64,000 nucleotides of DNA from Kordiimonas sp. SCSIO 12603 (GTDB taxonomy: Bacteria > Pseudomonadota > Alphaproteobacteria > Sphingomonadales > Kordiimonadaceae): assembly GCF_024398035.1 (NCBI RefSeq), contig NZ_CP073748.1:3401001-3465000 (forward strand). The letters are read 5' to 3'. Below the pieces are notes generated by a model. The model was not told where the DNA came from. It ran no database searches and saw only the letters and a list, made by a program, of their open reading frames with translations. The position numbers and the translations under genes are program-made. This document shows positions 1 through 64,000 of this stretch, piece by piece. Numbering within the stretch: the first letter of the stretch is position 1; every line of letters starts with the position of its first letter.

Positions 1-336
1 GAGTGGACTTTCTCCGCGACAGTTGATTATGAAACTCCGGCATCTTTCGGTGATTTCCAGTGGTTCAGCAGATCGGATTTCGCGTATGTGGATAGCAGTA
101 TCAGTACCGTAGTGGATAGCAATTCTCCACGTATTCGTCCGTCTTACGCGCAGGTTAATACGCGCTTTGGCCTGAGAAACGACCGGTATGCAATCACACT
201 CTTTGTGGATAACCTGTTTAATGAAGATGCCGTTTATTCAGATAACCGCACATTAGCCGCAGAAGCTGGCGGACGTCCGCGTATCGTACGCAATCGTCCC
301 CGTACTATAGGAATTGATTTCCGGGCAAACTTTTAA
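1..336 (+). CDS. TonB-dependent receptor, C-terminal fragment (5' end outside window)
   Basis: The reading frame is open from base 1 and stops at 334-336, so only about the last 111 residues of an outer-membrane receptor are present. The end has the alternating hydrophobic strands of a TonB-dependent beta-barrel: a YAQVNTRFGLR strand, then the common penultimate motif LFVDNLFNEDAVYS, then a last strand ending in Phe (FRANF), the outer-membrane sorting signature. The substrate cannot be told from this fragment. The stop lies 11 bases before the start of an alpha/beta hydrolase on the same strand, so the two are probably co-transcribed and the hydrolase may act on the imported compound. That link is inference. 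Confidence 0.85.
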   Translation, partial: EWTFSATVDYETPASFGDFQWFSRSDFAYVDSSISTVVDSNSPRIRPSYAQVNTRFGLRNDRYAITLFVDNLFNEDAVYSDNRTLAAEAGGRPRIVRNRPRTIGIDFRANF

Positions 337-347
337 GGGCTGGCTAT

Positions 348-1187
348 ATGTTTTTGCCTGATCTTAAAAAGGAGATGCTTGAAATAGCATCAGGTATCTC
401 CCTTGCCTATGTTGAACGCAAACCAACACCAGTGCTCGCTGATGCCCCCACTTTACTATTTGTACCGGGCTTCACGTTTTCCGCGGAAGTGTTTCATCAT
501 CAACTGGAAGAATTTTCCAAAACCCACCATGTGATCGCGCTTGACCCCAGGAGCCACGGCGCTTCTACAATCGCCGGTGAGGGGAACGATTACACAACAA
601 TTGCCCATGATCTGGAGCTTTTCATCGGTGCAAAAGGGCTAACAAATATCACACTCATAGGCTGGTCATTCGGTGCATTTGCCACATGGCAATATGCAGC
701 CAAATATCCAAGAAACCTCCATGCGCATATCTGTATTGATATGCCGCCTATTGGTATGTCTGAAGATCCTGATATCTGGACAGAGGGCAAAATAGGCGAC
801 CTTGGCGGCGCCTATCATGCCCTGACCTCAAAGGAAGGGCATGCAGCGATGATACGGGAATATGCTGAACATGTGATGTTTAGTGGCACCTTAAGCGATA
901 AGGAATTAAGCCGTGTCCTAGAGATATCCCAGCAAACACCGCATGTAGTTGCATCACAGCTTTTTGCATCTGGCCTTTTCAGTAACAGGGAAGAAGAAGC
1001 GAAAGCCATTAATGGCGTCGTCCCTACTCACTTTTACCTCGCTGAACATTGGAGCGCTGAAGCAGAAGCATACCTGATGAGAACTTTACCTGACGCAAGC
1101 ATATCCAGCTTTGGCGGTCACATGATGTTTCAGGAATTTAGTGATCACTTCAACAGAGATTTAAGCGCCTACCTTCAGTCTCTGTAA
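348..1187 (+). CDS. alpha/beta hydrolase
   Basis: A 279-residue cytoplasmic-type alpha/beta hydrolase without a signal peptide. The oxyanion region (LLFVPGFTFSAEVFHHQL, about residues 35-52), the nucleophile elbow GWSFG (about 105-109) and a late histidine in FGGHMMFQEF (about 258-267) fit the Ser-Asp-His triad order of the fold. DPRSHGAS near residue 65 matches the usual D-x-R-x-x-G-x-S segment after strand 4. It follows the receptor fragment by 11 bases, with a weak AAGGG ribosome site overlapping the receptor stop. The substrate is unknown; esterase or lactonase activity is plausible but unproven. Confidence 0.85.
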   Translation: MFLPDLKKEMLEIASGISLAYVERKPTPVLADAPTLLFVPGFTFSAEVFHHQLEEFSKTHHVIALDPRSHGASTIAGEGNDYTTIAHDLELFIGAKGLTNITLIGWSFGAFATWQYAAKYPRNLHAHICIDMPPIGMSEDPDIWTEGKIGDLGGAYHALTSKEGHAAMIREYAEHVMFSGTLSDKELSRVLEISQQTPHVVASQLFASGLFSNREEEAKAINGVVPTHFYLAEHWSAEAEAYLMRTLPDASISSFGGHMMFQEFSDHFNRDLSAYLQSL

Positions 1188-1215
1188 CTAAAGAGCTTTA
1201 TGCTCTTCACACTAA

Positions 1216-1244
1216 AAAAGGGGCCCAAAAGCCCCTTTTCTTTT
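1216..1244. terminator. bidirectional intrinsic terminator
   Basis: A perfect 9-bp stem (AAAAGGGGC / GCCCCTTTT) with a 6-base loop lies between two convergent genes. It has a T-rich tail on the plus strand (CTTTT) and a T6 run on the minus strand, so it can serve both the hydrolase and the amidohydrolase gene. Confidence 0.85.
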
Positions 1245-1259
1245 GCCTATTCCAACCTG

Positions 1260-4200
1260 TTATTTAGGGCCTTGATCATGGAACCAAAGTTTTGGCAACG
1301 CCCGCTTACGTGGCCATTCTTCGTTCATGGTATCATCATCATAAAGACGGCCATTCATCATCACCCTGTGGATATCTACGGTGTTTTTCAGATCAGCACG
1401 TGGGTCTTTATTCAGAACAACAAGGTCTGCGAACTTGCCCGGTTCAATAGAGCCCACTTCATCGGCGTGACCAATGATATGCGCACCATCAATGGTCGCT
1501 GCCTTGAGCGCTTCCATCGGTGTGGCTTTACCTGAACCAAGGGACCAAAGCTCCCAGTGATAACCAAGCCCCTGGAACTGACCATGGCTACCAACACCGA
1601 CCTTGCCGCCTGCGCGCTGGATATCAATGGCACTGTCCGCCACCCGCGTGAAGGCATATTCTTCATCACGGAACCAAGGAGCACGCTTGGTGCGGCCATC
1701 CACAATATTATGCGGCATAAAGCGGTTTACCTTCTCATCATCGTGCGGGTTCTGATTGGTGAAATAATAGTTTTCACCCCATGGGCCGCCGTATGTCACG
1801 AGAAGGGTTGGCGTATAACCAATGCCAGTTTGCGCAGCTAACTGCACCACATCCTTATAGAGCGGCACAATCGGGATATTATGCTCATTACCCGCAAAAC
1901 CATCAATCATGTGTGTAAGATCAAGCTTCGCATCAAGGCCGCCCTCGGTTGTTGGCATGATGCCCACTTCCTTAGAAGCATCCACAATATACTGGCGCTG
2001 TTTCCGGTTGCCGGTAATGTAAGCTTTGATGTTCTTGGTACGGTAATGATCTTTATAGCGGGTCAGCACATCCACAGCATGCTCTTTGGATTTAATATTG
2101 GTATCGGAGAATACACCCGGCCCGGTTGACCATGCACGCAGGCCAATCATCCGGCCTGCTTCCACCATATCCTGAGCTACAAAGATATCTGTCGTGCTTG
2201 TTTGCACATCAAGGCCGCTGGTAACACCGTAAGCAACGTTTGCAAGGAACGGCCAGAAGTTCTCTTCCACAACCCCATTCCGGCTCCAGTTACGCCAGTG
2301 ACCATGGCTATCCACAAAGCCTGGTGTGATAAACTTACCGCTCACATCACGAACTTCAGCGCCGCGTGGGATATCCACAGAACCTAGAGGACCAACAGCT
2401 GCGAACTTGCCGTTTGTTACCACAACATCCGCATTTTCAATGGTGCCTTGCTCTCCCATCGTAAGCACAGTTGCACCGCGCAGAACAATTGTACCTTCTG
2501 GGTTATCACGCGGCACTTCCACACGGGCTACGTAGGTTTGATATTTCTTAGGTTCTTCGGCTTTTTCTTCTTTCTTTTCAGCATCCGTATTTTCTGCTGC
2601 TTCAGAAGCTGTTTCCTCCGCCTTTTCCTCTTCCTTACTTTCTTCTTTCTCTGGCTTCACCCACTCAACGTCAGAAAGTTTCTGGGTGTAGAGTGTACTC
2701 CCCACAGACCACAGGATAGTTTCACCGTCGTCAGACCATTCGAAATAATCAACACCAATATCAGAAAGCGTTTTAAGCGGTACGCTTGGGCCTGCAACAT
2801 TCACAGTTACAGCTTTTCGGCCAGTTGGCGGCACATTAATGAGCTGCAATTGTTCCTGCGAACGTGCTAGCGCAAATCGGCCGTTCGGGCTAAGGCGCAT
2901 ATCACGTGCAGGCACGGGTTTTGCTGCAAAATAAAGGCCTTTACCCGTTACCTTCAGGTGATCTCGGCGGTCAGTACCATCAAGACGTACAGAGAAAAGC
3001 TTATCGCCATCATAAAGGTTCACGCGGTCAGCCTGATCACCAAAATGAATGCTGCCAAAACCTGAACCCGGCATAATCACTCGTGTTGCACCGGTTTTAA
3101 CATTCACTGCAATCAAATCACGCTGAGCGCCAGCATTCCCGAGATTGAACTGGTGGTTAGAGGAACGGATCGCAACAATTTCATCACCTGCTGGTGTGAA
3201 ATGTGGTTCGCTATAATAACCAGAGATTTTTGTTATCTGCTCAGGCTTGCCCCTACCATTCGCACGCATACGGTATATCTGTCCACCATCTGTATCCCAA
3301 CTGATGTAAGTGATATAGCGCCCGTCTTTTGACCATGACGGCTGGTGTACATTGTTACCTGCTCTGCCGATTTTCTTTGGCGTACCACCCTCTGCTAACT
3401 GCATTGAATAAAGTTCACCAAGTGCTGAGAACACAACTGTATCACCGCTTGGCGACATCGCTGGTGTTTGCGCCATACGCGCTACCACTGGGCCTTCCGG
3501 GTCTTTTTCCTGATGAACAAGATCAGCGCCAATATCCAGCTTCACTTTCGCAGTGAACGGAATAACTGTGCGCTTGCCGTCTGCAATATCAATACGTTCG
3601 ATCTTACCGCCACTTGTGGTGATAATCGCACTGCCATCAGGCGTGAAGCTATAAGCAGGCATAAGATCACGTGTCGCACGGGATTCTTGATCATCCCGTG
3701 TCACAGGGTAAGCAAGCCAACGGTCTTCACCTGTCGCGAGATTGCGCACACGGAAGCCAGTATCTGTTTCATGGCGTGTACCATAAACAAGCATCGTACC
3801 GTCTGGCGAAATAGCCGGCCGCATCGCGCCGCCATATGCGGTTACGATAGTATCTGTCGTGCCTTCCTGAAGGTCACGGCGGACCACCCGCCAAGGAAAG
3901 TTAGACATATTGTATGAAAAACCGCCCTGCTTGGTGCTGTAATATAGATACCGTCCATCTTTTGAAACGGAAACACCCTGTGCATTTGGCTGGCGGTTCC
4001 TAGGTGTATTCGCACCTTGCGGGCGAGAGTTGGTTACCTGAATACCTTTACCGCCATGCTTGTGGTACATCCAGATCTCATTAGCACCGATACCGTTCGG
4101 CAGTTGAGATACATATACGTAGTTACCGTCAGCTGACCATTCAGGGCTCATAAGCTCACCCGATGCCAGTGATGAAAGCTTCTTTGGCTTGGAACCATCG

Positions 4201-4652
4201 GCATTTGCAATATAAAGATTTTCCGAACCATCCTGATCAGAAATAAAAGCAATCTCTGTACCATCAGGTGAATATGATGGCTGAGACTGGAAACCCATGC
4301 CAGTTAGAACAGCTGTCGCTTCACCTCCTGCCATTGGCATAGTGTAGATATCACCAAGAATTTCGAACATGATGGTGCTGCCATCAGGCGATACATCAAG
4401 CGCAATCCATGTTGCTTCATCAGTTTCAAACTCAACAGTACGTGACGGCTCAAGTGGCAGGCCTTTTTTCTTGTCTCCGCCTTCACCTGGCTTTTCAGTT
4501 ACCACACTTGTCATTCGCATATGAACAGGTGGTTCTGTCCATTTTTCATGAACTGATGGTGGTGGTGCCTCCGCAGATAAAACTGCTGGCGCATAAAATA
4601 AACTTGTTGCAAACAGCGCTGCAGACAGCGCCTTCGTTGAAGTGCGTGACAT
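1260..4652 (-). CDS. exported TolB-like beta-propeller / amidohydrolase fusion protein
   Basis: About 1130 residues. The start is taken at the ATG at 4652, which has GAGGGGG six bases upstream and gives a clean signal peptide (MSRTSTKALSAALFATSLF..., cleavage near VLSA-EA). An upstream in-frame start would add six residues. Residues about 50-640 carry repeated PD40/WD40-like blades of the type SPDGTxIxFxS, as in TolB and dipeptidyl peptidases. Residues about 665-706 are a Lys/Glu-rich linker. Residues about 735-1125 are an amidohydrolase: ATVLTMGEQGTIENADVVV, then the metal motif GFVDSHGHW (HxH near residue 780), then a late GVGSHGQ segment where many relatives have Asp, and the C-terminal IEPGKFADLVVLNKDP typical of imidazolonepropionase/dihydroorotase relatives. 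Probably periplasmic; substrate unknown. Confidence 0.88.
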   Translation of the reverse strand: MSRTSTKALSAALFATSLFYAPAVLSAEAPPPSVHEKWTEPPVHMRMTSVVTEKPGEGGDKKKGLPLEPSRTVEFETDEATWIALDVSPDGSTIMFEILGDIYTMPMAGGEATAVLTGMGFQSQPSYSPDGTEIAFISDQDGSENLYIANADGSKPKKLSSLASGELMSPEWSADGNYVYVSQLPNGIGANEIWMYHKHGGKGIQVTNSRPQGANTPRNRQPNAQGVSVSKDGRYLYYSTKQGGFSYNMSNFPWRVVRRDLQEGTTDTIVTAYGGAMRPAISPDGTMLVYGTRHETDTGFRVRNLATGEDRWLAYPVTRDDQESRATRDLMPAYSFTPDGSAIITTSGGKIERIDIADGKRTVIPFTAKVKLDIGADLVHQEKDPEGPVVARMAQTPAMSPSGDTVVFSALGELYSMQLAEGGTPKKIGRAGNNVHQPSWSKDGRYITYISWDTDGGQIYRMRANGRGKPEQITKISGYYSEPHFTPAGDEIVAIRSSNHQFNLGNAGAQRDLIAVNVKTGATRVIMPGSGFGSIHFGDQADRVNLYDGDKLFSVRLDGTDRRDHLKVTGKGLYFAAKPVPARDMRLSPNGRFALARSQEQLQLINVPPTGRKAVTVNVAGPSVPLKTLSDIGVDYFEWSDDGETILWSVGSTLYTQKLSDVEWVKPEKEESKEEEKAEETASEAAENTDAEKKEEKAEEPKKYQTYVARVEVPRDNPEGTIVLRGATVLTMGEQGTIENADVVVTNGKFAAVGPLGSVDIPRGAEVRDVSGKFITPGFVDSHGHWRNWSRNGVVEENFWPFLANVAYGVTSGLDVQTSTTDIFVAQDMVEAGRMIGLRAWSTGPGVFSDTNIKSKEHAVDVLTRYKDHYRTKNIKAYITGNRKQRQYIVDASKEVGIMPTTEGGLDAKLDLTHMIDGFAGNEHNIPIVPLYKDVVQLAAQTGIGYTPTLLVTYGGPWGENYYFTNQNPHDDEKVNRFMPHNIVDGRTKRAPWFRDEEYAFTRVADSAIDIQRAGGKVGVGSHGQFQGLGYHWELWSLGSGKATPMEALKAATIDGAHIIGHADEVGSIEPGKFADLVVLNKDPRADLKNTVDIHRVMMNGRLYDDDTMNEEWPRKRALPKLWFHDQGPK

Positions 4653-4904
4653 AGTTGCCCCCTCGCCCAATTTCCCAATTCCAAATTTATATATTCAGAC
4701 TGCTACACCGTAACATTGGTGAAAAGAGGCATTAAATAAAGAATCTGTCAGAGCACACGGTAACTCCACAAATAGTATCAAAAATACAACATCAACACCT
4801 CATTATGTACTAAATCGAACAAAAACTAATAAGTTGTATTGATACACTAAATAAAAGATGCATGATTATTTTTGCACGAAAAATACAACTTGGGGAGACA
4901 TATC

Positions 4905-5135
4905 ATGTCTATTGAAGCATTATCATTCGAGCAAACCACTCAGGTATTTGGCGGTAGCGGCCGCACTGCTGAGGACCCACTATTCAGCAGCCCTCCGGCT
5001 GGCTTCGTAGCAACTGGTTTATTCGACTGTAACGGTAGTACCCGTTTTCAGATTTACATCAATCTAGACACTTTTGAGACGGTTTGTGTTTTTGAAGGCA
5101 CCGGTTGTTCCGGCGGTCCGCACATAGGCCTCTAA
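4905..5135 (+). CDS. small secreted-peptide precursor with double-glycine leader (copy 1)
   Basis: A 76-residue protein starting at the ATG at 4905, with GGGGAGA 7 bases upstream; an in-frame ATG at 4872 lacks a ribosome site. The first 17 residues, MSIEALSFEQTTQVFGG, match the double-glycine leader pattern (L at -12, S at -11, V at -4, GG at -2/-1) cut by C39 peptidases. The predicted 59-residue remainder has three cysteines (42, 61, 68 of the precursor), a PPAGFVATGLFDC segment and a Gly-rich end. The second gene, 91 bases downstream, is a clear paralogue with a nearly identical leader and the same cysteine plan. No C39 transporter or immunity gene is in the window. I do not recognise the core family; bacteriocin, signal peptide or exported adhesive peptide are all possible. 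Confidence 0.75.
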   Translation: MSIEALSFEQTTQVFGGSGRTAEDPLFSSPPAGFVATGLFDCNGSTRFQIYINLDTFETVCVFEGTGCSGGPHIGL

Positions 5136-5226
5136 TAATCAAACGGGGGAAAACCAATACAGTTTCCTGCGTTTCATCACGAAAATAGGGTCAACTATTC
5201 TTCAACCACAATCAAGGGGACACGCT

Positions 5227-5466
5227 ATGTCTATTGAAACACTATCGTTCGAACAAACTGATCTGGTATTTGGCGGTGATGGCACCTCAGCCGATAATCC
5301 GCTATACAGCACCGCACCTTCTGGTTTTATTGCTACAGGCGCTTTCCAATGCCTCAATGGCCAAAGATCACAATTCTTTTTCAATCCTACAACACAGGAA
5401 GTTATCTGTGTCGCGGCAGGTGGCTGTGATGGTAGCCACGGGCCAATCCTCGAAGGTGGGTTTTAA
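5227..5466 (+). CDS. small secreted-peptide precursor with double-glycine leader (copy 2)
   Basis: A 79-residue paralogue of the gene just upstream. The ATG at 5227 follows an AAGGGGA ribosome site. The leader MSIETLSFEQTDLVFGG differs from copy 1 at only three positions. The 62-residue remainder keeps the order (A/S)DNPLYST, PSGFIATGAFQC, EVICV, GGCDG, with cysteines at 42, 61 and 67. The cores have diverged far more than the leaders. This is the usual pattern when the leader is held by a shared processing enzyme while the cargo varies. A second frame starting at 5234 covers the same bases but has no such features. No terminator with a T-run follows on the plus strand. Confidence 0.75.
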   Translation: MSIETLSFEQTDLVFGGDGTSADNPLYSTAPSGFIATGAFQCLNGQRSQFFFNPTTQEVICVAAGGCDGSHGPILEGGF

Positions 5467-5470
5467 CCTG

Positions 5471-5505
5471 TAAAAAAGGCGGGGACCATATCATAGGTTC
5501 CCGCC
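5471..5505 (-). terminator. intrinsic terminator of the aminotransferase gene
   Basis: A 10-bp stem GGCGGGGACC / GGTTCCCGCC (one G-U pair) with an 8-base loop is followed on the minus strand by T6. It lies 22 bases past the stop of the minus-strand gene at 5528. On the plus strand it lacks a U-tract, so it would stop the peptide transcript only weakly. Confidence 0.8.
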
Positions 5506-5527
5506 TCCTGAATTCAGCTATGACTAC

Positions 5528-6703
5528 TTATTCATCAAGCACAACTCTAGCAGCTTCAAGTGCTGCGATACCGTCAACCGGATACTGATGCGCTTTAAGT
5601 GCATCTGCGATTGCAGTGATACATAGCTCCACATTCTCTTCAGATGCGCTTGAACCCATCAAACCAATGCGCCAAACCTTACCAGCCATAGGCCCAAGTC
5701 CAGCACCAATTTCAAGATTATGCTTTTCAAGCAGGTAGGCACGAACGGACGCTTCATCCACTCCGTCAGGTACGACCATAGCATTCAACTGAGGTAAACG
5801 GATTTCCTCATCGACAAGGAATTTAAGGCCAAGCTTCTCAAGACCTGCGGCCAACGCTTCATGCATTACCGCATGGCGTACCCATACATTTTCAAGACCT
5901 TCTTCTGAAACCATAACCAAAGCTTCATGAAGTCCGTAAAGTGCATTCACAGGGGCTGTATGATGATAACTGCGACCACCTTCACCATCCCAGTAACTCA
6001 TCACCAATGATAAATCGAGGAACCAGCTACGAACCGGTGTTTTTCTAGCTTTAACCTTTTTGATGGCTTTATCGGAAAATGAAACTGGTGAAAGCCCTGG
6101 CGTACAGGAAAGACATTTTTGAGAACCAGAATATACCGCGTCAATCTGCCAGCCATCTATTTCCACAGGAATACCACCAAGACTTGTCACCGCATCCATA
6201 ATGGTTAGACAATCATATTTGCGTGCAAGCTCAGCAAGCGCCTCAGCATCAGCCCAAACACCAGTTGATGTTTCCGCGTGCACAAAGGCCAGAATTTTAG
6301 CATCCGGATTTGCTTCAAGTGCAGCTTCAACATCCTCAAGCTTTGGAGTAGTGCCCCATTCTGCATCGACCATAACGGCGTTACCACCTGCACGGACAAC
6401 ATTTTCGCGCATGCGTTCACCAAACACGCCATTGCGAATAACTACAACCGTATCACCTTCATCAACAAGGTTGGCAAAACACGTTTCCATACCTGCGGAC
6501 CCTGGTGCCGATACCGGGAAAGTGAGTTTATTCTCTGTTCTAAACAGCGCTTTCAAACCCTCTTTCACTTCTTCCATCATTCGCTGAAAATCGGGATCAA
6601 GATGACCAAGTGTAGGACGCGCCATCGCTTCCAGAATACGGTCCGAAACATCCGATGGTCCCGGGCCCATCAAAGTGCGTTTTGGCGGTATAAATGATTT
6701 CAT
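5528..6703 (-). CDS. class V PLP aminotransferase (alanine/serine-glyoxylate aminotransferase family)
   Basis: A 391-residue cytoplasmic enzyme of fold type I. It starts MKSFIPPKRTLMGPGPSDVS, the N-terminal PGPS motif of the alanine-glyoxylate/serine-glyoxylate group. Residues 64-71 (VSAPGSAG) form the cofactor phosphate loop, Asp170 (TIMDAVTSLGG) is placed to contact the pyridine nitrogen, and Lys196 in SGSQKCLSCTPG is the Schiff-base lysine. Length matches the family (about 380-400). Expected chemistry is transfer of an amino group from alanine or serine to glyoxylate; the donor cannot be settled by eye. It stands alone, followed by its own terminator, with a 258-base divergent promoter region shared with the tetR gene at 6962. 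Confidence 0.88.
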   Translation of the reverse strand: MKSFIPPKRTLMGPGPSDVSDRILEAMARPTLGHLDPDFQRMMEEVKEGLKALFRTENKLTFPVSAPGSAGMETCFANLVDEGDTVVVIRNGVFGERMRENVVRAGGNAVMVDAEWGTTPKLEDVEAALEANPDAKILAFVHAETSTGVWADAEALAELARKYDCLTIMDAVTSLGGIPVEIDGWQIDAVYSGSQKCLSCTPGLSPVSFSDKAIKKVKARKTPVRSWFLDLSLVMSYWDGEGGRSYHHTAPVNALYGLHEALVMVSEEGLENVWVRHAVMHEALAAGLEKLGLKFLVDEEIRLPQLNAMVVPDGVDEASVRAYLLEKHNLEIGAGLGPMAGKVWRIGLMGSSASEENVELCITAIADALKAHQYPVDGIAALEAARVVLDE

Positions 6704-6902
6704 TTCTAACTCCGAATATTGAAAACGTGGTGCAGAACTTTAAAAGCCATATAGGCCAATTAAATCACGATTAAATAGTGAACTGCGCACAAAATGTCAG
6801 AAATCCAGCACTTCTTCCAGCAGGAAATGTTGAAACATGGCAGTTTGCAGCCAAAGCAGATCGACACATTCCAAAATCAAGCCAGTAAGAATGATCAGGT
6901 GT

Positions 6903-6937
6903 TTGACACATTTTTAAAAATGAACTAAATTCGAATT
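6903..6937 (+). promoter_or_regulatory. tetR promoter with overlapping operator-like palindrome
   Basis: TTGACA (6903-6908) and TAAATT (6926-6931) are spaced 17 bases, a good sigma70 pair. The 10-bp palindrome AATTCGAATT (6928-6937) sits on the -10 element. The segment TGAACTAAATTCGA (6921-6934) matches 12 of 14 bases with one ahead of the efflux operon (7737-7750). A regulator binding here would block its own promoter, which fits autorepression by the TetR protein at 6962. Confidence 0.55.
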
Positions 6938-6961
6938 CAAATTTATATCTCAGGGCCATTT

Positions 6962-7684
6962 ATGAGTATTCAGGAAAAACGCCAGCAGCGCGAACAATTG
7001 ATATTGGATCATGCTATTTCACTTATTGAAGAAGCAGGCTTCTTCAGTATGAAAATGTCTGATCTGGCGAAACGCGCCAAGCTTTCGGTGGGCACACTAT
7101 ACAGTCATTATCCTTGTAAGGAAGATTTATTGATTGCGCTCGCTATCAAGTTTTCTGAGCAACACCTAGAATGGTTTAGAAATTCTCAAAAATTTGGGAA
7201 TACGCCAGCGGAAAAGCTGATAGCAGCCTGCCTGAATGATATGGTAGAGACCTCTGATCAGGTTGCCATGAGTGAGCTTGCCCATCTATCCATGGCTCCT
7301 TCAATCTGGAAACGCGCCTCTCCTCTCTTGACAGACCGCCTGCACAGTTTTTTTAACGAGGCGTGGCAGCTATTTTCAAATCTCGTAGCTGAAGCTGCCC
7401 CTGAATTTGGCAGAGACGCTTTTACGGAAAAAGAGAACAGGTCACTTAACTTGGGTTGCTGGTCTTTGGCCGTAGGTATTGATGCTCTTACCTTTTCTTC
7501 CATTATCGAATCTGAAACAGCAAATGTAACTCAAACCGATTTTGCCAGAGAAGATTGGGGTGCAATCTTCATTGAAAATTTAGCAAAGCATCTCACTGGT
7601 TGGGGCTGGACTGAGCCTAACCCTATTGAAAAAGTGACTGAAATTTTCGACACTATTCAAAACAGTCAAACAACTTCCGAATAA
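6962..7684 (+). CDS. TetR/AcrR-family transcriptional regulator of the RND efflux operon
   Basis: A 240-residue protein. The N-terminal 60 residues are a TetR helix-turn-helix: ILDHAISLIEEAGFFSMKMSDLAKRAKLSVGTLYSHYPCKEDLLIAL by position, with recognition helix around VGTLYSHYP and the capping CKEDLL. The C-terminal part is a variable ligand-binding helical domain. It lies 123 bases upstream of and co-oriented with an RND adaptor/permease pair, the standard setting for a local repressor of drug efflux. Operator-like sites with the half-site AATTCG occur in front of both this gene and the pump genes. Confidence 0.9.
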   Translation: MSIQEKRQQREQLILDHAISLIEEAGFFSMKMSDLAKRAKLSVGTLYSHYPCKEDLLIALAIKFSEQHLEWFRNSQKFGNTPAEKLIAACLNDMVETSDQVAMSELAHLSMAPSIWKRASPLLTDRLHSFFNEAWQLFSNLVAEAAPEFGRDAFTEKENRSLNLGCWSLAVGIDALTFSSIIESETANVTQTDFAREDWGAIFIENLAKHLTGWGWTEPNPIEKVTEIFDTIQNSQTTSE

Positions 7685-7736
7685 GATTCATTTTTTCCTT
7701 GAAATTAACGAAATAATAGCTATTTATGCCCAAAAT

Positions 7737-7765
7737 GAATTTAATTCGATTTTTTTACGAATTAA
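7737..7765 (+). promoter_or_regulatory. candidate TetR operator before the efflux operon
   Basis: A perfect 8-bp inverted repeat TTAATTCG (7741-7748) / CGAATTAA (7758-7765) with a 9-base AT spacer. It shares the AATTCG half-site and the wider TGAAyTwAATTCGA pattern with the palindrome over the tetR promoter. It lies 43-71 bases before the adaptor start, in the expected promoter zone. No convincing -35/-10 pair could be assigned here. Confidence 0.5.
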
Positions 7766-7807
7766 AATCTTAAGTAGATAGCCTGAGTAACGGCAGCGGG
7801 GTCTGTA

Positions 7808-8893
7808 ATGAAAAAAATAGCAAAAAATATCGTATTAACTGCTTTGGTTGGTTCGTCAATCATAGCACTATCAACTGTCAGTTTCGGTCAGGATGATGAA
7901 GGTGGCTTTCAACTGCCGCCTATGCCTGTAGCTACCACAGAGGTGGCACCACAAGCTCTTCCGCAATACCTTTCAGGCATTGGGCGTCTTGAAGCTGTGA
8001 ACCAAGTGAATCTGGCTTCGGAAACAACGGGCCGGATCTCAGGGCTTCATTTTGTCTCTGGTCAAACTGTGGAAGCCGGTCAAGTTATCCTGCAGATTGA
8101 TGACACCGTAGATAGAGCCCAACTCTCACAACTGAACGCAAGAAAAACACTGGCAGAAAAGCAGCTTGAACGTGCGAAAGACCTTAAAGGCTTAGCTTCT
8201 TCTGAAGCACGGGTTGATGAGGCCCAAGCTACACTTGATGAAGTTAAAGGCCGCATTGCTGAAGTACAGGCTGAAATTCGCAAGAAGCGCGTTGTTGCAC
8301 CCTTCTCCGGCATTCTTGGTATTCGTCAAGTAAATCTGGGCCAATACCTTGATCCAGGTACAGTGCTTGTAACGCTAACCGATACATCAAAATTTACGGC
8401 TATCATTCAACTACCAGAACAAGCCCTTGGTAATATCACGACCGGCCAGGATGCTGATATCAAAATAGCGGCTTTCCCTAATGAGGTTTTCAAGGGTAAA
8501 TTGATCGCTATTGAACCGCAAGTGGACCGAAACAACCACACCATCAGTGTTCAAGCTTATATCCCTGAGGACAGTGGAAAGCTTCGTTCAGGCCTTTTTG
8601 CTGAAGCACGCGTTACCCTACCAAGCGCCGAACAGGTTCTAATGGTACCAGAAACAGCTGTTGAGCGTTCTACATACGGGGATACTCTTTTTATAGTTGA
8701 TACAGCGAACGGCACAGCTCAGCGCCGCTCAGTGAAATTAGGCCAGCGCCGTGACGGTTATGTGGTGATCAAGGAAGGCCTGAAGGAAGGTGATACCGTT
8801 ATCGTATCAGGTACCAACCGCGTGTTTGAAGGCTCCCCTGTAACGATTAAAGCAGCAAGTGCTTCCACTTCTGTTGTGCCAAGCGCGAACTAG
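7808..8893 (+). CDS. RND efflux periplasmic adaptor (membrane fusion protein)
   Basis: A 361-residue HlyD/MexH-like adaptor. A signal peptide covers about residues 1-27 (ending VSFGQ). Barrel-sandwich half-motifs are seen at LASETTGRISGLHFVSGQTVEAGQVIL (described by position, about 64-90) and VVAPFSGILGIRQVNLGQYLDPG (about 162-184). An alpha-hairpin lies between them (about 95-155, rich in E, A, K, R), followed by beta-barrel and membrane-proximal domains. It links an inner-membrane RND pump to an outer-membrane channel. The permease gene starts 11 bases downstream. No TolC-type gene follows, so an outer-membrane partner must be encoded elsewhere. Confidence 0.92.
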   Translation: MKKIAKNIVLTALVGSSIIALSTVSFGQDDEGGFQLPPMPVATTEVAPQALPQYLSGIGRLEAVNQVNLASETTGRISGLHFVSGQTVEAGQVILQIDDTVDRAQLSQLNARKTLAEKQLERAKDLKGLASSEARVDEAQATLDEVKGRIAEVQAEIRKKRVVAPFSGILGIRQVNLGQYLDPGTVLVTLTDTSKFTAIIQLPEQALGNITTGQDADIKIAAFPNEVFKGKLIAIEPQVDRNNHTISVQAYIPEDSGKLRSGLFAEARVTLPSAEQVLMVPETAVERSTYGDTLFIVDTANGTAQRRSVKLGQRRDGYVVIKEGLKEGDTVIVSGTNRVFEGSPVTIKAASASTSVVPSAN

Positions 8894-8904
8894 AGGAGCA
8901 CATC

Positions 8905-11900
8905 ATGCCCTTTACTGATTTATTCATAAAAAAGCCTGCGCTCGCCATTGTCGTAAACATCATGATTTTGATGGCAGGCATCATCGCAGTGATGAAGCTT
9001 CCTATCAGGCAGTATCCTGAAATTGAAGCAGCCACTATTTCTGTAACAACAGCGTACCCGGGTGCAACGCCAGAGCTGATGCAAGGGTTTGTGACAACAC
9101 CTATCGCGCAGTCTATCGCTACCGCAACTGGCGTTGAGTACCTAAGCAGTGAAACAGTTCAAGGCATGAGCACTATTAGCGCTCGCTTGAAGCTAAATGC
9201 TGATAGTAATCAAGCCATGACCGAGATCATGGCCAAGATTAATGAGGTGCGTTTCCGTATCCCGTCTGAGGCAACAGACCCTGTTATCCGCAAAACTGCT
9301 GGTCAAGGCACCGCGATTATGTATGTGGGCTTCTCGTCTGAAACGCTCACAATCCCGCAAGTTACAGATTATCTGAACCGAGCTATTCTGCCACGTCTCG
9401 CTTCAATTGAAGGTGTGGGCAGTACTGAGCTTATCGGTGCGCAGGAGCTATCCATCCGCCTGTGGCTTGATCCGCGCAAGATGGCAGCACTTGATCTTAC
9501 AGCAAGCGATGTATCAAGCGCCTTACGCGAAAACAACGTACAAGCGGCACCAGGTAACATCGAAGGCAGCTATATCACTACCAACCTGAAAGCAGACACA
9601 GATATTGTCAGCATTTCAGATTTTGAAAATATGGTGCTGCGGAACGATGGTAACAACCTCATCCGCGTGCGCGATGTAGCAACCGTTGAATTCGGTGCAA
9701 AATCTGATGACCAAACAGGTTATGAAAACGGTGTACCGGTTGTATTTGTTGGCGTGAACGCATCGCCGACGGGCAACCCGCTTACTATCGTGGAAGATAC
9801 CAAAGCCCTGTTCGAAGACATGAAGCAAGATTTCCCTCCGGGGCTTACTTCAAACGTAAGCTACGATGTAACCCGCTTTATCAATGCTTCCATTGATCAG
9901 GTGACATCTACTCTTATAGAAGCTGTGGGTATCGTAATCATTGTCATGTATTTGTTCCTTGGTTCCTTCAGAACCATTCTGGTGCCAATTGTTACCATCC
10001 CGCTATCGCTTGTTGGTGCTGCTGCGATCATGACCATGTTTGGGTTCAGTATTAACCTACTGACCCTGCTGGCGATGGTACTAGCCATTGGTCTCGTGGT
10101 GGATGATGCCATCGTGGTGGTGGAAAATGTATTCCGCCATATGGAAAAAGGCGAAAGCCCTCTTCAAGCATCCCTTAAGGGAGCACGAGAGATTGTACGC
10201 CCCGTTATCGCCATGACAGCTACACTGGCCATCGTATATGCCCCAATCGGCTTTGTGGGTGGGCTTACAGGCAGCTTATTCCGTGAGTTCGCCTTTGCAC
10301 TTGCCGCGGCGGTTGTTATCTCTGGCGTAGTGGCGTTAACACTGTCCCCGATGATGGCGGCCTATACAATTGACGCCAAAACTACTGAAGGCAAATTCAC
10401 CAAAGCGATTGAGCGTTTCTTTGGCAAGCTTACAAACCTTTACCAAGGCTTACTTAGCTGGACATTGAAGTTCCGCTATTTCACTGTGCTTTTCGCCCTC
10501 GTTGTAATGAGCGGCACGGCATATATGTATATGTCATCCGCACAAGAACTAGCACCTGAAGAAGATCAAGGTAACGTCTTCCTCTTTATGCGCGGCCCTC
10601 AGAATGCAAACATTGATTATACAAACAAGTTTGCACTCAAGCTTGAGGAAATCCTGCGTTCAACACCAGAATATGATCAAACCTTTATCGTAAACGGTCC
10701 AACAACCAACGAAGGCTTCGGTGGTGTGGTTCTAAAGCGCTGGGAAAACCGCGACCGGAGCCAACAGGAAGTACAGCAGGAAGTACAAGGCCGCGTGATG
10801 GACGTAGAAGGTCTTGCTGTCTTTGCCTTCCCAGAGCCAGCGTTACCGGGTTCCACCGGCGGTATGCCGGTGCAGATGATCATCAGTTCATCTAAATCAC
10901 CAAAAGATGTGTTTGATACGGTTGAAAACCTGAAAATGGCCGCCAACCAAAGTGGGCTGTTTATGGTGACAGATAGTAACCTCAATCTGAACACACCTGT
11001 TACCCGTGTGAAGATTGATAGAAACCGCGCCAACGCGCTCGGTATTCGCATGGCAGATATCAGTGATACACTGGCGATCTTTGTGAACGAGAACTACGTA
11101 AACCGCATTAATGTTGATGGCCGGGCTTATGAAGTGATCCCACAGGTTTCCCCGGAATTCCGCTTAACACCTGACACTATTAATCAATATTACGTACGCA
11201 CAGGTTCGGGCACACAGGTTCCACTTTCTTCAGTAATCACACTTGAAGAAGATGTTGAACCGAACAAGCTATTCCAGTTCAATCAGCTTAACTCAGCTAC
11301 ATTCCAAGGCATTCCGGCCCCGGGTGTAACGATGGATGCTGTTGTTGAATTTCTTGAAAATTATGCCGCAACAAGCTTCCCATCCGGCTTCAGTTACGAC
11401 TGGCAGGGTGATGTGCGCCAGTTTGTTTATGAAGGTAATCAGCTAGCCACTGCCTTTGCACTTGCAATGCTGGTAATTTATCTGGCGCTTGTTGCCCAGT
11501 TCAACAGCTTCCGTGACCCGTTCATCATTCTGGTAAGCGTACCACTTAGCCTGTTTGGTGCTTTGCTACCGATATATCTCGGTTACACCACAATCAATAT
11601 CTACACCCAAATCGGGCTTGTAACGTTGATTGGCCTTATCAGTAAACACGGCATCTTGATGGTAGAATTTGCCAACCAACTGCAGCAGTCAGACGGTCTG
11701 AACCGCAGACAAGCGATCTTGAAAGCCTCTGCAATTCGTTTGCGACCTATTTTGATGACGACCGCAGCCATGGTTGTTGGCCTTATCCCGCTGGCGACCT
11801 CTACCGGCGCTGGCGCTGCCAGCCGCTTTGCTCTCGGCATTGTGATTGTGGTGGGCATGCTGGTTGGAACCTTTTTCACCTTATTCATCCTTCCTGCGGT

Positions 11901-11991
11901 CTATTCACTGCTGGCCGCACACCACAACAAGCAGGAAAAACATGAGGATAGAGAGATACCTGAACCTAAGCTCACAGTAGCGGCAGAATGA
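8905..11991 (+). CDS. RND multidrug efflux permease (HAE1-type)
   Basis: A 1028-residue inner-membrane proton antiporter of the MexB/MexK type. The start MPFTDLFIKKPALAIVVNIMI is typical. The proton-relay aspartates D400-D401 lie in GLVVDDAIVVVENV (TM4). There are two large periplasmic loops (about 30-330 and 550-860) and twelve predicted TM helices in two pseudo-repeats; TM10-12 carry GLISKHGILMVEFANQL and RLRPILMTTAAMV. Full family length. It forms an operon with the adaptor and is probably repressed by the TetR protein at 6962. Substrates cannot be predicted. Confidence 0.95.
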   Translation: MPFTDLFIKKPALAIVVNIMILMAGIIAVMKLPIRQYPEIEAATISVTTAYPGATPELMQGFVTTPIAQSIATATGVEYLSSETVQGMSTISARLKLNADSNQAMTEIMAKINEVRFRIPSEATDPVIRKTAGQGTAIMYVGFSSETLTIPQVTDYLNRAILPRLASIEGVGSTELIGAQELSIRLWLDPRKMAALDLTASDVSSALRENNVQAAPGNIEGSYITTNLKADTDIVSISDFENMVLRNDGNNLIRVRDVATVEFGAKSDDQTGYENGVPVVFVGVNASPTGNPLTIVEDTKALFEDMKQDFPPGLTSNVSYDVTRFINASIDQVTSTLIEAVGIVIIVMYLFLGSFRTILVPIVTIPLSLVGAAAIMTMFGFSINLLTLLAMVLAIGLVVDDAIVVVENVFRHMEKGESPLQASLKGAREIVRPVIAMTATLAIVYAPIGFVGGLTGSLFREFAFALAAAVVISGVVALTLSPMMAAYTIDAKTTEGKFTKAIERFFGKLTNLYQGLLSWTLKFRYFTVLFALVVMSGTAYMYMSSAQELAPEEDQGNVFLFMRGPQNANIDYTNKFALKLEEILRSTPEYDQTFIVNGPTTNEGFGGVVLKRWENRDRSQQEVQQEVQGRVMDVEGLAVFAFPEPALPGSTGGMPVQMIISSSKSPKDVFDTVENLKMAANQSGLFMVTDSNLNLNTPVTRVKIDRNRANALGIRMADISDTLAIFVNENYVNRINVDGRAYEVIPQVSPEFRLTPDTINQYYVRTGSGTQVPLSSVITLEEDVEPNKLFQFNQLNSATFQGIPAPGVTMDAVVEFLENYAATSFPSGFSYDWQGDVRQFVYEGNQLATAFALAMLVIYLALVAQFNSFRDPFIILVSVPLSLFGALLPIYLGYTTINIYTQIGLVTLIGLISKHGILMVEFANQLQQSDGLNRRQAILKASAIRLRPILMTTAAMVVGLIPLATSTGAGAASRFALGIVIVVGMLVGTFFTLFILPAVYSLLAAHHNKQEKHEDREIPEPKLTVAAE

Positions 11992-12027
11992 AACCCCTAT
12001 GACATTCAGCCGCAGGTTTAGGCTAAA

Positions 12028-12060
12028 GGCGGCAGAAAACCTCGCTCTGCTGCCTTTTTT
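12028..12060 (+). terminator. intrinsic terminator of the efflux operon
   Basis: Stem GGCGGCAGA / TCTGCTGCC (9 bp, one G-U) with a 9-base loop, followed by T6, 37 bases after the permease stop. Confidence 0.85.
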
Positions 12061-12135
12061 AATGTGTTCGCCAAGCAAAACTCTCTTGAAATTTTTCAGA
12101 TTCTCACTTACATAGCCAACAAGTAGAGTCGCCCC

Positions 12136-12150
12136 TGATAATAATTCTCA
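12136..12150 (+). promoter_or_regulatory. Fur-box-like site upstream of fpr
   Basis: TGATAAT-A-ATTCTCA matches the 7-1-7 Fur consensus TGATAAT-N-ATTATCA at 13 of 14 informative positions. It lies about 93 bases before the ferredoxin-NADP reductase start. A second inverted repeat, ATCGGC (12191-12196) / GCCGAT (12214-12219), lies between it and the gene. Iron control is inferred only from the site. Confidence 0.5.
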
Positions 12151-12242
12151 ATAACCTTGAGTTTTCGGCGAATAGGATTTTTTTTCATATATCGGCTTTT
12201 AATAGAAAAATTTGCCGATTTATAGGTACGGAGTGATCTCCA

Positions 12243-13052
12243 ATGAATTTGAATTTCGACCCTAAAGCTAAAAAAGCTTCTGCGACTGGTCCAACGTCAG
12301 AAAAAGTACTTTCTGTTCATCACTGGACAGACCGTCTTTTCTCTTTCCGTATTACGCGCCCATCAGGCTTCCGTTTCCGCTCTGGTGAATTTGTAATGAT
12401 CGGTCTTCAGGGCGAAAAAAAGCCGCTTATGCGCGCTTATTCAATTGCGAGCCCTAACTGGGATGAAGAGCTAGAATTCTTCTCAATTAAGGTTCCTGAT
12501 GGCCCACTAACAAGCCGCCTGCAGAAAATTCAGCCTGGCGATGAAGTTATGTTGAACCGCAAATCAGTTGGTACCCTGGTTCATGATGCCTTAACACCTG
12601 GCCGTAACCTATACCTATTCTCAACAGGTACTGGCTTCGCGCCGTTCGCAAGCATCATCCGTGATCCTGAAACATACGAAAAGTTCGAACGCGTTGTTGT
12701 AACGCACACATGCCGCGACGTTGCTGAGCTTGGTTACAGCAAGCAAATTGTAGACGAAACATTGAACCATGAGTTCCTTGGTGAGCTGGTTGAAGGTAAA
12801 CTGTTTTACTATGACAGCGTAACCCGTGAAGATTATCACCGTACCGGCCGCATCACGACGCTGATTGAAAATGGTGACTTGGCTGAATTCATTGGCGACA
12901 AAACCTTTGATCCAGAAGTTGACCGCGGCATGATCTGTGGTTCCACTGAAATGATCAACGATACAAAAGAGATTCTGGAAAAAGCAGGCCTTACCGAAGG
13001 TTCAAATGCTAAACCAGCTGAGTTTGTGATCGAAAAAGCTTTTGTTGGTTAA
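12243..13052 (+). CDS. fpr: ferredoxin--NADP+ reductase (bacterial FPR type)
   Basis: A 269-residue flavoprotein passing electrons between NADPH and ferredoxin or flavodoxin. The FAD domain holds the R-x-Y-S motif RAYSIASP (residues 62-69). The NADP domain begins at LYLFSTGTGFAPFASIIRDP with the GTG-AP nucleotide loop, followed by VVTHTCRDVAELGY and MICGSTEMI. The C terminus AEFVIEKAFVG is characteristic of the short bacterial FPR group. The gene stands alone between two terminators with a Fur-like box upstream. In Pseudomonas the homologue supplies electrons for oxidative-stress defence and iron release; that role is carried over by analogy only. Confidence 0.93.
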   Translation: MNLNFDPKAKKASATGPTSEKVLSVHHWTDRLFSFRITRPSGFRFRSGEFVMIGLQGEKKPLMRAYSIASPNWDEELEFFSIKVPDGPLTSRLQKIQPGDEVMLNRKSVGTLVHDALTPGRNLYLFSTGTGFAPFASIIRDPETYEKFERVVVTHTCRDVAELGYSKQIVDETLNHEFLGELVEGKLFYYDSVTREDYHRTGRITTLIENGDLAEFIGDKTFDPEVDRGMICGSTEMINDTKEILEKAGLTEGSNAKPAEFVIEKAFVG

Positions 13053-13075
13053 CAAACCAACACATTTTAATACTG

Positions 13076-13105
13076 AAAAAGCCGTGCATGCTGCGCGGCT
13101 TTTTT
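13076..13105 (+). terminator. intrinsic terminator of fpr
   Basis: Stem AAAAGCCGTGC / GCGCGGCTTTT (one G-U) with a 5-base loop and a run of six T, about 25 bases after the fpr stop. Confidence 0.87.
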
Positions 13106-13263
13106 ATTGTTTAAACAATTATCCCTCGAAGACAGACGGTGCATAGTATAAAAAACCAACAAAATTCGCCGTATATAGAGTGGGATAACTTTTAACGCTA
13201 GACTCCTTATCGTTTCCCCCTAAAATCATTTTTAATTTTACGACTGTTTTGAGGGGATCTGTC

Positions 13264-14097
13264 GTGGCTTTTAATATTATTAAATCAGGCGCTATTGCAG
13301 CCGCTCTTTTCAGTTTCACAGCAACACACAATGTATATGCTACTGTGGATAGCGGTGAAGAACACGCCTCCAAGCTTTCCTATAAACCATCCCAAAACGC
13401 GATGGCTGATGTGGAAGCGACACTTGCGAAGGCCAAAGCAAACGGCAAACTGGCGATGGTGATTATGGGTGCCAACTGGTGCCACGATAGCATGGCTTTT
13501 CTTCGCAGGCTTGAAAGCCCTGAAATGCAGGAGCTTGTTGCCAATCGGTATGAATACGCCATTGTTGATGTGGGATATCTCGAAAACGGCAGTGAAATCA
13601 TTCAGCGCTTTGGCAAACCCGTTATTTACGGCACACCTACTGTTCTCATCATCAATCCAGAGAATAATAAGCTTCTGAATAACCAAAACACACACCGTTG
13701 GCGTGATGCAGACAGCATCAGTGTATCAGACACAGTAAGTTATTTTGCTAAACTACCAGTAACAGGCGAAGCGGCCGAAGTATCAAATCCTAAACTGAAA
13801 GCACTTTTGGCTGAAATTAATACTTTTGAAAAAGAACAGTCCCTGCGTGTTTACAGGGGCTTCAATCTTATTGGCCCAATGATGGAACTCGGCAAATCAG
13901 AACGCCCGAAAGGCTTTTATAATTACTGGGGTCAACTACGTGATTTTCGCTATCAGATCACCAAAGATCTCGATGCTCTGAAAACAGAAGCGGCAGAACG
14001 CGTTGCTGCTGGTGAAGAAAATATAACTCTTTCCTATCCAACCTATGAACCGTTTGACTGGGAAAAAGAAGGCTTTTCTATCTCTGCTTCAGAATAA
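13264..14097 (+). CDS. exported thioredoxin-fold protein with CxxS site
   Basis: About 277 residues. I place the start at the GTG at 13264 because GAGGGG lies 7 bases upstream; a TTG at 13249 would overlap that site. Residues 1-26 (MAFNIIKSGAIAAALFSFTA..., ending VYA) are a signal peptide. Residues about 45-165 form a thioredoxin fold with the active-site stretch GANWCHDSMAF. The usual second cysteine of WCxxC is Ser76, so only Cys73 remains. A cis-Pro-like YGTPTVLIINPEN follows. The last 110 residues have no recognised domain. A CxxS protein cannot do dithiol reduction on its own, so isomerase, chaperone or mixed-disulfide roles are more likely. It converges with the T2SS operon; the stops lie within a 14-bp palindrome. 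Confidence 0.75.
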   Translation: MAFNIIKSGAIAAALFSFTATHNVYATVDSGEEHASKLSYKPSQNAMADVEATLAKAKANGKLAMVIMGANWCHDSMAFLRRLESPEMQELVANRYEYAIVDVGYLENGSEIIQRFGKPVIYGTPTVLIINPENNKLLNNQNTHRWRDADSISVSDTVSYFAKLPVTGEAAEVSNPKLKALLAEINTFEKEQSLRVYRGFNLIGPMMELGKSERPKGFYNYWGQLRDFRYQITKDLDALKTEAAERVAAGEENITLSYPTYEPFDWEKEGFSISASE

Positions 14098-14101
14098 CAT
14101 G

Positions 14102-14605
14102 TTATTGGCAGGCAATCGCGCCTGCCACAGGCAGCACAGCTGACCAACCCTTTGAATCCTTCAAAGAAATAGTCGCAGCTGGGATTTTCATTCCCTGCCT
14201 CAAGCTCTGGCTTCTGTCCGCTTTCATTTTTAGCTCTAGAGTAACATCGCCGACAGTGAACTGTTGCTGTTCATAATAGGACAGCGCAATCAGATTGCTG
14301 CGTGAGGTACGAGTAAGCTGCTTAGGCATACCGTCAATCACCATTTCAGCATGCGCATCAAGATCAGATCTGCTTGCTCGCTGGAAATATACAAGAGGTG
14401 TATCTGAACGCTTCAACCATAAAAACAACCCACACTCCTGCGGGTTAAGCTTTTTAGGTGCCAGCTCATAGATGCGAGAAAGAATTTCATCTGAACCAAG
14501 TGCTCTGCCGGACACCTGAGCTTGCGGCGCTTCTGATGTGGAAGTTTGCCCGCTACAAGCACCTAAGGCTATCGTCATAGAGATAATAGAAACCAACTTC
14601 TTCAC
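14102..14605 (-). CDS. small lipoprotein at the end of the T2SS operon
   Basis: About 167 residues from a GTG start at 14605, chosen because GGGGAA precedes it by 5 bases and it yields a lipoprotein signal (KKLVSIISMTIALGAC with lipobox LGAC). A longer frame reaching 14656 would overlap gspN and bury the signal. The mature part starts SGQTSTSEAPQAQ (disordered) and then has a folded domain with GLFLWLKRSDTPLVYFQRAS and QFTVGDVTLELKMK. I do not recognise the family. It lies 16 bases after gspN on the same strand, so a role in secretin assembly or T2SS envelope function is a guess from position only. Confidence 0.7.
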   Translation of the reverse strand: MKKLVSIISMTIALGACSGQTSTSEAPQAQVSGRALGSDEILSRIYELAPKKLNPQECGLFLWLKRSDTPLVYFQRASRSDLDAHAEMVIDGMPKQLTRTSRSNLIALSYYEQQQFTVGDVTLELKMKADRSQSLRQGMKIPAATISLKDSKGWSAVLPVAGAIACQ

Positions 14606-14621
14606 ACGTATTCCCCGTTCT

Positions 14622-15359
14622 TCAGAACTGCATCGTAAGCTGTTTTTGCCACGCATTTCCGCGTTTCACAAGCCCCGCAAGTTGCATCATAGCCTCAAGT
14701 TGTGCTTCAGCACCTAACGTCGGTACAACCTGCATGGTGGCATTCACCAAAGGTCCACCGCGCCAGAAAACATCGACACTAATTTGTGCCACTTCATTTT
14801 CACCAACAAGGTTAGCTTTCAACACACCAGCATCACAAACCGCTGTTCCTTTGAGAAGAGGTGTATTCCAAGGAGTATTTTCAAAAACCGGGTTGAGCAT
14901 ATTACTTCGAAGATAAAGCTCTCCGCCCACGCAACCACTGCTTAAATCATAAGAAAAATCAGAAGCCTGAGCGCTCAAAATACCAGTAATAGGAAGAGGA
15001 ACATCTACCACCTTAATAGGAACCCCAATAGACGCGTTCCTTAGATGGATAACCTTATTCTGCTCAAGTTCAAAATCGAATGTCGCGGTACGGCCTGCAC
15101 CTTGATAGGAAACGGCTCCAGCAAGCTCACCGGAAGCAACACTGAAGCTTGGTTTATAATCAATATCACCGAGATAAAACCCGCGCACGGAAGCGCCTGT
15201 GATTTGCATATGCCACAGGTTCCCTTCTGCCACACGGTACTTGAAAATATTACCAACACCGGCCCAAGAAAGCACCACCGATGCTGGCAAGCAAAGAAAG
15301 AAAAAACTTATGAAAGCTACCGTAAAAACCGCTGTTAGTTTTTTCCAGGAAAGCATCAT
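14622..15359 (-). CDS. gspN: type II secretion system protein N
   Basis: A 245-residue GspN-like inner-membrane protein: one N-terminal TM (TAVFTVAFISFFFLCLPASVV by position, about 8-30), then a periplasmic beta-rich domain with the family opening VAEGNLWHMQITGASVRGF (about 43-61). Its start overlaps the gspM stop by four bases (ATGA), which implies translational coupling. GspN is an accessory part of the T2SS inner-membrane platform and is missing from many systems. Confidence 0.85.
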   Translation of the reverse strand: MMLSWKKLTAVFTVAFISFFFLCLPASVVLSWAGVGNIFKYRVAEGNLWHMQITGASVRGFYLGDIDYKPSFSVASGELAGAVSYQGAGRTATFDFELEQNKVIHLRNASIGVPIKVVDVPLPITGILSAQASDFSYDLSSGCVGGELYLRSNMLNPVFENTPWNTPLLKGTAVCDAGVLKANLVGENEVAQISVDVFWRGGPLVNATMQVVPTLGAEAQLEAMMQLAGLVKRGNAWQKQLTMQF

Positions 15360-15841
15360 CGAGAAGGCCCTTCAAACTGAACCTGAACACGCACACTGCC
15401 TGTATTTCCTGTTTTTTGCATCGAAACCTTTATCGGACTAATGTCGTGATCATTACCCAGTTGTGCCGTCCAGGCATAAAAATGCTGTGGGCTAACACTA
15501 TCAATCCACAATGTCACCGATCCGCTTTCTGCAGGTTGGATACGGGTAATATTCACACCGTTTGCGCGAGCTGTAACCGCCACAATCACGCGTACCGGGC
15601 GATCGTCTTTTTCCCTATTCTGCCCTTGAGCACTACTTCCTACAGCTTTCGCTAGCTGGGCTGCTTTCTGTACAGTTTCAAATACACGCTCTGCCGCTGC
15701 AATAGAACGTTCAGCAGAAGCGTTCCCCGCCTGAAGCGGTCGGTAGAGCGCGAAATAAAGAAGAAACAGCACGATGACAGCGGCCATCAACACCAACGAG
15801 TTCCGCTCGCGATCGGTCAGGTTATTTAGATATTCCCTCAC
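15356..15841 (-). CDS. gspM: type II secretion system protein M
   Basis: A 161-residue bitopic inner-membrane protein: a short cytoplasmic N terminus (MREYLNNLTDRERNSLVLM), one TM (about 17-35), a short helical linker (SAERSIAAAERVFETVQKAAQL), then a ferredoxin-like periplasmic domain ending VRVQVQFEGPSR. It partners GspL to tie the GspE ATPase to the periplasmic parts. It overlaps gspL by four bases at its start. Confidence 0.87.
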   Translation of the reverse strand: MREYLNNLTDRERNSLVLMAAVIVLFLLYFALYRPLQAGNASAERSIAAAERVFETVQKAAQLAKAVGSSAQGQNREKDDRPVRVIVAVTARANGVNITRIQPAESGSVTLWIDSVSPQHFYAWTAQLGNDHDISPIKVSMQKTGNTGSVRVQVQFEGPSR

Positions 15842-16941
15842 TGGCCGCTCCTTAAGGTGATGTCCGTATAAATACGGTTATTTTCCTGCCTGCTGCTGCC
15901 TTCATTCAAACGTATATTTTCCTGTGTAAGAGCAGTTTTCAGTTTCTCTCCTTCCGCAAACGAAGGAAATGATAGCGTCGCAACTAATTCACCACGATCT
16001 GCATCAAATCGAATAGCTTCCAGGAGAGTAGTTTCAGATTGTTCTACCGCCTTAAACAACGCACTGGAAAGCTGAAGAAACTCCGAAGCCGAGCCCGTTT
16101 GCAAACGGTTAATCTGCTGCCTTGCCTGCACTTCTACGTTCACAACACGGCGTACCTCAGGAAATGCCTGACTGAATAAATTCTCAGCTTCTGCATACAG
16201 CTGATCAGCCGTTGCTTCCTTATTGGAGATTTCACTATAGAGCGTACCTCCCCAAACGGCACACATCGCAATGAACAAAAACATTGCTCGCTTGAACAAC
16301 AAAAACATTGCTGAAAAGCCTGCACTAGCAGCATATGAGCCTTGAAACAGATTTTCCTGAGAATGAACGACGGATGCATACATTGCCTGTTCTTCCTCAA
16401 TGGAAAGCTCACGCGCCTTCAGGTCGCCAAGCATGGTTGGAGCAATACCAGCCTCCACGGTAAACCCTGTACCGTCGAGCATTTTGACGCGGCAATAACC
16501 ATCGCTACAAAACACTGCTTGCGTATTTTCATCTGCTTTTAAAAGGCAGTAATCGGGAACAAGGGCGGTAAGGGTAACTCCAACACCGGCCAGTGTTGTT
16601 TGCACGGTGCGCATATATTCATCAGAAGCAACAGCAACAAGCTTTTCGGTCTCAGCACCACCCCAGAATGCAAAATGCTGTTCACTTGCTCCTTGACCTA
16701 ACTGGTCCGCCATTACGCTAGGAATAATTTTGCGAATTTTTCCTTCTGGCAGCGCGGGCAATTCCTGTCTAAACAGCGATACGTCTACGCCATTTGCAAC
16801 AGCCCATACACCTGCATAACTACTGCTATCCAATGATTTAATATCAGCTGATCGGAGCCACTTACCATCCGCAGAAGCTATAAAGGCAGCTTCAACATCT
16901 GTGCCTCTCGAGGCTAATTTTATGACTAAATGCTCAATCAA
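15838..16941 (-). CDS. gspL: type II secretion system protein L
   Basis: A 367-residue protein with a cytoplasmic actin-like domain (about 1-215, including LPEGKIRKIIPSVMADQL and ALVPDYCLL), one TM (about 218-240, FLLFKRAMFLFIAMCAVWGG), and a periplasmic ferredoxin-like domain (about 285-367). It recruits GspE to the membrane and pairs with GspM. ATGA overlaps with both neighbours indicate a tightly coupled operon. Confidence 0.88.
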   Translation of the reverse strand: MIEHLVIKLASRGTDVEAAFIASADGKWLRSADIKSLDSSSYAGVWAVANGVDVSLFRQELPALPEGKIRKIIPSVMADQLGQGASEQHFAFWGGAETEKLVAVASDEYMRTVQTTLAGVGVTLTALVPDYCLLKADENTQAVFCSDGYCRVKMLDGTGFTVEAGIAPTMLGDLKARELSIEEEQAMYASVVHSQENLFQGSYAASAGFSAMFLLFKRAMFLFIAMCAVWGGTLYSEISNKEATADQLYAEAENLFSQAFPEVRRVVNVEVQARQQINRLQTGSASEFLQLSSALFKAVEQSETTLLEAIRFDADRGELVATLSFPSFAEGEKLKTALTQENIRLNEGSSRQENNRIYTDITLRSGQ

Positions 16942-17933
16942 AATAATGCTCCATAACGGCGGCTGATAATTTTACTGGAGCCATCGTTTTCCATTTGCAT
17001 AAGCGATGTGAGTTTTACATCTGCATCTATATATTTCACCGAAATTTCAGCAAAAAACAACCGTGGCCACACGTCTGCCTTTGATCTGACAGTTTGAGGA
17101 ATAGTTATGCCTTCAAATGCGGTTTCCGCCCAGAAACTGCCAATATCACTGTATCCGCGCCCCGGGCGTTCAGCAATTAACCGGGCAGCATCGTTCACGG
17201 CAAGACCTTCACCAACGAGTGCCGCAAGAATAGGTGCCTGATCCACAGTAAGTGTATTCACATTCAAACGGTTTTCGGCAGCTTCTGGCACAGCACAAAC
17301 ATATGGTTCTAAGACACTAAGCACTTCTGGCGTAAACCCTTGTACAAGGCGCAGCTCGGTAATATCTGCCATCAAGCTGTTTGCTGCGCGGTAAGGTATC
17401 TTCAGTCCGCTATAATCATAATCTTCCGCACCACCGCGCGATGGGCGGCTATCACTATCTAGCCAATCAACCAACGCACTTGAAAGCGATGCTCCTTGCC
17501 CAGCAGACATGCCAAGGTTCACAAGCAACCGCTGAAAATAAAGAATATTCTCTTCATTACTAATATACAAACCTCGTTCCGGCGCTGTAACAAGGCTATT
17601 TATATTGAAGCAGTTACTGGCATCGCGGAGGTACCCTTTGATATACCCCCCTTGATCAAGTGGGAAGGATACAGCGGCTTCATCACCAGTACCAAGTACG
17701 GCTTTGATAGCCTGATCGGTATTATAAAGTTGTTCAGCTGCTTCCTGCGCCATTTGCTCACCACCCCGAGCGTATAGCTTGGCTTGGCTGTATACCTGAA
17801 CTGCAACGGACCGCCTGATGGTATAAGTAAGTGTATCAAGGGTAAGCATTACCCCTGCACTCATCACCATAATGATCAACAGCACTGTAACCAGCGCGGC
17901 GCCTCGGTCATCTTTAAACCACGCACCCATCAC
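16938..17933 (-). CDS. gspK: type II secretion minor pseudopilin K
   Basis: A 331-residue minor pseudopilin that caps the pseudopilus tip. The class III cleavage region is DDRGAALVTVLLIIMVM. As usual for GspK, the residue at +5 is not Glu. The large globular domain contains GYIKGYLRDASNCFNINSLV, the conserved FNINS segment, and two helix-hairpin-like SAM segments (LNVNTLTVDQAPILAAL and RPGRGYSDIGSF). Length is normal for the family. It overlaps gspJ by four bases. Confidence 0.9.
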   Translation of the reverse strand: MMGAWFKDDRGAALVTVLLIIMVMSAGVMLTLDTLTYTIRRSVAVQVYSQAKLYARGGEQMAQEAAEQLYNTDQAIKAVLGTGDEAAVSFPLDQGGYIKGYLRDASNCFNINSLVTAPERGLYISNEENILYFQRLLVNLGMSAGQGASLSSALVDWLDSDSRPSRGGAEDYDYSGLKIPYRAANSLMADITELRLVQGFTPEVLSVLEPYVCAVPEAAENRLNVNTLTVDQAPILAALVGEGLAVNDAARLIAERPGRGYSDIGSFWAETAFEGITIPQTVRSKADVWPRLFFAEISVKYIDADVKLTSLMQMENDGSSKIISRRYGALF

Positions 17934-18550
17934 ACACCACCTCCAACGGAGAAGATATTTTTCATGGTGCCGCGCCCTCGCAGTTCGATACTTAATTCAA
18001 CAAGGTAAGGGAACCGTGCGGCACCACCCGCAAGTGTACCCCAATCTTCCACCCAGCGATCTCCAGCATGGAAACGAGCTGTAAAAGCCTCTACATCATC
18101 AAATAATATTTGCTCAGAAACCGGCGTTTCCTCTGTCGCATCAGGCAATCGGTAACTTTTCCGGATCAACTTTCCATCACCGAACACATAATCAATGCGT
18201 TGGATGGCGGGTTGCTCATCGGAAAGAAATGCTCCCATGTGGCCGCCACGTACAAACGTGAAAACCACTCCAGGGCGACTTGGCGGGTATCCCTGAAACA
18301 CTGCAGTTGAATTGGAGCCAAATAAATCACGTACCGGGCGTTTTACCGCGCTCTCTAGATCTGCCTGCATAAGCGCTCTGGCTTGCTGTACATTTGATAG
18401 AAACTTTTCAGACTGATCGAGCTGGGTTTGGGATGCTGAATAGCTGGTAAGCAGCGTAACTCCCATTACGCCCACAAGGGCAAAAAGGCTCACCGCAATC
18501 AGTGTTTCAAGAAGTGTGAAACCCGCTTCATTTCTTAGGGACTGCATCAT
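17930..18550 (-). CDS. gspJ: type II secretion minor pseudopilin J
   Basis: A 206-residue pseudopilin with prepilin signal NEAGFTLLETLIAVSLFALVGV (Gly-Phe cleavage, Glu at +5) and a C-terminal beta-rich domain containing RIDYVFGDGKLIRKSY and LVELSIELRGRG. It forms the tip complex with GspI and GspK. It overlaps gspI by four bases. Confidence 0.9.
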   Translation of the reverse strand: MMQSLRNEAGFTLLETLIAVSLFALVGVMGVTLLTSYSASQTQLDQSEKFLSNVQQARALMQADLESAVKRPVRDLFGSNSTAVFQGYPPSRPGVVFTFVRGGHMGAFLSDEQPAIQRIDYVFGDGKLIRKSYRLPDATEETPVSEQILFDDVEAFTARFHAGDRWVEDWGTLAGGAARFPYLVELSIELRGRGTMKNIFSVGGGV

Positions 18551-18924
18551 TCAGCCCTCCGGAAACCAACAAGTTCCGCAAGCTTTACACCGTCTTCACG
18601 GAATACACTAACTTCCATAGCCAGCAGTTTACCGCCCGGTGCCAGCCGTACATTTTCTTGCCATTGAAACTTCACACCAAGCTGATCTTCTTCACCTGAT
18701 CGGTTACCTATATTGGGAATAAGAGCACCACCAGTTAACCTCGCGATCTGGTTCTCGGCCACCATCAAAGCCAATGCTTTTTCCTGCAAAATGGCGGTAT
18801 TTTTAGTTGCCCCAGATTGGCTTTGCAGCAAGGTAACAGCAACAAGCGATAAGAGCGCAACAGCGACAAGAAGCTCAATCAGGGAAAAACCATCTTCTGC
18901 CATTATAAGGTGCTTAGCTTTCAT
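18547..18924 (-). CDS. gspI: type II secretion minor pseudopilin I
   Basis: About 125 residues from the ATG at 18924. That codon has GAGGTG five bases upstream and overlaps the end of gspH by 11 bases; an ATG at 18942 would lie deeper inside gspH without a ribosome site. The prepilin motif is AEDGFSLIELLVAVALLSLV, cleaved before Phe, with Glu at +5. NQIARL and the C-terminal FREDGVKLAELVGFRR fit GspI. It nucleates the tip complex. Confidence 0.9.
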   Translation of the reverse strand: MKAKHLIMAEDGFSLIELLVAVALLSLVAVTLLQSQSGATKNTAILQEKALALMVAENQIARLTGGALIPNIGNRSGEEDQLGVKFQWQENVRLAPGGKLLAMEVSVFREDGVKLAELVGFRRAE

Positions 18925-19402
18925 GCTGCACCTCAATCCCATATGGGTTGGTTACGATAGATGCCTGTGTTCCGTCAAAATTAAAGCGGATTTGAAAGTC
19001 CGCACGCTCACCGGTTGGTAAAAACCAAATATGGGGCCTCAGCACTTCACCAGTATCCGACGTTAAATCGATATCTGCGCCTTCAACAGACACAGCTATC
19101 AGCTCACCGGAACGCCAACTACCTAAACGCTGATCAACAACCTGCTCCCATTTTCCCTCACGTACAGTGAGCACACTATACCCACGAGGATTAAACCGAA
19201 TACCACGAACCTGCCCGCTGATTACGCTATCTCTGGAAACCGCCGTTAACGCGTTCCGTAATTCAGTAAGTCGTGCAACTTTCTCATTTGAAGCAGAAGG
19301 CAATACAAGAACGACAACGCTCGTCATCAAACCAATGATCACAAGCACCACCATCATTTCCACTAGGGAAAAGCCGCTGTCATTCTTGCCAAACCGTTTC
19401 AT
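18914..19402 (-). CDS. gspH: type II secretion pseudopilin H
   Basis: A 162-residue minor pseudopilin: signal NDSGFSLVEMMVVLVIIGLM (cleavage before Phe, Glu at +5), then a beta-sandwich with RELRNALTA-type helix (LTELRNALTAVSRDSVISGQ) and PHIWFLPTGE-like strand. It starts nine bases after gspG ends and joins the core pseudopilus to the I-J-K tip. Confidence 0.9.
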   Translation of the reverse strand: MKRFGKNDSGFSLVEMMVVLVIIGLMTSVVVLVLPSASNEKVARLTELRNALTAVSRDSVISGQVRGIRFNPRGYSVLTVREGKWEQVVDQRLGSWRSGELIAVSVEGADIDLTSDTGEVLRPHIWFLPTGERADFQIRFNFDGTQASIVTNPYGIEVQHES

Positions 19403-19411
19403 GTCTGGAGC

Positions 19412-19876
19412 TTATTCCGGCTGTGCCCGGTTACTGATATCAGCATTTAAGCCTTCACCACCAGGGCGACCATCTGCCCCATAAGACATGATATCAAACG
19501 CGCCATTTTCGCCTGGGATCAGATAAACATAATCGTTACCCCATGGGTCTTTTTTCAGGTTCTTGATAAAGGGCTCCTGACGAAGAGAATTCCCCCCCGG
19601 TGCCTTTGTAAGTGCTTCAAGTCCGTCCTCAAGGCTTGGGTATCTAAGTGTTTCAAGCCGGTACATTTCCAATGCTTTTTCAAGCTCTGTAATATCAACC
19701 TGTGCCTTGGTAACCAAACCACGGTCTTGTGCTGGCAACACATTCACAACAATAACTGTTGTAAGTAGCCCGATGATCACAATCACCACCATTAGTTCGA
19801 TGAGAGAAAAGCCATCGTCCTTATGGCTGTTTTTCTTCAACGCTTTCAGCATCGTCATCATTTTGTTTTTCATCAC
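19412..19876 (-). CDS. gspG: type II secretion major pseudopilin G
   Basis: A 154-residue major pseudopilin. The long basic leader precedes the cleavage motif DDGFSLIELMVVIVIIGLL. The mature domain carries the family hallmarks DITELEKALEMYRLETLRYPSLEDGLEAL (by position about 60-88), DPWGNDYVYLIPGENGAFDIMSYGADGRPGGE (calcium-binding loop region near the C terminus). The leader is longer than usual because of a row of Met/Lys codons, so the true start could be a few codons later. Confidence 0.93.
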   Translation of the reverse strand: MMKNKMMTMLKALKKNSHKDDGFSLIELMVVIVIIGLLTTVIVVNVLPAQDRGLVTKAQVDITELEKALEMYRLETLRYPSLEDGLEALTKAPGGNSLRQEPFIKNLKKDPWGNDYVYLIPGENGAFDIMSYGADGRPGGEGLNADISNRAQPE

Positions 19877-19885
19877 TCTTCTCCG

Positions 19886-21103
19886 CTATGCCAATACAAG
19901 GCTGTTGAGCCTCAAGATCGGCAGCATGATGGACAGAACAATTGAACCCACAATTCCGCCCATAAAAATAACAATCATTGGCTCCAGCAACCCCAGAGCC
20001 GTTTTGGTGAAACCATCAAATTCCCGTTCCAGATAACTGGCCACGCTTGTAAGCATTTCCGGCAGGTTTCCGCTCTTCTCACCTGCGGCCACCATATAAG
20101 CAAGCATCGCAGGAAAAGCGCCACACTGCCGCAGTGCTGAAGACGTTGCTGTTCCTTCTTTAACCTGTGAAACAGCTGCTTCCACCGCTTTTTTCATCGT
20201 TGCATTCTGGATTGTTTCCTTGGCAGCAATAAGCCCTTCAAGTACCGGGCTGCCGCCATCAATTAGTGTACCCAGAGAACGCGCGAAACGTGCGGCATTT
20301 ACGGTGCGCACCAATCTTCCAATGAGCGGCAATTTCAGTATCATACCGTGTACTGCAAACCGAAAAGCATCACGGCGCATCATGAACATAAAAGCCCCAA
20401 TAGCAGCTACAATAACAAGAGCAAACACAAGCCCATAATTCACAAGGAAATTGGAAGTGCCTACTACCACCTGTGTAAGAGCCGGCAAATCAGCACCAAA
20501 GCTTTCAAACTGCTTCACCACCTTTGGCACAACAAACACCATCAAGGCCGTAATTACACCAATTGCCACCACCAGAAGAACAATAGGATAAATAAGAGCA
20601 GACTGGATTTTCTGCTGTGTCTCAAGCGCCTTTTCTCTGTGATCTGCAATATTGGAAAGTACTCGCGCCAAATCACCTGATGCCTCGCCAGCTGCCACCA
20701 TCGCGATATAGAGCGCATCAAAGCTTGTTCGTTCCTGTTCCATTGCTTGGCTGAGACGTTTACCTTCCATCACATTACTGCGGAGACGGGTCATCACACG
20801 GCGGATATTATCTTTTTCAGATTGCGATGCGATCGCCCCTAACGCTTCTTCTACATTCGTTGCCGCCATCAGCATAGTTGCTAACTGCCGGGTAATCTGA
20901 GCCAGGTCTTTAGGTGCAATAGCATCTGATTTAGAAAACCATTTCCGTTCTGTTCGCTTCTTTTCTGAAGCAAGCGTGATAGATGTGGCAAAAAGCGAAC
21001 TGGCTTGTAAGCGTTTGCGGGCGTCGCGCTCACTTTCAGCAGAAATAATACCGCTCTTTGCCTTTCCTGCTGCATCAAACGCATCATATTCATAGGCTTG
21101 CAT
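19886..21103 (-). CDS. gspF: type II secretion inner-membrane platform protein F
   Basis: A 405-residue polytopic protein with two T2SSF domains (about 70-195 and 275-400), the start MQAYEYDAFDAAGKAKSG, and the repeated motif pattern with APKDLAQITRQLATMLMA and ARFARSLGTLIDGGSPVLEGL. It has three TM helices (about 170-190, 220-245, 375-400). It transmits GspE ATPase work to pseudopilin assembly. Its ATG overlaps the gspE stop by one base. Confidence 0.93.
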   Translation of the reverse strand: MQAYEYDAFDAAGKAKSGIISAESERDARKRLQASSLFATSITLASEKKRTERKWFSKSDAIAPKDLAQITRQLATMLMAATNVEEALGAIASQSEKDNIRRVMTRLRSNVMEGKRLSQAMEQERTSFDALYIAMVAAGEASGDLARVLSNIADHREKALETQQKIQSALIYPIVLLVVAIGVITALMVFVVPKVVKQFESFGADLPALTQVVVGTSNFLVNYGLVFALVIVAAIGAFMFMMRRDAFRFAVHGMILKLPLIGRLVRTVNAARFARSLGTLIDGGSPVLEGLIAAKETIQNATMKKAVEAAVSQVKEGTATSSALRQCGAFPAMLAYMVAAGEKSGNLPEMLTSVASYLEREFDGFTKTALGLLEPMIVIFMGGIVGSIVLSIMLPILRLNSLVLA

Positions 21104-22587
21104 CAGCCATTATCCCGCAACTTGGAAACCCGCATAATTTCTTCAATGGTTGTTTCACCGTTTGCCACCAAGCGTGCACCGCTTGATGCCAGTGTATCAC
21201 CATACTGGAAAGCATGCGCTTCCATTTCCTGCTCTGACGCACCTTCCTGTATCATCCGACGAAGTGTTTCATCCACTTTCACCAGTTCATAGATACCAAT
21301 ACGGCCCATGTATCCTGTGTTACTACAGGCAGCACATGATCCCGGCTTATAGAAGCTCGCATCATGATTATGCTCAAGCTGCAGCTGTTCACGGATAGAA
21401 TTGTCATCCTCCACTTCAATCTTACATGCTCCACAAAGCCTGCGCACAAGACGCTGCGCAAGAATTGCTTTAACGGTTGATGAAAGAAGGAATGCTTCAA
21501 CCCCCATATCCCGAAGGCGGGTAACAGCAGCAATCGCGCTATTTGTATGTACGGTAGAAAGCACAAGGTGGCCAGTTAAGCTTGCCTGAATTGCCATTTC
21601 TGCGGTTTCAGTATCACGGATTTCACCAACCATAACCACATCAGGATCTTGCCTCAGGATAGCACGAAGACCGTTAGCGAATGTCATCCCGACCTTCGAG
21701 TTCACCTGTGTCTGACTAATACCCTCAAGTGCATATTCCACAGGATCTTCCACGGTCATAATATTCCGGGATTGATCATTAAGAAGTGACAGTCCCGCAT
21801 ATAGTGTTGTGGTTTTACCAGAACCTGTTGGCCCCGTTACCAGGATAATACCATTCGGTTCTTCAAGAGCTGATAGAATACCCCCATGCACACTTGCCTG
21901 CATACCTAGATCTTCCAAGCTCAACTGCGCCTGACTGGTATCAAGAAGCCTAAGCACCACGCGCTCACCATGGCGCGATGGTAGAGTAGAAACCCGCACA
22001 TCAAACACTCTGTCTCCGAGTGTGAGCGATAAACGCCCATCCTGCGGGATACGTTTTTCAGCAATATCAAGGCGGGACATCACCTTAATGCGCGACACAA
22101 TATAAGGCGCCATACGAGCCGATAGGCTAGCTATTTCAGTAAGTACACCATCTACACGAAGACGAACCGAAAGTGCATTTTCAAAGGGTTCAAGATGCAC
22201 ATCTGAAGCTTTAGCTTTCACCGCTTCAGCCATAAGGCTATTGATCAACCGGATCACTGGCGCATCATCATCATTCGCCAACAAATCGGCGGCTTTTGGC
22301 ATGCCCTCAAGCACACTATCAAGACTATCGTCTGGCAGCTCTTCTTCAACGGATTCAGCCAATCCACTCGATGCATAGAGATTTGAAAGCAGCGCATCAA
22401 AATCCTTCGCAGATCTCTCCTCTACCGCAATCGGCATACCAAAACTACGCCGTACCTCACGGAGCATTAAGGCATCACTGCCTTCTCTCATTGCTATAAC
22501 AGCCTGCGCATCATCTTGTTCGATCAACGCGAAGCCATATTCGCGGGCAAAGCCATACTTGAGTACAGGGTCTAATCTCTCAGCCAT
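21103..22587 (-). CDS. gspE: type II secretion ATPase E
   Basis: A 494-residue hexameric ATPase. It has an N-terminal domain (about 1-130), then the T2SS/PilB ATPase core with Walker A GPTGSGKTTTLYAGL, Asp box (VEDPVEYALEGISQTQ), Walker B (DPDVVMVGEIRDTETA) and His box (GHLVLSTVHTN). Near the C terminus, LCGAC and GSCAAC form the four-cysteine zinc motif seen in T2SS and type IV pilus ATPases. It powers pseudopilus growth. Seven bases separate it from gspD. Confidence 0.95.
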   Translation of the reverse strand: MAERLDPVLKYGFAREYGFALIEQDDAQAVIAMREGSDALMLREVRRSFGMPIAVEERSAKDFDALLSNLYASSGLAESVEEELPDDSLDSVLEGMPKAADLLANDDDAPVIRLINSLMAEAVKAKASDVHLEPFENALSVRLRVDGVLTEIASLSARMAPYIVSRIKVMSRLDIAEKRIPQDGRLSLTLGDRVFDVRVSTLPSRHGERVVLRLLDTSQAQLSLEDLGMQASVHGGILSALEEPNGIILVTGPTGSGKTTTLYAGLSLLNDQSRNIMTVEDPVEYALEGISQTQVNSKVGMTFANGLRAILRQDPDVVMVGEIRDTETAEMAIQASLTGHLVLSTVHTNSAIAAVTRLRDMGVEAFLLSSTVKAILAQRLVRRLCGACKIEVEDDNSIREQLQLEHNHDASFYKPGSCAACSNTGYMGRIGIYELVKVDETLRRMIQEGASEQEMEAHAFQYGDTLASSGARLVANGETTIEEIMRVSKLRDNG

Positions 22588-22594
22588 GGACAGA

Positions 22595-24556
22595 TCACTC
22601 CTGCCCTGAGGTATCGGAAGCCCCTGAAGGTGACGTGCCCAGCACTTCTTTCACCAATTGGTCTAGCGGTGTTTGCGATTCAATCGCTGCCTGCTTACCT
22701 TTAATGTAATTGAACTTCTGATCCGTTACGGCTCGAGCATCTTCAGCACTGCGCATAATCGTAGGACGCAGGAAGATCATTAAATTTGTTTTCTGAACAC
22801 TTTTACTATCAGAACGGAAAGCACGGCCCAAAAGCGGGATATCACCAAGAAGCGGAACTTTATCAACGCGGGTTGTTTCATTCTGCTGGATAAGCCCACC
22901 AAGCACGACAATTTCTCCATCACTCACCCGCACTGTAGTGGTGATTTCACGGAGGTTAGTGATAAGCTCTGTTGAACCAGTCGCAATAGGGCCAGCCACA
23001 GATGAAATTTCCTGACGGATGGCAAGACGGATGTCTTCACCCTCATTAATTTGCGGCGTTACTTCAAGAATGATACCTACATTTTTCCGCTCAACTGTAC
23101 GGAATGGATTTACGTTGGCACTACCGAGCGCTTCACCAGTCGTAATCGGGATTTCCTGTCCGCTCTGGAACTTTGCAGGCTCGTTATCAAGCGTTACAAT
23201 CGAAGGTGTAGAAAGGATATTACTGCCTGTGTCCTGTGCTAGTGCGTTAAGAATAACACCAAATACAGTACCGCCGCTTGTTCTACCCGCTGCGCCTACA
23301 GAAAAACCGTTTAAGCCAACAAGGGAATTCACAGCTGTTTCCTGAAGCGTGTTGGAAACATCTTCGCTCAGATCATCATTATCAAGAAGCAGTGCACCTG
23401 TAGCCGCCAAAACATTTGGTGCAGTTTGGGCATAGTTGGTCATGGTGAAAGGAATACCACTTCCTTCACTGCCTGAAAGAATATACTGAAGTCCAAGCTC
23501 TTTCGCCGCCCCCTCTGAAACCTCAACAACAATTGCTTCCACAAGTACCTGTGGGCGCGGCACATCAAGGCTTCGGATCAAACTAACAATTCGCTGCTGC
23601 ATTTCAGGCGTTGCGTTAATTACAAGCGCATTTGCTCCCGCATAAACAGAAAGTGCAACATTACTATCCGGGTTAACAACTTTACCGCTGGAATCCTTTT
23701 GCGTTACAGATTTCACAACGCTTTCCAACATCGGCAGCATAGCTTCTGCATTTGCATGCTTAAGGTTTACAACCAGCAAATCACCGCGTGAGGCATTGTT
23801 TTTATCCAGTTCAAGCAGCACTGGCTCAAACGTGGAAACTACCTTTTCAGGCCCTTTAAGAATAAGTGTATTACTGCTCTCAAGCGGGATAACAGAGATA
23901 GTCGAATTACTCTCATCACCAGCCTGACGTGAAGCTAATCTCAAGGCAACATCCGCCATTTCAAAAGCTGATGTATTTTGCAGGGCGATGGTTTTGATAA
24001 CCGACGTATCAACATCCATACTTTCAACAAGCTGGGTAATACGCTTCAGGTTTTCAGCATAATCTGTGACAATTACATATGGCGAACCACGGCGGGCAAA
24101 AGCGCGGCCATTCTTGTGAATAAACGGTTTCGCAGCAGCCTGTACGGACAAACTATCTACATAGGAAAGTGTGTAAACACGGGTTACCAGCTGATCACCC
24201 GCCAGATCGCCAGATACAGGAACACTATCCTGCACTGCCACTTCATCAGGTACAATTTTGTAGGCACCACTTGCTGTCGGTACAATTGTAAAACCGTTCA
24301 CGCGCAATGCAGAAAGGAAGGTCTGGAAAGCGCCTTCTTCAGAAACTGGCTTGCTGGAAACCACATTCACGCGGCCGTTCACACGAGGATCAACAATGAA
24401 AGTGTGCCCAGTAATACCGGCAATATCGTTAATAAACTCGCGGATATCTGCATCGCGGTAATTTAGCACCTGATCTTGCGCAAACAGCGGCAGAGTTAGC
24501 GCCGAAGCTCCCAACAAAGTGGCAAGAGCTAATTTTTTCAAAGTTCCCTGAAGCAT
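22595..24556 (-). CDS. gspD: type II secretion secretin D
   Basis: About 653 residues from the ATG at 24556; a TTG at 24577 is also in frame behind the same region. The signal peptide ends PLFAQD. The N0 domain is VLNYRDADIREFINDIAGITGHTFIVDPRV (about 28-57), followed by N1-N3 repeats (about 120-370) and the secretin channel, with TPSIVTLDNEPAKFQSGQEIPI and the C-terminal VPLLGDIPLLGRAFRS. It forms the outer-membrane exit pore. The last 60 residues are a possible S-domain for a pilotin; no pilotin homologue is recognised, though the lipoprotein at 14102 is a candidate by position. Confidence 0.94.
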   Translation of the reverse strand: MLQGTLKKLALATLLGASALTLPLFAQDQVLNYRDADIREFINDIAGITGHTFIVDPRVNGRVNVVSSKPVSEEGAFQTFLSALRVNGFTIVPTASGAYKIVPDEVAVQDSVPVSGDLAGDQLVTRVYTLSYVDSLSVQAAAKPFIHKNGRAFARRGSPYVIVTDYAENLKRITQLVESMDVDTSVIKTIALQNTSAFEMADVALRLASRQAGDESNSTISVIPLESSNTLILKGPEKVVSTFEPVLLELDKNNASRGDLLVVNLKHANAEAMLPMLESVVKSVTQKDSSGKVVNPDSNVALSVYAGANALVINATPEMQQRIVSLIRSLDVPRPQVLVEAIVVEVSEGAAKELGLQYILSGSEGSGIPFTMTNYAQTAPNVLAATGALLLDNDDLSEDVSNTLQETAVNSLVGLNGFSVGAAGRTSGGTVFGVILNALAQDTGSNILSTPSIVTLDNEPAKFQSGQEIPITTGEALGSANVNPFRTVERKNVGIILEVTPQINEGEDIRLAIRQEISSVAGPIATGSTELITNLREITTTVRVSDGEIVVLGGLIQQNETTRVDKVPLLGDIPLLGRAFRSDSKSVQKTNLMIFLRPTIMRSAEDARAVTDQKFNYIKGKQAAIESQTPLDQLVKEVLGTSPSGASDTSGQE

Positions 24557-24590
24557 AATCTTTGCATTCTTCCCCAAAGGCTATCCCACT

Positions 24591-25448
24591 TTAGCCTATT
24601 GTTTCCGTGCGGCGCTCACCACGCCTTAACAACTCTATCGTAAATTTCGATGCACCAGAAAGTTCATCTGGTAGTTCCTTCAAGTTCTCAAAGGAATTAA
24701 GCTTAAATCCGTTAACGGATTGTATTATGTCACCCTTTTCAAGCCCAACATAAAGCCCGCTTACATCAGACGTTAACCTGAAACCAATGATGCGGTTATT
24801 TTCACGCACCGGCTCCCACTTCATAGCGGTGAGGGTTGTGATAATAGGAGAATTTGAAGAAGCAGTGTTTGGTTCGGCAACCTGCTTTCGCGGAGCAGGA
24901 GTTCCGGAACGCGTTTTATTGGTTTTAAACATATAAACCGCTTCTCTAGCACCTCGGCGTGCGATTTCGATACGGTCCGAGTAAACACCAACTAATTGGA
25001 TGCCATTTGAAATGCTCTCGCCAGTACGTACCAGTTTTTGCTGGGCCCCTTCCATCTGCACGATAGCATTACCTTCACCTTCGCCCTCGGCACGGAGGCC
25101 ATAAAGTTTGATTTTCAAACTACTTTCACGAACAGCGATAGCTTGCGCTGTCGGCGCTGACGCCAACTGTCGAAAGAAAGGATCAAATCTCGTAAGGGCA
25201 CTATAATCTGTCGCCCGATTGGCTGGCTGAGTAATCACCGGCGGCAAAGCCGATCCAACATTCGTGTTCGTATCAGAAAGCAATTTTGTAAAAAGCTGTG
25301 AAGCAAAATACCCAAGGAAGATAACCAACAAAATTTCAACAAAAGTAGCCGTGACACGCAGCCACTTGGGAGCAGCTGCAGAAAGTGCCGCTATGTTAGT
25401 TTCTTCTGCCATACCAGAAGATGATACGTTTTCAATAATCTTAGGCAT
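24591..25448 (-). CDS. gspC: type II secretion protein C
   Basis: A 285-residue bitopic inner-membrane protein: cytoplasmic N terminus, TM about 33-53 (TFVEILLVIFLGYFASQLF), Pro-rich linker, homology region starting DYSALTRFDPFFRQ and covering LYGLRAEGEGEGNAIVQ (about 80-175), and a C-terminal PDZ domain (about 205-285) with GLYVGLEKGDIIQSVNGF. It joins the secretin to the inner-membrane platform and helps select substrates. No strong ribosome site precedes the ATG. It is the first gsp gene, 62 bases after the TonB receptor. Confidence 0.88.
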   Translation of the reverse strand: MPKIIENVSSSGMAEETNIAALSAAAPKWLRVTATFVEILLVIFLGYFASQLFTKLLSDTNTNVGSALPPVITQPANRATDYSALTRFDPFFRQLASAPTAQAIAVRESSLKIKLYGLRAEGEGEGNAIVQMEGAQQKLVRTGESISNGIQLVGVYSDRIEIARRGAREAVYMFKTNKTRSGTPAPRKQVAEPNTASSNSPIITTLTAMKWEPVRENNRIIGFRLTSDVSGLYVGLEKGDIIQSVNGFKLNSFENLKELPDELSGASKFTIELLRRGERRTETIG

Positions 25449-25472
25449 TCGGTACTTAATCTAAATTCAAAG

Positions 25473-25496
25473 GGCCTGCCGCCAAAGCAGCAGGCC
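25473..25496 (-). terminator. weak hairpin between TonB receptor gene and gspC
   Basis: Perfect 7-bp stem GGCCTGC / GCAGGCC with two further G-C pairs inside the loop, located between the receptor stop (25511) and the gspC start. The minus-strand tail is only CTTT, so this is more likely an attenuator or RNA-stability element than a full terminator. Confidence 0.45.
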
Positions 25497-25510
25497 GAAA
25501 CTTTTGCACA

Positions 25511-28126
25511 TTAGAACTTGTATTTAAAGCCCAGAGAAACTGAACGTCCAAGATCATATGCCTCTGTAATACGGCGATCATCACCAAGAGATTGAGAGAA
25601 TTGGATACCATCATCAAGAAGGTTCGAAGCCTCAAAGCTGAATTCAAGAATGTTAGAACCCAGTTCAAACTCACGGCTGTAGACAAAATCAAGAGTTACA
25701 GGTGGCTGTTCAAATTCATCCGGAGCACCGAATGTACCAACAAGGCTAAGACGCTCACTTGTATAGTTGAATACAAGTGCGAGAGATTCGCCCTTATCGT
25801 GATTGTTCCAACCAACCTGCACGTTCGCAAGCCAGTTTGAAAGCCCCTGGAACGGACGTACCAAGTTTGTCACATTACCTTGGTTCGCAGCTGCTGTTGT
25901 CGTTTCACCATCAACATAAGAAGCGTTAGCTTTAAGGAAAAATTCCTTATTGAGGCCGAGCCAATCCCAACCAAACCACTCTTGAAGGAATAAGAACTTT
26001 TCAAGTTCAACCTCAATACCCGCGTTATCAGCGCTTTCACCATTGATGTAAGTGTAAGTAACACTTTCACCTGTAAGGAATACCGAAACCTCAATCGGGT
26101 TCGTGAAGTCTTTATAGAAAGCACCGATTGTCAGGCTGTCACCGGCACCAAAATACCACTCGAAACGTGCATCATAGTTTTTGATCTCGGTCGTAGAAAG
26201 GTTTGGATTACCAACAACAAGAATGCCGCGGTTATCATCAAGGAAAGGTGCGCTTGAAAGTTCACGCAAATCCGGACGAGTGATTGTTTCACTATAACCA
26301 AGACGAAGCTGCATGTTATCCACAAACTCATATGTGATGGTTGCAGAAGGAAGCAGACGCTCAAGGTCCTGATTAACATTCACAGGTGATAGAAGTACCC
26401 GGTCAACTGTATTCACTGTTTGCAGGCTATCTTCGTAGCGTGCACCAAGTGCGACACGAACACGGTCGGTTACCTGCGCATCAAAACCAAGATAACCCTG
26501 ATAGTTCTTAAGAGATGCTGTGTATGCATCAGATGCATCAAACTGCTCAACAAGCCTTACACCACCTGGGCGAATGTTTGCTGGACCGAAGATAATCTCT
26601 GGCACAAGGAAACGAAGATCAGAACCTGCTGATGACGGGATCTGGAAGTTATAGCGCACAAGACCGAAACTTCTGTCTTTTTCCAGATACGTAAAGCCTG
26701 CCTTCACATCAACGGCAACATTACCAATATTCATTGGCTGAACGAGATCAAAACCAAATTCCTTAGTTTCCTCATCAAGCGCGTTATATTCAGTTGTGTT
26801 ACCTGTTGTATTCGCTACAAGCTGGAAACGATCACTATCGTCTTCAAAGCGGTAAATCGTACTACGACGAAGTGGTACATCACGGTCCGAACGTGAATAG
26901 TTTACACGCCATGTTAGCTGCGTATCCAGGAATACATCACTATCATCAAAAAGGATAAAGTTGTGGTCACCGGTAATCTGGTTCGTCCAAACCTGACTTT
27001 CGATCCAGTCGATTGTTGAAGATGTACGAAGCTCATCAGGCTCAGCAGTAAACTGACCAGTTTCGATAAGTGAGCGCTTGCGAGACTGGCGAAGTACCGT
27101 ACCTGTGTAGTTCAGTGAGTGGTTCGCGTTGATTTCATATCCAAGCGATAGAATACCATTCAAGCTAACATTGATATTTGTCTGACGAAGGCCACACTCT
27201 GTATCAGCATCCTGAAACTCTGTCTGATCACAAACCTCAGAGCCATAGCTGAAACGAGTTTCAAGCCCCTGGTTGTTGACTGTGAAGTTACGGCGAACAC
27301 CTTCACGGTGCACTGTTTCCACATCATAGTTCACCGCAGTGAAGAAACCGAATGCACTTTCAGAACCAACTTCATAGCGGTTACCAAGCGCAAAGTTCAG
27401 CCCTGCACCAGGGAGGCCATTTTCACTATCAATCGACCAGATGTTTGGAATAGCACGACCAGCAGCCGCTAGCTCTTCTTCTGACAGGCTTGCAAGAGTG
27501 ATGTCCTGAAGAAGTTCATCTGGAATATTGCGCTGAGAACCACCAAAGCCGAGAATTTCAATACCCGGACCATCGTAGCTAAGCACATCTTTACCAGTAG
27601 ATTCTGAGTTATACTTACCTGAAATACCAACTTCGAGGATGAACTCATCCGGAATTGTTTTCGTACGGATATCAACCACACCGCCTGCGAATTCCAGTGG
27701 GTATTCAGGAGAGTATGTTTTTTGGACCAGAACAGATTCCACAATACTTGTTGGGAAAATATCCAGCGGCACAACTTTTCTAAGTGGTTCAAGGCTTGGA
27801 ATAGATGAACCATTCAAAAGCGACGCCGAGTAGCGATCACCAAGGCCACGAACATATACATATTTACCGCCAACCAGCGAAAGACCTGGCAAACGCTGCA
27901 AAGCAATAGCAATATCGCCATCACCTGCTTGCGAAAAAGCCTCCGCATCAAGCACATTAGCGATTTCAGAAGTCGCGCGCTTTTCATCAGGTACATACTG
28001 CCCCAGAACTGTAATTTCCTCTACATCCTGAGCAAGATCAATTTCCTGAGCGAAAGCCTCGGCAGGTACAAGAAGTACTGTCGAGGCGAGTAGAGCGCTT
28101 TTTAATTTAGAGTGGGTGAAATTCAT
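25511..28126 (-). CDS. TonB-dependent outer-membrane receptor
   Basis: About 871 residues from the ATG at 28126; the frame extends to 28171 but that codon lies inside a hairpin. The signal peptide ends EAFA-QEIDLAQD. A TonB-box-like EEITVLGQ (about 35) leads into the plug domain (IALQRLPGLSLVGGKYVYVRG and a VDIRTKTIPDEF segment). The beta-barrel follows, to the terminal Phe (LGFKYKF). It sits between a duplicated lipoprotein gene and gspC, all on the minus strand. Ligand unknown. Its plug region (SLLNGSSIPSLEPLRKVVPLDIFP) resembles receptors I associate with lipoproteins like the upstream one; this pairing is recalled, not tested. Confidence 0.9.
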   Translation of the reverse strand: MNFTHSKLKSALLASTVLLVPAEAFAQEIDLAQDVEEITVLGQYVPDEKRATSEIANVLDAEAFSQAGDGDIAIALQRLPGLSLVGGKYVYVRGLGDRYSASLLNGSSIPSLEPLRKVVPLDIFPTSIVESVLVQKTYSPEYPLEFAGGVVDIRTKTIPDEFILEVGISGKYNSESTGKDVLSYDGPGIEILGFGGSQRNIPDELLQDITLASLSEEELAAAGRAIPNIWSIDSENGLPGAGLNFALGNRYEVGSESAFGFFTAVNYDVETVHREGVRRNFTVNNQGLETRFSYGSEVCDQTEFQDADTECGLRQTNINVSLNGILSLGYEINANHSLNYTGTVLRQSRKRSLIETGQFTAEPDELRTSSTIDWIESQVWTNQITGDHNFILFDDSDVFLDTQLTWRVNYSRSDRDVPLRRSTIYRFEDDSDRFQLVANTTGNTTEYNALDEETKEFGFDLVQPMNIGNVAVDVKAGFTYLEKDRSFGLVRYNFQIPSSAGSDLRFLVPEIIFGPANIRPGGVRLVEQFDASDAYTASLKNYQGYLGFDAQVTDRVRVALGARYEDSLQTVNTVDRVLLSPVNVNQDLERLLPSATITYEFVDNMQLRLGYSETITRPDLRELSSAPFLDDNRGILVVGNPNLSTTEIKNYDARFEWYFGAGDSLTIGAFYKDFTNPIEVSVFLTGESVTYTYINGESADNAGIEVELEKFLFLQEWFGWDWLGLNKEFFLKANASYVDGETTTAAANQGNVTNLVRPFQGLSNWLANVQVGWNNHDKGESLALVFNYTSERLSLVGTFGAPDEFEQPPVTLDFVYSREFELGSNILEFSFEASNLLDDGIQFSQSLGDDRRITEAYDLGRSVSLGFKYKF

Positions 28127-28160
28127 TTTAGCCACCGTCAGGTTTCCATTATGTGCGCAA

Positions 28161-28191
28161 AACCGCAGCAAGGGAGCTCCTTGCTGCGGTT
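28161..28191 (-). terminator. strong intercistronic hairpin between lipoprotein and TonB receptor genes
   Basis: A perfect 13-bp stem AACCGCAGCAAGG / CCTTGCTGCGGTT with a 5-base loop and a short T4 tail on the minus strand. It follows the lipoprotein stop by 13 bases and precedes the receptor ATG by about 35. Partial termination or 3'-end protection would give more lipoprotein than receptor mRNA. Confidence 0.65.
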
Positions 28192-28204
28192 ATTGTCTAA
28201 AGGC

Positions 28205-31114
28205 TTATTCGTTGATCCAAACTGTCCAACCAGCGGCCCAGTTATTTGCAGCATTCTGTACAGCACCGATATGGCTTACTGCATCGAAGAAGTTGTTAAC
28301 TGTCGCAACATTTGTTGCAGTTGCACCGTTCTCTGTTGCGCCGTTGATGTATGTTTTGAAAGCATCACCACCAGCCGCGATTACGAGAGTATCTGCAGCA
28401 ACAATGTTGTTTGACTGGTTAATATACCAAGCTTCAAGATCGAACGCGTTGTCGCTATCCGTGTTGAATACTTCCGAACAGGTCGTGCTTAGCAGAGAAG
28501 AAACCATAGTCAGGTTACCAGTCAGATTAGTTGCACTTGAACCAGCATTTGTGAATGTTGCAGCATCATCGATATCAAGACATGCATCACCAAAATCAGC
28601 CACTACAGTGTTGTAAAGGTTTGCACCTGTACCTTCGCGGAGAAGGATACCGATATCACTTTCACCACCAGCTTCACCAGCACCGATAATTGTTGAGTTA
28701 GCAATCATTGGCTGTGCACGTGGTAGGAAGTCGTTGTTGTTACCAAGGTTATCAGCTTCGAAACCTTGATCAGTAGCAGCCTGGTTAGGGTTCTGAATGA
28801 TCACAACATGCTGAACCTTACCGCGCCAGCCCTGTGTCCAATCAAGACTATCATCGTCTGAACCAGTGATTACAAGGTGTTTTGCGTTCACTGTACCGCC
28901 GAAGAATTCGATACCGTCATCCGCACCATTGTGTGTTTGAACATAATCAACAGTTGTTCCTGAACCTACGCCCTGGAATGCGATGCTGTTGAACTCATCA
29001 TCACCTGTGATTGGGTTACCTGCGTAAACTACACGTGTGTAGAACATCTGACCTGAGCTATCGTTATCATCTGTACCACCGTACAAACCACTATCACCCT
29101 CGCCTTCAGCCTCACAAGGAAGACCAACACCGTTACATGTGTTGATTGTCGCACGGCCGTTAATCACGATGCCGCTCCATAGAGACGTATCAGTATCAAG
29201 GTTACGTGTATCAGGGTCTAGCGCTGTAAATGTAACAGGCGCATCAACTGTACCGTTTGAATTTAGCTGTGAACCGCGGGAGATAATCAATACTGAAGTC
29301 AGGTTCTGACCCATGATTGTTACACCAGGCTCAATTGTCAGTGTCGCAGCGTCACCGTCAGCGGCAGGGCTTGCTGGATCTGGGCCCATATCAACACCAA
29401 ACTGTACACGACCGCCAAGAATGTAATCCAGACCAGATACAAGGCGCATATCTTCTGTGTATGTGCCTTCTGGAATTGTACAGGTATTATCACCGTTATC
29501 TGTCGTGCCAGTAGGACACTCAGGAGCTGGGTTCAAACCGTAAGTCCAGTTCAATGTCCAGTTATCAGCAGCATCTGTTGAACGAACTGCGCCAGCGAAG
29601 TTTGCTGTATCAAAGAATGCATCTGTTGCCGCAACATTTGTCGCTGTTACAGCATTTTCAGCAGAACCATTCACAAACAAGTTGGAAAGTGTTGTTGCAC
29701 CAACTTCGTTGTTTGATTGATTTGTAAAGTAAGCTTCAAGATCAAATGCGTTATCACTATCAGTATTGAACACTTCATTACAGTTTGTGCTTAGAAGCGT
29801 TGACTGAATTGTAAGCGTGCCGGTCAGGTTAGTCGCGCTTGAACCAGCAGCTGCAAATGTTGCTGAATCGTCAATATCCATACAAGCGTCGCCAAAATCG
29901 GAAACAACAGTGTTAAAGATATTCGCACCAGTACCTTCACGAAGAAGCATACCGATATCGCTTTCACCACCGCGGCTAGCTGAACCAACAATTGTCATGT
30001 TGGAAAGCTGTGGCTGCGCACGTGGTGTGAAATCATTGTTGTTACCAAGGTTATCAGCTTCAATACCTTGGTCAGAAGCTGCCTGAGCTGGATTCTGAAT
30101 GATAACAACGTGCTGTGCTTTACCACGCCAGCCTTGTGTCCAGTCAAGGCTATCATCATCAGAGCCAGTTAGAACAAGATATTTAACCTGCGCTGTACCA
30201 CCGAAGAACTCGATACCATCATCCGCACCGTTATGAATGTGGATAAATTCTAGCTCTGTACCGGAACCAACACCCTGAAGTGCCAAGCTGTTAAGCTCGT
30301 CATCACCAGTGATTGGGTTACCTGCATATTTAATCTGTGCATAGCGAATTCTACCGCTGCTGTCTGTATCGTCTGAACCACCGTAAAGACCACTATCGCC
30401 TTCGCCTTCAGCTTCACAAGGAAGACCAACACCATTACATGTGTTGATTGTTGCCTGGCCATTCAGGATCAAGCCACCCCACTCTGAAGTGAATGGCTCA
30501 TCAAGCAGTGCGCCGCTGAAAGCTGCAGGAGCATTCAAACCAAGCTCAGAAGCCAAACCGAGATCAAGGCCAGATGTGAAAACAATTGGGCTATTCGCTG
30601 TACCGTTCGCCTGAATTTCGGAACCGCGAGAAATGATCAGCACATCCGTGTTCGTCGGACCATATAGTGTTGTACCAGCTTCAATCGTTAGCGTTGCTGG
30701 ATCACCAGCTGCTGCAGAACCATCTGCGCCAACATCAACACCGATCGCTACTCGTCCAGAAATCTGATAGATGTTGTCTGAAGACAGAGTTACGTCCTGT
30801 GTAATTGTACCTGAAAGACGACAATGTGTTGCATCACCAACCGAAACAGATTCTGTACCAGTAGGACAGTTACCTGCTGATGAAACCTCACGGCCAGCAC
30901 GATCAGTCACAGAACTACCTGTGTTACCGCCGCCGTTGCCACCATTACCGCCGTCGCCGCCATTTCCACCGTTACCGCCGTTACCGCCAGTACCTGGATT
31001 TGGTGCAACCGTGCCCGGAGACTGAAGCTCCGTGCTATCGTCGCCACATGCAACAAGAGCTACTGATGCAACAGCTGCCAGCAGCGTATTCCTAATGATC
31101 TTATGGTTCTTCAT
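28205..31114 (-). CDS. surface-type lipoprotein made of two near-identical beta-helix-like halves
   Basis: A 969-residue protein with a lipoprotein signal (LLAAVASVALVAC, lipobox LVAC, Cys23) followed by GDD, and a Gly/Asn linker of GGN repeats (about 41-63). Two tandem units follow (about 83-520 and 533-960). Each opens with CPTGT and then has the same motif order: LTIEAGTTLYG-type strand, VLIISRGS, ATINTCNGVGLPCEAEGE, YAGNPITGDDE, HNGADDGIEFFGGT, GSDDDSLDWTQGWRGK, ADNLGNNNDF, LLREGTGAN, FNTDSDNAFDLEA. These Asn/Asp/Gly-rich short strands suggest a right-handed parallel beta-helix with calcium-binding turns. I know relatives as unnamed lipoproteins next to TonB receptors. Function unknown; I suspect a cell-surface binding protein. 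Confidence 0.8.
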   Translation of the reverse strand: MKNHKIIRNTLLAAVASVALVACGDDSTELQSPGTVAPNPGTGGNGGNGGNGGDGGNGGNGGGNTGSSVTDRAGREVSSAGNCPTGTESVSVGDATHCRLSGTITQDVTLSSDNIYQISGRVAIGVDVGADGSAAAGDPATLTIEAGTTLYGPTNTDVLIISRGSEIQANGTANSPIVFTSGLDLGLASELGLNAPAAFSGALLDEPFTSEWGGLILNGQATINTCNGVGLPCEAEGEGDSGLYGGSDDTDSSGRIRYAQIKYAGNPITGDDELNSLALQGVGSGTELEFIHIHNGADDGIEFFGGTAQVKYLVLTGSDDDSLDWTQGWRGKAQHVVIIQNPAQAASDQGIEADNLGNNNDFTPRAQPQLSNMTIVGSASRGGESDIGMLLREGTGANIFNTVVSDFGDACMDIDDSATFAAAGSSATNLTGTLTIQSTLLSTNCNEVFNTDSDNAFDLEAYFTNQSNNEVGATTLSNLFVNGSAENAVTATNVAATDAFFDTANFAGAVRSTDAADNWTLNWTYGLNPAPECPTGTTDNGDNTCTIPEGTYTEDMRLVSGLDYILGGRVQFGVDMGPDPASPAADGDAATLTIEPGVTIMGQNLTSVLIISRGSQLNSNGTVDAPVTFTALDPDTRNLDTDTSLWSGIVINGRATINTCNGVGLPCEAEGEGDSGLYGGTDDNDSSGQMFYTRVVYAGNPITGDDEFNSIAFQGVGSGTTVDYVQTHNGADDGIEFFGGTVNAKHLVITGSDDDSLDWTQGWRGKVQHVVIIQNPNQAATDQGFEADNLGNNNDFLPRAQPMIANSTIIGAGEAGGESDIGILLREGTGANLYNTVVADFGDACLDIDDAATFTNAGSSATNLTGNLTMVSSLLSTTCSEVFNTDSDNAFDLEAWYINQSNNIVAADTLVIAAGGDAFKTYINGATENGATATNVATVNNFFDAVSHIGAVQNAANNWAAGWTVWINE
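28235..29518 (-). repeat. second copy of internal 1.3-kb duplication
   Basis: C-terminal repeat unit of the lipoprotein gene. DNA identity to the first copy is visible by eye over long stretches; for example the segment near 29076 matches that near 30378. The offset is about 1302 bases in the centre and 1350 at the CPTGT start, so short indels separate the copies. Confidence 0.8.
29555..30868 (-). repeat. first copy of internal 1.3-kb duplication
   Basis: N-terminal repeat unit of the lipoprotein gene, beginning at Cys83 just after the GGN linker. It shares with the second copy identical runs such as GSDDDSLDWTQGWRGK and CNGVGLPCEAEGEGDSGLYG. Confidence 0.8.
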
Positions 31115-31250
31115 CGTTTTCCCCGTACGAAGCTCATCGGCTCGGTATTTTTAAAGAAACAAGCGAAATTACCGACACAACACGTACCGGTTCCCGAGGA
31201 AGGACCTAGATTAGAAATGTTTCAGTTTGGTTTCAGTGAATTTTCTATAG

Positions 31251-31267
31251 TGTTACAATCTGTAACA
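31251..31267. promoter_or_regulatory. TGTTACA-N3-TGTAACA dyad before the lipoprotein gene
   Basis: A perfect inverted repeat TGTTACA (31251-31257) / TGTAACA (31261-31267), 137-153 bases upstream of the lipoprotein ATG. The same arms, with a 6-base spacer, occur before the TPR-like gene. It may be an operator shared by this block. The protein that binds is unknown. Confidence 0.35.
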
Positions 31268-31334
31268 ATTATTTAAGTAATTGATTTATATGTATATTTT
31301 ATCAAGGTTTATATCAAGGAATGCAATTTCTAAA

Positions 31335-31874
31335 TTAAAATATCAACCACACGATCCAGATTCCCCCACAGATGAAGGGGCCAAATGGTATTCGACTCTG
31401 TAATGTTACATCCGCCTTAAGCATAATTTGAGTACCGGCATAGAAAAGCGCAACCACGGATGCAATCAGCAGAACAAATGGAAGATTATACCAGCCCAGC
31501 CACATGCCTGCGGCAGCCAATAGCTTTGCATCCCCCATACCGATACCGCTCTTTCCTCTTATCGCTTCGTAGGCAACATTAAGAAGCACGGGAAACATTA
31601 AACCGACCAACGCTCCAATTAAGCGGGGCTCGATCAACCACGGCTCAAGAAACCAGGTAAACAACAAGCCTGACAGAAAAAGCGTACCATTCAACAAATT
31701 CGGCAACCGCATTGTATGTAGATCAAATATTGTCAGCACATAAAGATGCAAGAACAGTGCAAGCCCGACAAGGGGTGGTTTTGCTACAAATAAGAGTGCC
31801 AATCCGGGCAGCAGCAATAAATAGCTAGAGATATATTTATAAGGAAATGTCACGCCAGCCCCATTCGCTCTCAT
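31335..31874 (-). CDS. prepilin peptidase (A24 family), short form
   Basis: About 179 residues from the ATG at 31874. The open frame runs to 31925 but its first part is the terminator of the upstream gene, so the longer start is unlikely. No strong ribosome site is seen. It is a polytopic aspartic protease with both catalytic motifs: FDLHTMRLPN (first Asp, about residue 50) and GMGDAKLLAA (second Asp, about 113). The N-terminal methyltransferase domain with its cysteine pairs, present in standard GspO/PilD (about 280 residues), is absent, as in TadV/CpaA-type enzymes. It is the only prepilin peptidase in the window and so the likely processor of pseudopilins G-K. Confidence 0.85.
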   Translation of the reverse strand: MRANGAGVTFPYKYISSYLLLLPGLALLFVAKPPLVGLALFLHLYVLTIFDLHTMRLPNLLNGTLFLSGLLFTWFLEPWLIEPRLIGALVGLMFPVLLNVAYEAIRGKSGIGMGDAKLLAAAGMWLGWYNLPFVLLIASVVALFYAGTQIMLKADVTLQSRIPFGPFICGGIWIVWLIF

Positions 31875-31887
31875 GTCAGCACGCAAT

Positions 31888-31914
31888 AAAAAAGGCGCGC
31901 AACCAATGCGCACC
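31888..31914 (-). terminator. intrinsic terminator of the TPR-like gene
   Basis: Stem GGTGCGC / GCGCGCC (one G-U) with a 7-base loop and T6 on the minus strand, 43-70 bases after the stop at 31958. It overlaps the apparent 5' extension of the prepilin peptidase frame, which is why the later peptidase start is preferred. Confidence 0.75.
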
Positions 31915-31957
31915 TTCTTTAGCAAACTTCCTTGAAATGAGGAAACTGGTTTTAATA

Positions 31958-32335
31958 CTAGCCTTGCTCACCTAGACGACGAAGTGCTCTTTTTGCAATT
32001 GTTTTCACACGGTTTGTTTTACCGCTACGAAGAAGCGCATAAGGATTTTCCTTTCCGTTAAGGATTTCCTTGTACATTGCTACTGCTTCCGTCTGACGGC
32101 CTGTTGTGCTGTATACGAAAGCCAGGTTAAGTTTTGCGAAGACATCGTCTTCTTTAGCAAAACTTTTACCAAGAAGAGCTGTTTCAGCGCTAGACCAGTC
32201 CTGCGCTTTCAGTTCTTTGGCGGCATAATCATTTGTGTCTGCTTTATTATCTTGTACGAATCCTGCGTCAGAAGCCATTGCAGTAGCTGACAGAATTGTA
32301 ACACTTAGGATGGTACCGATCGTTTTCATTTTCAT
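31958..32335 (-). CDS. small exported TPR-like protein
   Basis: About 125 residues from the ATG at 32335, which has AGGGAA upstream; the frame extends further but without a ribosome site. The signal peptide is MKMKTIGTILSVTILSATAMA. The mature part has one clear TPR-like helix pair, AKLNLAFVYSTTGRQTEAVAMYKEIL, after KELKAQDWSSAETALL, which may be a second degenerate repeat. The C-terminal tail is basic (RVKTIAKRALRRLGEQG). Probably periplasmic. It lies just upstream of the prepilin peptidase, so a helper role for secretion is possible but unproven. Confidence 0.75.
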   Translation of the reverse strand: MKMKTIGTILSVTILSATAMASDAGFVQDNKADTNDYAAKELKAQDWSSAETALLGKSFAKEDDVFAKLNLAFVYSTTGRQTEAVAMYKEILNGKENPYALLRSGKTNRVKTIAKRALRRLGEQG

Positions 32336-32374
32336 TATATTCCCTTTCGGCAATCTTACTATTATCAACACTTT

Positions 32375-32394
32375 TGTTACAGTTATATGTAACA
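32375..32394. promoter_or_regulatory. TGTTACA-N6-TGTAACA dyad before the TPR-like gene
   Basis: Inverted repeat arms identical to those at 31251-31267, but with a 6-base spacer. It is 40-59 bases upstream of the ATG at 32335. A further single arm TGTTACA is at 32464-32470. The different spacer weakens the case for one binding protein. Confidence 0.3.
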
Positions 32395-32629
32395 GAAAAG
32401 ATTTATATGTACCATGCAATATTTAAGGGATTGAAAGGAAAGGATAAATTTTTTTTCAGTTTTTGTTACAAATCGAAGCTAGTGAAATCAATAACTTAAT
32501 CAAAATTGAACTGATTCGGATATTCCCATGTGAATTTTTTATGACAGTAGCAAAAAAAAGCTGAAATGCATAATTTTTCGGTCTAGCTAGTGCTCAGAGC
32601 ATTAAATTACTTATTTTGTAGACCGTAAT

Positions 32630-33208
32630 ATGACACTTGATTTTACAGTTAGAATTAAACGCATTGCGATAAGCATGTTGGCTATTTCTGCAGTATCAGT
32701 TTCTGCCTTCGCAGCACCTGCAAGTGGTGCTTTGTTTGCAGCTGCACCGAAAAGTGTTAAACGCCCTGCTGAAACTGTTTCACCATATTCCTTCGGTCTT
32801 GAACGGTCACAACAAGAAACAGCAATTCGCTTTATCGAATATGCCGGCATTGATAAAAATCTCTCACTCCTGCTTCTAAATGACGTGAAAACATCTGCAC
32901 AAGTGACTGACGCTATCGATCGTATCGGATTTGAAGCTGTAAAAGCCAAAGTCGTTACAGCTATCAAGCGCGCTCAGCTTTCCAACAAAGCTGAATGGAC
33001 AGAAATGCTTGCAACTGTGTACCTTAATTATTTTGAAGGCACAGAACTTAGCAGTATCCTAACAGACCGTGAAAGCTCACCCTTCTTTGCAAAGATGGTT
33101 GAACTACAAACAGCAATTTCTCATGATGTGGATACGCAAGGTAAATCAATTTACAAGCGTGCGCGCCAACAGGTTCTGGATCTGCTCACTAAAGAATTCG
33201 CAGCTTAA
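32630..33208 (+). CDS. exported protein of unknown function
   Basis: A 192-residue protein with a signal peptide (RIKRIAISMLAISAVSVSAFA, cleavage before APAS, about residue 29). The mature part is mostly helical: SFGLERSQQETAIRFIEYAGIDKNLSLLLLNDV and the C-terminal FFAKMVELQTAISHDVDTQGKSIYKRARQ (described by position). The layout recalls small periplasmic DUF2059-like proteins, but I cannot claim that match. It has its own promoter region, divergent from the TPR-like gene (294 bases between them), and converges with the ABC importer, ending with a 4-base overlap of their stops. Periplasmic location is supported; the role is not known. Confidence 0.7.
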   Translation: MTLDFTVRIKRIAISMLAISAVSVSAFAAPASGALFAAAPKSVKRPAETVSPYSFGLERSQQETAIRFIEYAGIDKNLSLLLLNDVKTSAQVTDAIDRIGFEAVKAKVVTAIKRAQLSNKAEWTEMLATVYLNYFEGTELSSILTDRESSPFFAKMVELQTAISHDVDTQGKSIYKRARQQVLDLLTKEFAA

Positions 33209-34686
33209 AGCTTTAATCCTTTTGAAGTATACCTGCTTTCCAGCACATCAAAACCATATTGAATAATGAGCGCCATAAGTGCCGCTGGTACGGCGCCACT
33301 TAAAATCAATTCAGTATCCGCTAAACGAATCCCCGAAATAATGGGCTGCCCATATCCCCCTGCGCCGATAAGTGCGCCGAGTGTAGCTGTGCCTACATTA
33401 ATAACAGCAGATGTTTTAATCCCAGCTAATATGGAAGGCAGCGCAATAGGTAGTTCAACCAGCCGAAGCCTTGCCTTAGCTGGCAACCCTAAAGCATCAG
33501 CAGATTGAATTATATCCCTCGGAATAGCTGAAAGGCCCGCGTGAGTATTTCTTACAATTGGCAGCAGACTATATATAAACAGGGCGAAGAACGCGGGGGC
33601 AAAGCCAATACCCAACAAGGGGATTAGGAAAACAAAAAGTGCTAAGGATGGTATTGTTTGCACAATAGAAACCGCTGGCACGATAATATACGCAAGCTTA
33701 GGGGATTTTGCAGCCCATATACCAAGTGGTAAAGCCACTATAATAGCTGACAGAAGAGACAGCCCCACTAAAGTAAGATGATCGCCCGTATGACGTATGA
33801 TCTCGGACCAGATTGTTTTTTTCTCCACCTGAACAGAAACATTCAGAGCTTCCTTAAGAAAACTTGCTGAGACCTCTGCAGTTGATATCTGATCTATTTT
33901 CGCAGCTTTATTGAGCGCCTGCATCTGTTCGGCAGTAATTTTATCTTCAAGAGCTAACATTGCCCGAAGCGCATTTGGGGCTTCCTGCTCAAGGCTTTTA
34001 CGGTAAAGGATAACGGCAGAATAATCGGGAAAGAATTCCAAATCATCTTCCAGTACCGTTAATCCATAAAAAGCAATCTCTGCATCAGTGGTATAGATAT
34101 CTGTTGCATCAATCTGACCACTATCTAGTGCAGCAAGAGCCAGATCATGATCTAAGCCCGTTGGTTCCTGGTTTAGACCATAACGTCGGCGCAACTCCTG
34201 CCATCCATCATTGCGTTTCATGAAGGGGGGGCTATAGCCCATTTTCATATCTGGCACTTTTTTTAGATCAGAAATCTTGGACAGGCTATGCTCTAGGGCA
34301 TATGCCTTTCTAATGCCGATACCATAGGAATTAGAAAAACCGAGCGGAGCCGAGAGCCCTACCCCGTATTTATCTGCAAGGATGGTTTGCAATTCTGAGA
34401 AAGAAACCGGCTCCTCCAGCGCCAGTATTTCCTTAGTAAGAGTGCCTGTATAATCAACATATACATCCACCTCACCTGCCAGCAGAGCTTCCCATATAAC
34501 GCGCGTTCCGCCCAGCTCCGCCCAATGTCTGGTTTCCTGTCCACTCGTTGCTGCAACTTGCGCCAACATTTCGCCGAGGATCGCACTTTCGGTAAAAGTC
34601 TTTGAAGCCGTTACCAATTCATCTTTTCCGTAAACTGCACTAAATGACGAAAGAAACAGCACTATACTGAGCCAAAATCTAATCAT
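33205..34686 (-). CDS. osmoprotectant-type ABC importer: substrate-binding protein fused to permease
   Basis: A 493-residue fusion. Residues 1-20 are a signal peptide (FWLSIVLFLSSFSAVYG). Residues about 22-275 are an OpuAC/OsmF-type binding domain (ELVTASKTFTESAILGEML, then DVYVDYTGTLTKEIL and DATDIYTTDAEI), the class that binds choline, glycine betaine or carnitine. Residues about 285-493 are a six-helix permease with the EAA-type loop IIQSADALGLPAKARL and GAGGYGQPI. In many Gram-positive relatives the permease comes first; here the binding domain does, so it would stay tethered in the periplasm. The ATG overlaps the stop of the ATPase gene (ATGA). Confidence 0.87.
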   Translation of the reverse strand: MIRFWLSIVLFLSSFSAVYGKDELVTASKTFTESAILGEMLAQVAATSGQETRHWAELGGTRVIWEALLAGEVDVYVDYTGTLTKEILALEEPVSFSELQTILADKYGVGLSAPLGFSNSYGIGIRKAYALEHSLSKISDLKKVPDMKMGYSPPFMKRNDGWQELRRRYGLNQEPTGLDHDLALAALDSGQIDATDIYTTDAEIAFYGLTVLEDDLEFFPDYSAVILYRKSLEQEAPNALRAMLALEDKITAEQMQALNKAAKIDQISTAEVSASFLKEALNVSVQVEKKTIWSEIIRHTGDHLTLVGLSLLSAIIVALPLGIWAAKSPKLAYIIVPAVSIVQTIPSLALFVFLIPLLGIGFAPAFFALFIYSLLPIVRNTHAGLSAIPRDIIQSADALGLPAKARLRLVELPIALPSILAGIKTSAVINVGTATLGALIGAGGYGQPIISGIRLADTELILSGAVPAALMALIIQYGFDVLESRYTSKGLKL

Positions 34687-35465
34687 TTCGCCTGCTCCAG
34701 CATATCGTTGACATGACGTTGAGCCGTCAAAAACCGCGTTACAAATGGATCAGCGGGCCTGTGTACCATATCAGCAAGTTCTCCCTGCTGAACGATACCC
34801 CCGTCAGATATAAGAACAAGATGATCTGCAAGATATACGGCCTCCGCCATATCATGGGTTACCAGCACAACGGTCATGTTCAGTTTAGAAAATATCTGCT
34901 TCAAATCTGTCTGTAGATCATGCCGAATGATCGTATCAAGAGCACCGAGAGGCTCATCAAGGAACAGAACATCGGGTTTAAGCATAAGCGCTCTCATAAG
35001 CGCTACCCGTTGCCTCTGCCCTCCAGAAAGCTCACCGGGGAATTTATCCAATCCGCCCACAGGAAAACTGGTCAGGTTAATTAACTCTTCAAGACGCATA
35101 TCAATCTCGTTGATCCGCCAACCGAGATATTGAGCCATTAAGATGATATTTTCCCGTGCTGTATAATGTGGGAACAAACCGCCAGTCTGGATCACATACC
35201 CTATTTTTTGTCGAAACTTTTCAAGGTCAAGATCACAAACCTCACTGCCGCGAAATCTCACACAGCCTTGATCCGCTTGTTCAAGCCCCAACATCAATTT
35301 TAAGAGCGTTGACTTCCCACACCCCGAAGGCCCGATAAGACTGGTCACTTTACCCTCAGGCAGGTCTAGCGACACATCTTTGATCGCGGCAAATTTACCG
35401 AAGGATTTTGTTACAGACTGGATTTCAAAAATTGATGCCACAAATTCTCGGGAACAAATGTTCAC
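34683..35465 (-). CDS. osmoprotectant-type ABC importer ATP-binding protein
   Basis: A 260-residue OpuCA/ProV-like ATPase: Walker A GPSGCGKSTLLKL, Q-loop IQTGGLFPH, signature LSGGQRQRVALMRAL, Walker B VLFLDEPLGALD, switch His VLVTHDMAEA. The C-terminal regulatory CBS domains of ProV are missing. The start is either the GTG at 35465 or the GTG at 35441 (protein starting at ASIFEIQSVTKSFG); the shorter is better aligned with family starts. It pairs with the fused permease downstream; no second permease gene is present, so a homodimeric channel is expected. Confidence 0.87.
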   Translation of the reverse strand: MNICSREFVASIFEIQSVTKSFGKFAAIKDVSLDLPEGKVTSLIGPSGCGKSTLLKLMLGLEQADQGCVRFRGSEVCDLDLEKFRQKIGYVIQTGGLFPHYTARENIILMAQYLGWRINEIDMRLEELINLTSFPVGGLDKFPGELSGGQRQRVALMRALMLKPDVLFLDEPLGALDTIIRHDLQTDLKQIFSKLNMTVVLVTHDMAEAVYLADHLVLISDGGIVQQGELADMVHRPADPFVTRFLTAQRHVNDMLEQAK

Positions 35466-35550
35466 CGCCTTCGATTATTACTCTTACAGGAAACTTAGGC
35501 TGTAAACGATGGGCTTACCACTGTTTTCCTGCCTTTGAGGAAACAGCAAC

Positions 35551-35576
35551 AAAAAAGGGAGCTAAAGCTCCCTTTT
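35551..35576 (-). terminator. intrinsic terminator of the chemotaxis transducer gene
   Basis: A perfect 10-bp stem AAAAGGGAGC / GCTCCCTTTT with a 4-base loop and T6 on the minus strand, about 20 bases after the transducer stop. Confidence 0.87.
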
Positions 35577-35596
35577 CAAATCCTATATAGCAGTGA

Positions 35597-37462
35597 TTAA
35601 TTCATACTGCGGTACATATCAATGCCCTGCTTGGCATAGCGGTTCGCGGTTTCCACATTGTTTGAAAGAATATTCAAACTCTGATTAATCTCCGCCACAG
35701 CGCCCGCGGCTGTTTGCATGCTTGTGGAGATTTCACGGGTTACACTGTTTTGTTCATCAACAGCACCAGAAATACCTGTCACACTTTCCTGCACTTCACT
35801 TACCGCACCTTTAATGGCAGTTAGACGCCCCACAACATCAGAAGAAACCGTCTGCATACGCTCGATTTCATCAGAAATCTGGTTGGTTGCATCCCCCACC
35901 TGGTTCGCCAGATTTTTCACTTCGGATGCTACAACAGCAAAGCCTTTACCTGCTTCACCGGCCCGAGCAGACTCGATCGTAGCATTCAAAGCAAGAAGGT
36001 TAATCTGAGCGGCGATATCTTCAATGAGCGTTACAATCTTATTCATCGCTTCAGCTGCATCACTAAGCTGCGTGGTGGAAGCACCAACAGATTCCGCCTC
36101 ACCAAACGTTTTATCAACGGCAACCCGCGCGTAAGAAACACTTTCAGCAATCGCCTGGAAGGAAGAACTCAATTCTTCAGCAGCTGAAGCCACTGTCTGT
36201 ACAGTCGTTTCGGTTTGCTGGGACGCTGCGACCGCTGAACCTGCCTGTGTATTAGCGTCAGAAACAGATCCTAAAATTTGCTCCATGTTTTCATCAACCA
36301 TGGCACTGATTTGTGCGCGCTCTGTCCGCGTTTTTATCATATCGGTAATATCAGTGGCAAACTTCACCACTTTGAACGGCTTACCATCAGGGTCAAAAAT
36401 CGGGTTATAAATTGCCTGCAACCACAACTCCTGCCCAGCTTTGTTAACCCGGCGGTATTCACCAGCCTGATATTCGCCACTACCTAAAGCTTGCCAGAAA
36501 TTCTTATAAGCCTCAGATTCTCGTTCTGACGCCTCAACAAAAATACGGTGATGCTGACCAATGATCTCATCAAGCGAATACCCAACAGCATTGGTGAAAT
36601 TTTCATTGGCCGTAATGATGGTGCCGTCTAATTCAAACTCAATAATCGCTTGTGCTTTATCAAGAGCTGCGAGCTTGCCTTCATAATCTGCATTTTTCAG
36701 CTTCTGCGCTGTAATATCAGAAGCAAACTTCACCACTTTTACCGGCTTGCCACTTTCATCAAGAATGGGGTTATAGGTTGCCTGCAGCCATATTTCTCTC
36801 CCACCCTTTGCATAGCGTTTGAACTCACCACTTTTGAATTCACCGCTACCCAGTGCACGCCAGAAATCAGCATATTCAGCAGTATGCTTATATTCTTCGC
36901 CTACAAACATGCTGTGATGCTGACCTTGAATTTCAGCAAGGCTGTAACCAGTCGCAGCCTGAAAGTTGTTATTGGCAGTTATGATGGTTCCATCAAGGGT
37001 AAACTCAATAACAGCCTGTGCTTTATTAAGAGCATCAATTTTCCCAGAGGAATCGATGTTGCCAGTATAATATTCAGTAACATCCGTCGCGCACTTCACA
37101 ACCTTTTCCACGCGCCCCGTAGCTGTGAATACAGGAACATAAATTGCACGAAGCCAAATCTCTCTGCCACCCTTTGCATAGCGCTTAAAAATAGCAGAAT
37201 GATCTTTGCCCGAGGCAAGGTGTTTCCAGAAGTCTTTATATTCCTGAGAAGCTTTATAATCCGCATCCACAAACATACTGTGATGCTGGCCTTTAATCTC
37301 AGCAAGGCTATAGCCCATAGCTTTTTCGAACAAAGCATTTGCAGTGAGAATTCTGCCATCCGGCGTAAATTCGATCATTGCCTGAGAAAGAGAAATCGCT
37401 TTGAGAACGGCTTCAGCTTCATTAGTTGCTGCGCCAGAACGTTTTTTCAAAATATCGAACAC
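35597..37462 (-). CDS. soluble methyl-accepting chemotaxis protein with three PAS domains
   Basis: About 621 residues from the GTG at 37462, which has GGAG seven bases upstream; another GTG 15 bases earlier lacks this. Three tandem PAS-PAC units cover about 15-135, 140-260 and 263-385. Each has the pattern ExTxDGxIxTAN, GYSLxEIxGQHHxMFV, FWxxLxSGE and [15 protein letters not shown], with a [10 protein letters not shown]-type end. Residues about 395-620 are the MCP signalling hairpin with [33 protein letters not shown] at its tip. There is no TM segment and no HAMP domain. The QHH residues recall BdlA/Aer2-like cytoplasmic sensors; heme or flavin binding cannot be judged. No other chemotaxis gene is nearby. 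Confidence 0.9.
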
Positions 37463-37802
37463 AGTCCGACTCCACACGAGTTAATACCAAAACTGAATAC
37501 AGCTCCGTTTACTCGCCCCCACGTTGCTATCTATATCGCATTATTTCGTAAACAATAGATTAACTAACCCGTGATTTCTCCTTTGCAATCAAACAATTGG
37601 TTGCAACAGAAATGATTTTGGGGACACATATAATTTGTACAGCATTGGCTTTTTTCCAATGGCCGATACGCCGCCCCGAGCGAAAAAGCGTTGTCAATTA
37701 ATCGTTTAATAACATGCCACACACGCAAATGTTTCTGTTATGTCATCCATCTAAAGATTAGTTTACTAAGCGAACATGATCTAATTTGCGGGAAAATCAG
37801 AT
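37463..37802. other. gene-free stretch between chemotaxis transducer and YHS gene
   Basis: 340 bases holding the divergent promoters. The only structure I notice is TGCAATCA-N6-TGGTTGCA near 37584-37605, an 8-bp inverted repeat with one mismatch. No open frame with a ribosome site, RNA gene or mobile element was seen. Confidence 0.4.
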
Positions 37803-38270
37803 ATGAAAAAAATACTTACATTAGTGGCTGTATTATTCAGTTTTTCACTTGCAGCTTATGCAGATGGTGAAATCAACCTATCTAAACCAGGCCTGTTTGG
37901 TGGTTCATGGAAACATGCCTTAAACGGTTATGATACAGTTGCTTACTTTACAGTGGGCAAAGCCACTAAAGGTAAAAAAGAATTCGTGGCAGAATATAAA
38001 GGCGCAAAATGGCTTTTCGTTTCTGCTGAAAACAGAGATCTTTTTAAAGCCGACCCTGAAAAATACGCTCCTCAGTATGGTGGTTATTGCGCATGGGCAG
38101 TGGCACACGGCAGCCCTGCACCTGGCAGTCCGAAAGTTTGGAAGATTGTCGATAACAAGCTTTATGTAAACTACGATAAATCAATTGGTAAAAAATGGGA
38201 GAAAGATATCCCGGGCCTTATCAAACGCGGTGATGAAAACTGGCCGGAAGTTCAAGAAAGACTTGAATAA
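37803..38270 (+). CDS. exported YHS-domain protein
   Basis: A 155-residue protein with a signal peptide (MKKILTLVAVLFSFSLAAYA). The YHS domain spans about residues 38-110: HALNGYDTVAYFTVGKATKG, then FVSAENRDLFKADPEKYAPQYGGYCAWAVAHG. These match the common secreted YHS form, where a conserved Cys and His region (YCAWAV) may bind metal. The C-terminal part (WKIVDNKLYVNYDKSIGKKWEKDI) is shared by that subfamily. The role is not established; metal or redox binding is the usual suggestion. It is a single-gene unit with its own terminator. Confidence 0.87.
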   Translation: MKKILTLVAVLFSFSLAAYADGEINLSKPGLFGGSWKHALNGYDTVAYFTVGKATKGKKEFVAEYKGAKWLFVSAENRDLFKADPEKYAPQYGGYCAWAVAHGSPAPGSPKVWKIVDNKLYVNYDKSIGKKWEKDIPGLIKRGDENWPEVQERLE

Positions 38271-38281
38271 CAGATTTAGAG

Positions 38282-38309
38282 AAAAGCGGCTTAATCAGCC
38301 GCTTTTTTT
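38282..38309 (+). terminator. intrinsic terminator of the YHS gene
   Basis: Perfect 10-bp stem AAAAGCGGCT / AGCCGCTTTT with a 5-base loop and a T7 run, 12 bases after the stop. Confidence 0.9.
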
Positions 38310-38345
38310 ATTACCTTCTCTTTTCAACATGCTATAAATCTCAGC

Positions 38346-38798
38346 ATGGAAGCCTTTATTGAAAAGATATTGAGTATCCCTTCAAAGCCTTCCTACTGGC
38401 TAGATTGGAAAACTGTAGATGAAGCCCCTCAAGAAAAGGGGAGTTACATACTTCTACTTACTTTACAGAGATCATTTGAGCTCAATCACAAAACTCTTGG
38501 CAATCACCTGTTGGAAAAAGGCCGTTATATATATGCAGGCAGTGCAAATGGTTCTGGCGGTATAAAAGCACGTGTGACACGCCACCTTTCAAAAGACAAA
38601 AAAATCCATTGGCATATTGATCACCTGACAACTCAAGCAGAAACTGTTAAATGCCTTTGCCTTCCTGGCGGCAGTGAATGCAGCCTTACTTCAACACTCT
38701 TAACTTCAGAAGCTTTCAGGGTTCCAATTAAGGGGTTTGGTAGTTCAGATTGCCGTGAGTGCCCAAGCCACCTTCTTGAAGTTGTTAACACTCAATAA
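38346..38798 (+). CDS. DUF123 / GIY-YIG-like nuclease-fold protein
   Basis: A 150-residue protein. The core GSYILLLTL, then GRYIYAGSANGSGGIKARVTRHL, and KIHWHIDHLT match the DUF123 family, a branch of the GIY-YIG superfamily sometimes found fused to or beside endonuclease III. In the classic GIY-YIG motif the two tripeptides are G-I-Y and Y-I-G; here GSY and YIYAG take these places, and Arg of IKARVTRH fits the catalytic Arg position. Cysteines near the end (CLCLPGGSEC, DCRECPSHL) are also typical. It stands alone. DNA cleavage is not shown. Confidence 0.8.
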   Translation: MEAFIEKILSIPSKPSYWLDWKTVDEAPQEKGSYILLLTLQRSFELNHKTLGNHLLEKGRYIYAGSANGSGGIKARVTRHLSKDKKIHWHIDHLTTQAETVKCLCLPGGSECSLTSTLLTSEAFRVPIKGFGSSDCRECPSHLLEVVNTQ

Positions 38799-38922
38799 TT
38801 TCAGAAATAGGTTTTCTCATATCCTGCCGAACATCAATTCAACAAACTAAACAGCTGCGCCCTACCTTTACCACATTCCCTATATTTTATGCTTTCTGCA
38901 AGAACCTCAGAAAGCCCGCTTT

Positions 38923-39672
38923 ATGAAACGATTAGTTATATTTTTTATCCTGTCGCTTTTTTACATACCCGCAGCTGCAGAACCAACAGAGCACAAAGGC
39001 ATTCTTTATACGAAATTGGCAGAAAATATATGGATGCATACCACATACCATAAGACAAAAAATTGGGGTAAAGTTCGATCAAACGGCCTGATAGTTCTGA
39101 CTAAAGAAGGCGCCCTTCTTATAGATACTGGCTGGAATAATACTCAGACCCAACATATTCTAAATTGGGTACATGAAGAACTTGAGACTACCGTGACCGC
39201 AGCCGTTTTCACTCATGCCCATGATGACAAAATGGGAGGTGTACAAGCCGTTATTGACTGGGGTGCTAAAACTTTTGCACACCCACTTTCAAATCAGTTC
39301 GCTCCGAACGAAGATTTAACGCCTGCAGAATATAATCTCCAAATTCTCTCAAATGGTGATGCTGTTGCAGCACATCCGGCCTTCGATGGCATTAAAATAT
39401 TTTATCCTGGCGGAGGGCATACTCGTGATAACATCGTAGTAGCCTTGCCAACAGCCAATATACTCTTCGGCGGCTGTCTGATAAGGCCCGAGAATTCTCA
39501 TTCTCTCGGCAACACCGCAACTGCCGATATCAAAGCCTGGTCGACTTCAGTTGAAACTATTGCAAACCGCTTTCCAAATGCTCGTCTTATAGTTCCAAGT
39601 CATGGGGATCCTTCTGATCGAAAATTACTAGATCATACAATAAAGTTAGCGCAACATACTGTTTCCAAATAA
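38923..39672 (+). CDS. subclass B1 metallo-beta-lactamase
   Basis: A 249-residue exported zinc hydrolase expected to open beta-lactam rings including carbapenems. The signal peptide is residues 1-19. All B1 ligands are present: His98, His100 and Asp102 in FTHAHDDKMGG, His166 in GGGHTRDN, Cys185 in FGGCLIRPE, and His227 in PSHGDP. Between Cys185 and the last His, SLGNTATADIKAW parallels the GNxxDAD stretch of B1 enzymes. Similarity to NDM-type enzymes is visible by memory, for example ILNW and HAHxDKMGG. It is chromosomal-looking, alone, with no integron, insertion sequence or transfer gene nearby, so it is probably intrinsic to this lineage. Confidence 0.92.
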   Translation: MKRLVIFFILSLFYIPAAAEPTEHKGILYTKLAENIWMHTTYHKTKNWGKVRSNGLIVLTKEGALLIDTGWNNTQTQHILNWVHEELETTVTAAVFTHAHDDKMGGVQAVIDWGAKTFAHPLSNQFAPNEDLTPAEYNLQILSNGDAVAAHPAFDGIKIFYPGGGHTRDNIVVALPTANILFGGCLIRPENSHSLGNTATADIKAWSTSVETIANRFPNARLIVPSHGDPSDRKLLDHTIKLAQHTVSK

Positions 39673-39696
39673 CAATCAGCCCGATTAATGCTTCAC

Positions 39697-39740
39697 AAAA
39701 AAAAGGGCTCCAATTCACAATTTTTGTGACATGGAGCCCT
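39697..39740 (-). terminator. minus-strand terminator with no known gene upstream
   Basis: Perfect 9-bp stem AGGGCTCCA (39704-39712) / TGGAGCCCT (39732-39740), whose loop itself contains TCACAA/TTGTGA pairing. On the minus strand it ends in T8; on the plus strand no U-tract follows. As no minus-strand protein gene precedes it, it may end a non-coding transcript from 39.75-40.3 kb. Confidence 0.55.
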
Positions 39741-39820
39741 ATGTTGAGTGGCTTTCTAATGGTAAACAGCCTTAGCAGCTGGGCTATTTATACCGCGTTA
39801 AAATAGCATTTATCCAATTA

Positions 39821-39840
39821 GAATTTGTACCAATTTGTAC
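39821..39840 (-). promoter_or_regulatory. 10-bp-period direct repeat (candidate regulator site 1)
   Basis: On the minus strand it reads GTACAAATTG GTACAAATTC, two units matching at 9 of 10 positions with an exact 10-bp period. It shares the TACA core and AAATT spacer with the other three sites around the kinase/regulator region. Confidence 0.45.
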
Positions 39841-39873
39841 TTACGCCAAGACAACTACGATAAATAATAGTGC

Positions 39874-39999
39874 GCTGGTGCAATACGCGGTTTGTAATTT
39901 ACGCGTACCCATTCCACGTAAAGCACCAGCTATGCGATCTGAGTTTTTGGGGTATCACTCAGTTACATTGATAATGCATTCACCGGAGTATCCTCAATG
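39874..39999. ncRNA. candidate structured RNA (three successive stem-loops)
   Basis: Outer stem GCTGGTGC (39874-39881) / GCACCAGC (39923-39930) encloses TACGCG / CGCGTA (39885-39890 / 39902-39907). Next comes CTGAGT / ACTCAG (39939-39944 / 39957-39962), then CATTGA / TCAATG (39966-39971 / 39994-39999). All arms are perfect. The strand is uncertain; the terminator at 39697-39740 favours minus. I do not recognise any known RNA family. Confidence 0.3.
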
Positions 40000-40210
40000 A
40001 ACGCATAACGGTCTTTCAGAAAACCATGCTATGGGGGCACGAATAATCGTCATGACTGTCGGGTGCTAAATTGCGGCGAATTGGGTTTAAATCTCAAGCG
40101 ATTAAATGTATTAAAATGTCTCAGTTTTTCTACAAATTTCGTAAAATTTGAATATTCGTGCCACGAACCATGGGCTTGCCGATGTTGAACTCTAACATCC
40201 CATATTTTCG

Positions 40211-40230
40211 TAATACAAATTAATACAATA
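40211..40230 (+). promoter_or_regulatory. 10-bp-period direct repeat before the hybrid kinase (candidate regulator site 2)
   Basis: TAATACAAAT TAATACAATA, two units matching at 8 of 10 positions, period exactly 10 bp, ending 113 bases before the kinase ATG. It belongs with the TACA-type arrays at 39821, 43747 and 44385. Confidence 0.5.
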
Positions 40231-40342
40231 TTTGAGTTTTGGTTACAGTTTCGTAGAGATAATGTGCAACTGATTATCAAAAATACGCAGATGATAATTG
40301 GGTACACACGGGGGATAGAGTTTAGCGTGGAGTATGAATTAA

Positions 40343-42889
40343 ATGGCTGACAGCATAACAATCCTTATATCGACACTGATTATAACGAGCCTTCTGTTTT
40401 CCATTTTATTTTATGCTGCATGGCGTACCTTTAATAAACCTCCTCATGCTCTGGTTTGGGCTGTTACGTTTCTAATTGGTTTCATTCAGTGGGGAATAAC
40501 ACTCGCAGCCTCAATACAATGGTTTAATCCGGGAGCTTATTATTGGCTCATTGTTAATTTCCTAACACTTTCCATGACCAGCAGCGGGCTATGGGGGTAT
40601 TTTCTCCGAGGCAAATTTAACATTAACCCCCTCTACCTCGTTGGTATGACAGTGGTCCTGGAGTTTGGGGTTTATGTGAGTTGGTCGATTTTCCCGCATA
40701 TCGGCGTGAGTCAAGCCATTGTTCCGTTCTATGCATCTGCCGCCGCACTCCTTACTGCCTTTGTCCTCTGTCGATCTTCAGAGAACAAAACAGCCCTTGA
40801 ATGGGGTGCTATCATTCTCTCGCTGATTATGATGATAACCGAAGCGTCTCTCGGTGTCGTTGCTGCCCTTCAGGGCGGCACGCCAGATCCAAAGCTTTCT
40901 GCGTTGTTCCAAACGCTCCTCTTTACCACCCTGCCCGTTGTATACATAGGCATGGGCGTCTTTATGGTTGGCGTCATTGCATCTGACTTGGCAAAGCAAG
41001 TGAAAGGGCATGCTAAAAAAGAAGCGGATGCATTCCAGGCGGAGGCGGAAAAAGGTTGGCATGTTCTTCAAGATGCAATTGAGGCCGTTCCTGATTTAAT
41101 TGCCATTGATAATGGCCATTTCCAGCTTATGACCTGTAACCAAGCCTTCGTAGATGTACTCGATATGCCTAAAAACCAATTGGTTGGTCGAAGCATTGCA
41201 GAAATCATGGACCAATTGCAGCCCCGCCTTGTCTACGGTGTGAACGGCAAGAAGATTGAAGAAGGTAAAGAAATCATAAAAGCCCTTTGGGAAGGCTTAC
41301 AAAATAAGACAACTATTGAATTTGAATTGAATGATGGCCGCGCCTTTCTAATGGATTGCGGTCTCCTTCGTTCAGGCGTTCACATTCTCACGGCCCGTGA
41401 TGTTACAGCTCTTAATCGTTCCACAAAAACACTGAAAAGCATTCTGCACGGCCAACCTTTCCCGGTTCTTGTGTTTGATAAGAAAAAAGAAACTGTGTTG
41501 TTCGCCAGTGAAGCTGCTGAAAAGCTTCTAGGCAGCAATATAAAAGGGACCGGGTCGGCGTTTTCCAACTTCATACAAAAACATCATTTGTTATCCAGAG
41601 AAGCAGCTTCCAAACAAGTGCTGCAAGAAACAGAATTCATGAATGCTGACAATCAAACATTCCCTGTGCTCTTTTCCACGCAGGAAAGTGTGTTTGATGG
41701 TAAAGCCGCTATTGTGATGAGCTTCATCGACTTATCGGATCAGAAACGTCTGGAAAGTCAGTTAAAGGAACAGCGTGAAGCTTTGTTCCAAAGTGAAAAA
41801 GTCAATGCTTTGGGTACACTCGTGGCGGGCGTGGCCCACGAACTTAATAACCCTCTTACAGTCATTATGACCAACACCCACATCGTGGCTGATGCAGTAA
41901 ACGACCCAGCTGTTACAGAGCGTATGCAAAAGATTGAAGATGCAGTGGAACGCTGTTCTAAAATTGTCCGATCTTTCTTGAACGTAGCCCGCAAAGATTA
42001 CGGTGATTCTGCACCATTCGATCTTGAAAAATGTATGAAGGAAGCAATTGATATTTCCGGTTATAGTTTCCGGCAAAATGACGTTGATATATCTCTTCAT
42101 ATCGCACCAGATTTACCGGCAATTAAAGGGAACTATAACCAGTTCTATCAGGTATTCTTTAACTTACTCCTGAATGCGCTACACGCTATGTCCTCTCAGG
42201 TGCGGCAGAAGCTTCTATCCATCACCTGCTCATATGATGAGGTAAACAATATTATCAAAGTGGATATCGTTGATAGTGGCCCCGGTGTACCTGCAAACAT
42301 ACGCAGTAAAGTGTTTGACCCCTTCTTTACTACAAAGGAAGTTGGCACAGGCACGGGGCTTGGGTTATTCATCGTCCGCAGCATTGTGGAGGCACATGAT
42401 GGCAAGATTGACCTTATGCCATCTCCGAAAGGGGCGCACTTCAGGCTCTATCTCCCTGCCTGGACCAAAAACTACGCTGATGCCGCGGAAACAGAGACCG
42501 AGGTAGATTGTGCTGATTGCCGCATTCTTATCGTTGATGATGAAGAAGAGATTCTGGATGCTTTAGGCCAGATACTCAAAAGCCAAAATCATGATGTAAG
42601 CTCCGCACCCAATGGTCAAAAAGCTTTAGAAGTCTTGGCAAACGAACATATCGACTTGATCATCAGTGATTTAAGAATGCCTGAAATGGACGGCCCTCAA
42701 CTTTATGAAAAAGTGTGCTCTGATTATCCGCATCTTAGCGACAAAACAGTCTTTATGACCGGTGATGAATTATCTCAATTTGCACAGCGTTTTCTATCAA
42801 CCGCGAACTGCCCTGTACTCAGCAAACCTTTCTCACCAAAGAAAGTAAAAGAACTGCTGGATACCTTTATGCAGGCGGAAGCCTCTTAA
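40343..42889 (+). CDS. seven-TM hybrid sensor histidine kinase with PAS and receiver domains
   Basis: An 848-residue membrane protein. Seven TM helices occupy residues about 5-215. Two PAS-like domains follow (about 240-345, with VPDLIAIDNGHFQLMTCN, and 350-475, with PFPVLVFDKKKETVLFAS). The HisKA box is GVAHELNNPLTV with His499. The HATPase has N box NLLLNALHAM, G1 VDSGPGVP and G2 GTGTGLGLFIV. The C-terminal receiver (about 730-848) has acidic pocket VDDEEE and phosphoacceptor Asp776 in ISDLRMPEMDG. The convergent OmpR-type regulator gene shares the last four bases. A membrane-embedded or redox-type signal is likely because there is no periplasmic domain. The true output may be the receiver or the neighbour. 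Confidence 0.92.
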   Translation: MADSITILISTLIITSLLFSILFYAAWRTFNKPPHALVWAVTFLIGFIQWGITLAASIQWFNPGAYYWLIVNFLTLSMTSSGLWGYFLRGKFNINPLYLVGMTVVLEFGVYVSWSIFPHIGVSQAIVPFYASAAALLTAFVLCRSSENKTALEWGAIILSLIMMITEASLGVVAALQGGTPDPKLSALFQTLLFTTLPVVYIGMGVFMVGVIASDLAKQVKGHAKKEADAFQAEAEKGWHVLQDAIEAVPDLIAIDNGHFQLMTCNQAFVDVLDMPKNQLVGRSIAEIMDQLQPRLVYGVNGKKIEEGKEIIKALWEGLQNKTTIEFELNDGRAFLMDCGLLRSGVHILTARDVTALNRSTKTLKSILHGQPFPVLVFDKKKETVLFASEAAEKLLGSNIKGTGSAFSNFIQKHHLLSREAASKQVLQETEFMNADNQTFPVLFSTQESVFDGKAAIVMSFIDLSDQKRLESQLKEQREALFQSEKVNALGTLVAGVAHELNNPLTVIMTNTHIVADAVNDPAVTERMQKIEDAVERCSKIVRSFLNVARKDYGDSAPFDLEKCMKEAIDISGYSFRQNDVDISLHIAPDLPAIKGNYNQFYQVFFNLLLNALHAMSSQVRQKLLSITCSYDEVNNIIKVDIVDSGPGVPANIRSKVFDPFFTTKEVGTGTGLGLFIVRSIVEAHDGKIDLMPSPKGAHFRLYLPAWTKNYADAAETETEVDCADCRILIVDDEEEILDALGQILKSQNHDVSSAPNGQKALEVLANEHIDLIISDLRMPEMDGPQLYEKVCSDYPHLSDKTVFMTGDELSQFAQRFLSTANCPVLSKPFSPKKVKELLDTFMQAEAS

Positions 42890-43605
42890 AGCGGTGAAAC
42901 CGCACAATTGAGCAAATAGCCACCACCCCAATAAGTCTTCAAAATTTGAGGCTTCTTGGGGTTTTCCTCAATCTTCTTTCGAAGCCGTGCCACATAGTTA
43001 TCGATGCTTCGTTCAAACATATTTGCCATACGCCCTTGAGTGGCTTCTAGGAGGAAATCCCTGCTCAAGACTGTTTGTGGATTTTCCATAAACACAAGAA
43101 GCAGTCTCGTCTCTCCAGAGCTTAACTGAATGGCATCACCTGCCTCCGTTGAGATTTGCTGATCAATAGCATCCAGCACAAAATCACCAAAACGATATTT
43201 CTTGGAATTCTGCTTTGGTGTTTCAACAGATATTTGCTGAGTACGACGTAATATTGCCTTCACTCTAGCAAGCAGCTCTCTAGGGTTAAATGGCTTGATC
43301 ATATAGTCGTCTGCACCGACCTCAAGACCAACAACCTTTTCTGTATCTTCAGCTTTGCCAGACAAGAACATAATCGGCAGAGAGTGGCTTTGCCTGAGCG
43401 TACGGCAAATGCTAATGCCGTCATCTTGCCCCAGAACAATATCCAAAATGACCAAATCAATATGCTCTTGTGCGATCACGTCCAGCGCCTGCTTTTCATC
43501 TGCAGCGCTCGAGACCTTAAAGCCATTGTTTCCTAAATAATAAGATAGGGATTCTCTGATCTCAGGTTCGTCATCAACGATCAGAATATGCGACACACTT
43601 GACAT
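42886..43605 (-). CDS. OmpR-family response regulator
   Basis: A 239-residue regulator. The receiver domain covers residues 1-120: acidic pair DDEPEI at 11-12, phosphoacceptor Asp55 (LVILDIVLGQDDG), Thr/Ser region MFLSGKAE and Lys in MIKPFNPREL. The winged-helix DNA-binding domain covers about 140-235 (FGDFVLDAIDQQIS, SSGETRLLLVFMENPQTVLSRDFLLEA, and SIDNYVARLRKKIEENPKKPQILKTYWGGGYLL by position). It is placed tail to tail with the hybrid kinase, sharing TTAA at the stops, an unusual order for a cognate pair. Direct repeats with a 10-bp period near the region suit OmpR-type tandem binding. Confidence 0.92.
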   Translation of the reverse strand: MSSVSHILIVDDEPEIRESLSYYLGNNGFKVSSAADEKQALDVIAQEHIDLVILDIVLGQDDGISICRTLRQSHSLPIMFLSGKAEDTEKVVGLEVGADDYMIKPFNPRELLARVKAILRRTQQISVETPKQNSKKYRFGDFVLDAIDQQISTEAGDAIQLSSGETRLLLVFMENPQTVLSRDFLLEATQGRMANMFERSIDNYVARLRKKIEENPKKPQILKTYWGGGYLLNCAVSPL

Positions 43606-43746
43606 TCAAGCTCCATCAAAATTCAGTAGTATACTCAATACAATAAGTTAATAATTTTTCTCGAACTTAATAGTTCATATGCCCAATCAAAATGCCTGCC
43701 TGATAACAAATTATAGGTGTAGACGATTTGGTTGCACAGGGGTGCA

Positions 43747-43776
43747 GTACAAATTGATACATCTTAGTACATTCTT
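43747..43776 (+). promoter_or_regulatory. three phased 10-bp repeats (candidate regulator site 3)
   Basis: GTACAAATTG ATACATCTTA GTACATTCTT places an (A/G)TACA core at 43747, 43757 and 43767, exactly one helical turn apart. It is 142 bases upstream of the regulator start (minus strand) and 119 bases upstream of the zinc-ribbon gene (plus strand). Confidence 0.55.
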
Positions 43777-43894
43777 AAATTGATATTTTACCTATAGTTT
43801 GTCAGTCCCCTGGGACAATCCTGATTAAGCAGTATTAGACGAACATGCACAAATCAATATTCTTTAACGAAATTGATAGCAGCAATTTATTTGA

Positions 43895-44380
43895 ATGGTT
43901 ATGAGGCAACAATCTATCAAATTACGGCACTGCCCATATTGTGGTGGTTGTATGGAGAGAAAGGGATACAGTGCAAGCCTTAAAGCTGTCAAAGAAATAT
44001 ACAGCTGTAAGGACTGCTGGAAATCTACCAAACTACTTTCCACTGCATCGCAAGGCTTTATTATCGGCAACAAGCTGTTCCTATTAGGCCTACTCGCTAT
44101 TCTTTGTTCAACCTCCCATGAACTTATCTCGCTCTGCGGAACTTTAGCCCTCTTCATATCAATATGGCTGACCTATGATATTTTTAAAATGCTTAGGTAT
44201 AAGTTTACGATGCCGCTACTGAAATATTTGCCAGAAGCCTCATCACCTCCAAAAGAAAACGGATACAAACGTCAGTGTAAAAACATCTTGCGAGGAGAAA
44301 ATTGGTTAAAGGGGTTGGCGCTAGGGATAAGCACCGCTTCTTTGTTTCTCTCCCCTGTCATCATATTCGCTTCCCTATAA
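43895..44380 (+). CDS. putative membrane protein with N-terminal zinc ribbon
   Basis: A 161-residue frame; the start may be the ATG at 43895 or 43901, and neither has a good ribosome site. A stop codon lies directly before 43895. Residues about 11-45 contain CPYCGGCMERKGY and YSCKDCW, two CxxC pairs 20-odd residues apart as in zinc ribbons. Two or three TM helices follow: about 57-98 (KLFLLGLLAILC and LISLCGTLALFISIWLTYDIF) and 138-160 (LKGLALGISTASLFLSPVIIF). I do not recognise the family. It lies between two phased-repeat sites in the accessory signalling region. Confidence 0.6.
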   Translation: MVMRQQSIKLRHCPYCGGCMERKGYSASLKAVKEIYSCKDCWKSTKLLSTASQGFIIGNKLFLLGLLAILCSTSHELISLCGTLALFISIWLTYDIFKMLRYKFTMPLLKYLPEASSPPKENGYKRQCKNILRGENWLKGLALGISTASLFLSPVIIFASL

Positions 44381-44384
44381 ACTT

Positions 44385-44414
44385 GATACATTCTGACACA
44401 AATTGAAACACGAC
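44385..44414 (+). promoter_or_regulatory. three phased 10-bp repeats before the small-gene cluster (candidate regulator site 4)
   Basis: GATACATTCT GACACAAATT GAAACACGAC: the pattern GAnACA recurs at exactly 10-bp steps. It lies 58 bases before the first of three small co-oriented genes, in the promoter zone. Confidence 0.55.
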
Positions 44415-44471
44415 ACCTAAGCACTCGCACTCTACCCTTACCTGCATTGATCGAAGGTTGGGGACATAAAT

Positions 44472-44840
44472 ATGTTAAAGATCACAAAACAGCGCATTAT
44501 CAAAACATGCGCAGACTGGTGCCAACAGGAAAGGCGCGGTCCATACCAGATAGATTTTTCTCAGGCTTCAACTATCTGCAAGTGCACAGTAAATGACATT
44601 AGAAAGCTCTTCACATCCTGTGAAACGCTTCAACGGTCAATTATTGCTCACGCAAATCAATCCAAGCATCATCCGCTGGTACTCGCACACGGTTTAATAG
44701 CCCGAGACCCGCAACTGCATGCTCTCAGCAAATCAGAAGTTATCAACGTGTTTCAAGATGCTATTGGTTCATGCGCACGTTCGTTTGGTACATCAAAGGC
44801 TAACAGGCAGGCCGCAGATGCTACTTCTTCCCATTTCTAA
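44472..44840 (+). CDS. small protein resembling a TetR N-terminal DNA-binding domain
   Basis: 122 residues from an ATG with GGGGAC eight bases upstream. Residues about 5-60 follow the layout of a TetR helix-turn-helix: QRIIKTCADWCQQE, then ASTICKCTVNDIRKLFTSCETLQRSIIAHA, where the last part parallels the usual recognition helix plus the lysine-free F-x-S-x-E-x-L cap. The rest (about 60) is far shorter than a TetR ligand domain. If the likeness is real, it is a truncated or free-standing DNA-binding protein. The match is by eye and weak. It is the first gene of a likely three-gene operon, with the next ATG 15 bases on. Confidence 0.6.
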   Translation: MLKITKQRIIKTCADWCQQERRGPYQIDFSQASTICKCTVNDIRKLFTSCETLQRSIIAHANQSKHHPLVLAHGLIARDPQLHALSKSEVINVFQDAIGSCARSFGTSKANRQAADATSSHF

Positions 44841-44855
44841 CCCACGAGTTACGAC

Positions 44856-45260
44856 ATGTTATATGAAAGCGTCGATGCCTATCAGAAGAAATACAGTCCA
44901 CAAAGCCTGTCAATTGAGCACCAAAAAACCAGTTTTCTGGAAGCATGTGCAATTTGGGCGGAGTCCAATGGCTTTTACAATTTAGCGGAAAAAAATGGCG
45001 CTCTTATCTGTCACGACTTTCCCGTCAGATTAAAGCTGACATTCAATAACATAACGCGTTTAAGACGTTCCGTTCTCATGAAAGCCATGAAAGAACACAA
45101 ACGTTTTCCTCGCCTAATCTTTACAGCCTATGCAGAGACAATGCTCGATCAACCAACTGGTGATCAACTGCCGCTATCCCTTGTTGTAGAAGATATTGAA
45201 AAAGATCGGCTACTCAAGCTCTCCGCAACTGCAATCTTGCGAGCAATACCTCAGCTTTAG
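44856..45260 (+). CDS. protein of unknown function in small signalling cluster
   Basis: 134 residues, soluble, no signal peptide or TM helix. It begins MLYESVDAYQKKYSPQSLSIEH, with a central ACAIWAESNGFYNLAEKNGALICHDFPV and a C-terminal LSLVVEDIEKDRLLKLSATAILRAI. I do not recognise the fold; several short alternating strands and helices suggest a compact alpha/beta domain. It starts 15 bases after the TetR-like gene and ends 43 bases before the degenerate receiver gene, so the three are probably one transcript. A regulatory partner role is a guess from context. Confidence 0.6.
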   Translation: MLYESVDAYQKKYSPQSLSIEHQKTSFLEACAIWAESNGFYNLAEKNGALICHDFPVRLKLTFNNITRLRRSVLMKAMKEHKRFPRLIFTAYAETMLDQPTGDQLPLSLVVEDIEKDRLLKLSATAILRAIPQL

Positions 45261-45303
45261 CCTGTTACAACATTATTCATTTATCAGTTTTTAGGTTAAT
45301 CAA

Positions 45304-45729
45304 ATGATTCCTGATCATTTACAGTTTATGTTGTCATCCTGGGATTTATCAGAATTTACCGAGTGGAAATTCTTGATGCTTTCTCTCGAAGACAATACAC
45401 CTCACGCAACACCTATCAGTGTTATCAAAAACAGCGCTTATTTTTATTTACACACATGTTCCGGGGAACTTTGTTACCGCTTATGCACCGAACGCGACTA
45501 TAAGGCGGTTTACCTGATCACCAATAAAGTGGGGCAAAACGAACTGGAATTTATCCTTAAGGTACGTGCTGTTGGTGAACCACACTGCAATATCCCAATA
45601 ATCCTTATCAGTCCGCCTGTATCAAAAACCATTCGGCACGAGCTAGAGGATTGCGGCATCAACGCGGTACTTGAAGCACCTTTTTCAGATAAACAGCTTA
45701 TTAAACAAACCCTGTCTCTCTGCTCTTAA
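45304..45729 (+). CDS. degenerate receiver-like (pseudo-receiver) protein
   Basis: 141 residues. From about residue 20 the layout follows a CheY-type receiver. Strand 1 with acidic residues is FLMLSLEDN, strand 3 is YKAVYLITNKVGQNE, strand 4 is IPIILISPP, and the end is CGINAVLEAPFSDKQLIKQTLSL, parallel to the G-A-x-x-y-l-x-K-P-F-x-x-x-x-L-x-x-x-i segment of receivers. The phosphoacceptor Asp at the end of strand 3 is replaced (ITN), and the conserved Lys before Pro-Phe is Ala (APF). It should not be phosphorylated in the normal way, so it may act by binding only. It is the last gene of the three-gene cluster near the hybrid kinase. Confidence 0.65.
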   Translation: MIPDHLQFMLSSWDLSEFTEWKFLMLSLEDNTPHATPISVIKNSAYFYLHTCSGELCYRLCTERDYKAVYLITNKVGQNELEFILKVRAVGEPHCNIPIILISPPVSKTIRHELEDCGINAVLEAPFSDKQLIKQTLSLCS

Positions 45730-45733
45730 AAGC

Positions 45734-45763
45734 AAAAAAGCCCAGTGAATATTCACTGGGCTT
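45734..45763 (-). terminator. intrinsic terminator of the ABC exporter operon
   Basis: A perfect 26-bp palindrome centred on AATATT (stem AGCCCAGTGAA / TTCACTGGGCT), followed on the minus strand by T6, 14 bases after the permease stop. The plus-strand side, after the pseudo-receiver gene, has almost no U-tract. Confidence 0.85.
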
Positions 45764-45776
45764 AATCGTCTAATAG

Positions 45777-48254
45777 TTAACCGGCGAGTAAGTCTCGGAC
45801 AGAAACTTTCAAGCTCTGCCGACAGGCCAGATAACCAATCAAGCAAACGGTGCTCACCATCAGGCTGATAGTGCCAATTACCCAAATCGGATCAGGGTTA
45901 TAGAAAAGCCCAAACTGATCCTCATAAATCAGAATACCAGCCATCCATGTACCAACAATGGCACCAGCCGCTGCGATAAGGGCTGTTACACCCCAATCAT
46001 AGAAATTCAGCCACAGGCAATCTTTTTCCTTCAAACCCATACTCATAAGAAGGCCATTTTTCTGCTGATCATCTGCCTTAAAACCGCTCACAGAAGCTGC
46101 AACAACAAACAGTGAAAGCACCAGCACCATAGCCGCATAACCTGATGTTACTTTGGTCACGATACCCAGTGTTTTCTCAAGACGTTGCATCATTTCCTTA
46201 AGCGGAAGAAGAGCAAGTGTTGGGTTTGCTTCCCAAAGGCTTGCAAGTTGACCCCATGCCTGTTCCGGCAGGTTCATACTTCCCATATAATAAGTATCTG
46301 CCTTGATCTGTTCTCTTGCTGAAATTGGTACCTGGAACCAAAAGGTGATGAAGCTACCACCTGGTTTATAAGCATGGCTTGCCACTAGAGTGAAAGTATA
46401 TGTTTCACCACCAATCTGGTACGTCAACTTATCACCAAATTTGAAACCCATATCGGTCATCACTTCAGGTTCAGCGGAAATTTGTTGCCAATCTTCTGTG
46501 CCAACTTCCCAGCGATTACCATCAATATGGCGATTATTTTCAGGAATTTCATCGGCCCAGCTCAGTCGAATAGGTTCCTGCAGTGTCGCCAGTGAATCGC
46601 TCGGCTTCTTCATGTAATCATTGAGAAGCACACCGTTCACCTGCACAAGTTTGGCTGACAAAAACGGTCTAAGTTGTTTGACCGTACTGCCGGTTTTTTC
46701 AGACCAATCGTGAATAGCCCCCACATGCTTTTCCTGCGCTTCTGAGATAATCAAATTACCTTCTTCCACACGGCTATTGGTTTCGATCATTGCACTGAAA
46801 TCACGCATAAGCATTAAGGAAAACAGTAACAGCAAACCACATAGGCCAAGCCCCAGAATCTGTGCAGACTTGGAGAAAATACGCTGCCTCATCATGAAGA
46901 AAGCAAATGGCAACAAACCTGCTCTCCGGCTTCCCCAATAATCACCCAGACGAAGAACAAGCCAACTTAGGAATGTCATGAATATGAGCGCAACAGCCAC
47001 CGCCCCCAGTGTCATGGCAGTTAGAAGCATATTATCTGAATATACCGCAGCCAAAAGTGTGGCAGACGCCAAACCCCAGAAAAGCCGCTGTAACAGATAC
47101 CGGTTTTCTGGTGCTTTCCTAATCAACGAAAGCACAGAAGAACCACGTAACTGATTAAATGTGGGTATTTGAAGGGCCAGCAACAGGATAAAGACAAGCG
47201 CCACCGTTTTAATAATTGCCGCAGGGTAAAGACCACCTGACAATCCCGGGAAATAAGCTTGCAGTTCGGCAACAATCAAATCCTGAGCCACAGCTGCGAA
47301 AACACATGCGCCTACAGTAGAAAGAGCAAATCCTGTAAACCACTGCCCGCCTGCCATAGCCATGCTTTTTCCAAGCGGCGTACCAAAACTGGTATAAACT
47401 GCAATACGGTACCGCATGTTTGCAAGCCACCTGCGGTTCGTCATGTCAATAGCGACAGCCGCCATGAAAAAAAGAATAACTGAAGCAAGCCCAAGGAAAT
47501 TTTCCGTGCGGCGCCAAAACCCTGAGAGCGGGTGTTGGCCACCATACTTCTTTAAAACAGTTGCCCCCGGCAATGCATCCTTAGCCCACGTTTCAATAGT
47601 TTCTGCCTGTGCCTCATCTGCCATCATCATATAGCGAAACCGCTGACCACTACTGGCAAGAGCACCCGATGCCAGGCTATCCATATGCACCATAGCCCGA
47701 AGGTCCACGCTGTGCCCCTCCATAAGCCGATCAGGTTCATGGAATAAAATCTGCGCTACCTGAAGATTTTCGCCACCAATCTTAATCTGATCACCAACAC
47801 CAGCACCAAGTTTTGTTGCCAACCGTGACCCGAGCCAAATATCCCCAATATCGGGACCACGCTTTGCAGGCATCTGATCAGCACCCGGTGATACACCGAT
47901 CATCAATTGCCCCTGAATTGGATAGGCACTATCCACAAGTTTCAACTGAACACGTTCCCACCGCTTTTCAAAACTCAGCGTAATTTTCAGTAGCTCAGAC
48001 TTCGCAAGCCCCTGCGTTTCACTTCGCAACGTTTGAAGTGCTCTATCTTCCAGTGGCACATGGCTTTCTACAACCACATCAGAGCCCAGCATCTGATCCA
48101 AGTTCGCCTTCAGATAATTTTGGATAGAGGCACTCACAAGTGTAAGAGTCAGAAGGAAAAACAAAAGCGCAGTTTGCGTCAGCACCGTAATCCTGCCGTC
48201 CGCAGCCTTTAGGTCATGCCGGGCGTTATCCCATATCAATTTCACCGTGCTCAT
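45777..48254 (-). CDS. FtsX-like ABC exporter permease (YbbP type)
   Basis: An 825-residue inner-membrane protein with an N-terminal TM (about 25-45), a large periplasmic domain (about 45-260), then a cluster of TM helices, a second periplasmic domain and C-terminal TM helices. It has two FtsX/MacB-type permease domains, as in YbbP, expected near 260-400 and 690-825. KADDQQKNGLLMSMGLKEKDC in the C-terminal unit is the usual cytoplasmic coupling-loop pattern. Start MSTVKLIWDNARHDL. It overlaps the ATPase gene by four bases. YbbAP-type systems are thought to move lipophilic molecules out of the membrane; the cargo is unknown. Confidence 0.85.
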   Translation of the reverse strand: MSTVKLIWDNARHDLKAADGRITVLTQTALLFFLLTLTLVSASIQNYLKANLDQMLGSDVVVESHVPLEDRALQTLRSETQGLAKSELLKITLSFEKRWERVQLKLVDSAYPIQGQLMIGVSPGADQMPAKRGPDIGDIWLGSRLATKLGAGVGDQIKIGGENLQVAQILFHEPDRLMEGHSVDLRAMVHMDSLASGALASSGQRFRYMMMADEAQAETIETWAKDALPGATVLKKYGGQHPLSGFWRRTENFLGLASVILFFMAAVAIDMTNRRWLANMRYRIAVYTSFGTPLGKSMAMAGGQWFTGFALSTVGACVFAAVAQDLIVAELQAYFPGLSGGLYPAAIIKTVALVFILLLALQIPTFNQLRGSSVLSLIRKAPENRYLLQRLFWGLASATLLAAVYSDNMLLTAMTLGAVAVALIFMTFLSWLVLRLGDYWGSRRAGLLPFAFFMMRQRIFSKSAQILGLGLCGLLLLFSLMLMRDFSAMIETNSRVEEGNLIISEAQEKHVGAIHDWSEKTGSTVKQLRPFLSAKLVQVNGVLLNDYMKKPSDSLATLQEPIRLSWADEIPENNRHIDGNRWEVGTEDWQQISAEPEVMTDMGFKFGDKLTYQIGGETYTFTLVASHAYKPGGSFITFWFQVPISAREQIKADTYYMGSMNLPEQAWGQLASLWEANPTLALLPLKEMMQRLEKTLGIVTKVTSGYAAMVLVLSLFVVAASVSGFKADDQQKNGLLMSMGLKEKDCLWLNFYDWGVTALIAAAGAIVGTWMAGILIYEDQFGLFYNPDPIWVIGTISLMVSTVCLIGYLACRQSLKVSVRDLLAG

Positions 48255-48910
48255 GCCGCCATCTCCAGCGCACCATTCTCTAGCCTCAGGCTTTTATCCG
48301 CGAGGCCCGCTAAGCGGTTACTGTGTGTTACCACCACAAGGCCACACTCGGTTTCCCGGGCGAAACCGAACATCAGATCAATCACAGTTTCTGATGTACG
48401 GGCATCAAGGTTGCCGGTTGGCTCATCTGCAAAAATAAAACGCGGGCGACTAACGAAAGCGCGCGCCATTGCTATACGCTGCTGTTCGCCACCACTTAGC
48501 TGATGGGGTTTATGGCCCGCTCGGTTTTCAAGACCAATTTTACCAAGCCAGTCCGCCGCAATATCAAACGCATCCTTGTTACCTTTCAGACGAAGGGGCA
48601 GTGCAAGGTTTCCAATTGCATCTAGCTCGGGCATCAGATGAAACTGTTGGAAAATAAAGCCCGAGTTCGCGCGCATAGCCATTTTATCAATAGGTGTTCC
48701 ACCCACATTGAAAACCACTTCACCCTCTTCCGGGTCTTCAAGTCCTGCTGCAATGGAAAGAAGGCTGGATTTTCCGGCTCCTGATGGCCCAACAATGGCT
48801 AAAATTTCCCCTGTACCAATGGTTTGGGACAGATTATCGAATAACTCAATACGCTCCGCGGCCGTATCAAAATAATGACTGATGTTGTTCAGTTCTATTG
48901 TATCTCGCAT
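48251..48910 (-). CDS. ABC exporter ATP-binding protein (YbbA/LolD type)
   Basis: About 219 residues; a GAGGAG site lies nine bases before the ATG at 48910 and six before a GTG at 48913, so either may serve. Walker A GPSGAGKSSLLSIAAGL, Q-loop FIFQQFHLMPEL, signature LSGGEQQRIAMARAF, Walker B FIFADEPTGNLD and VVVTHSNRLA are all intact. The 220-residue length and MPELDAIGNL stretch place it in the LolD/MacB/YbbA group that drives mechanotransmission or lipid and lipoprotein export. It forms an operon with the permease, divergent from the two-component system. Confidence 0.9.
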   Translation of the reverse strand: MRDTIELNNISHYFDTAAERIELFDNLSQTIGTGEILAIVGPSGAGKSSLLSIAAGLEDPEEGEVVFNVGGTPIDKMAMRANSGFIFQQFHLMPELDAIGNLALPLRLKGNKDAFDIAADWLGKIGLENRAGHKPHQLSGGEQQRIAMARAFVSRPRFIFADEPTGNLDARTSETVIDLMFGFARETECGLVVVTHSNRLAGLADKSLRLENGALEMAA

Positions 48911-48989
48911 CACTGCTATCTCCTCTGCTGTCAGAGGAAAACTAACAAGATGAATGTCAAATAAAGGTGAAATGAAAACAAGGTGTCAG

Positions 48990-49007
48990 TTGACATCCAA
49001 TTGACAT
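48990..49007 (+). promoter_or_regulatory. TTGACAT-N4-TTGACAT box in the divergent ABC / regulator promoter
   Basis: A perfect 7-bp direct repeat with a 4-base spacer (11-bp period), the geometry bound by PhoB/OmpR-class regulators. It lies 80 bases from the ATPase gene and 46 from the regulator start. The same box with one change is found before the hydrolase gene at 50967-50984. Confidence 0.6.
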
Positions 49008-49052
49008 ACCAACTGCTATGCTGCTTTGTTCAAAGTAACGAAAGGGTGGTTC

Positions 49053-49724
49053 ATGCGTATATTGATTGTTGAAGACAATCTGGATCTTCAAGCCAACATT
49101 GCCGAATATCTGGAAAACGACTTCGACCTCGATTTCGCCTATAGTGGTCCACAAGGATTAGAGCTTGCTCTTGGTGGTGAATATGATGTGATCGTCCTTG
49201 ATCTAATGTTGCCTGGCTGTGATGGCCTTGAAGTATGTGCCACCTACCGAAATGAAGCCGAGGTTCAGGCCTCTATATTAATGCTCACTGCCCGTGATAC
49301 TCTTGATGACAAAGAAGCCGGCTTCACGGTGGGTGCCGATGATTATCTGGTAAAACCTTTTTCGCTCAGAGAGCTTAAAATGCGGCTTGAAGCACTTGGT
49401 CGCCGACCCAAAGTACGTGCGAAACGTGATCTATCTTTCGCGGGCATAAGTCTTAATCAAGAAGGGCTTTTTCTTATTGAAGAAAACCGTACAGTTTCTA
49501 TCGTTGAAAAAGAGCGCACTATTATGAAACTGCTTTTAAATGCTGCACCTGAAATTGTCTCCACCGAAAGTATAAGTTATGCGCTCTGGAAAGATGAACC
49601 ACCGGAATCCGGTGCCTTAAGAACTCACATATATAACCTCCGAAAAGCGCTAAATGATATCGGCAAAGATGGGATGTTAAAAACGATCCGCGGCAAAGGC
49701 TATGCCCTTCAGGCAGAGAAATAA
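49053..49724 (+). CDS. OmpR/PhoP-family response regulator
   Basis: A 223-residue regulator from the ATG at 49053, which has AGGGTGG six bases upstream; a TTG 27 bases earlier is in frame but unlikely. The receiver has acidic residues E7-D8, phosphoacceptor Asp50 in VIVLDLMLPGCDG, LTARD and LVKPFSLREL. The DNA-binding winged helix covers about 125-220 (VEKERTIMKLLLNAAPEIVSTESISYALW, RTHIYNLRKAL, IRGKGYAL). The kinase gene follows after one base. A TTGACAT direct repeat lies upstream, so autoregulation plus control of the divergent exporter is likely. Confidence 0.93.
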   Translation: MRILIVEDNLDLQANIAEYLENDFDLDFAYSGPQGLELALGGEYDVIVLDLMLPGCDGLEVCATYRNEAEVQASILMLTARDTLDDKEAGFTVGADDYLVKPFSLRELKMRLEALGRRPKVRAKRDLSFAGISLNQEGLFLIEENRTVSIVEKERTIMKLLLNAAPEIVSTESISYALWKDEPPESGALRTHIYNLRKALNDIGKDGMLKTIRGKGYALQAEK

Positions 49725-49725
49725 T

Positions 49726-50970
49726 ATGGTGAAGAACAAACGAAAAGTTCGTAGTTTAGTGCTCAGAAGCTATATCAGCTCTGCCCTCTTCAGCTTTGCA
49801 GTTTTCACCTATATGGCTGTTATGTTTGGCTTTGACCTTGAAGATCAGATTTTTGACGTTCAGCTTAACAATGCCGCTGATGCACTTATTGGAAACATTG
49901 ATACTGCTGATGCTAAGTTCGGCAAAACAGCTGCCTATGAGCTGGACTACTACCGTGGATGGGAAAACCTGCCGCCTTGGCTTAAAAGCCAGATAAACCC
50001 GGAATGGACAACTCGAAACCTTGAGATTTTCGGTGAAGAAAGAGGTCATTTTCATGCAGCCGTAAGAACTCTGGAAAATGGTGACAGGCTTTATCTGGTT
50101 TTTAATGCAAGGCCTTTTGTTCGCTCAACACCATATATTAAATCATATTTAGTAATCATCGGGGTAATGGGCGGTGTTATTCTGCTTATATCCTTGTTCT
50201 TTATGGTTCGGGTTACAAAGAAGGTATCCAAGCCACTCGAAACAATGGCAGAAGCACTTTTGGGCAGTGAAAGTCTTTCCACACAATTTGATATTTCAAA
50301 TGCAGCGCCCAAAGAACTCCATACACTGGTCGATGCAATTACTAACAGAAATGCGAGAATTGAGGAACTTCTTAAACGTGAACAGCAGTTCAACCGAGAC
50401 GCCAGCCACGAACTACGCACACCTCTTGCCGTAGCACTTGGCGCCCTTGAAATTCTCGAAGAAACTTCTGAAAAGACCAAGGCCTTTATCCGTTTGAAAG
50501 CCGCGGTACAGGATATGCAAATGCTCACTGAGGGTATTCTATGGTTAGGTAGAGATGCTTCAACAGAAGAAATTTGTAATATTTATTCCGCATGTGAAAC
50601 ATTAACAACCAGCTATTCTTACCTAACAGGAAATCGCCCTGTTACGCTAAACCTGGAAGGTGAAAAAGGCAGCATAATCCCTGCACCTGAACCGGTCGCG
50701 CTTGTAATGGTAGGAAATCTTCTTAGAAACGCTCTTTCCTATACAGAAAAAGGCAGCGTGCAAGTTACCGTAAACCATAACTCAATGACAATAATCGATA
50801 CAGGAATTGGTTTTGGCCGTGTAGATAAACGTGTGGAAGGGTTCGGTGTTGGCCTTAGTCTCGTGAAAAGATTAAGCGATCATTTCAGCCTTGATTTCAA
50901 TATTCAAGCCGGTGAAACAAACGGAACCATCGCCACGTTAAGATGGAAAGAAAAAGCTAACGGCATTTGA
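49726..50970 (+). CDS. PhoQ-like sensor histidine kinase
   Basis: 414 residues from the ATG at 49726, one base after the regulator stop; a longer frame would overlap the regulator. TM1 covers about 17-36, a short periplasmic sensor about 37-137, TM2 about 140-161. A HAMP-like linker is followed by the HisKA motif FNRDASHELRTPLAVAL with His228, then HATPase boxes NLLRNALSYTEKG, IIDTGIGFG and GFGVGLSLV. It makes a pair with the regulator just upstream. Acidic patches in the sensor resemble the PhoQ layout, but the signal is unknown. Confidence 0.9.
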   Translation: MVKNKRKVRSLVLRSYISSALFSFAVFTYMAVMFGFDLEDQIFDVQLNNAADALIGNIDTADAKFGKTAAYELDYYRGWENLPPWLKSQINPEWTTRNLEIFGEERGHFHAAVRTLENGDRLYLVFNARPFVRSTPYIKSYLVIIGVMGGVILLISLFFMVRVTKKVSKPLETMAEALLGSESLSTQFDISNAAPKELHTLVDAITNRNARIEELLKREQQFNRDASHELRTPLAVALGALEILEETSEKTKAFIRLKAAVQDMQMLTEGILWLGRDASTEEICNIYSACETLTTSYSYLTGNRPVTLNLEGEKGSIIPAPEPVALVMVGNLLRNALSYTEKGSVQVTVNHNSMTIIDTGIGFGRVDKRVEGFGVGLSLVKRLSDHFSLDFNIQAGETNGTIATLRWKEKANGI

Positions 50971-50984
50971 CAGTGGTTTGACAT
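50967..50984 (+). promoter_or_regulatory. TTGACAG-N4-TTGACAT box before the exported hydrolase gene
   Basis: A direct repeat with an 11-bp period, differing from the box at 48990-49007 in one of 14 arm positions. It overlaps the kinase stop codon and ends 37 bases before the hydrolase start, a typical distance for activation by an OmpR-class regulator. Confidence 0.6.
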
Positions 50985-51021
50985 AGCGCTTGTTAAACAG
51001 TCTCCATAAGGAGACAAAAAA

Positions 51022-51801
51022 ATGACGACAGCACTTTTCAAAACTTTCGTGGCAGCTACCGCTATTCTGGTCGGCAGTTTAACTGCTTCAGCACAAACCT
51101 ATGTGCAGCAACTGGGGTATGATGCGCCTGATGGAAACCGCATTACCGGCTTTATCTACCAATCTAAAGACACCAAAAGAGATGCCCCGCTTGCAGTGCT
51201 TATGCACGGCTTGATGGGTTCAAGCCTCTATTGGCTTGCTGAAGATAATATGATGTACGGTGACGATGTCACTGAAATGCTTATTGACCGAGGGTACCGT
51301 GTGCTTGCTCTTGATGCCCGCAGGCACGGCGCTCGCCGCAGTGGCGACAAACCAATGGCATTGGTGAAAGCAGCTCGCCAAGGCAACAGTCAAGCTTACC
51401 AAAACATGATCAACAACACAGTGAAGGATTACCAGTATCTGCTGGATAAGATGCTGAAGAACTTCAAAGGCACAGAAAAGGTCGTGGTTATGGGCTATAG
51501 TATGGGCGCACAAATGGGCACACTGTTGGCCTCTCAGGATAAAAGAGTCACACATTTGGTCACAATGGTACCGCCAGCGGTAAGAAATGTGCCTGAAGTA
51601 TCTCCCATCAATTTTGCTGCTGATGTGAAAGCACCCTGGCTTCTTATTACCGCAGAAAATGATGAGTATTCCACCGACAAACAAAACGCTGAGCTAATCG
51701 CAGCGGGTTCAACAATCACCAACAAAAGTTTCGACAGCGGGCATGTGTTGCCGCAAGCCTATGTAAAAACAATAGAAACATGGCTCAACACTCAGCAGTA
51801 A
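51022..51801 (+). CDS. exported alpha/beta hydrolase
   Basis: 259 residues; AAGGAGAC precedes the ATG by eight bases. The signal peptide covers about 1-24 (ending TASA-Q). The fold motifs are LAVLMHGLMGSS (oxyanion strand), ALDARRHGAR, GYSMGAQ (nucleophile Ser), ITAENDEYS (acid) and DSGHVLP (His). It is probably periplasmic and could act on esters, peptides or lipids. The TTGACAT-type box upstream suggests control by the adjacent two-component system, with the YbbAP-like exporter as the other target. An envelope-stress or membrane-lipid role is inferred from that context only. Confidence 0.87.
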   Translation: MTTALFKTFVAATAILVGSLTASAQTYVQQLGYDAPDGNRITGFIYQSKDTKRDAPLAVLMHGLMGSSLYWLAEDNMMYGDDVTEMLIDRGYRVLALDARRHGARRSGDKPMALVKAARQGNSQAYQNMINNTVKDYQYLLDKMLKNFKGTEKVVVMGYSMGAQMGTLLASQDKRVTHLVTMVPPAVRNVPEVSPINFAADVKAPWLLITAENDEYSTDKQNAELIAAGSTITNKSFDSGHVLPQAYVKTIETWLNTQQ

Positions 51802-51828
51802 ACCTCGCGGTATATTGCACCTTCTTGG

Positions 51829-51856
51829 GCTGGCACTTAGTGTCAGCTCTTTTTTT
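51829..51856 (+). terminator. intrinsic terminator of the hydrolase gene
   Basis: Stem GCTGGCAC / GTGTCAGC (8 bp, one G-U) with a TTA loop and a T7 run, 28 bases after the stop. Confidence 0.8.
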
Positions 51857-51900
51857 ACTGAATTTATAATGATGCGCTTGGTCGAATTCATTTGAAGTGA

Positions 51901-53577
<1,677 letters not shown>

Positions 53578-53747
53578 GTTAGTCACCCCAATCGTAACTT
53601 ACAGATAACGCTCTACATCTAACGCATAATACCACCTGAACGTTAACAAAATATACCCTAATATATAAAACTCTGGATAAACTCAGTGTTCAAAGCCAAT
53701 ATTCACATATTGGAATTTCTTCACTCTGGAAACCGAGGCCTTACTTC

Positions 53748-54200
53748 ATGTCTAATTTCAAAAACCGAGATACACGCCTACTACCACCCCATATTTTTTT
53801 GGGGTCGGCTATATCCATTGTAGTTCTTGGTTATTTAGAAACAGGTAGCGCAGCCACTTTCAATCTGGGGGGATATTTAGTTGGGGTTGCCGCACTTATA
53901 ATATTTAGGTCTGCAACTGAGTTTAAGAAAGCTAAAACGACTATACATCCAAATGGCGAAGCCAGCGCCCTTATAAAAAGCGGACCATTCGCCTACAGCC
54001 GAAATCCGATATACTTGGCTATGTTTTGTGCTTTATGCGGATTTTGGCTAGCAACCAACGCCTATAGCCCTGCTATTTTCATACTGGCCTTCCCAATAAT
54101 CATTCGCACACTTTTTATTGAGAAAGAGGAAGCCGCTTTAGAACAGCTTTTTGGCGATGAATACCTAAAATATAAAACGCAAGTAAGACGATGGATATAA
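53748..54200 (+). CDS. isoprenylcysteine carboxyl methyltransferase-like membrane protein
   Basis: A 150-residue membrane protein with four TM helices (about 14-32, 40-57, 88-105, 108-125). The conserved core KSGPFAYSRNPIYLAM and the C-terminal EEAALEQLFGDEYLKYKTQVRRWI belong to the ICMT/phospholipid methyltransferase family, where the RNP...E-E...Y segment binds S-adenosylmethionine. Substrates in bacteria are mostly unknown. It lies alone, converging with hutG, with one base between the two stops. Confidence 0.87.
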   Translation: MSNFKNRDTRLLPPHIFLGSAISIVVLGYLETGSAATFNLGGYLVGVAALIIFRSATEFKKAKTTIHPNGEASALIKSGPFAYSRNPIYLAMFCALCGFWLATNAYSPAIFILAFPIIIRTLFIEKEEAALEQLFGDEYLKYKTQVRRWI

Positions 54201-54201
54201 T

Positions 54202-54990
54202 CTAGGGCTTAAACCTGAGCATAGTTTTTATAAGATCTTCAATACAAGGTTGCACAGCAAAAGCTTTATCGTTCAGATAAGAAAATGGATACTGTTCATC
54301 CATATAGGTGATCTGCGAAAGCTCCAACTGCACAGCATGAATTCCCTTTTCAGGTTGACCATACTTCCTAGTGATAAAACCACCCTTAAACCTGCCATTT
54401 AAGACCGCAGTATAGTTTTCAAACCGCTCCGCAATCTTCAGAAGTTCTTCACCAAGCTGGGCGTCACAGCTCGCACCACTGTTGGTCCCTAGATTAAAGT
54501 CTGGCAGCTTACCTTCAAAGAAACGAGGCACTTCAGAAGCGATAGAATGCGCATCCCATAACAGCGCATAACCATGCTTAGCCTTCAGGCGAGCCAGTTC
54601 TTCTTCAATTTGGCTATGATAGGGATTCCAATATGTCTCCACTCGCTCAGCACATTCTTCATCAGATGGTTTTTCCCCATCCAGATAAATCTGTTCTTCA
54701 GGAAACGTAGTTGTCGGGCAAAGCTCAGTGACATTCTGGCCCGGATACAGACTTTTCCCAGATGGGTCTCTGTTCAAGTCAATCACATAACGGGAATGGT
54801 TAGCAGCAATAACTGTTACATCCATGTCAGCGAGGAATGCATAGAGTTTCGGCAAATGCCAATCCGTATCTGTAAGCTTATGTGCAGCATCTGTCATACG
54901 CTCCGTATACGGACCAAGACTTTCACCACTATGCGGCATGGAAACAAGGAGGGGGCTATTCCCCCTCACAAGATTAAAGATGTCGCTCAC
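54202..54990 (-). CDS. hutG: N-formylglutamate deformylase
   Basis: A 262-residue enzyme that hydrolyses N-formyl-L-glutamate to glutamate and formate, the last hut step. Family motifs: [35 protein letters not shown] (with the conserved H and RD), [18 protein letters not shown] and [24 protein letters not shown] (by position). The GTG start overlaps the hutH stop (GTGA). The presence of both hutF and hutG shows the five-step route via formylglutamate rather than formamide release. Confidence 0.94.
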
Positions 54991-56540
54991 AGAGCTTCGC
55001 TCCCCATATGCGTTGAAGGCAATAAGCTCTCAACATAGGAGTTCAAGGAGCCAGCAGCAACCATTTCACGGATTGCTTCAATATCGGGCGCGAAATAACG
55101 ATCACGCTCATAAACATCCACAGATTTGCGGATATTCGCATGCACCTCTTCAAGTACATCGCTTGATGTGTGAGGCCTGTGAAAATCAATGCCTTGTGCC
55201 GCACCGATCAGCTCAATCGCAATCACCGTACCACTGTTGAAAGCAATGTCATGCAATCTGCGACCAGCAAATGTAGCCATGGAAACATGGTCTTCCTGCC
55301 CCGCCGATGTCGGGATACTGTCCACACTCGCAGGATGTGCCAGTGTTTTATTCTCACTCACAAGCGCTGCTGTCGTTACCTGGGCAATCATGAAACCACT
55401 GTTCAACCCACCATCTTCCACAAGGAACGCTGGCAAGCCAGACATATTCGGGTCTACAAGCAAGCTGGTGCGGCGTTCAGAAATAGAAGCGATTTCGCAC
55501 GCTACAAGTGCAAGCATATCTGCTGCCATCGCAACAGGTTCCGCATGAAAATTACCACCAGAAAGAATATCACCTTCATCCGGGAAAATAAGCGGGTTAT
55601 CCGTTACAGCATTTGCTTCGGTAAACAGAGTATCAGCCGCCTGACGCATTACACCTAGTGCTGCGCCCATAACCTGTGGTTGGCAACGGAGGCTATATGG
55701 GTCCTGCACCTTTTCACAGTCGTGGTGGGATTGGTTAATCTCACTGCCTGAAATCAAGCTGCGATACATAGCTGCCGTATCAATCTGCCCCTGCTGCCTG
55801 CGCACTGCATGAATACGCGGATCAAAAGGTACCATCGAACCTTTCATGGCATCTACAGACATAGCACCAGCTACCATCGCCGCCGCAAACACATTCTCAA
55901 TCTCAAACAAGCCTGAAAGCGCGAGCGCTGTTGAAACCTGTGTACCATTGAGAAGCGCCAAGCCCTCTTTAGCCGCGAGCGACATAGGCTTTAGTCCAAT
56001 ACGAGATAGCGCTTCCTTGGCGGGGATTACTTCACCACCAGATCGGACCTTACCAACACCCAGCAGAACCGCTGACATATGAGCAAGTGGTGCCAAATCA
56101 CCAGATGCTCCAACAGAGCCTTTTGCAGGAATAATCGGGTAAAGTTCTGCATTCAGAAGGGCGATCAGCGCATCAATTACACTCTGGCGAATACCGGAAT
56201 AGCCTTGTGCAAGGCTGGTTGCTTTCATCGCAAGGATCAGGCGTACAACACCATCAGCGAGTGGTTCACCCACACCTGTTGCGTGTGAGAGTACAAGATT
56301 TTCCTGAAGTTGCTCTACATCTTCAGAAGCAATGCGCGTATTTGCCAGCAAACCAAAACCTGTGTTGATACCATATGCTGTATCACCGCGATCAACCAAA
56401 TCAGTTACCGTTTGGCGGGCCCGGTCAATATTTTCAAAATCACTACGGTCCAGCTCAAACTCAATCGGGTTTTCATAGATATGCCGAAGATCTTTAAGGC
56501 TAAGGCTACCCGCTTTTCTAATCATTTTATGGTCAGACAC
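54987..56540 (-). CDS. hutH: histidine ammonia-lyase
   Basis: A 517-residue enzyme turning histidine into urocanate and ammonia. The MIO cofactor triad Ala145-Ser146-Gly147 lies in [15 protein letters not shown]; Tyr ([16 protein letters not shown]) and the QDxYSLRC-type stretch [13 protein letters not shown] are conserved. The start is a GTG at 56540 with AAGGAG eight bases before it; the next ATG is 15 bases later and too far from that site. It lies 12 bases after hutU in the minus-strand operon. Length is normal. Confidence 0.96.
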
Positions 56541-56552
56541 TTAGAGAACTCC

Positions 56553-58211
56553 TTACTTATCAAGCATTGGCAGGTTGAGGCCTTTATCGCGTGCACAATC
56601 TTTCGCGATATCATAGCCCGCATCTGCATGTCGCATTACACCCGTTGCCGGATCATTCCACAGCACACGCTCTACACGCTTGGCTGCTTCCTCTGTACCG
56701 TCACACAGGATCACGACACCTGAATGCTGACTGTAACCCATGCCAACACCACCACCATGGTGAAGACTTACCCATGTTGCGCCTGATGCTGTGTTAAGAA
56801 GCGCATTAAGAAGCGGCCAATCTGATACGGCGTCGGAGCCGTCCATCATTGCTTCAGTTTCACGGTTTGGGCTAGCAACAGAACCACTATCCAAATGGTC
56901 ACGACCAATCACCACAGGGGCCTTTAGTTCTCCGTTTTTCACCATTTCATTGAACGCAAGCGCGAGGCGGTGCCTGTCACCGAGGCCAACCCAACAAATA
57001 CGCGCTGGCAAACCTTGGAACTGAATACGTTCACGCGCCATATCAAGCCAATTATGAAGGTGTGGATTATCAGGGATAAGTTCTTTCACCTTCTGGTCGG
57101 TTTTATAAATATCTTCCGGGTCCCCAGAAAGTGCGGCCCAGCGGAATGGACCAATACCTTGGCAGAAAAGCGGACGAATATACGCTGGCACAAACCCCGG
57201 GAAATCAAACGCGTTTTCAACACCTTCATCAAAGGCAACCTGGCGGATATTATTACCGTAATCCACTGTTGGGATGCCCATATCATGGAATGCAAGCATT
57301 GCCTCAACATGCTTTGCCATAGACGGTTTTGAAGCTGCTGATACTTCCTCAGGGGCTGTTTCGCGCTTTGAAATCCATTCGTCCACTGTCCAGCCAATTG
57401 GTAGATAACCATTTACCGGATCATGGGCTGAGGTTTGGTCTGTTACAGCATCTGGACGAATGCCTTTTTCAACCATCTGCGGCAGAATTTCAGCTGCATT
57501 TCCAAGCACACCAACGGAGATCGCCTTACCATCTGCGTGAGACTTTTCAATCATCTCAAGTGCTTCTTCAACAGTATCTGCACGTGCATCCAGATAGCCA
57601 GTATTCAAGCGGAAATCGATCCGGCTTTCCTGACACTCAATCGCCATACATGACGCGCCCGCCATAGTAGCTGCAAGTGTTTGTGCCCCGCCCATACCAC
57701 CAAGGCCAGCAGTGAGAATCCACTTACCTGTAAGATCACCACCAAAGTGCTGACGACCCATTTCAACAAATGTCTCATAAGTGCCCTGAACAATGCCTTG
57801 TGAGCCAATGTAAATCCATGAACCCGCAGTCATCTGGCCGTACATCATCAGACCTTGTTTATCGAGCTCATTAAAATGTTCCCAGTTCGCCCAAGCCGGC
57901 ACAAGGTTTGAGTTGGCGATAAGAACGCGCGGCGCATCTTCATGGGTGCGAAACACACCTACCGGTTTGCCTGACTGAACAAGCAGAGTTTCATATTCTT
58001 CCATGCCCTTCAGTGTTTCAACGATGGTATCAAAACACTCCCAGTTACGGGCCGCACGACCAATACCACCATAAACAACAAGCTCATCCGGGTTTTCCGC
58101 AACCGCAGGATCGAGGTTGTTCATCATCATCCGCATTGGTGCTTCTGTGGCCCAGCTTTTACATGTGAGCTCAGCACCCGTTGGCGCATGAATATCAGGA
58201 CGATTTTTCAT
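56553..58211 (-). CDS. hutU: urocanate hydratase
   Basis: About 552 residues from the ATG at 58211, preceded by AAAGGGA; the frame continues upstream into hutC. It adds water to urocanate to give imidazolonepropionate, using tightly bound NAD+. Visible features: [11 protein letters not shown] dinucleotide site, GRAARNW near the N terminus, [31 protein letters not shown] (by position about 97-127), and [16 protein letters not shown] holding the conserved cysteine. It is the third gene of the hutF-C-U-H-G operon. Confidence 0.96.
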
Positions 58212-58230
58212 CTTTGTATCCCTTTTATTT

Positions 58231-58959
58231 TTATGTATTTGCAGATGCGCCAACGTTTGAAAAACGCGCGCTTAATTCGTATCGATCACCGGGGTAAAGA
58301 AGGCGTGCAAAGCTTGCTACACGCTCACCAGTCCATGTCCGGCGGTTAATTTCAAGGCACGGAGTACCTTCATCAATTTCTAGGAGTTCAGCTTCCCTCG
58401 CCGTGGGGGCAACGGCCCGCACCACATGTTCGGCCCGCAAAAGCGGTGCGACGGAAAGCAAATAATCTGTCGGTGTCGTCTCAGAAAAATCTTCAAGCAA
58501 TAAATCTGGCGCGATATCGGGGTTCACCCAGCGTTCTTCAAGTTCAATAGGTTGTCCGTCACCTTTATGAACAATCAACAAATGGAACAATTCAGTACCG
58601 CTATCTGCGCCAAATTCTCCAGCAAATGCCTCAGACGCTTTCACACTATTCTGGCTCAAAACTGTTGCAGACCAAACTTCACCACGAGAAGCAAGTTCAT
58701 CACGGATGCTTTCAATATCCGCGGCCTGTCCGCGCATGCGTCGGCCTGCCACAAAACTGCCCATACCGGCCCTGCGGATAATATGCCCTTCGTCAGTTAG
58801 TTCACGGAGCGCACGGTTCACTGTCATCCTTGAAACGCTAAGTTCCCGAACCAATTCATTTTCGCTTGGTAGTTTATCACCAGCTTCATAATCACCGCTT
58901 TCAATAGCGGAAAGCACATGATGTTTTACAACTTCATAGCGGGTAAGAGGTGCATTCAT
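58231..58959 (-). CDS. hutC: histidine utilisation repressor
   Basis: A 242-residue GntR-family HutC: N-terminal winged helix about 8-75 ([44 protein letters not shown] by position) and a C-terminal UTRA domain (about 95-238) that binds urocanate in known HutC proteins. It sits inside the operon it should control, two bases after hutF and 20 bases before hutU. The palindrome at 60340-60355 is its likely target, so urocanate would lift repression of both divergent arms. Confidence 0.94.
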
Positions 58960-58961
58960 GA

Positions 58962-60329
58962 TTACGCCTCCATCGCCATAGCAATTTCGCGCACAGTTTC
59001 TTTGTAAGCACCGAAGATGTCTTCTTCATATTTATGCTTACCACCGCGTACGACCCATTCACCTGCCACCATCACATCGGAAATCGGGTTTGGCTGGCCC
59101 GAGAAGATAAAGCTATCCATGACCTGCCCATAAAAAGAGCCTGTCATCATCGGATTATCCCGGTTGATCACCAAGAGATCAGCACGCTTACCAACTGCGA
59201 TTTCACCAATAGGCTGCGCTAGCGCCTGAGCGCCACCTTTTGCTGCTTCACGCCACAGATATTCACCTGTATGGCCACCCCCTTCATAGGTCAGCACAGT
59301 ACGTTTTTGCCGCGCGAGACGTTGCCCATATTCAAGCAAACGTAGTTCTTCTCGAGCATCTACGCTGATATGACTATCTGACCCGATACCAAAGCCGCCC
59401 CCCATTTGGATGTATTCAGGTACGGGGAATAATCCGTCCCCAAGGTTTGCTTCGGTTGCAGGGCACAAGCCAACTACAGCACCGCTTTTGGCAATCGCTT
59501 TCCACTCATGCTCCTGCACGTGAGTAGCGTGTACCAGACACCAGCGTTCATCTACATTCTGGTTTTCCAAAAGCCACTCAACTGGCCGTTTACCAGAATG
59601 TGCGACAGATGCTTCCACTTCTTTCATTTGCTCAGCAATATGGATATGGATAGGTGCCTTCAGGTTAATGTTTTCAATAGCATCTACCGCACCCGCGAAA
59701 TTTTCCTCAGGCACTGCACGAAGGCTGTGGAAAGCCATACCAAGCTGATGCCTACCGTTGATGCGTGGCTTCAGCACCTGAAGGAGACGTTCAAATTCTT
59801 TGTTGCAGTGGAGGAAGGGTTTCTGCCCATCGCTCGCTGGCTTACCGCCAAAATCAGAAGCCTGGTAAAGAACGGGAAGGTGGGTGAGTGCAATCCCGCT
59901 ATCTTCTGCAGCTGAAAGTATAGTCTCACTCATCGCCAATGCTTGATCTGTATGACTGTTATGGAGGTAATGAAATTCACCAACAGCGGTATAACCAGCT
60001 TTCAGCATTTCAACATAAAGAGCACTGGCGATAACTTTAAGCGCATCAGGGTTCATCTGTGCAGCGAAATGATACATGGCATTACGCCAGCTCCAGAAAT
60101 CTGATTGCCCTGCTTCTCTATATTCCGCAAGGCCTGCGAACGCACGCTGGAAAGCATGACTGTGCAGATTTGGCATAGATGGCAGAACCGTATCGTGCAC
60201 TTCGACTTGTACTGGGATATCCACACCAGAGTGTATCGCAGCGATCACACCATCACTTGCCACTTCCACGCAGATATTAAGCGCCCAATCACCGCCTAAA
60301 AGGCCTTCTTTGAAATAGAGTTTTTGCAT
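58962..60329 (-). CDS. hutF: formimidoylglutamate deiminase
   Basis: About 455 residues. I take the ATG at 60329, with GGAG six bases upstream; in-frame codons further back overlap the operator and lack a site. It is an amidohydrolase-superfamily zinc enzyme converting N-formimidoyl-glutamate to N-formylglutamate and ammonia. Motifs: [18 protein letters not shown] (metal HxH and substrate Arg), [53 protein letters not shown] (by position). It is the first gene of the minus-strand hut operon, directly below the operator. Confidence 0.94.
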
Positions 60330-60339
60330 CTTCATCTCC

Positions 60340-60366
60340 ACTTGTATATACAAGTTCATACAAGTT
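60340..60366. promoter_or_regulatory. HutC-type operator between hutF and hutI
   Basis: ACTTGTATATACAAGT (60340-60355) is a perfect 16-bp palindrome, close to the recalled HutC consensus CTTGTATxTACAAG. A third half-site TACAAGTT follows at 60359-60366. It lies 11 bases above the hutF start and 62 bases before hutI, so one bound repressor could cover both promoters. Confidence 0.8.
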
Positions 60367-60427
60367 AGATTATGTGTCAACAAAAAGCTGTGGTATAAAA
60401 AGCGAAATAACTGGGGAGGAAGGCAAT

Positions 60428-61633
60428 ATGGCTGGTTTTGAAACACTTTACCGGAATGTTCGCATTGCAACCATGGTAAAGGGAAACATGCCCTACGGCA
60501 TGATTGAACACGGCGCTATCGGCGTGAAAGATGGACGACTCGCCTATATAGGCCCAGAATCTGAATTACCTTCCGCCGACACAGACGAAACCAAAGATTG
60601 TGGCAATATGCTTGCCCTGCCCGGCTTTATTGATCCTCACACCCATATCGTTTTTGGCGGTAACCGCGCCATTGAGTTTGAAAAACGCCTGAACGGTGCA
60701 TCCTATGAAGAAATCGCACGCGCGGGTGGTGGCATTCTGTCCACGGTGAATGCAACACGTTCGGCAAGCTTGGATGAACTAACAGAAAGTGCCACAAAAC
60801 GTCTGCTAAAGCTGAAAGCTGAAGGCGTTACGACAGCCGAGATTAAATCCGGTTATGGCCTTACCTATGATGATGAAAAGAAAATGCTGCGAGCAGCTAA
60901 GGCCGCGGGCAAAGAAGCTGGCATAGATGTAAAAACTACCTTCCTTGGTGCCCACGCCCTGCCGCCAGAATTTGCTGGCGATAAAGAAGGCTATATCGAC
61001 CACATCTGTGAAATGATGCTGCCCGCCCTTGCAAAAGTGGGAATCGTCGATGCGGTTGATGCTTTCTGCGAAGGCATTGGTTTTTCATATGAGCAAACCA
61101 AGCGCGTATTTGAAACAGCTGAACGGTTCGGCATTCCCGTCAAACTCCACGCTGACCAGCTCTCCGACCTATCCGGTGGTAAACTGGCTGCAGAATTCAA
61201 TGCGCTATCAGCTGACCATCTGGAGTACGCAAGCGCTGAAAGTGTTACTGCCATGGCGGAAGCAGGTACCGTGGCAGTTCTACTTCCCGGCGCGTATTAT
61301 ACACTTTCAGAAACTAAACGTCCGCCTGTTGAGATGATGCGACAAGCAGGCGTTGATATGGCGCTGGCAACAGATGCCAATCCTGGCAGTTCCCCCGTAC
61401 AGTCGCTTCAACTTATGCTTCATATGGGGTGCACACTCTTCGGCTTAACGCCTGAAGAGGCAATTGCAGGCGTTACCAGAAATGCAGCTAAAGCACTGGG
61501 CCTGCAGGATGATCGAGGCACGCTGGAAGCAGGCAAACGGGCAGATATCCTTCTATTTGATATCGAAACGCCGGCTGAGCTTTGCTACTGGGTTGGCGGC
61601 CAAATACCATCTGAGATTATCAGTGCTTTATGA
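60428..61633 (+). CDS. hutI: imidazolonepropionase
   Basis: About 401 residues from the ATG at 60428, preceded by GGGGAGGAAGG; the frame opens earlier without a site. It hydrolyses imidazolone-5-propionate to N-formimidoyl-glutamate. Zinc-site motifs are [35 protein letters not shown] (by position), THFLGAH-type [30 protein letters not shown] and [11 protein letters not shown]. It is transcribed away from the other hut genes under the shared operator. Its 3' end overlaps the convergent nnrS gene by six bases. Confidence 0.96.
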
Positions 61634-62815
61634 CTTGGAGCTAGCGAAGTGAATTGGCCCAAACTTAAGCACAAACAACCCAAATGCCAGAAGCCACATA
61701 CCACCAGATGCCCTGATCAACATATCGTAATGATCATACATAAAAGCTGCCATAATGCGGAGGGCAGCCGCTAAATTGACCGCTGTGTAAATAGCCGTCA
61801 AAACAGCGCTATCCGTAAGCGGTAAATTTGCATGTCCAAGTGTTGCTCGTGTCATCACCGCAAGGGTCGTACTTCCCATTGCACCAATGGTCCAGGCGTG
61901 AAGGGCTGTTGTTTCATCAATCAGACCCACCCCTGAAAGCACCAGCAGGGCAAAACCAATAGGCACCCACAAATAGGATATGTGAAGTACAAGTACGATA
62001 GGACTACTGAAGGTTTTCATACCCTTCCAGCGCATAAGCCTAATCACATGCAACACCATCGCGGCGACCGAAGCAAATAAGGTAAAATCGCTATAACCTG
62101 CGATAAATAAAACAAAGGTAAGGACCGTAAACAGGATCACTACCACATCGAACTTATCGAACATAATTGGCAGCTGGTCGTCCATGTTTGTTATACCATC
62201 CTCAACCAGCTTTTTCTTAAGCCAATTAGCGGTAAAAGCCGGAATAATCCGGCCACCGATAATGCAGATAAGCAGCAATAGAATTGCAAGCCCGGTTTGC
62301 CACGGCAGGAAAGGTACTTCCAGCAATTCCAATCTATTCAGGTTGGCAACCAACGCAGATAGAAAAAACAAAACAAACACAGCGATGATTTTGAAATTCC
62401 GTTTATTACCACCAGCGATCACCTCACGCGCCGCAAGCCCAACAAACATGGTGAAAAACAGGATCTCAGAAAGAGACGCTATATTCATAGTTTGAATATC
62501 AAATAACATTAGTGCAGCTGCAAGCCGGGCAACAGCCCAAAAACCAAACATCAGTGCTAAAGTTCCGCCGCGAAGAGGTGTTCGCCCTGTCCAATTAGGA
62601 ATAGCCGTGAAAGCAAACCCGGCAACCACAGCTCCACCATAACCATAGATAAGTTCATGAGCATGCCAGCTGGTTACATCACCAACCAGTTCCATCCCTG
62701 CAGCCAGATACATTATCCACAACCCAAGTGATACAATCGCCCAGAGCGCCGCGGAGAAAAAGAAAACTCGGAATGAACCCGCAAAAATAGCCGGGCCGTT
62801 ATAGGATACTGTCAT
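61628..62815 (-). CDS. nnrS: NnrS family heme-copper membrane protein
   Basis: A 395-residue polytopic protein with about twelve TM helices. NnrS motifs: [29 protein letters not shown] near the N terminus (the conserved HAHE and NWTG) and [24 protein letters not shown] (by position) near the C terminus. NnrS relieves nitrosative stress and is often controlled by an NO-responsive Crp/Fnr regulator; the regulator gene just upstream on the same strand fits that. No nitrite or NO reductase gene is in the window. Confidence 0.92.
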
Positions 62816-62858
62816 AGCATCACCTTTCAGCTAATTAGCCTAAGGTTAGGACATTTGA

Positions 62859-62876
62859 TCACATTCCACCATGTGA
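62859..62876. promoter_or_regulatory. TCACAT-N6-ATGTGA dyad upstream of nnrS
   Basis: A perfect 6-bp inverted repeat with a 6-base spacer, 44-61 bases before the nnrS start. The arms resemble a Crp/Fnr half-site but in the opposite order, so assignment to the neighbouring regulator is tentative. Confidence 0.3.
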
Positions 62877-62884
62877 CATGGTGT

Positions 62885-63613
62885 CTAGGTCTGTCGCGGC
62901 ATCACCGGATCTAGCTGAAGGAAACTATCCACCCATCTAACAAAGGCTACAGGTGCTGTGATTTCAACCGCGCCATAGTGAATAGCGAGAAATCCCCGGG
63001 CTTTATAATCCTTCAATTCTTTCCCGATGGCTACTCTGCTTACTCCCAGCATGTCTGCCAGTTCGTGCTGGTTGATGTTGAGATAAGAGTTTTCATGGTG
63101 TTTCATCATTTGGAGAAGCGCTTTCCCCAGCCGATATTTAAGGGGATAGCGGCGGAGATCATCAATCCATTCCAGAGCATTATGGAGCTGTTCGGTTACA
63201 GATTTTAACATCAGAACCGAAAGTTCAGGTTCTTCATTCAGAAGGCCTTCAAAAGCTGTTCGAGAGATATGGCGAATAGATGTTTCACCAACCGTGATAC
63301 CATCATGTGTACGCGGCAGGCCTGCAAGTAGAGGAAACTCCCCATAGCACTGCCCCGCTTTAAGGACGGCACTTACAAGGAACTTACCTTCCACATCCAT
63401 TTTTCCAAAGCAAACACTGCCTTTCGTAATAACGGAAAAAGCTTCAGTTTCATCGCCCCTGCTCTGAATATGTTGATCCGGCACATAATGGGTAACACTT
63501 CCAAGCATATCCAGCTTCTGCCGCAACAAATTCGGTAGAGAACTGTAAAGGCTTGGAACACCCAGGCTCGGGATATAACTCATCTCTTCCACCAAATGAT
63601 AACTAGTTTGCAT
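62885..63613 (-). CDS. Crp/Fnr-family transcriptional regulator
   Basis: A 242-residue regulator: cyclic-nucleotide-type beta-roll (about 40-150, with VITKGSVCFGKMDVEGKFLVSAVLKAGQCYGEFPLLAG by position), dimer helix (about 135-165) and Crp-type winged helix (about 178-230) with INQHELADMLGVSRVAIGKEL. The N terminus has no cysteine cluster, so it is not an iron-sulfur Fnr; the group could be a DNR/NnrR-like or other ligand sensor. It lies 69 bases upstream of nnrS and divergent from the hydroxylase gene. Control of nnrS is inferred by position. Confidence 0.88.
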   Translation of the reverse strand: MQTSYHLVEEMSYIPSLGVPSLYSSLPNLLRQKLDMLGSVTHYVPDQHIQSRGDETEAFSVITKGSVCFGKMDVEGKFLVSAVLKAGQCYGEFPLLAGLPRTHDGITVGETSIRHISRTAFEGLLNEEPELSVLMLKSVTEQLHNALEWIDDLRRYPLKYRLGKALLQMMKHHENSYLNINQHELADMLGVSRVAIGKELKDYKARGFLAIHYGAVEITAPVAFVRWVDSFLQLDPVMPRQT

Positions 63614-63663
63614 TTCAAACTATCAGCTTTTGATAAGCTTGTCATTCACCGTGGGAGGGATGA

Positions 63664-64000
63664 ATGGACTACAAACTGATTATACCGTTGATATTCTTGG
63701 GCTTCGCCTTGGCAGAAATTATATCTTCACGTTTTTTCAGCCAACCACATGAAGACAAAGGCGATAAATGGGTGGAAATCATCAGCACTTTGATGCTGAC
63801 AGGTGTAACCCAGCCTTTCATTCTCATATCCGCTATGTATCTGGCAGAACAAGTTGCTCCAACCTATGCTGGTTCGCTGGCTGAACTAACCATCGGCTTC
63901 AAAATACTAATTCTGCTGATCGGCGATGATATGATGCAATATTGGTGGCACCGCGCTTCCCACACTTTTCCGTTCCTTTATGGGCTGCATCGCGCGCACC
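63664..64000 (+). CDS. fatty acid hydroxylase / sterol desaturase family protein, N-terminal part (cut by window end)
   Basis: The ATG at 63664 follows GGAGGG by five bases; the frame stays open to the last base, giving 112 residues. TM helices are seen at about 4-22, 38-60 and 75-95. The first histidine clusters of the di-iron hydroxylase family are present at the end: DDMMQYWWHRASHTFPFLYGLHRAH, containing HRxSH and HRxH. The family makes hydroxylated or desaturated lipids or carotenoids. The product cannot be named without the missing part. Confidence 0.87.
   Translation, partial: MDYKLIIPLIFLGFALAEIISSRFFSQPHEDKGDKWVEIISTLMLTGVTQPFILISAMYLAEQVAPTYAGSLAELTIGFKILILLIGDDMMQYWWHRASHTFPFLYGLHRAH

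Follow-up and report, generated by a model that had tools for sequence, protein, structure and literature searches.

Phased RNTACA arrays around a hybrid kinase and an OmpR-class regulator gene, and two candidate RNAs in front of the kinase

The locus and its five arrays

The window, i.e. the whole 64-kb stretch of DNA analysed here (G000:C1:3401001-3465000), is part of a one-contig genome of 3.85 Mb. The features of the locus under study are collected in Table 1. The kinase shows the layout of a hybrid histidine kinase, with a hydrophobic N-terminal region, PAS domains, HisKA (PF00512), HATPase (PF02518) and a C-terminal receiver (PF00072); an HPt domain was not matched within it by Pfam. The idea that its sensor had been swapped was dropped, since homology (28% over 239 aa) links the N-terminal regions. 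The regulator carries a receiver (PF00072, 1.3e-29) and a winged-helix Trans_reg_C domain (PF00486, 3.4e-20) and thus falls into the OmpR/PhoB class. Its best NCBIfam model is OmpR (NF007005), yet the score of 229.4 bits lies under the equivalog cut-off of 331, and by this curated score it is no OmpR orthologue. The pair also differs from EnvZ/OmpR in its kinase, which is a hybrid with PAS domains and a receiver while EnvZ is non-hybrid, and in the convergent orientation of the two genes, which form no operon as ompR-envZ does.

The zinc-ribbon label of the gene beyond the regulator is based on CxxC pairs, with Pfam zinc-ribbon matches staying under the cut-off. None of the three small genes that follow has a significant Pfam match. 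The last of them looks like a degenerate receiver, its match to the LetS model (E 1e-4) being far under the LetS cut-off; the 134-aa gene is present in 2 of 29 family genomes, and single-sequence AlphaFold models of the 122-aa and 141-aa products are of low confidence (pLDDT 45 and 54). On the other side of the locus, positions 38923-39672 encode a chromosomal subclass B1 metallo-beta-lactamase (NF033088, 246.8 bits, cut-off 200).

Table 1. Coordinates of genes, arrays and candidate RNA features, numbered from the first base of the window
Feature	Position	Strand	Basis and remarks
Candidate small RNA RNA1, ~85 nt	39697-39780	-	Intrinsic terminator, stem GGGCTCC/GGAGCCC followed by T8
Candidate -10 TATAAA, leftward	39787-39792	-	49 bp from A1 start; invariant in G011
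Array A1	39822-39841	-	Two units, AGTACAAATT GGTACAAATT; 18.2 bits, other-species matrix
Candidate structured RNA RNA2, 226-nt block	39855-40080	-	Conservation and fold
Array A2	40103-40122	-	GAGACATTTT AATACATTTA; 14.6 bits, other-species matrix
Array A3, before the kinase	40212-40231, extended to 40247	+	AATACAAATT AATACAATAT; 26.5 bits
Hybrid histidine kinase, 848 aa	40343-42889	+	Pfam matches
OmpR/PhoB-class response regulator, 239 aa	42886-43605	-	Pfam, NCBIfam
Array A4, regulator/zinc-ribbon gene spacer	43746-43775	+	Three units, AGTACAAATT GATACATCTT AGTACATTCT
Probable zinc-ribbon membrane protein, 161 aa	43895-44380	+	CxxC pairs
Array A5, before the three-gene cluster	44385-44414	+	Three units, GATACATTCT GACACAAATT GAAACACGAC; 20.4 bits
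Three small genes, 122 / 134 / 141 aa	44472-45729	+	Open reading frames; last one receiver-like

Reading of the spacers reveals arrays of RNTACA units on an exact 10-bp period. A preliminary description of this DNA had reported phased TACA-type repeats at four places, and such arrays do exist at all four; one had been placed exactly (A5) and the other three were off by one base. The description had missed a fifth array, A2, and had passed over the strands of the arrays and the two of them that face no protein gene. A1 and A2 point at RNA1 and RNA2, respectively, A3 at the kinase gene, A4 at the zinc-ribbon gene and A5 at the three-gene cluster. In A3 the 10-bp register reads AATACA, AATACA, (TTGAGT) and then an in-phase GTTACA at 40242.

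In order to avoid circularity, a 20-bp matrix was built from 12 sites adjoining related regulators of other species, with this genome and its sister genome G011 left out. The six top positions of this matrix in the window all fall inside the five arrays (26.5, 20.4, 18.2, 17.7, 15.2 and 14.6 bits), and the next-best position, at 60347, reaches 11.4 bits. Within 1,050 bp, six matches of at least 10 bits are seen, as against 0.11 expected from an AT-rich null drawn from the same spacers. The best score per 64 kb of this null has a median of 15.2, a 95th percentile of 20.3 and a highest value of 26.0 in 200 runs, and order-3 Markov sequence of the same length has a 90th percentile of 15.0. Hence A3 at 40212 alone exceeds every null run, while single scores of 14.6-18.2 bits are ordinary for 64 kb of such sequence and the weaker arrays are unremarkable one by one. 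The case for the arrays rests on their clustering and their conservation.

Outside the window, matrix scores refer to fetched loci, and the genome-wide scans were made with IUPAC patterns. All four copies of the exact motif RNTACANNTNRNTACA in the window fall at 39826-43771, whereas with up to one mismatch there is no excess (6 places vs 3.58 expected from shuffles). Across the genome the exact two-unit pattern is found nine times, against six for its reversed control; five of the nine lie outside the window and four in the cluster, so that the excess is local. When up to two mismatches are allowed, the two-unit pattern yields 175 matches against 126 for the reversed control and the three-unit pattern 11 against 15. 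The three-unit pattern, whose sole exact match in the genome is A4, was discarded as a regulon finder, being of no help. The preliminary description had named commonness of the motif elsewhere in the genome as one point that would speak against such sites. As far as this check was run, the strong sites do cluster at the locus, but looser versions show a modest genome-wide excess or none.

The sister genome G011 carries the same locus with a regulator 98% identical to ours; its kinase gene is split over two contigs, with arrays on both (L040, L089). A1 differs there in its first base alone, and A5 has the same letters. A2 and A3 each keep 20 of 20 bases, as against 64 of 89 between them; the last unit of the extended A3 is GTGACA in place of GTTACA, the first two units being identical. 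In A4, 29 of 30 bases are kept, in its spacer 261 of 287. Places that match RATACANNYTRATACA with at most one mismatch number twelve in each of the two genomes. Those recurring in both are the five places of A2-A5 and a beta-barrel site described below, plus two others, one of which sits in a stretch that is 96% identical overall.

These data bear on the simplest alternative, namely that the repeats are chance products of AT-rich spacers. It would account for the frequency of the loose patterns and for single scores of 15-18 bits, but it is at odds with the six matches, by a matrix from other species, where 0.11 are expected at equal base composition, and with site letters that are kept in G011 while the flanks differ. 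We regard a chance origin as very improbable.

Arrays beside related regulators

Among the 19 genus genomes searched, ten (this one included) encode a regulator at least 50% identical to the one studied here, and the remaining nine have best matches of 31-42% identity. Several of the 19 are incomplete (76-83%), among them three of the nine regulator-less ones at 76-80%. Within loci of up to 20 kb, nine of the ten genomes have arrays upstream of at least one of the kinase and regulator genes. Seven of these nine supplied training sites for the matrix, and the independent ones are this genome and G011. In the tenth, G009 (regulator 54% identical), no array reaches 13 bits anywhere in the 20-kb locus. 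Elsewhere in G009, a three-unit array (L088:1491-1520; G009:C20:41846) lies upstream of a PF02277 phosphoribosyltransferase gene.

Of the genus genomes, 9 of the 10 that have the regulator contain the exact motif RATACANNYTRATACA, as against 0 of the 9 that lack it (Fisher p 1.2e-4), and 15 of its 21 exact matches adjoin this regulator type, its paralogue or its kinase. With the reversed control the count is eight in the ten regulator genomes and three in the nine others. For ten family genomes of other genera, three matches in two genomes compare with seven for the control.

In other species, same-motif arrays adjoin regulators or kinases whose regulators are 41-54% identical to ours. The kinase-upstream regions of G024, G025 and G026 exhibit three exact 10-bp units plus a GAGACA or GCGACA 10-11 bp further out, and the regulator genes of five relatives are preceded by four in-phase units like GATACA-RCGACA-nnnACA-nGGCAA or near to it. 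Paralogous regulators (41 and 45% identical, within an overall range of 41-47%) are accompanied by the same motif. Within the C-terminal domain, the segment R-S-x-D-N...R-x-R-K-K, which we take to be the recognition helix, is invariant in all 11 aligned regulators, paralogues included. Beyond the genus, regulators 35-47% identical have no array of 13 bits or more at the gene in G003 and G004, and at 17 bits none was found at the gene in 80 named loci except for matches in L145, which is a contig of G018, and in L164, where the match lies 3.9 kb from the regulator gene.

The strong arrays of relatives point away from kinase and regulator genes; A3 points at the kinase. In G018, the array adjoining the regulator faces a gene for a receiver protein, behind which comes one for a zinc-ribbon-like membrane protein. 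The latter is distantly related (E 8e-6) to its counterpart in our locus, and therefore the layout of regulator, array and zinc-ribbon gene is probably older than this species.

The surroundings of the related regulators offer some further observations. In G015, G024, G025 and G026 this regulator type shares a 20-kb stretch with genes of two-partner secretion transporters of the ShlB/FhaC type, located at L051:3487-5349 (G015), L047:11546-19901 (G024), L049:10328-19901 (G025) and L045:10610-18536 (G026). The L045 transporter is accompanied by a 2042-aa TPS-domain exoprotein, and long open reading frames adjoin those of L047 and L049. Further clusters of G025 and G026 (L054, L055 and L056) combine regulators 44-46% identical with tandem kinase-like genes and open reading frames of 1882-2034 aa; no array above 13.6 bits was found in them.

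The preliminary description had assigned the phased direct repeats to the adjacent OmpR-class regulator. This assignment holds up as the best reading, and we consider it likely that all five arrays are binding sites of this protein. It is supported by the adjacency of arrays to regulator or kinase in nine of ten genomes together with the distribution of the exact motif, by the recovery of precisely these sites with a matrix built on other species, and by site letters kept in G011 while spacers change. It is weakened by the array-free locus of G009, by the control pattern, which is likewise somewhat more frequent in the regulator genomes, by the incompleteness of several genus genomes, by the orientation of the strong arrays in relatives, by candidate -10 hexamers that are unremarkable except at A4, and by the array-free regulators outside the genus.

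Some other DNA-binding protein, for instance another OmpR-class regulator of this genome, might instead occupy the arrays and control the locus. The genome holds 40 matches to the regulator, not all of which are full regulators, and the shared motif of paralogues only 41-47% identical in other species suggests a specificity common to the subfamily. Yet the exact matches track the close homologue, while distant OmpR-class matches occur in 29 of 29 genomes, and the next-best relative within this genome is 38% identical. A different occupant of the arrays appears unlikely.

The preliminary description had further stated that the arrays occur only around the accessory signalling genes. This is true inside the window; elsewhere in the genome there is at least one further good array, at G000:C1:2735769 (24.4 bits), upstream of a gene for a 206-aa outer-membrane beta-barrel protein (PF13505), with a further GATACA 11 bp out. 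The 15 letters of this site, GATACAATTTAATAC, are unchanged in G011, where the leader is otherwise 61% identical. In 28 other loci of beta-barrel homologues no array of at least 13 bits was found. A weak second candidate outside the locus is a 13.6-bit site at G000:C1:3161710 (L005:1501), between an mnmA-type gene and an unnamed open reading frame of at least 465 aa that has no Pfam match; it is kept in G011 but for single letters. Separately, we observed GCAACAnnnTTGTACATAGTGTTGCA in four near-identical copies, arranged as two opposed pairs with 0.6-1.0 kb between partners (G000:C1:165069-166088 and 918463-919069), which are perhaps the ends of a mobile element.

Two candidate RNAs in front of the kinase gene

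Leftward of A1 follow the conserved TATAAA, a 28-nt stretch invariant in G011 and a terminator whose T-run is read from the minus strand. This order suggests that A1 and the terminator mark a small RNA, RNA1, as a prediction from sequence. The window contains 17 terminator-like hairpins of -12 kcal/mol or lower, eight of them in spacers. The RNA1 terminator is the strongest of these eight (-19.3 kcal/mol by the window-scan criterion) and the sole one with no gene ending on its own strand within 40 bp, the nearest such end being 3.1 kb away; the other seven lie 13-37 bp from such an end, in a gene list that covers genes of 120 aa and more. Behind 30 arrays, strong terminators were found at A1 (-24.2 kcal/mol, 101-138 nt from the array start) and its G011 counterpart (-21.1 kcal/mol) alone, the next reaching -14.3 kcal/mol. 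The fold of 39690-39781 has a z-score of -3.81.

RNA1 has no Rfam match; a search of 37000-46000 at E<=1 returned a sub-threshold L20 leader alone (38197-38316). Seed-complement matches with up to three mismatches number 35, RNA1 itself included, vs 32 for the control, and pairing with six leaders beat shuffles at the 5% level in 0 of 6 cases, the best being the lactamase gene at 11%.

The metallo-beta-lactamase stop codon (39672) lies ~25 bp before the leftward terminator of RNA1. It is possible, though less likely than not, that A1 and this terminator belong to no RNA gene and that the hairpin is the tail of the lactamase gene. The distance to the stop codon resembles that of the seven other spacer terminators behind their genes, and RNA1 is 86.7% identical in G011 (72 of 83 bases), hardly above the 83.8% of the neighbouring stretch. 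A generic scan of 39600-40400 listed a single plus-strand match of sigma-70 type and a single terminator-like site on the minus strand (40024-40042, inside RNA2), but neither the RNA1 hairpin nor a minus-strand promoter. What argues against a lactamase tail is the strand of the T-run, since the plus-strand stem runs into TATGTTG, further the distance to the nearest listed minus-strand gene end, and the conserved TATAAA and invariant stretch that separate array and terminator.

The promoter signals were compared with the spacer background, using assumed -10 weights. A -10-like hexamer lies 44-50 bp from the array start at A1, A3, A4 and A5 and is absent at A2 and the beta-barrel site. The background fraction at least as good is 0.19 at A1, 0.14 at A3, 0.24 at A5, 0.75 at A2 and 0.86 at the barrel site; at A4, where TATAGT stands 47 bp from the array start, it is 0.012. 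The spacing is thus unremarkable except at A4 and suggestive only.

The second candidate, RNA2, occupies the block between A1 and A2. This block is 94.7% identical in G011 (214 of 226), while its flanks are 83.8% and 90.9% identical and the sequence past A2 71.9%. On the minus strand its fold has z-scores of -3.2 and -4.1 by two shuffling methods, and the G011 block gives -3.8; the plus-strand values are -0.5 and -1.8. The core helices (columns 54-207) contain five changes, all of which keep the pairs on the minus strand, whereas three pairs of the outermost two helices are broken in G011; the consensus fold swaps these for a small helix with one two-sided change. From two sequences, for which covariation controls cannot discriminate, the pair-keeping changes are modest evidence for an RNA fold. 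No open reading frame fills the block. It holds short ones of 20-42 codons, and a plus-strand frame of 33 codons from 39870 is identical in both genomes, so that the conservation may instead be that of coding sequence.

A search of 99 genomes of the order recovered the stretch 39690-40130 in 2 of them. An RNA gene was also considered for the long spacers beside paralogous regulators of G023-G025 and rejected: the four-row alignment shows, besides the array, conserved sequence in the direction of the next gene but no convincing RNA gene, and its G016 row hardly aligns past the array.

A proposed circuit and its relation to known OmpR systems

In the circuit that we propose, the hybrid kinase would phosphorylate the regulator, either directly or via an HPt protein. 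At least two phosphorylated molecules would then bind head to tail on one helix face, one per RNTACA unit, as a dimer or a longer chain. The regulator would thereby control its own kinase via A3, the regulator/zinc-ribbon spacer via A4, the three-gene cluster via A5 and, away from the locus, the outer-membrane beta-barrel gene. With less certainty, A1 and A2 would control RNA1 and RNA2, two unannotated leftward RNAs. If the candidate -10 hexamers are right, the regulator would sit near -60 to -40. Activation is a guess; repression is possible as well, e.g., of the divergent regulator gene at A4.

In E. coli, phased OmpR boxes and OmpR-controlled small RNAs are already established (PMC5438342, PMC12692685). 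The E. coli OmpR repeat, given in the former as KWWGTTACAT and GTTACATTTTGTTACAT, resembles the arrays in being a direct repeat of equal period and nearly the same letters, as in the boxes of ompF/ompC and the regulon, but the consensus here has GAT, not GTT. Common to both systems (PMC5438342) are the regulator class and a beta-barrel outer-membrane gene among the candidate targets. For M. tuberculosis PhoP and other tandem-dimer sites of the OmpR/PhoB family, dimers are described as binding head to tail on direct repeats of strict spacing (PMC4832192). The spacing is similarly strict in our arrays, which have the geometry and conservation expected of such sites, whereas the half-site differs.

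RNA1 as predicted resembles OmrA (88 nt), OmrB (82 nt) and MicF under OmpR, as described in PMC12692685, in its similar length, its intrinsic terminator and a regulator box just upstream. It differs from them in having no Rfam match or predicted target, in lying beside its own regulator system and in its occurrence in 2 of 99 genomes. The layout as a whole thus recalls OmpR with its boxes, porins and OmrA/B-MicF RNAs, but with a hybrid kinase. A literature search found no paper apparently on this system, which is a weak negative.

If this likeness holds, the system works like a familiar one, and any surprise would come from the two RNA candidates. Tentatively, and with somewhat less than even confidence, we propose an OmpR-class system, by curated score other than EnvZ/OmpR, that has its own regulated RNA pair before the kinase gene, one of ~85 nt and terminator-ended, the other of ~220 nt and highly structured, both without an Rfam match. 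Such a system would parallel the OmpR-OmrA/B-MicF loop but would have been assembled independently and with a hybrid kinase.

From a biological point of view, the arrays supply a two-component subfamily whose kinase is a hybrid and whose outputs are uncharacterised with a concrete candidate for its binding code and the core of its regulon. They also offer a comparative case in which, within one genus, paralogous regulators share the same recognition-helix residues and the same site but have different neighbours. If the two RNAs are real, the locus would represent a separately assembled analogue of the enterobacterial layout of OmpR box, porin and small RNA.
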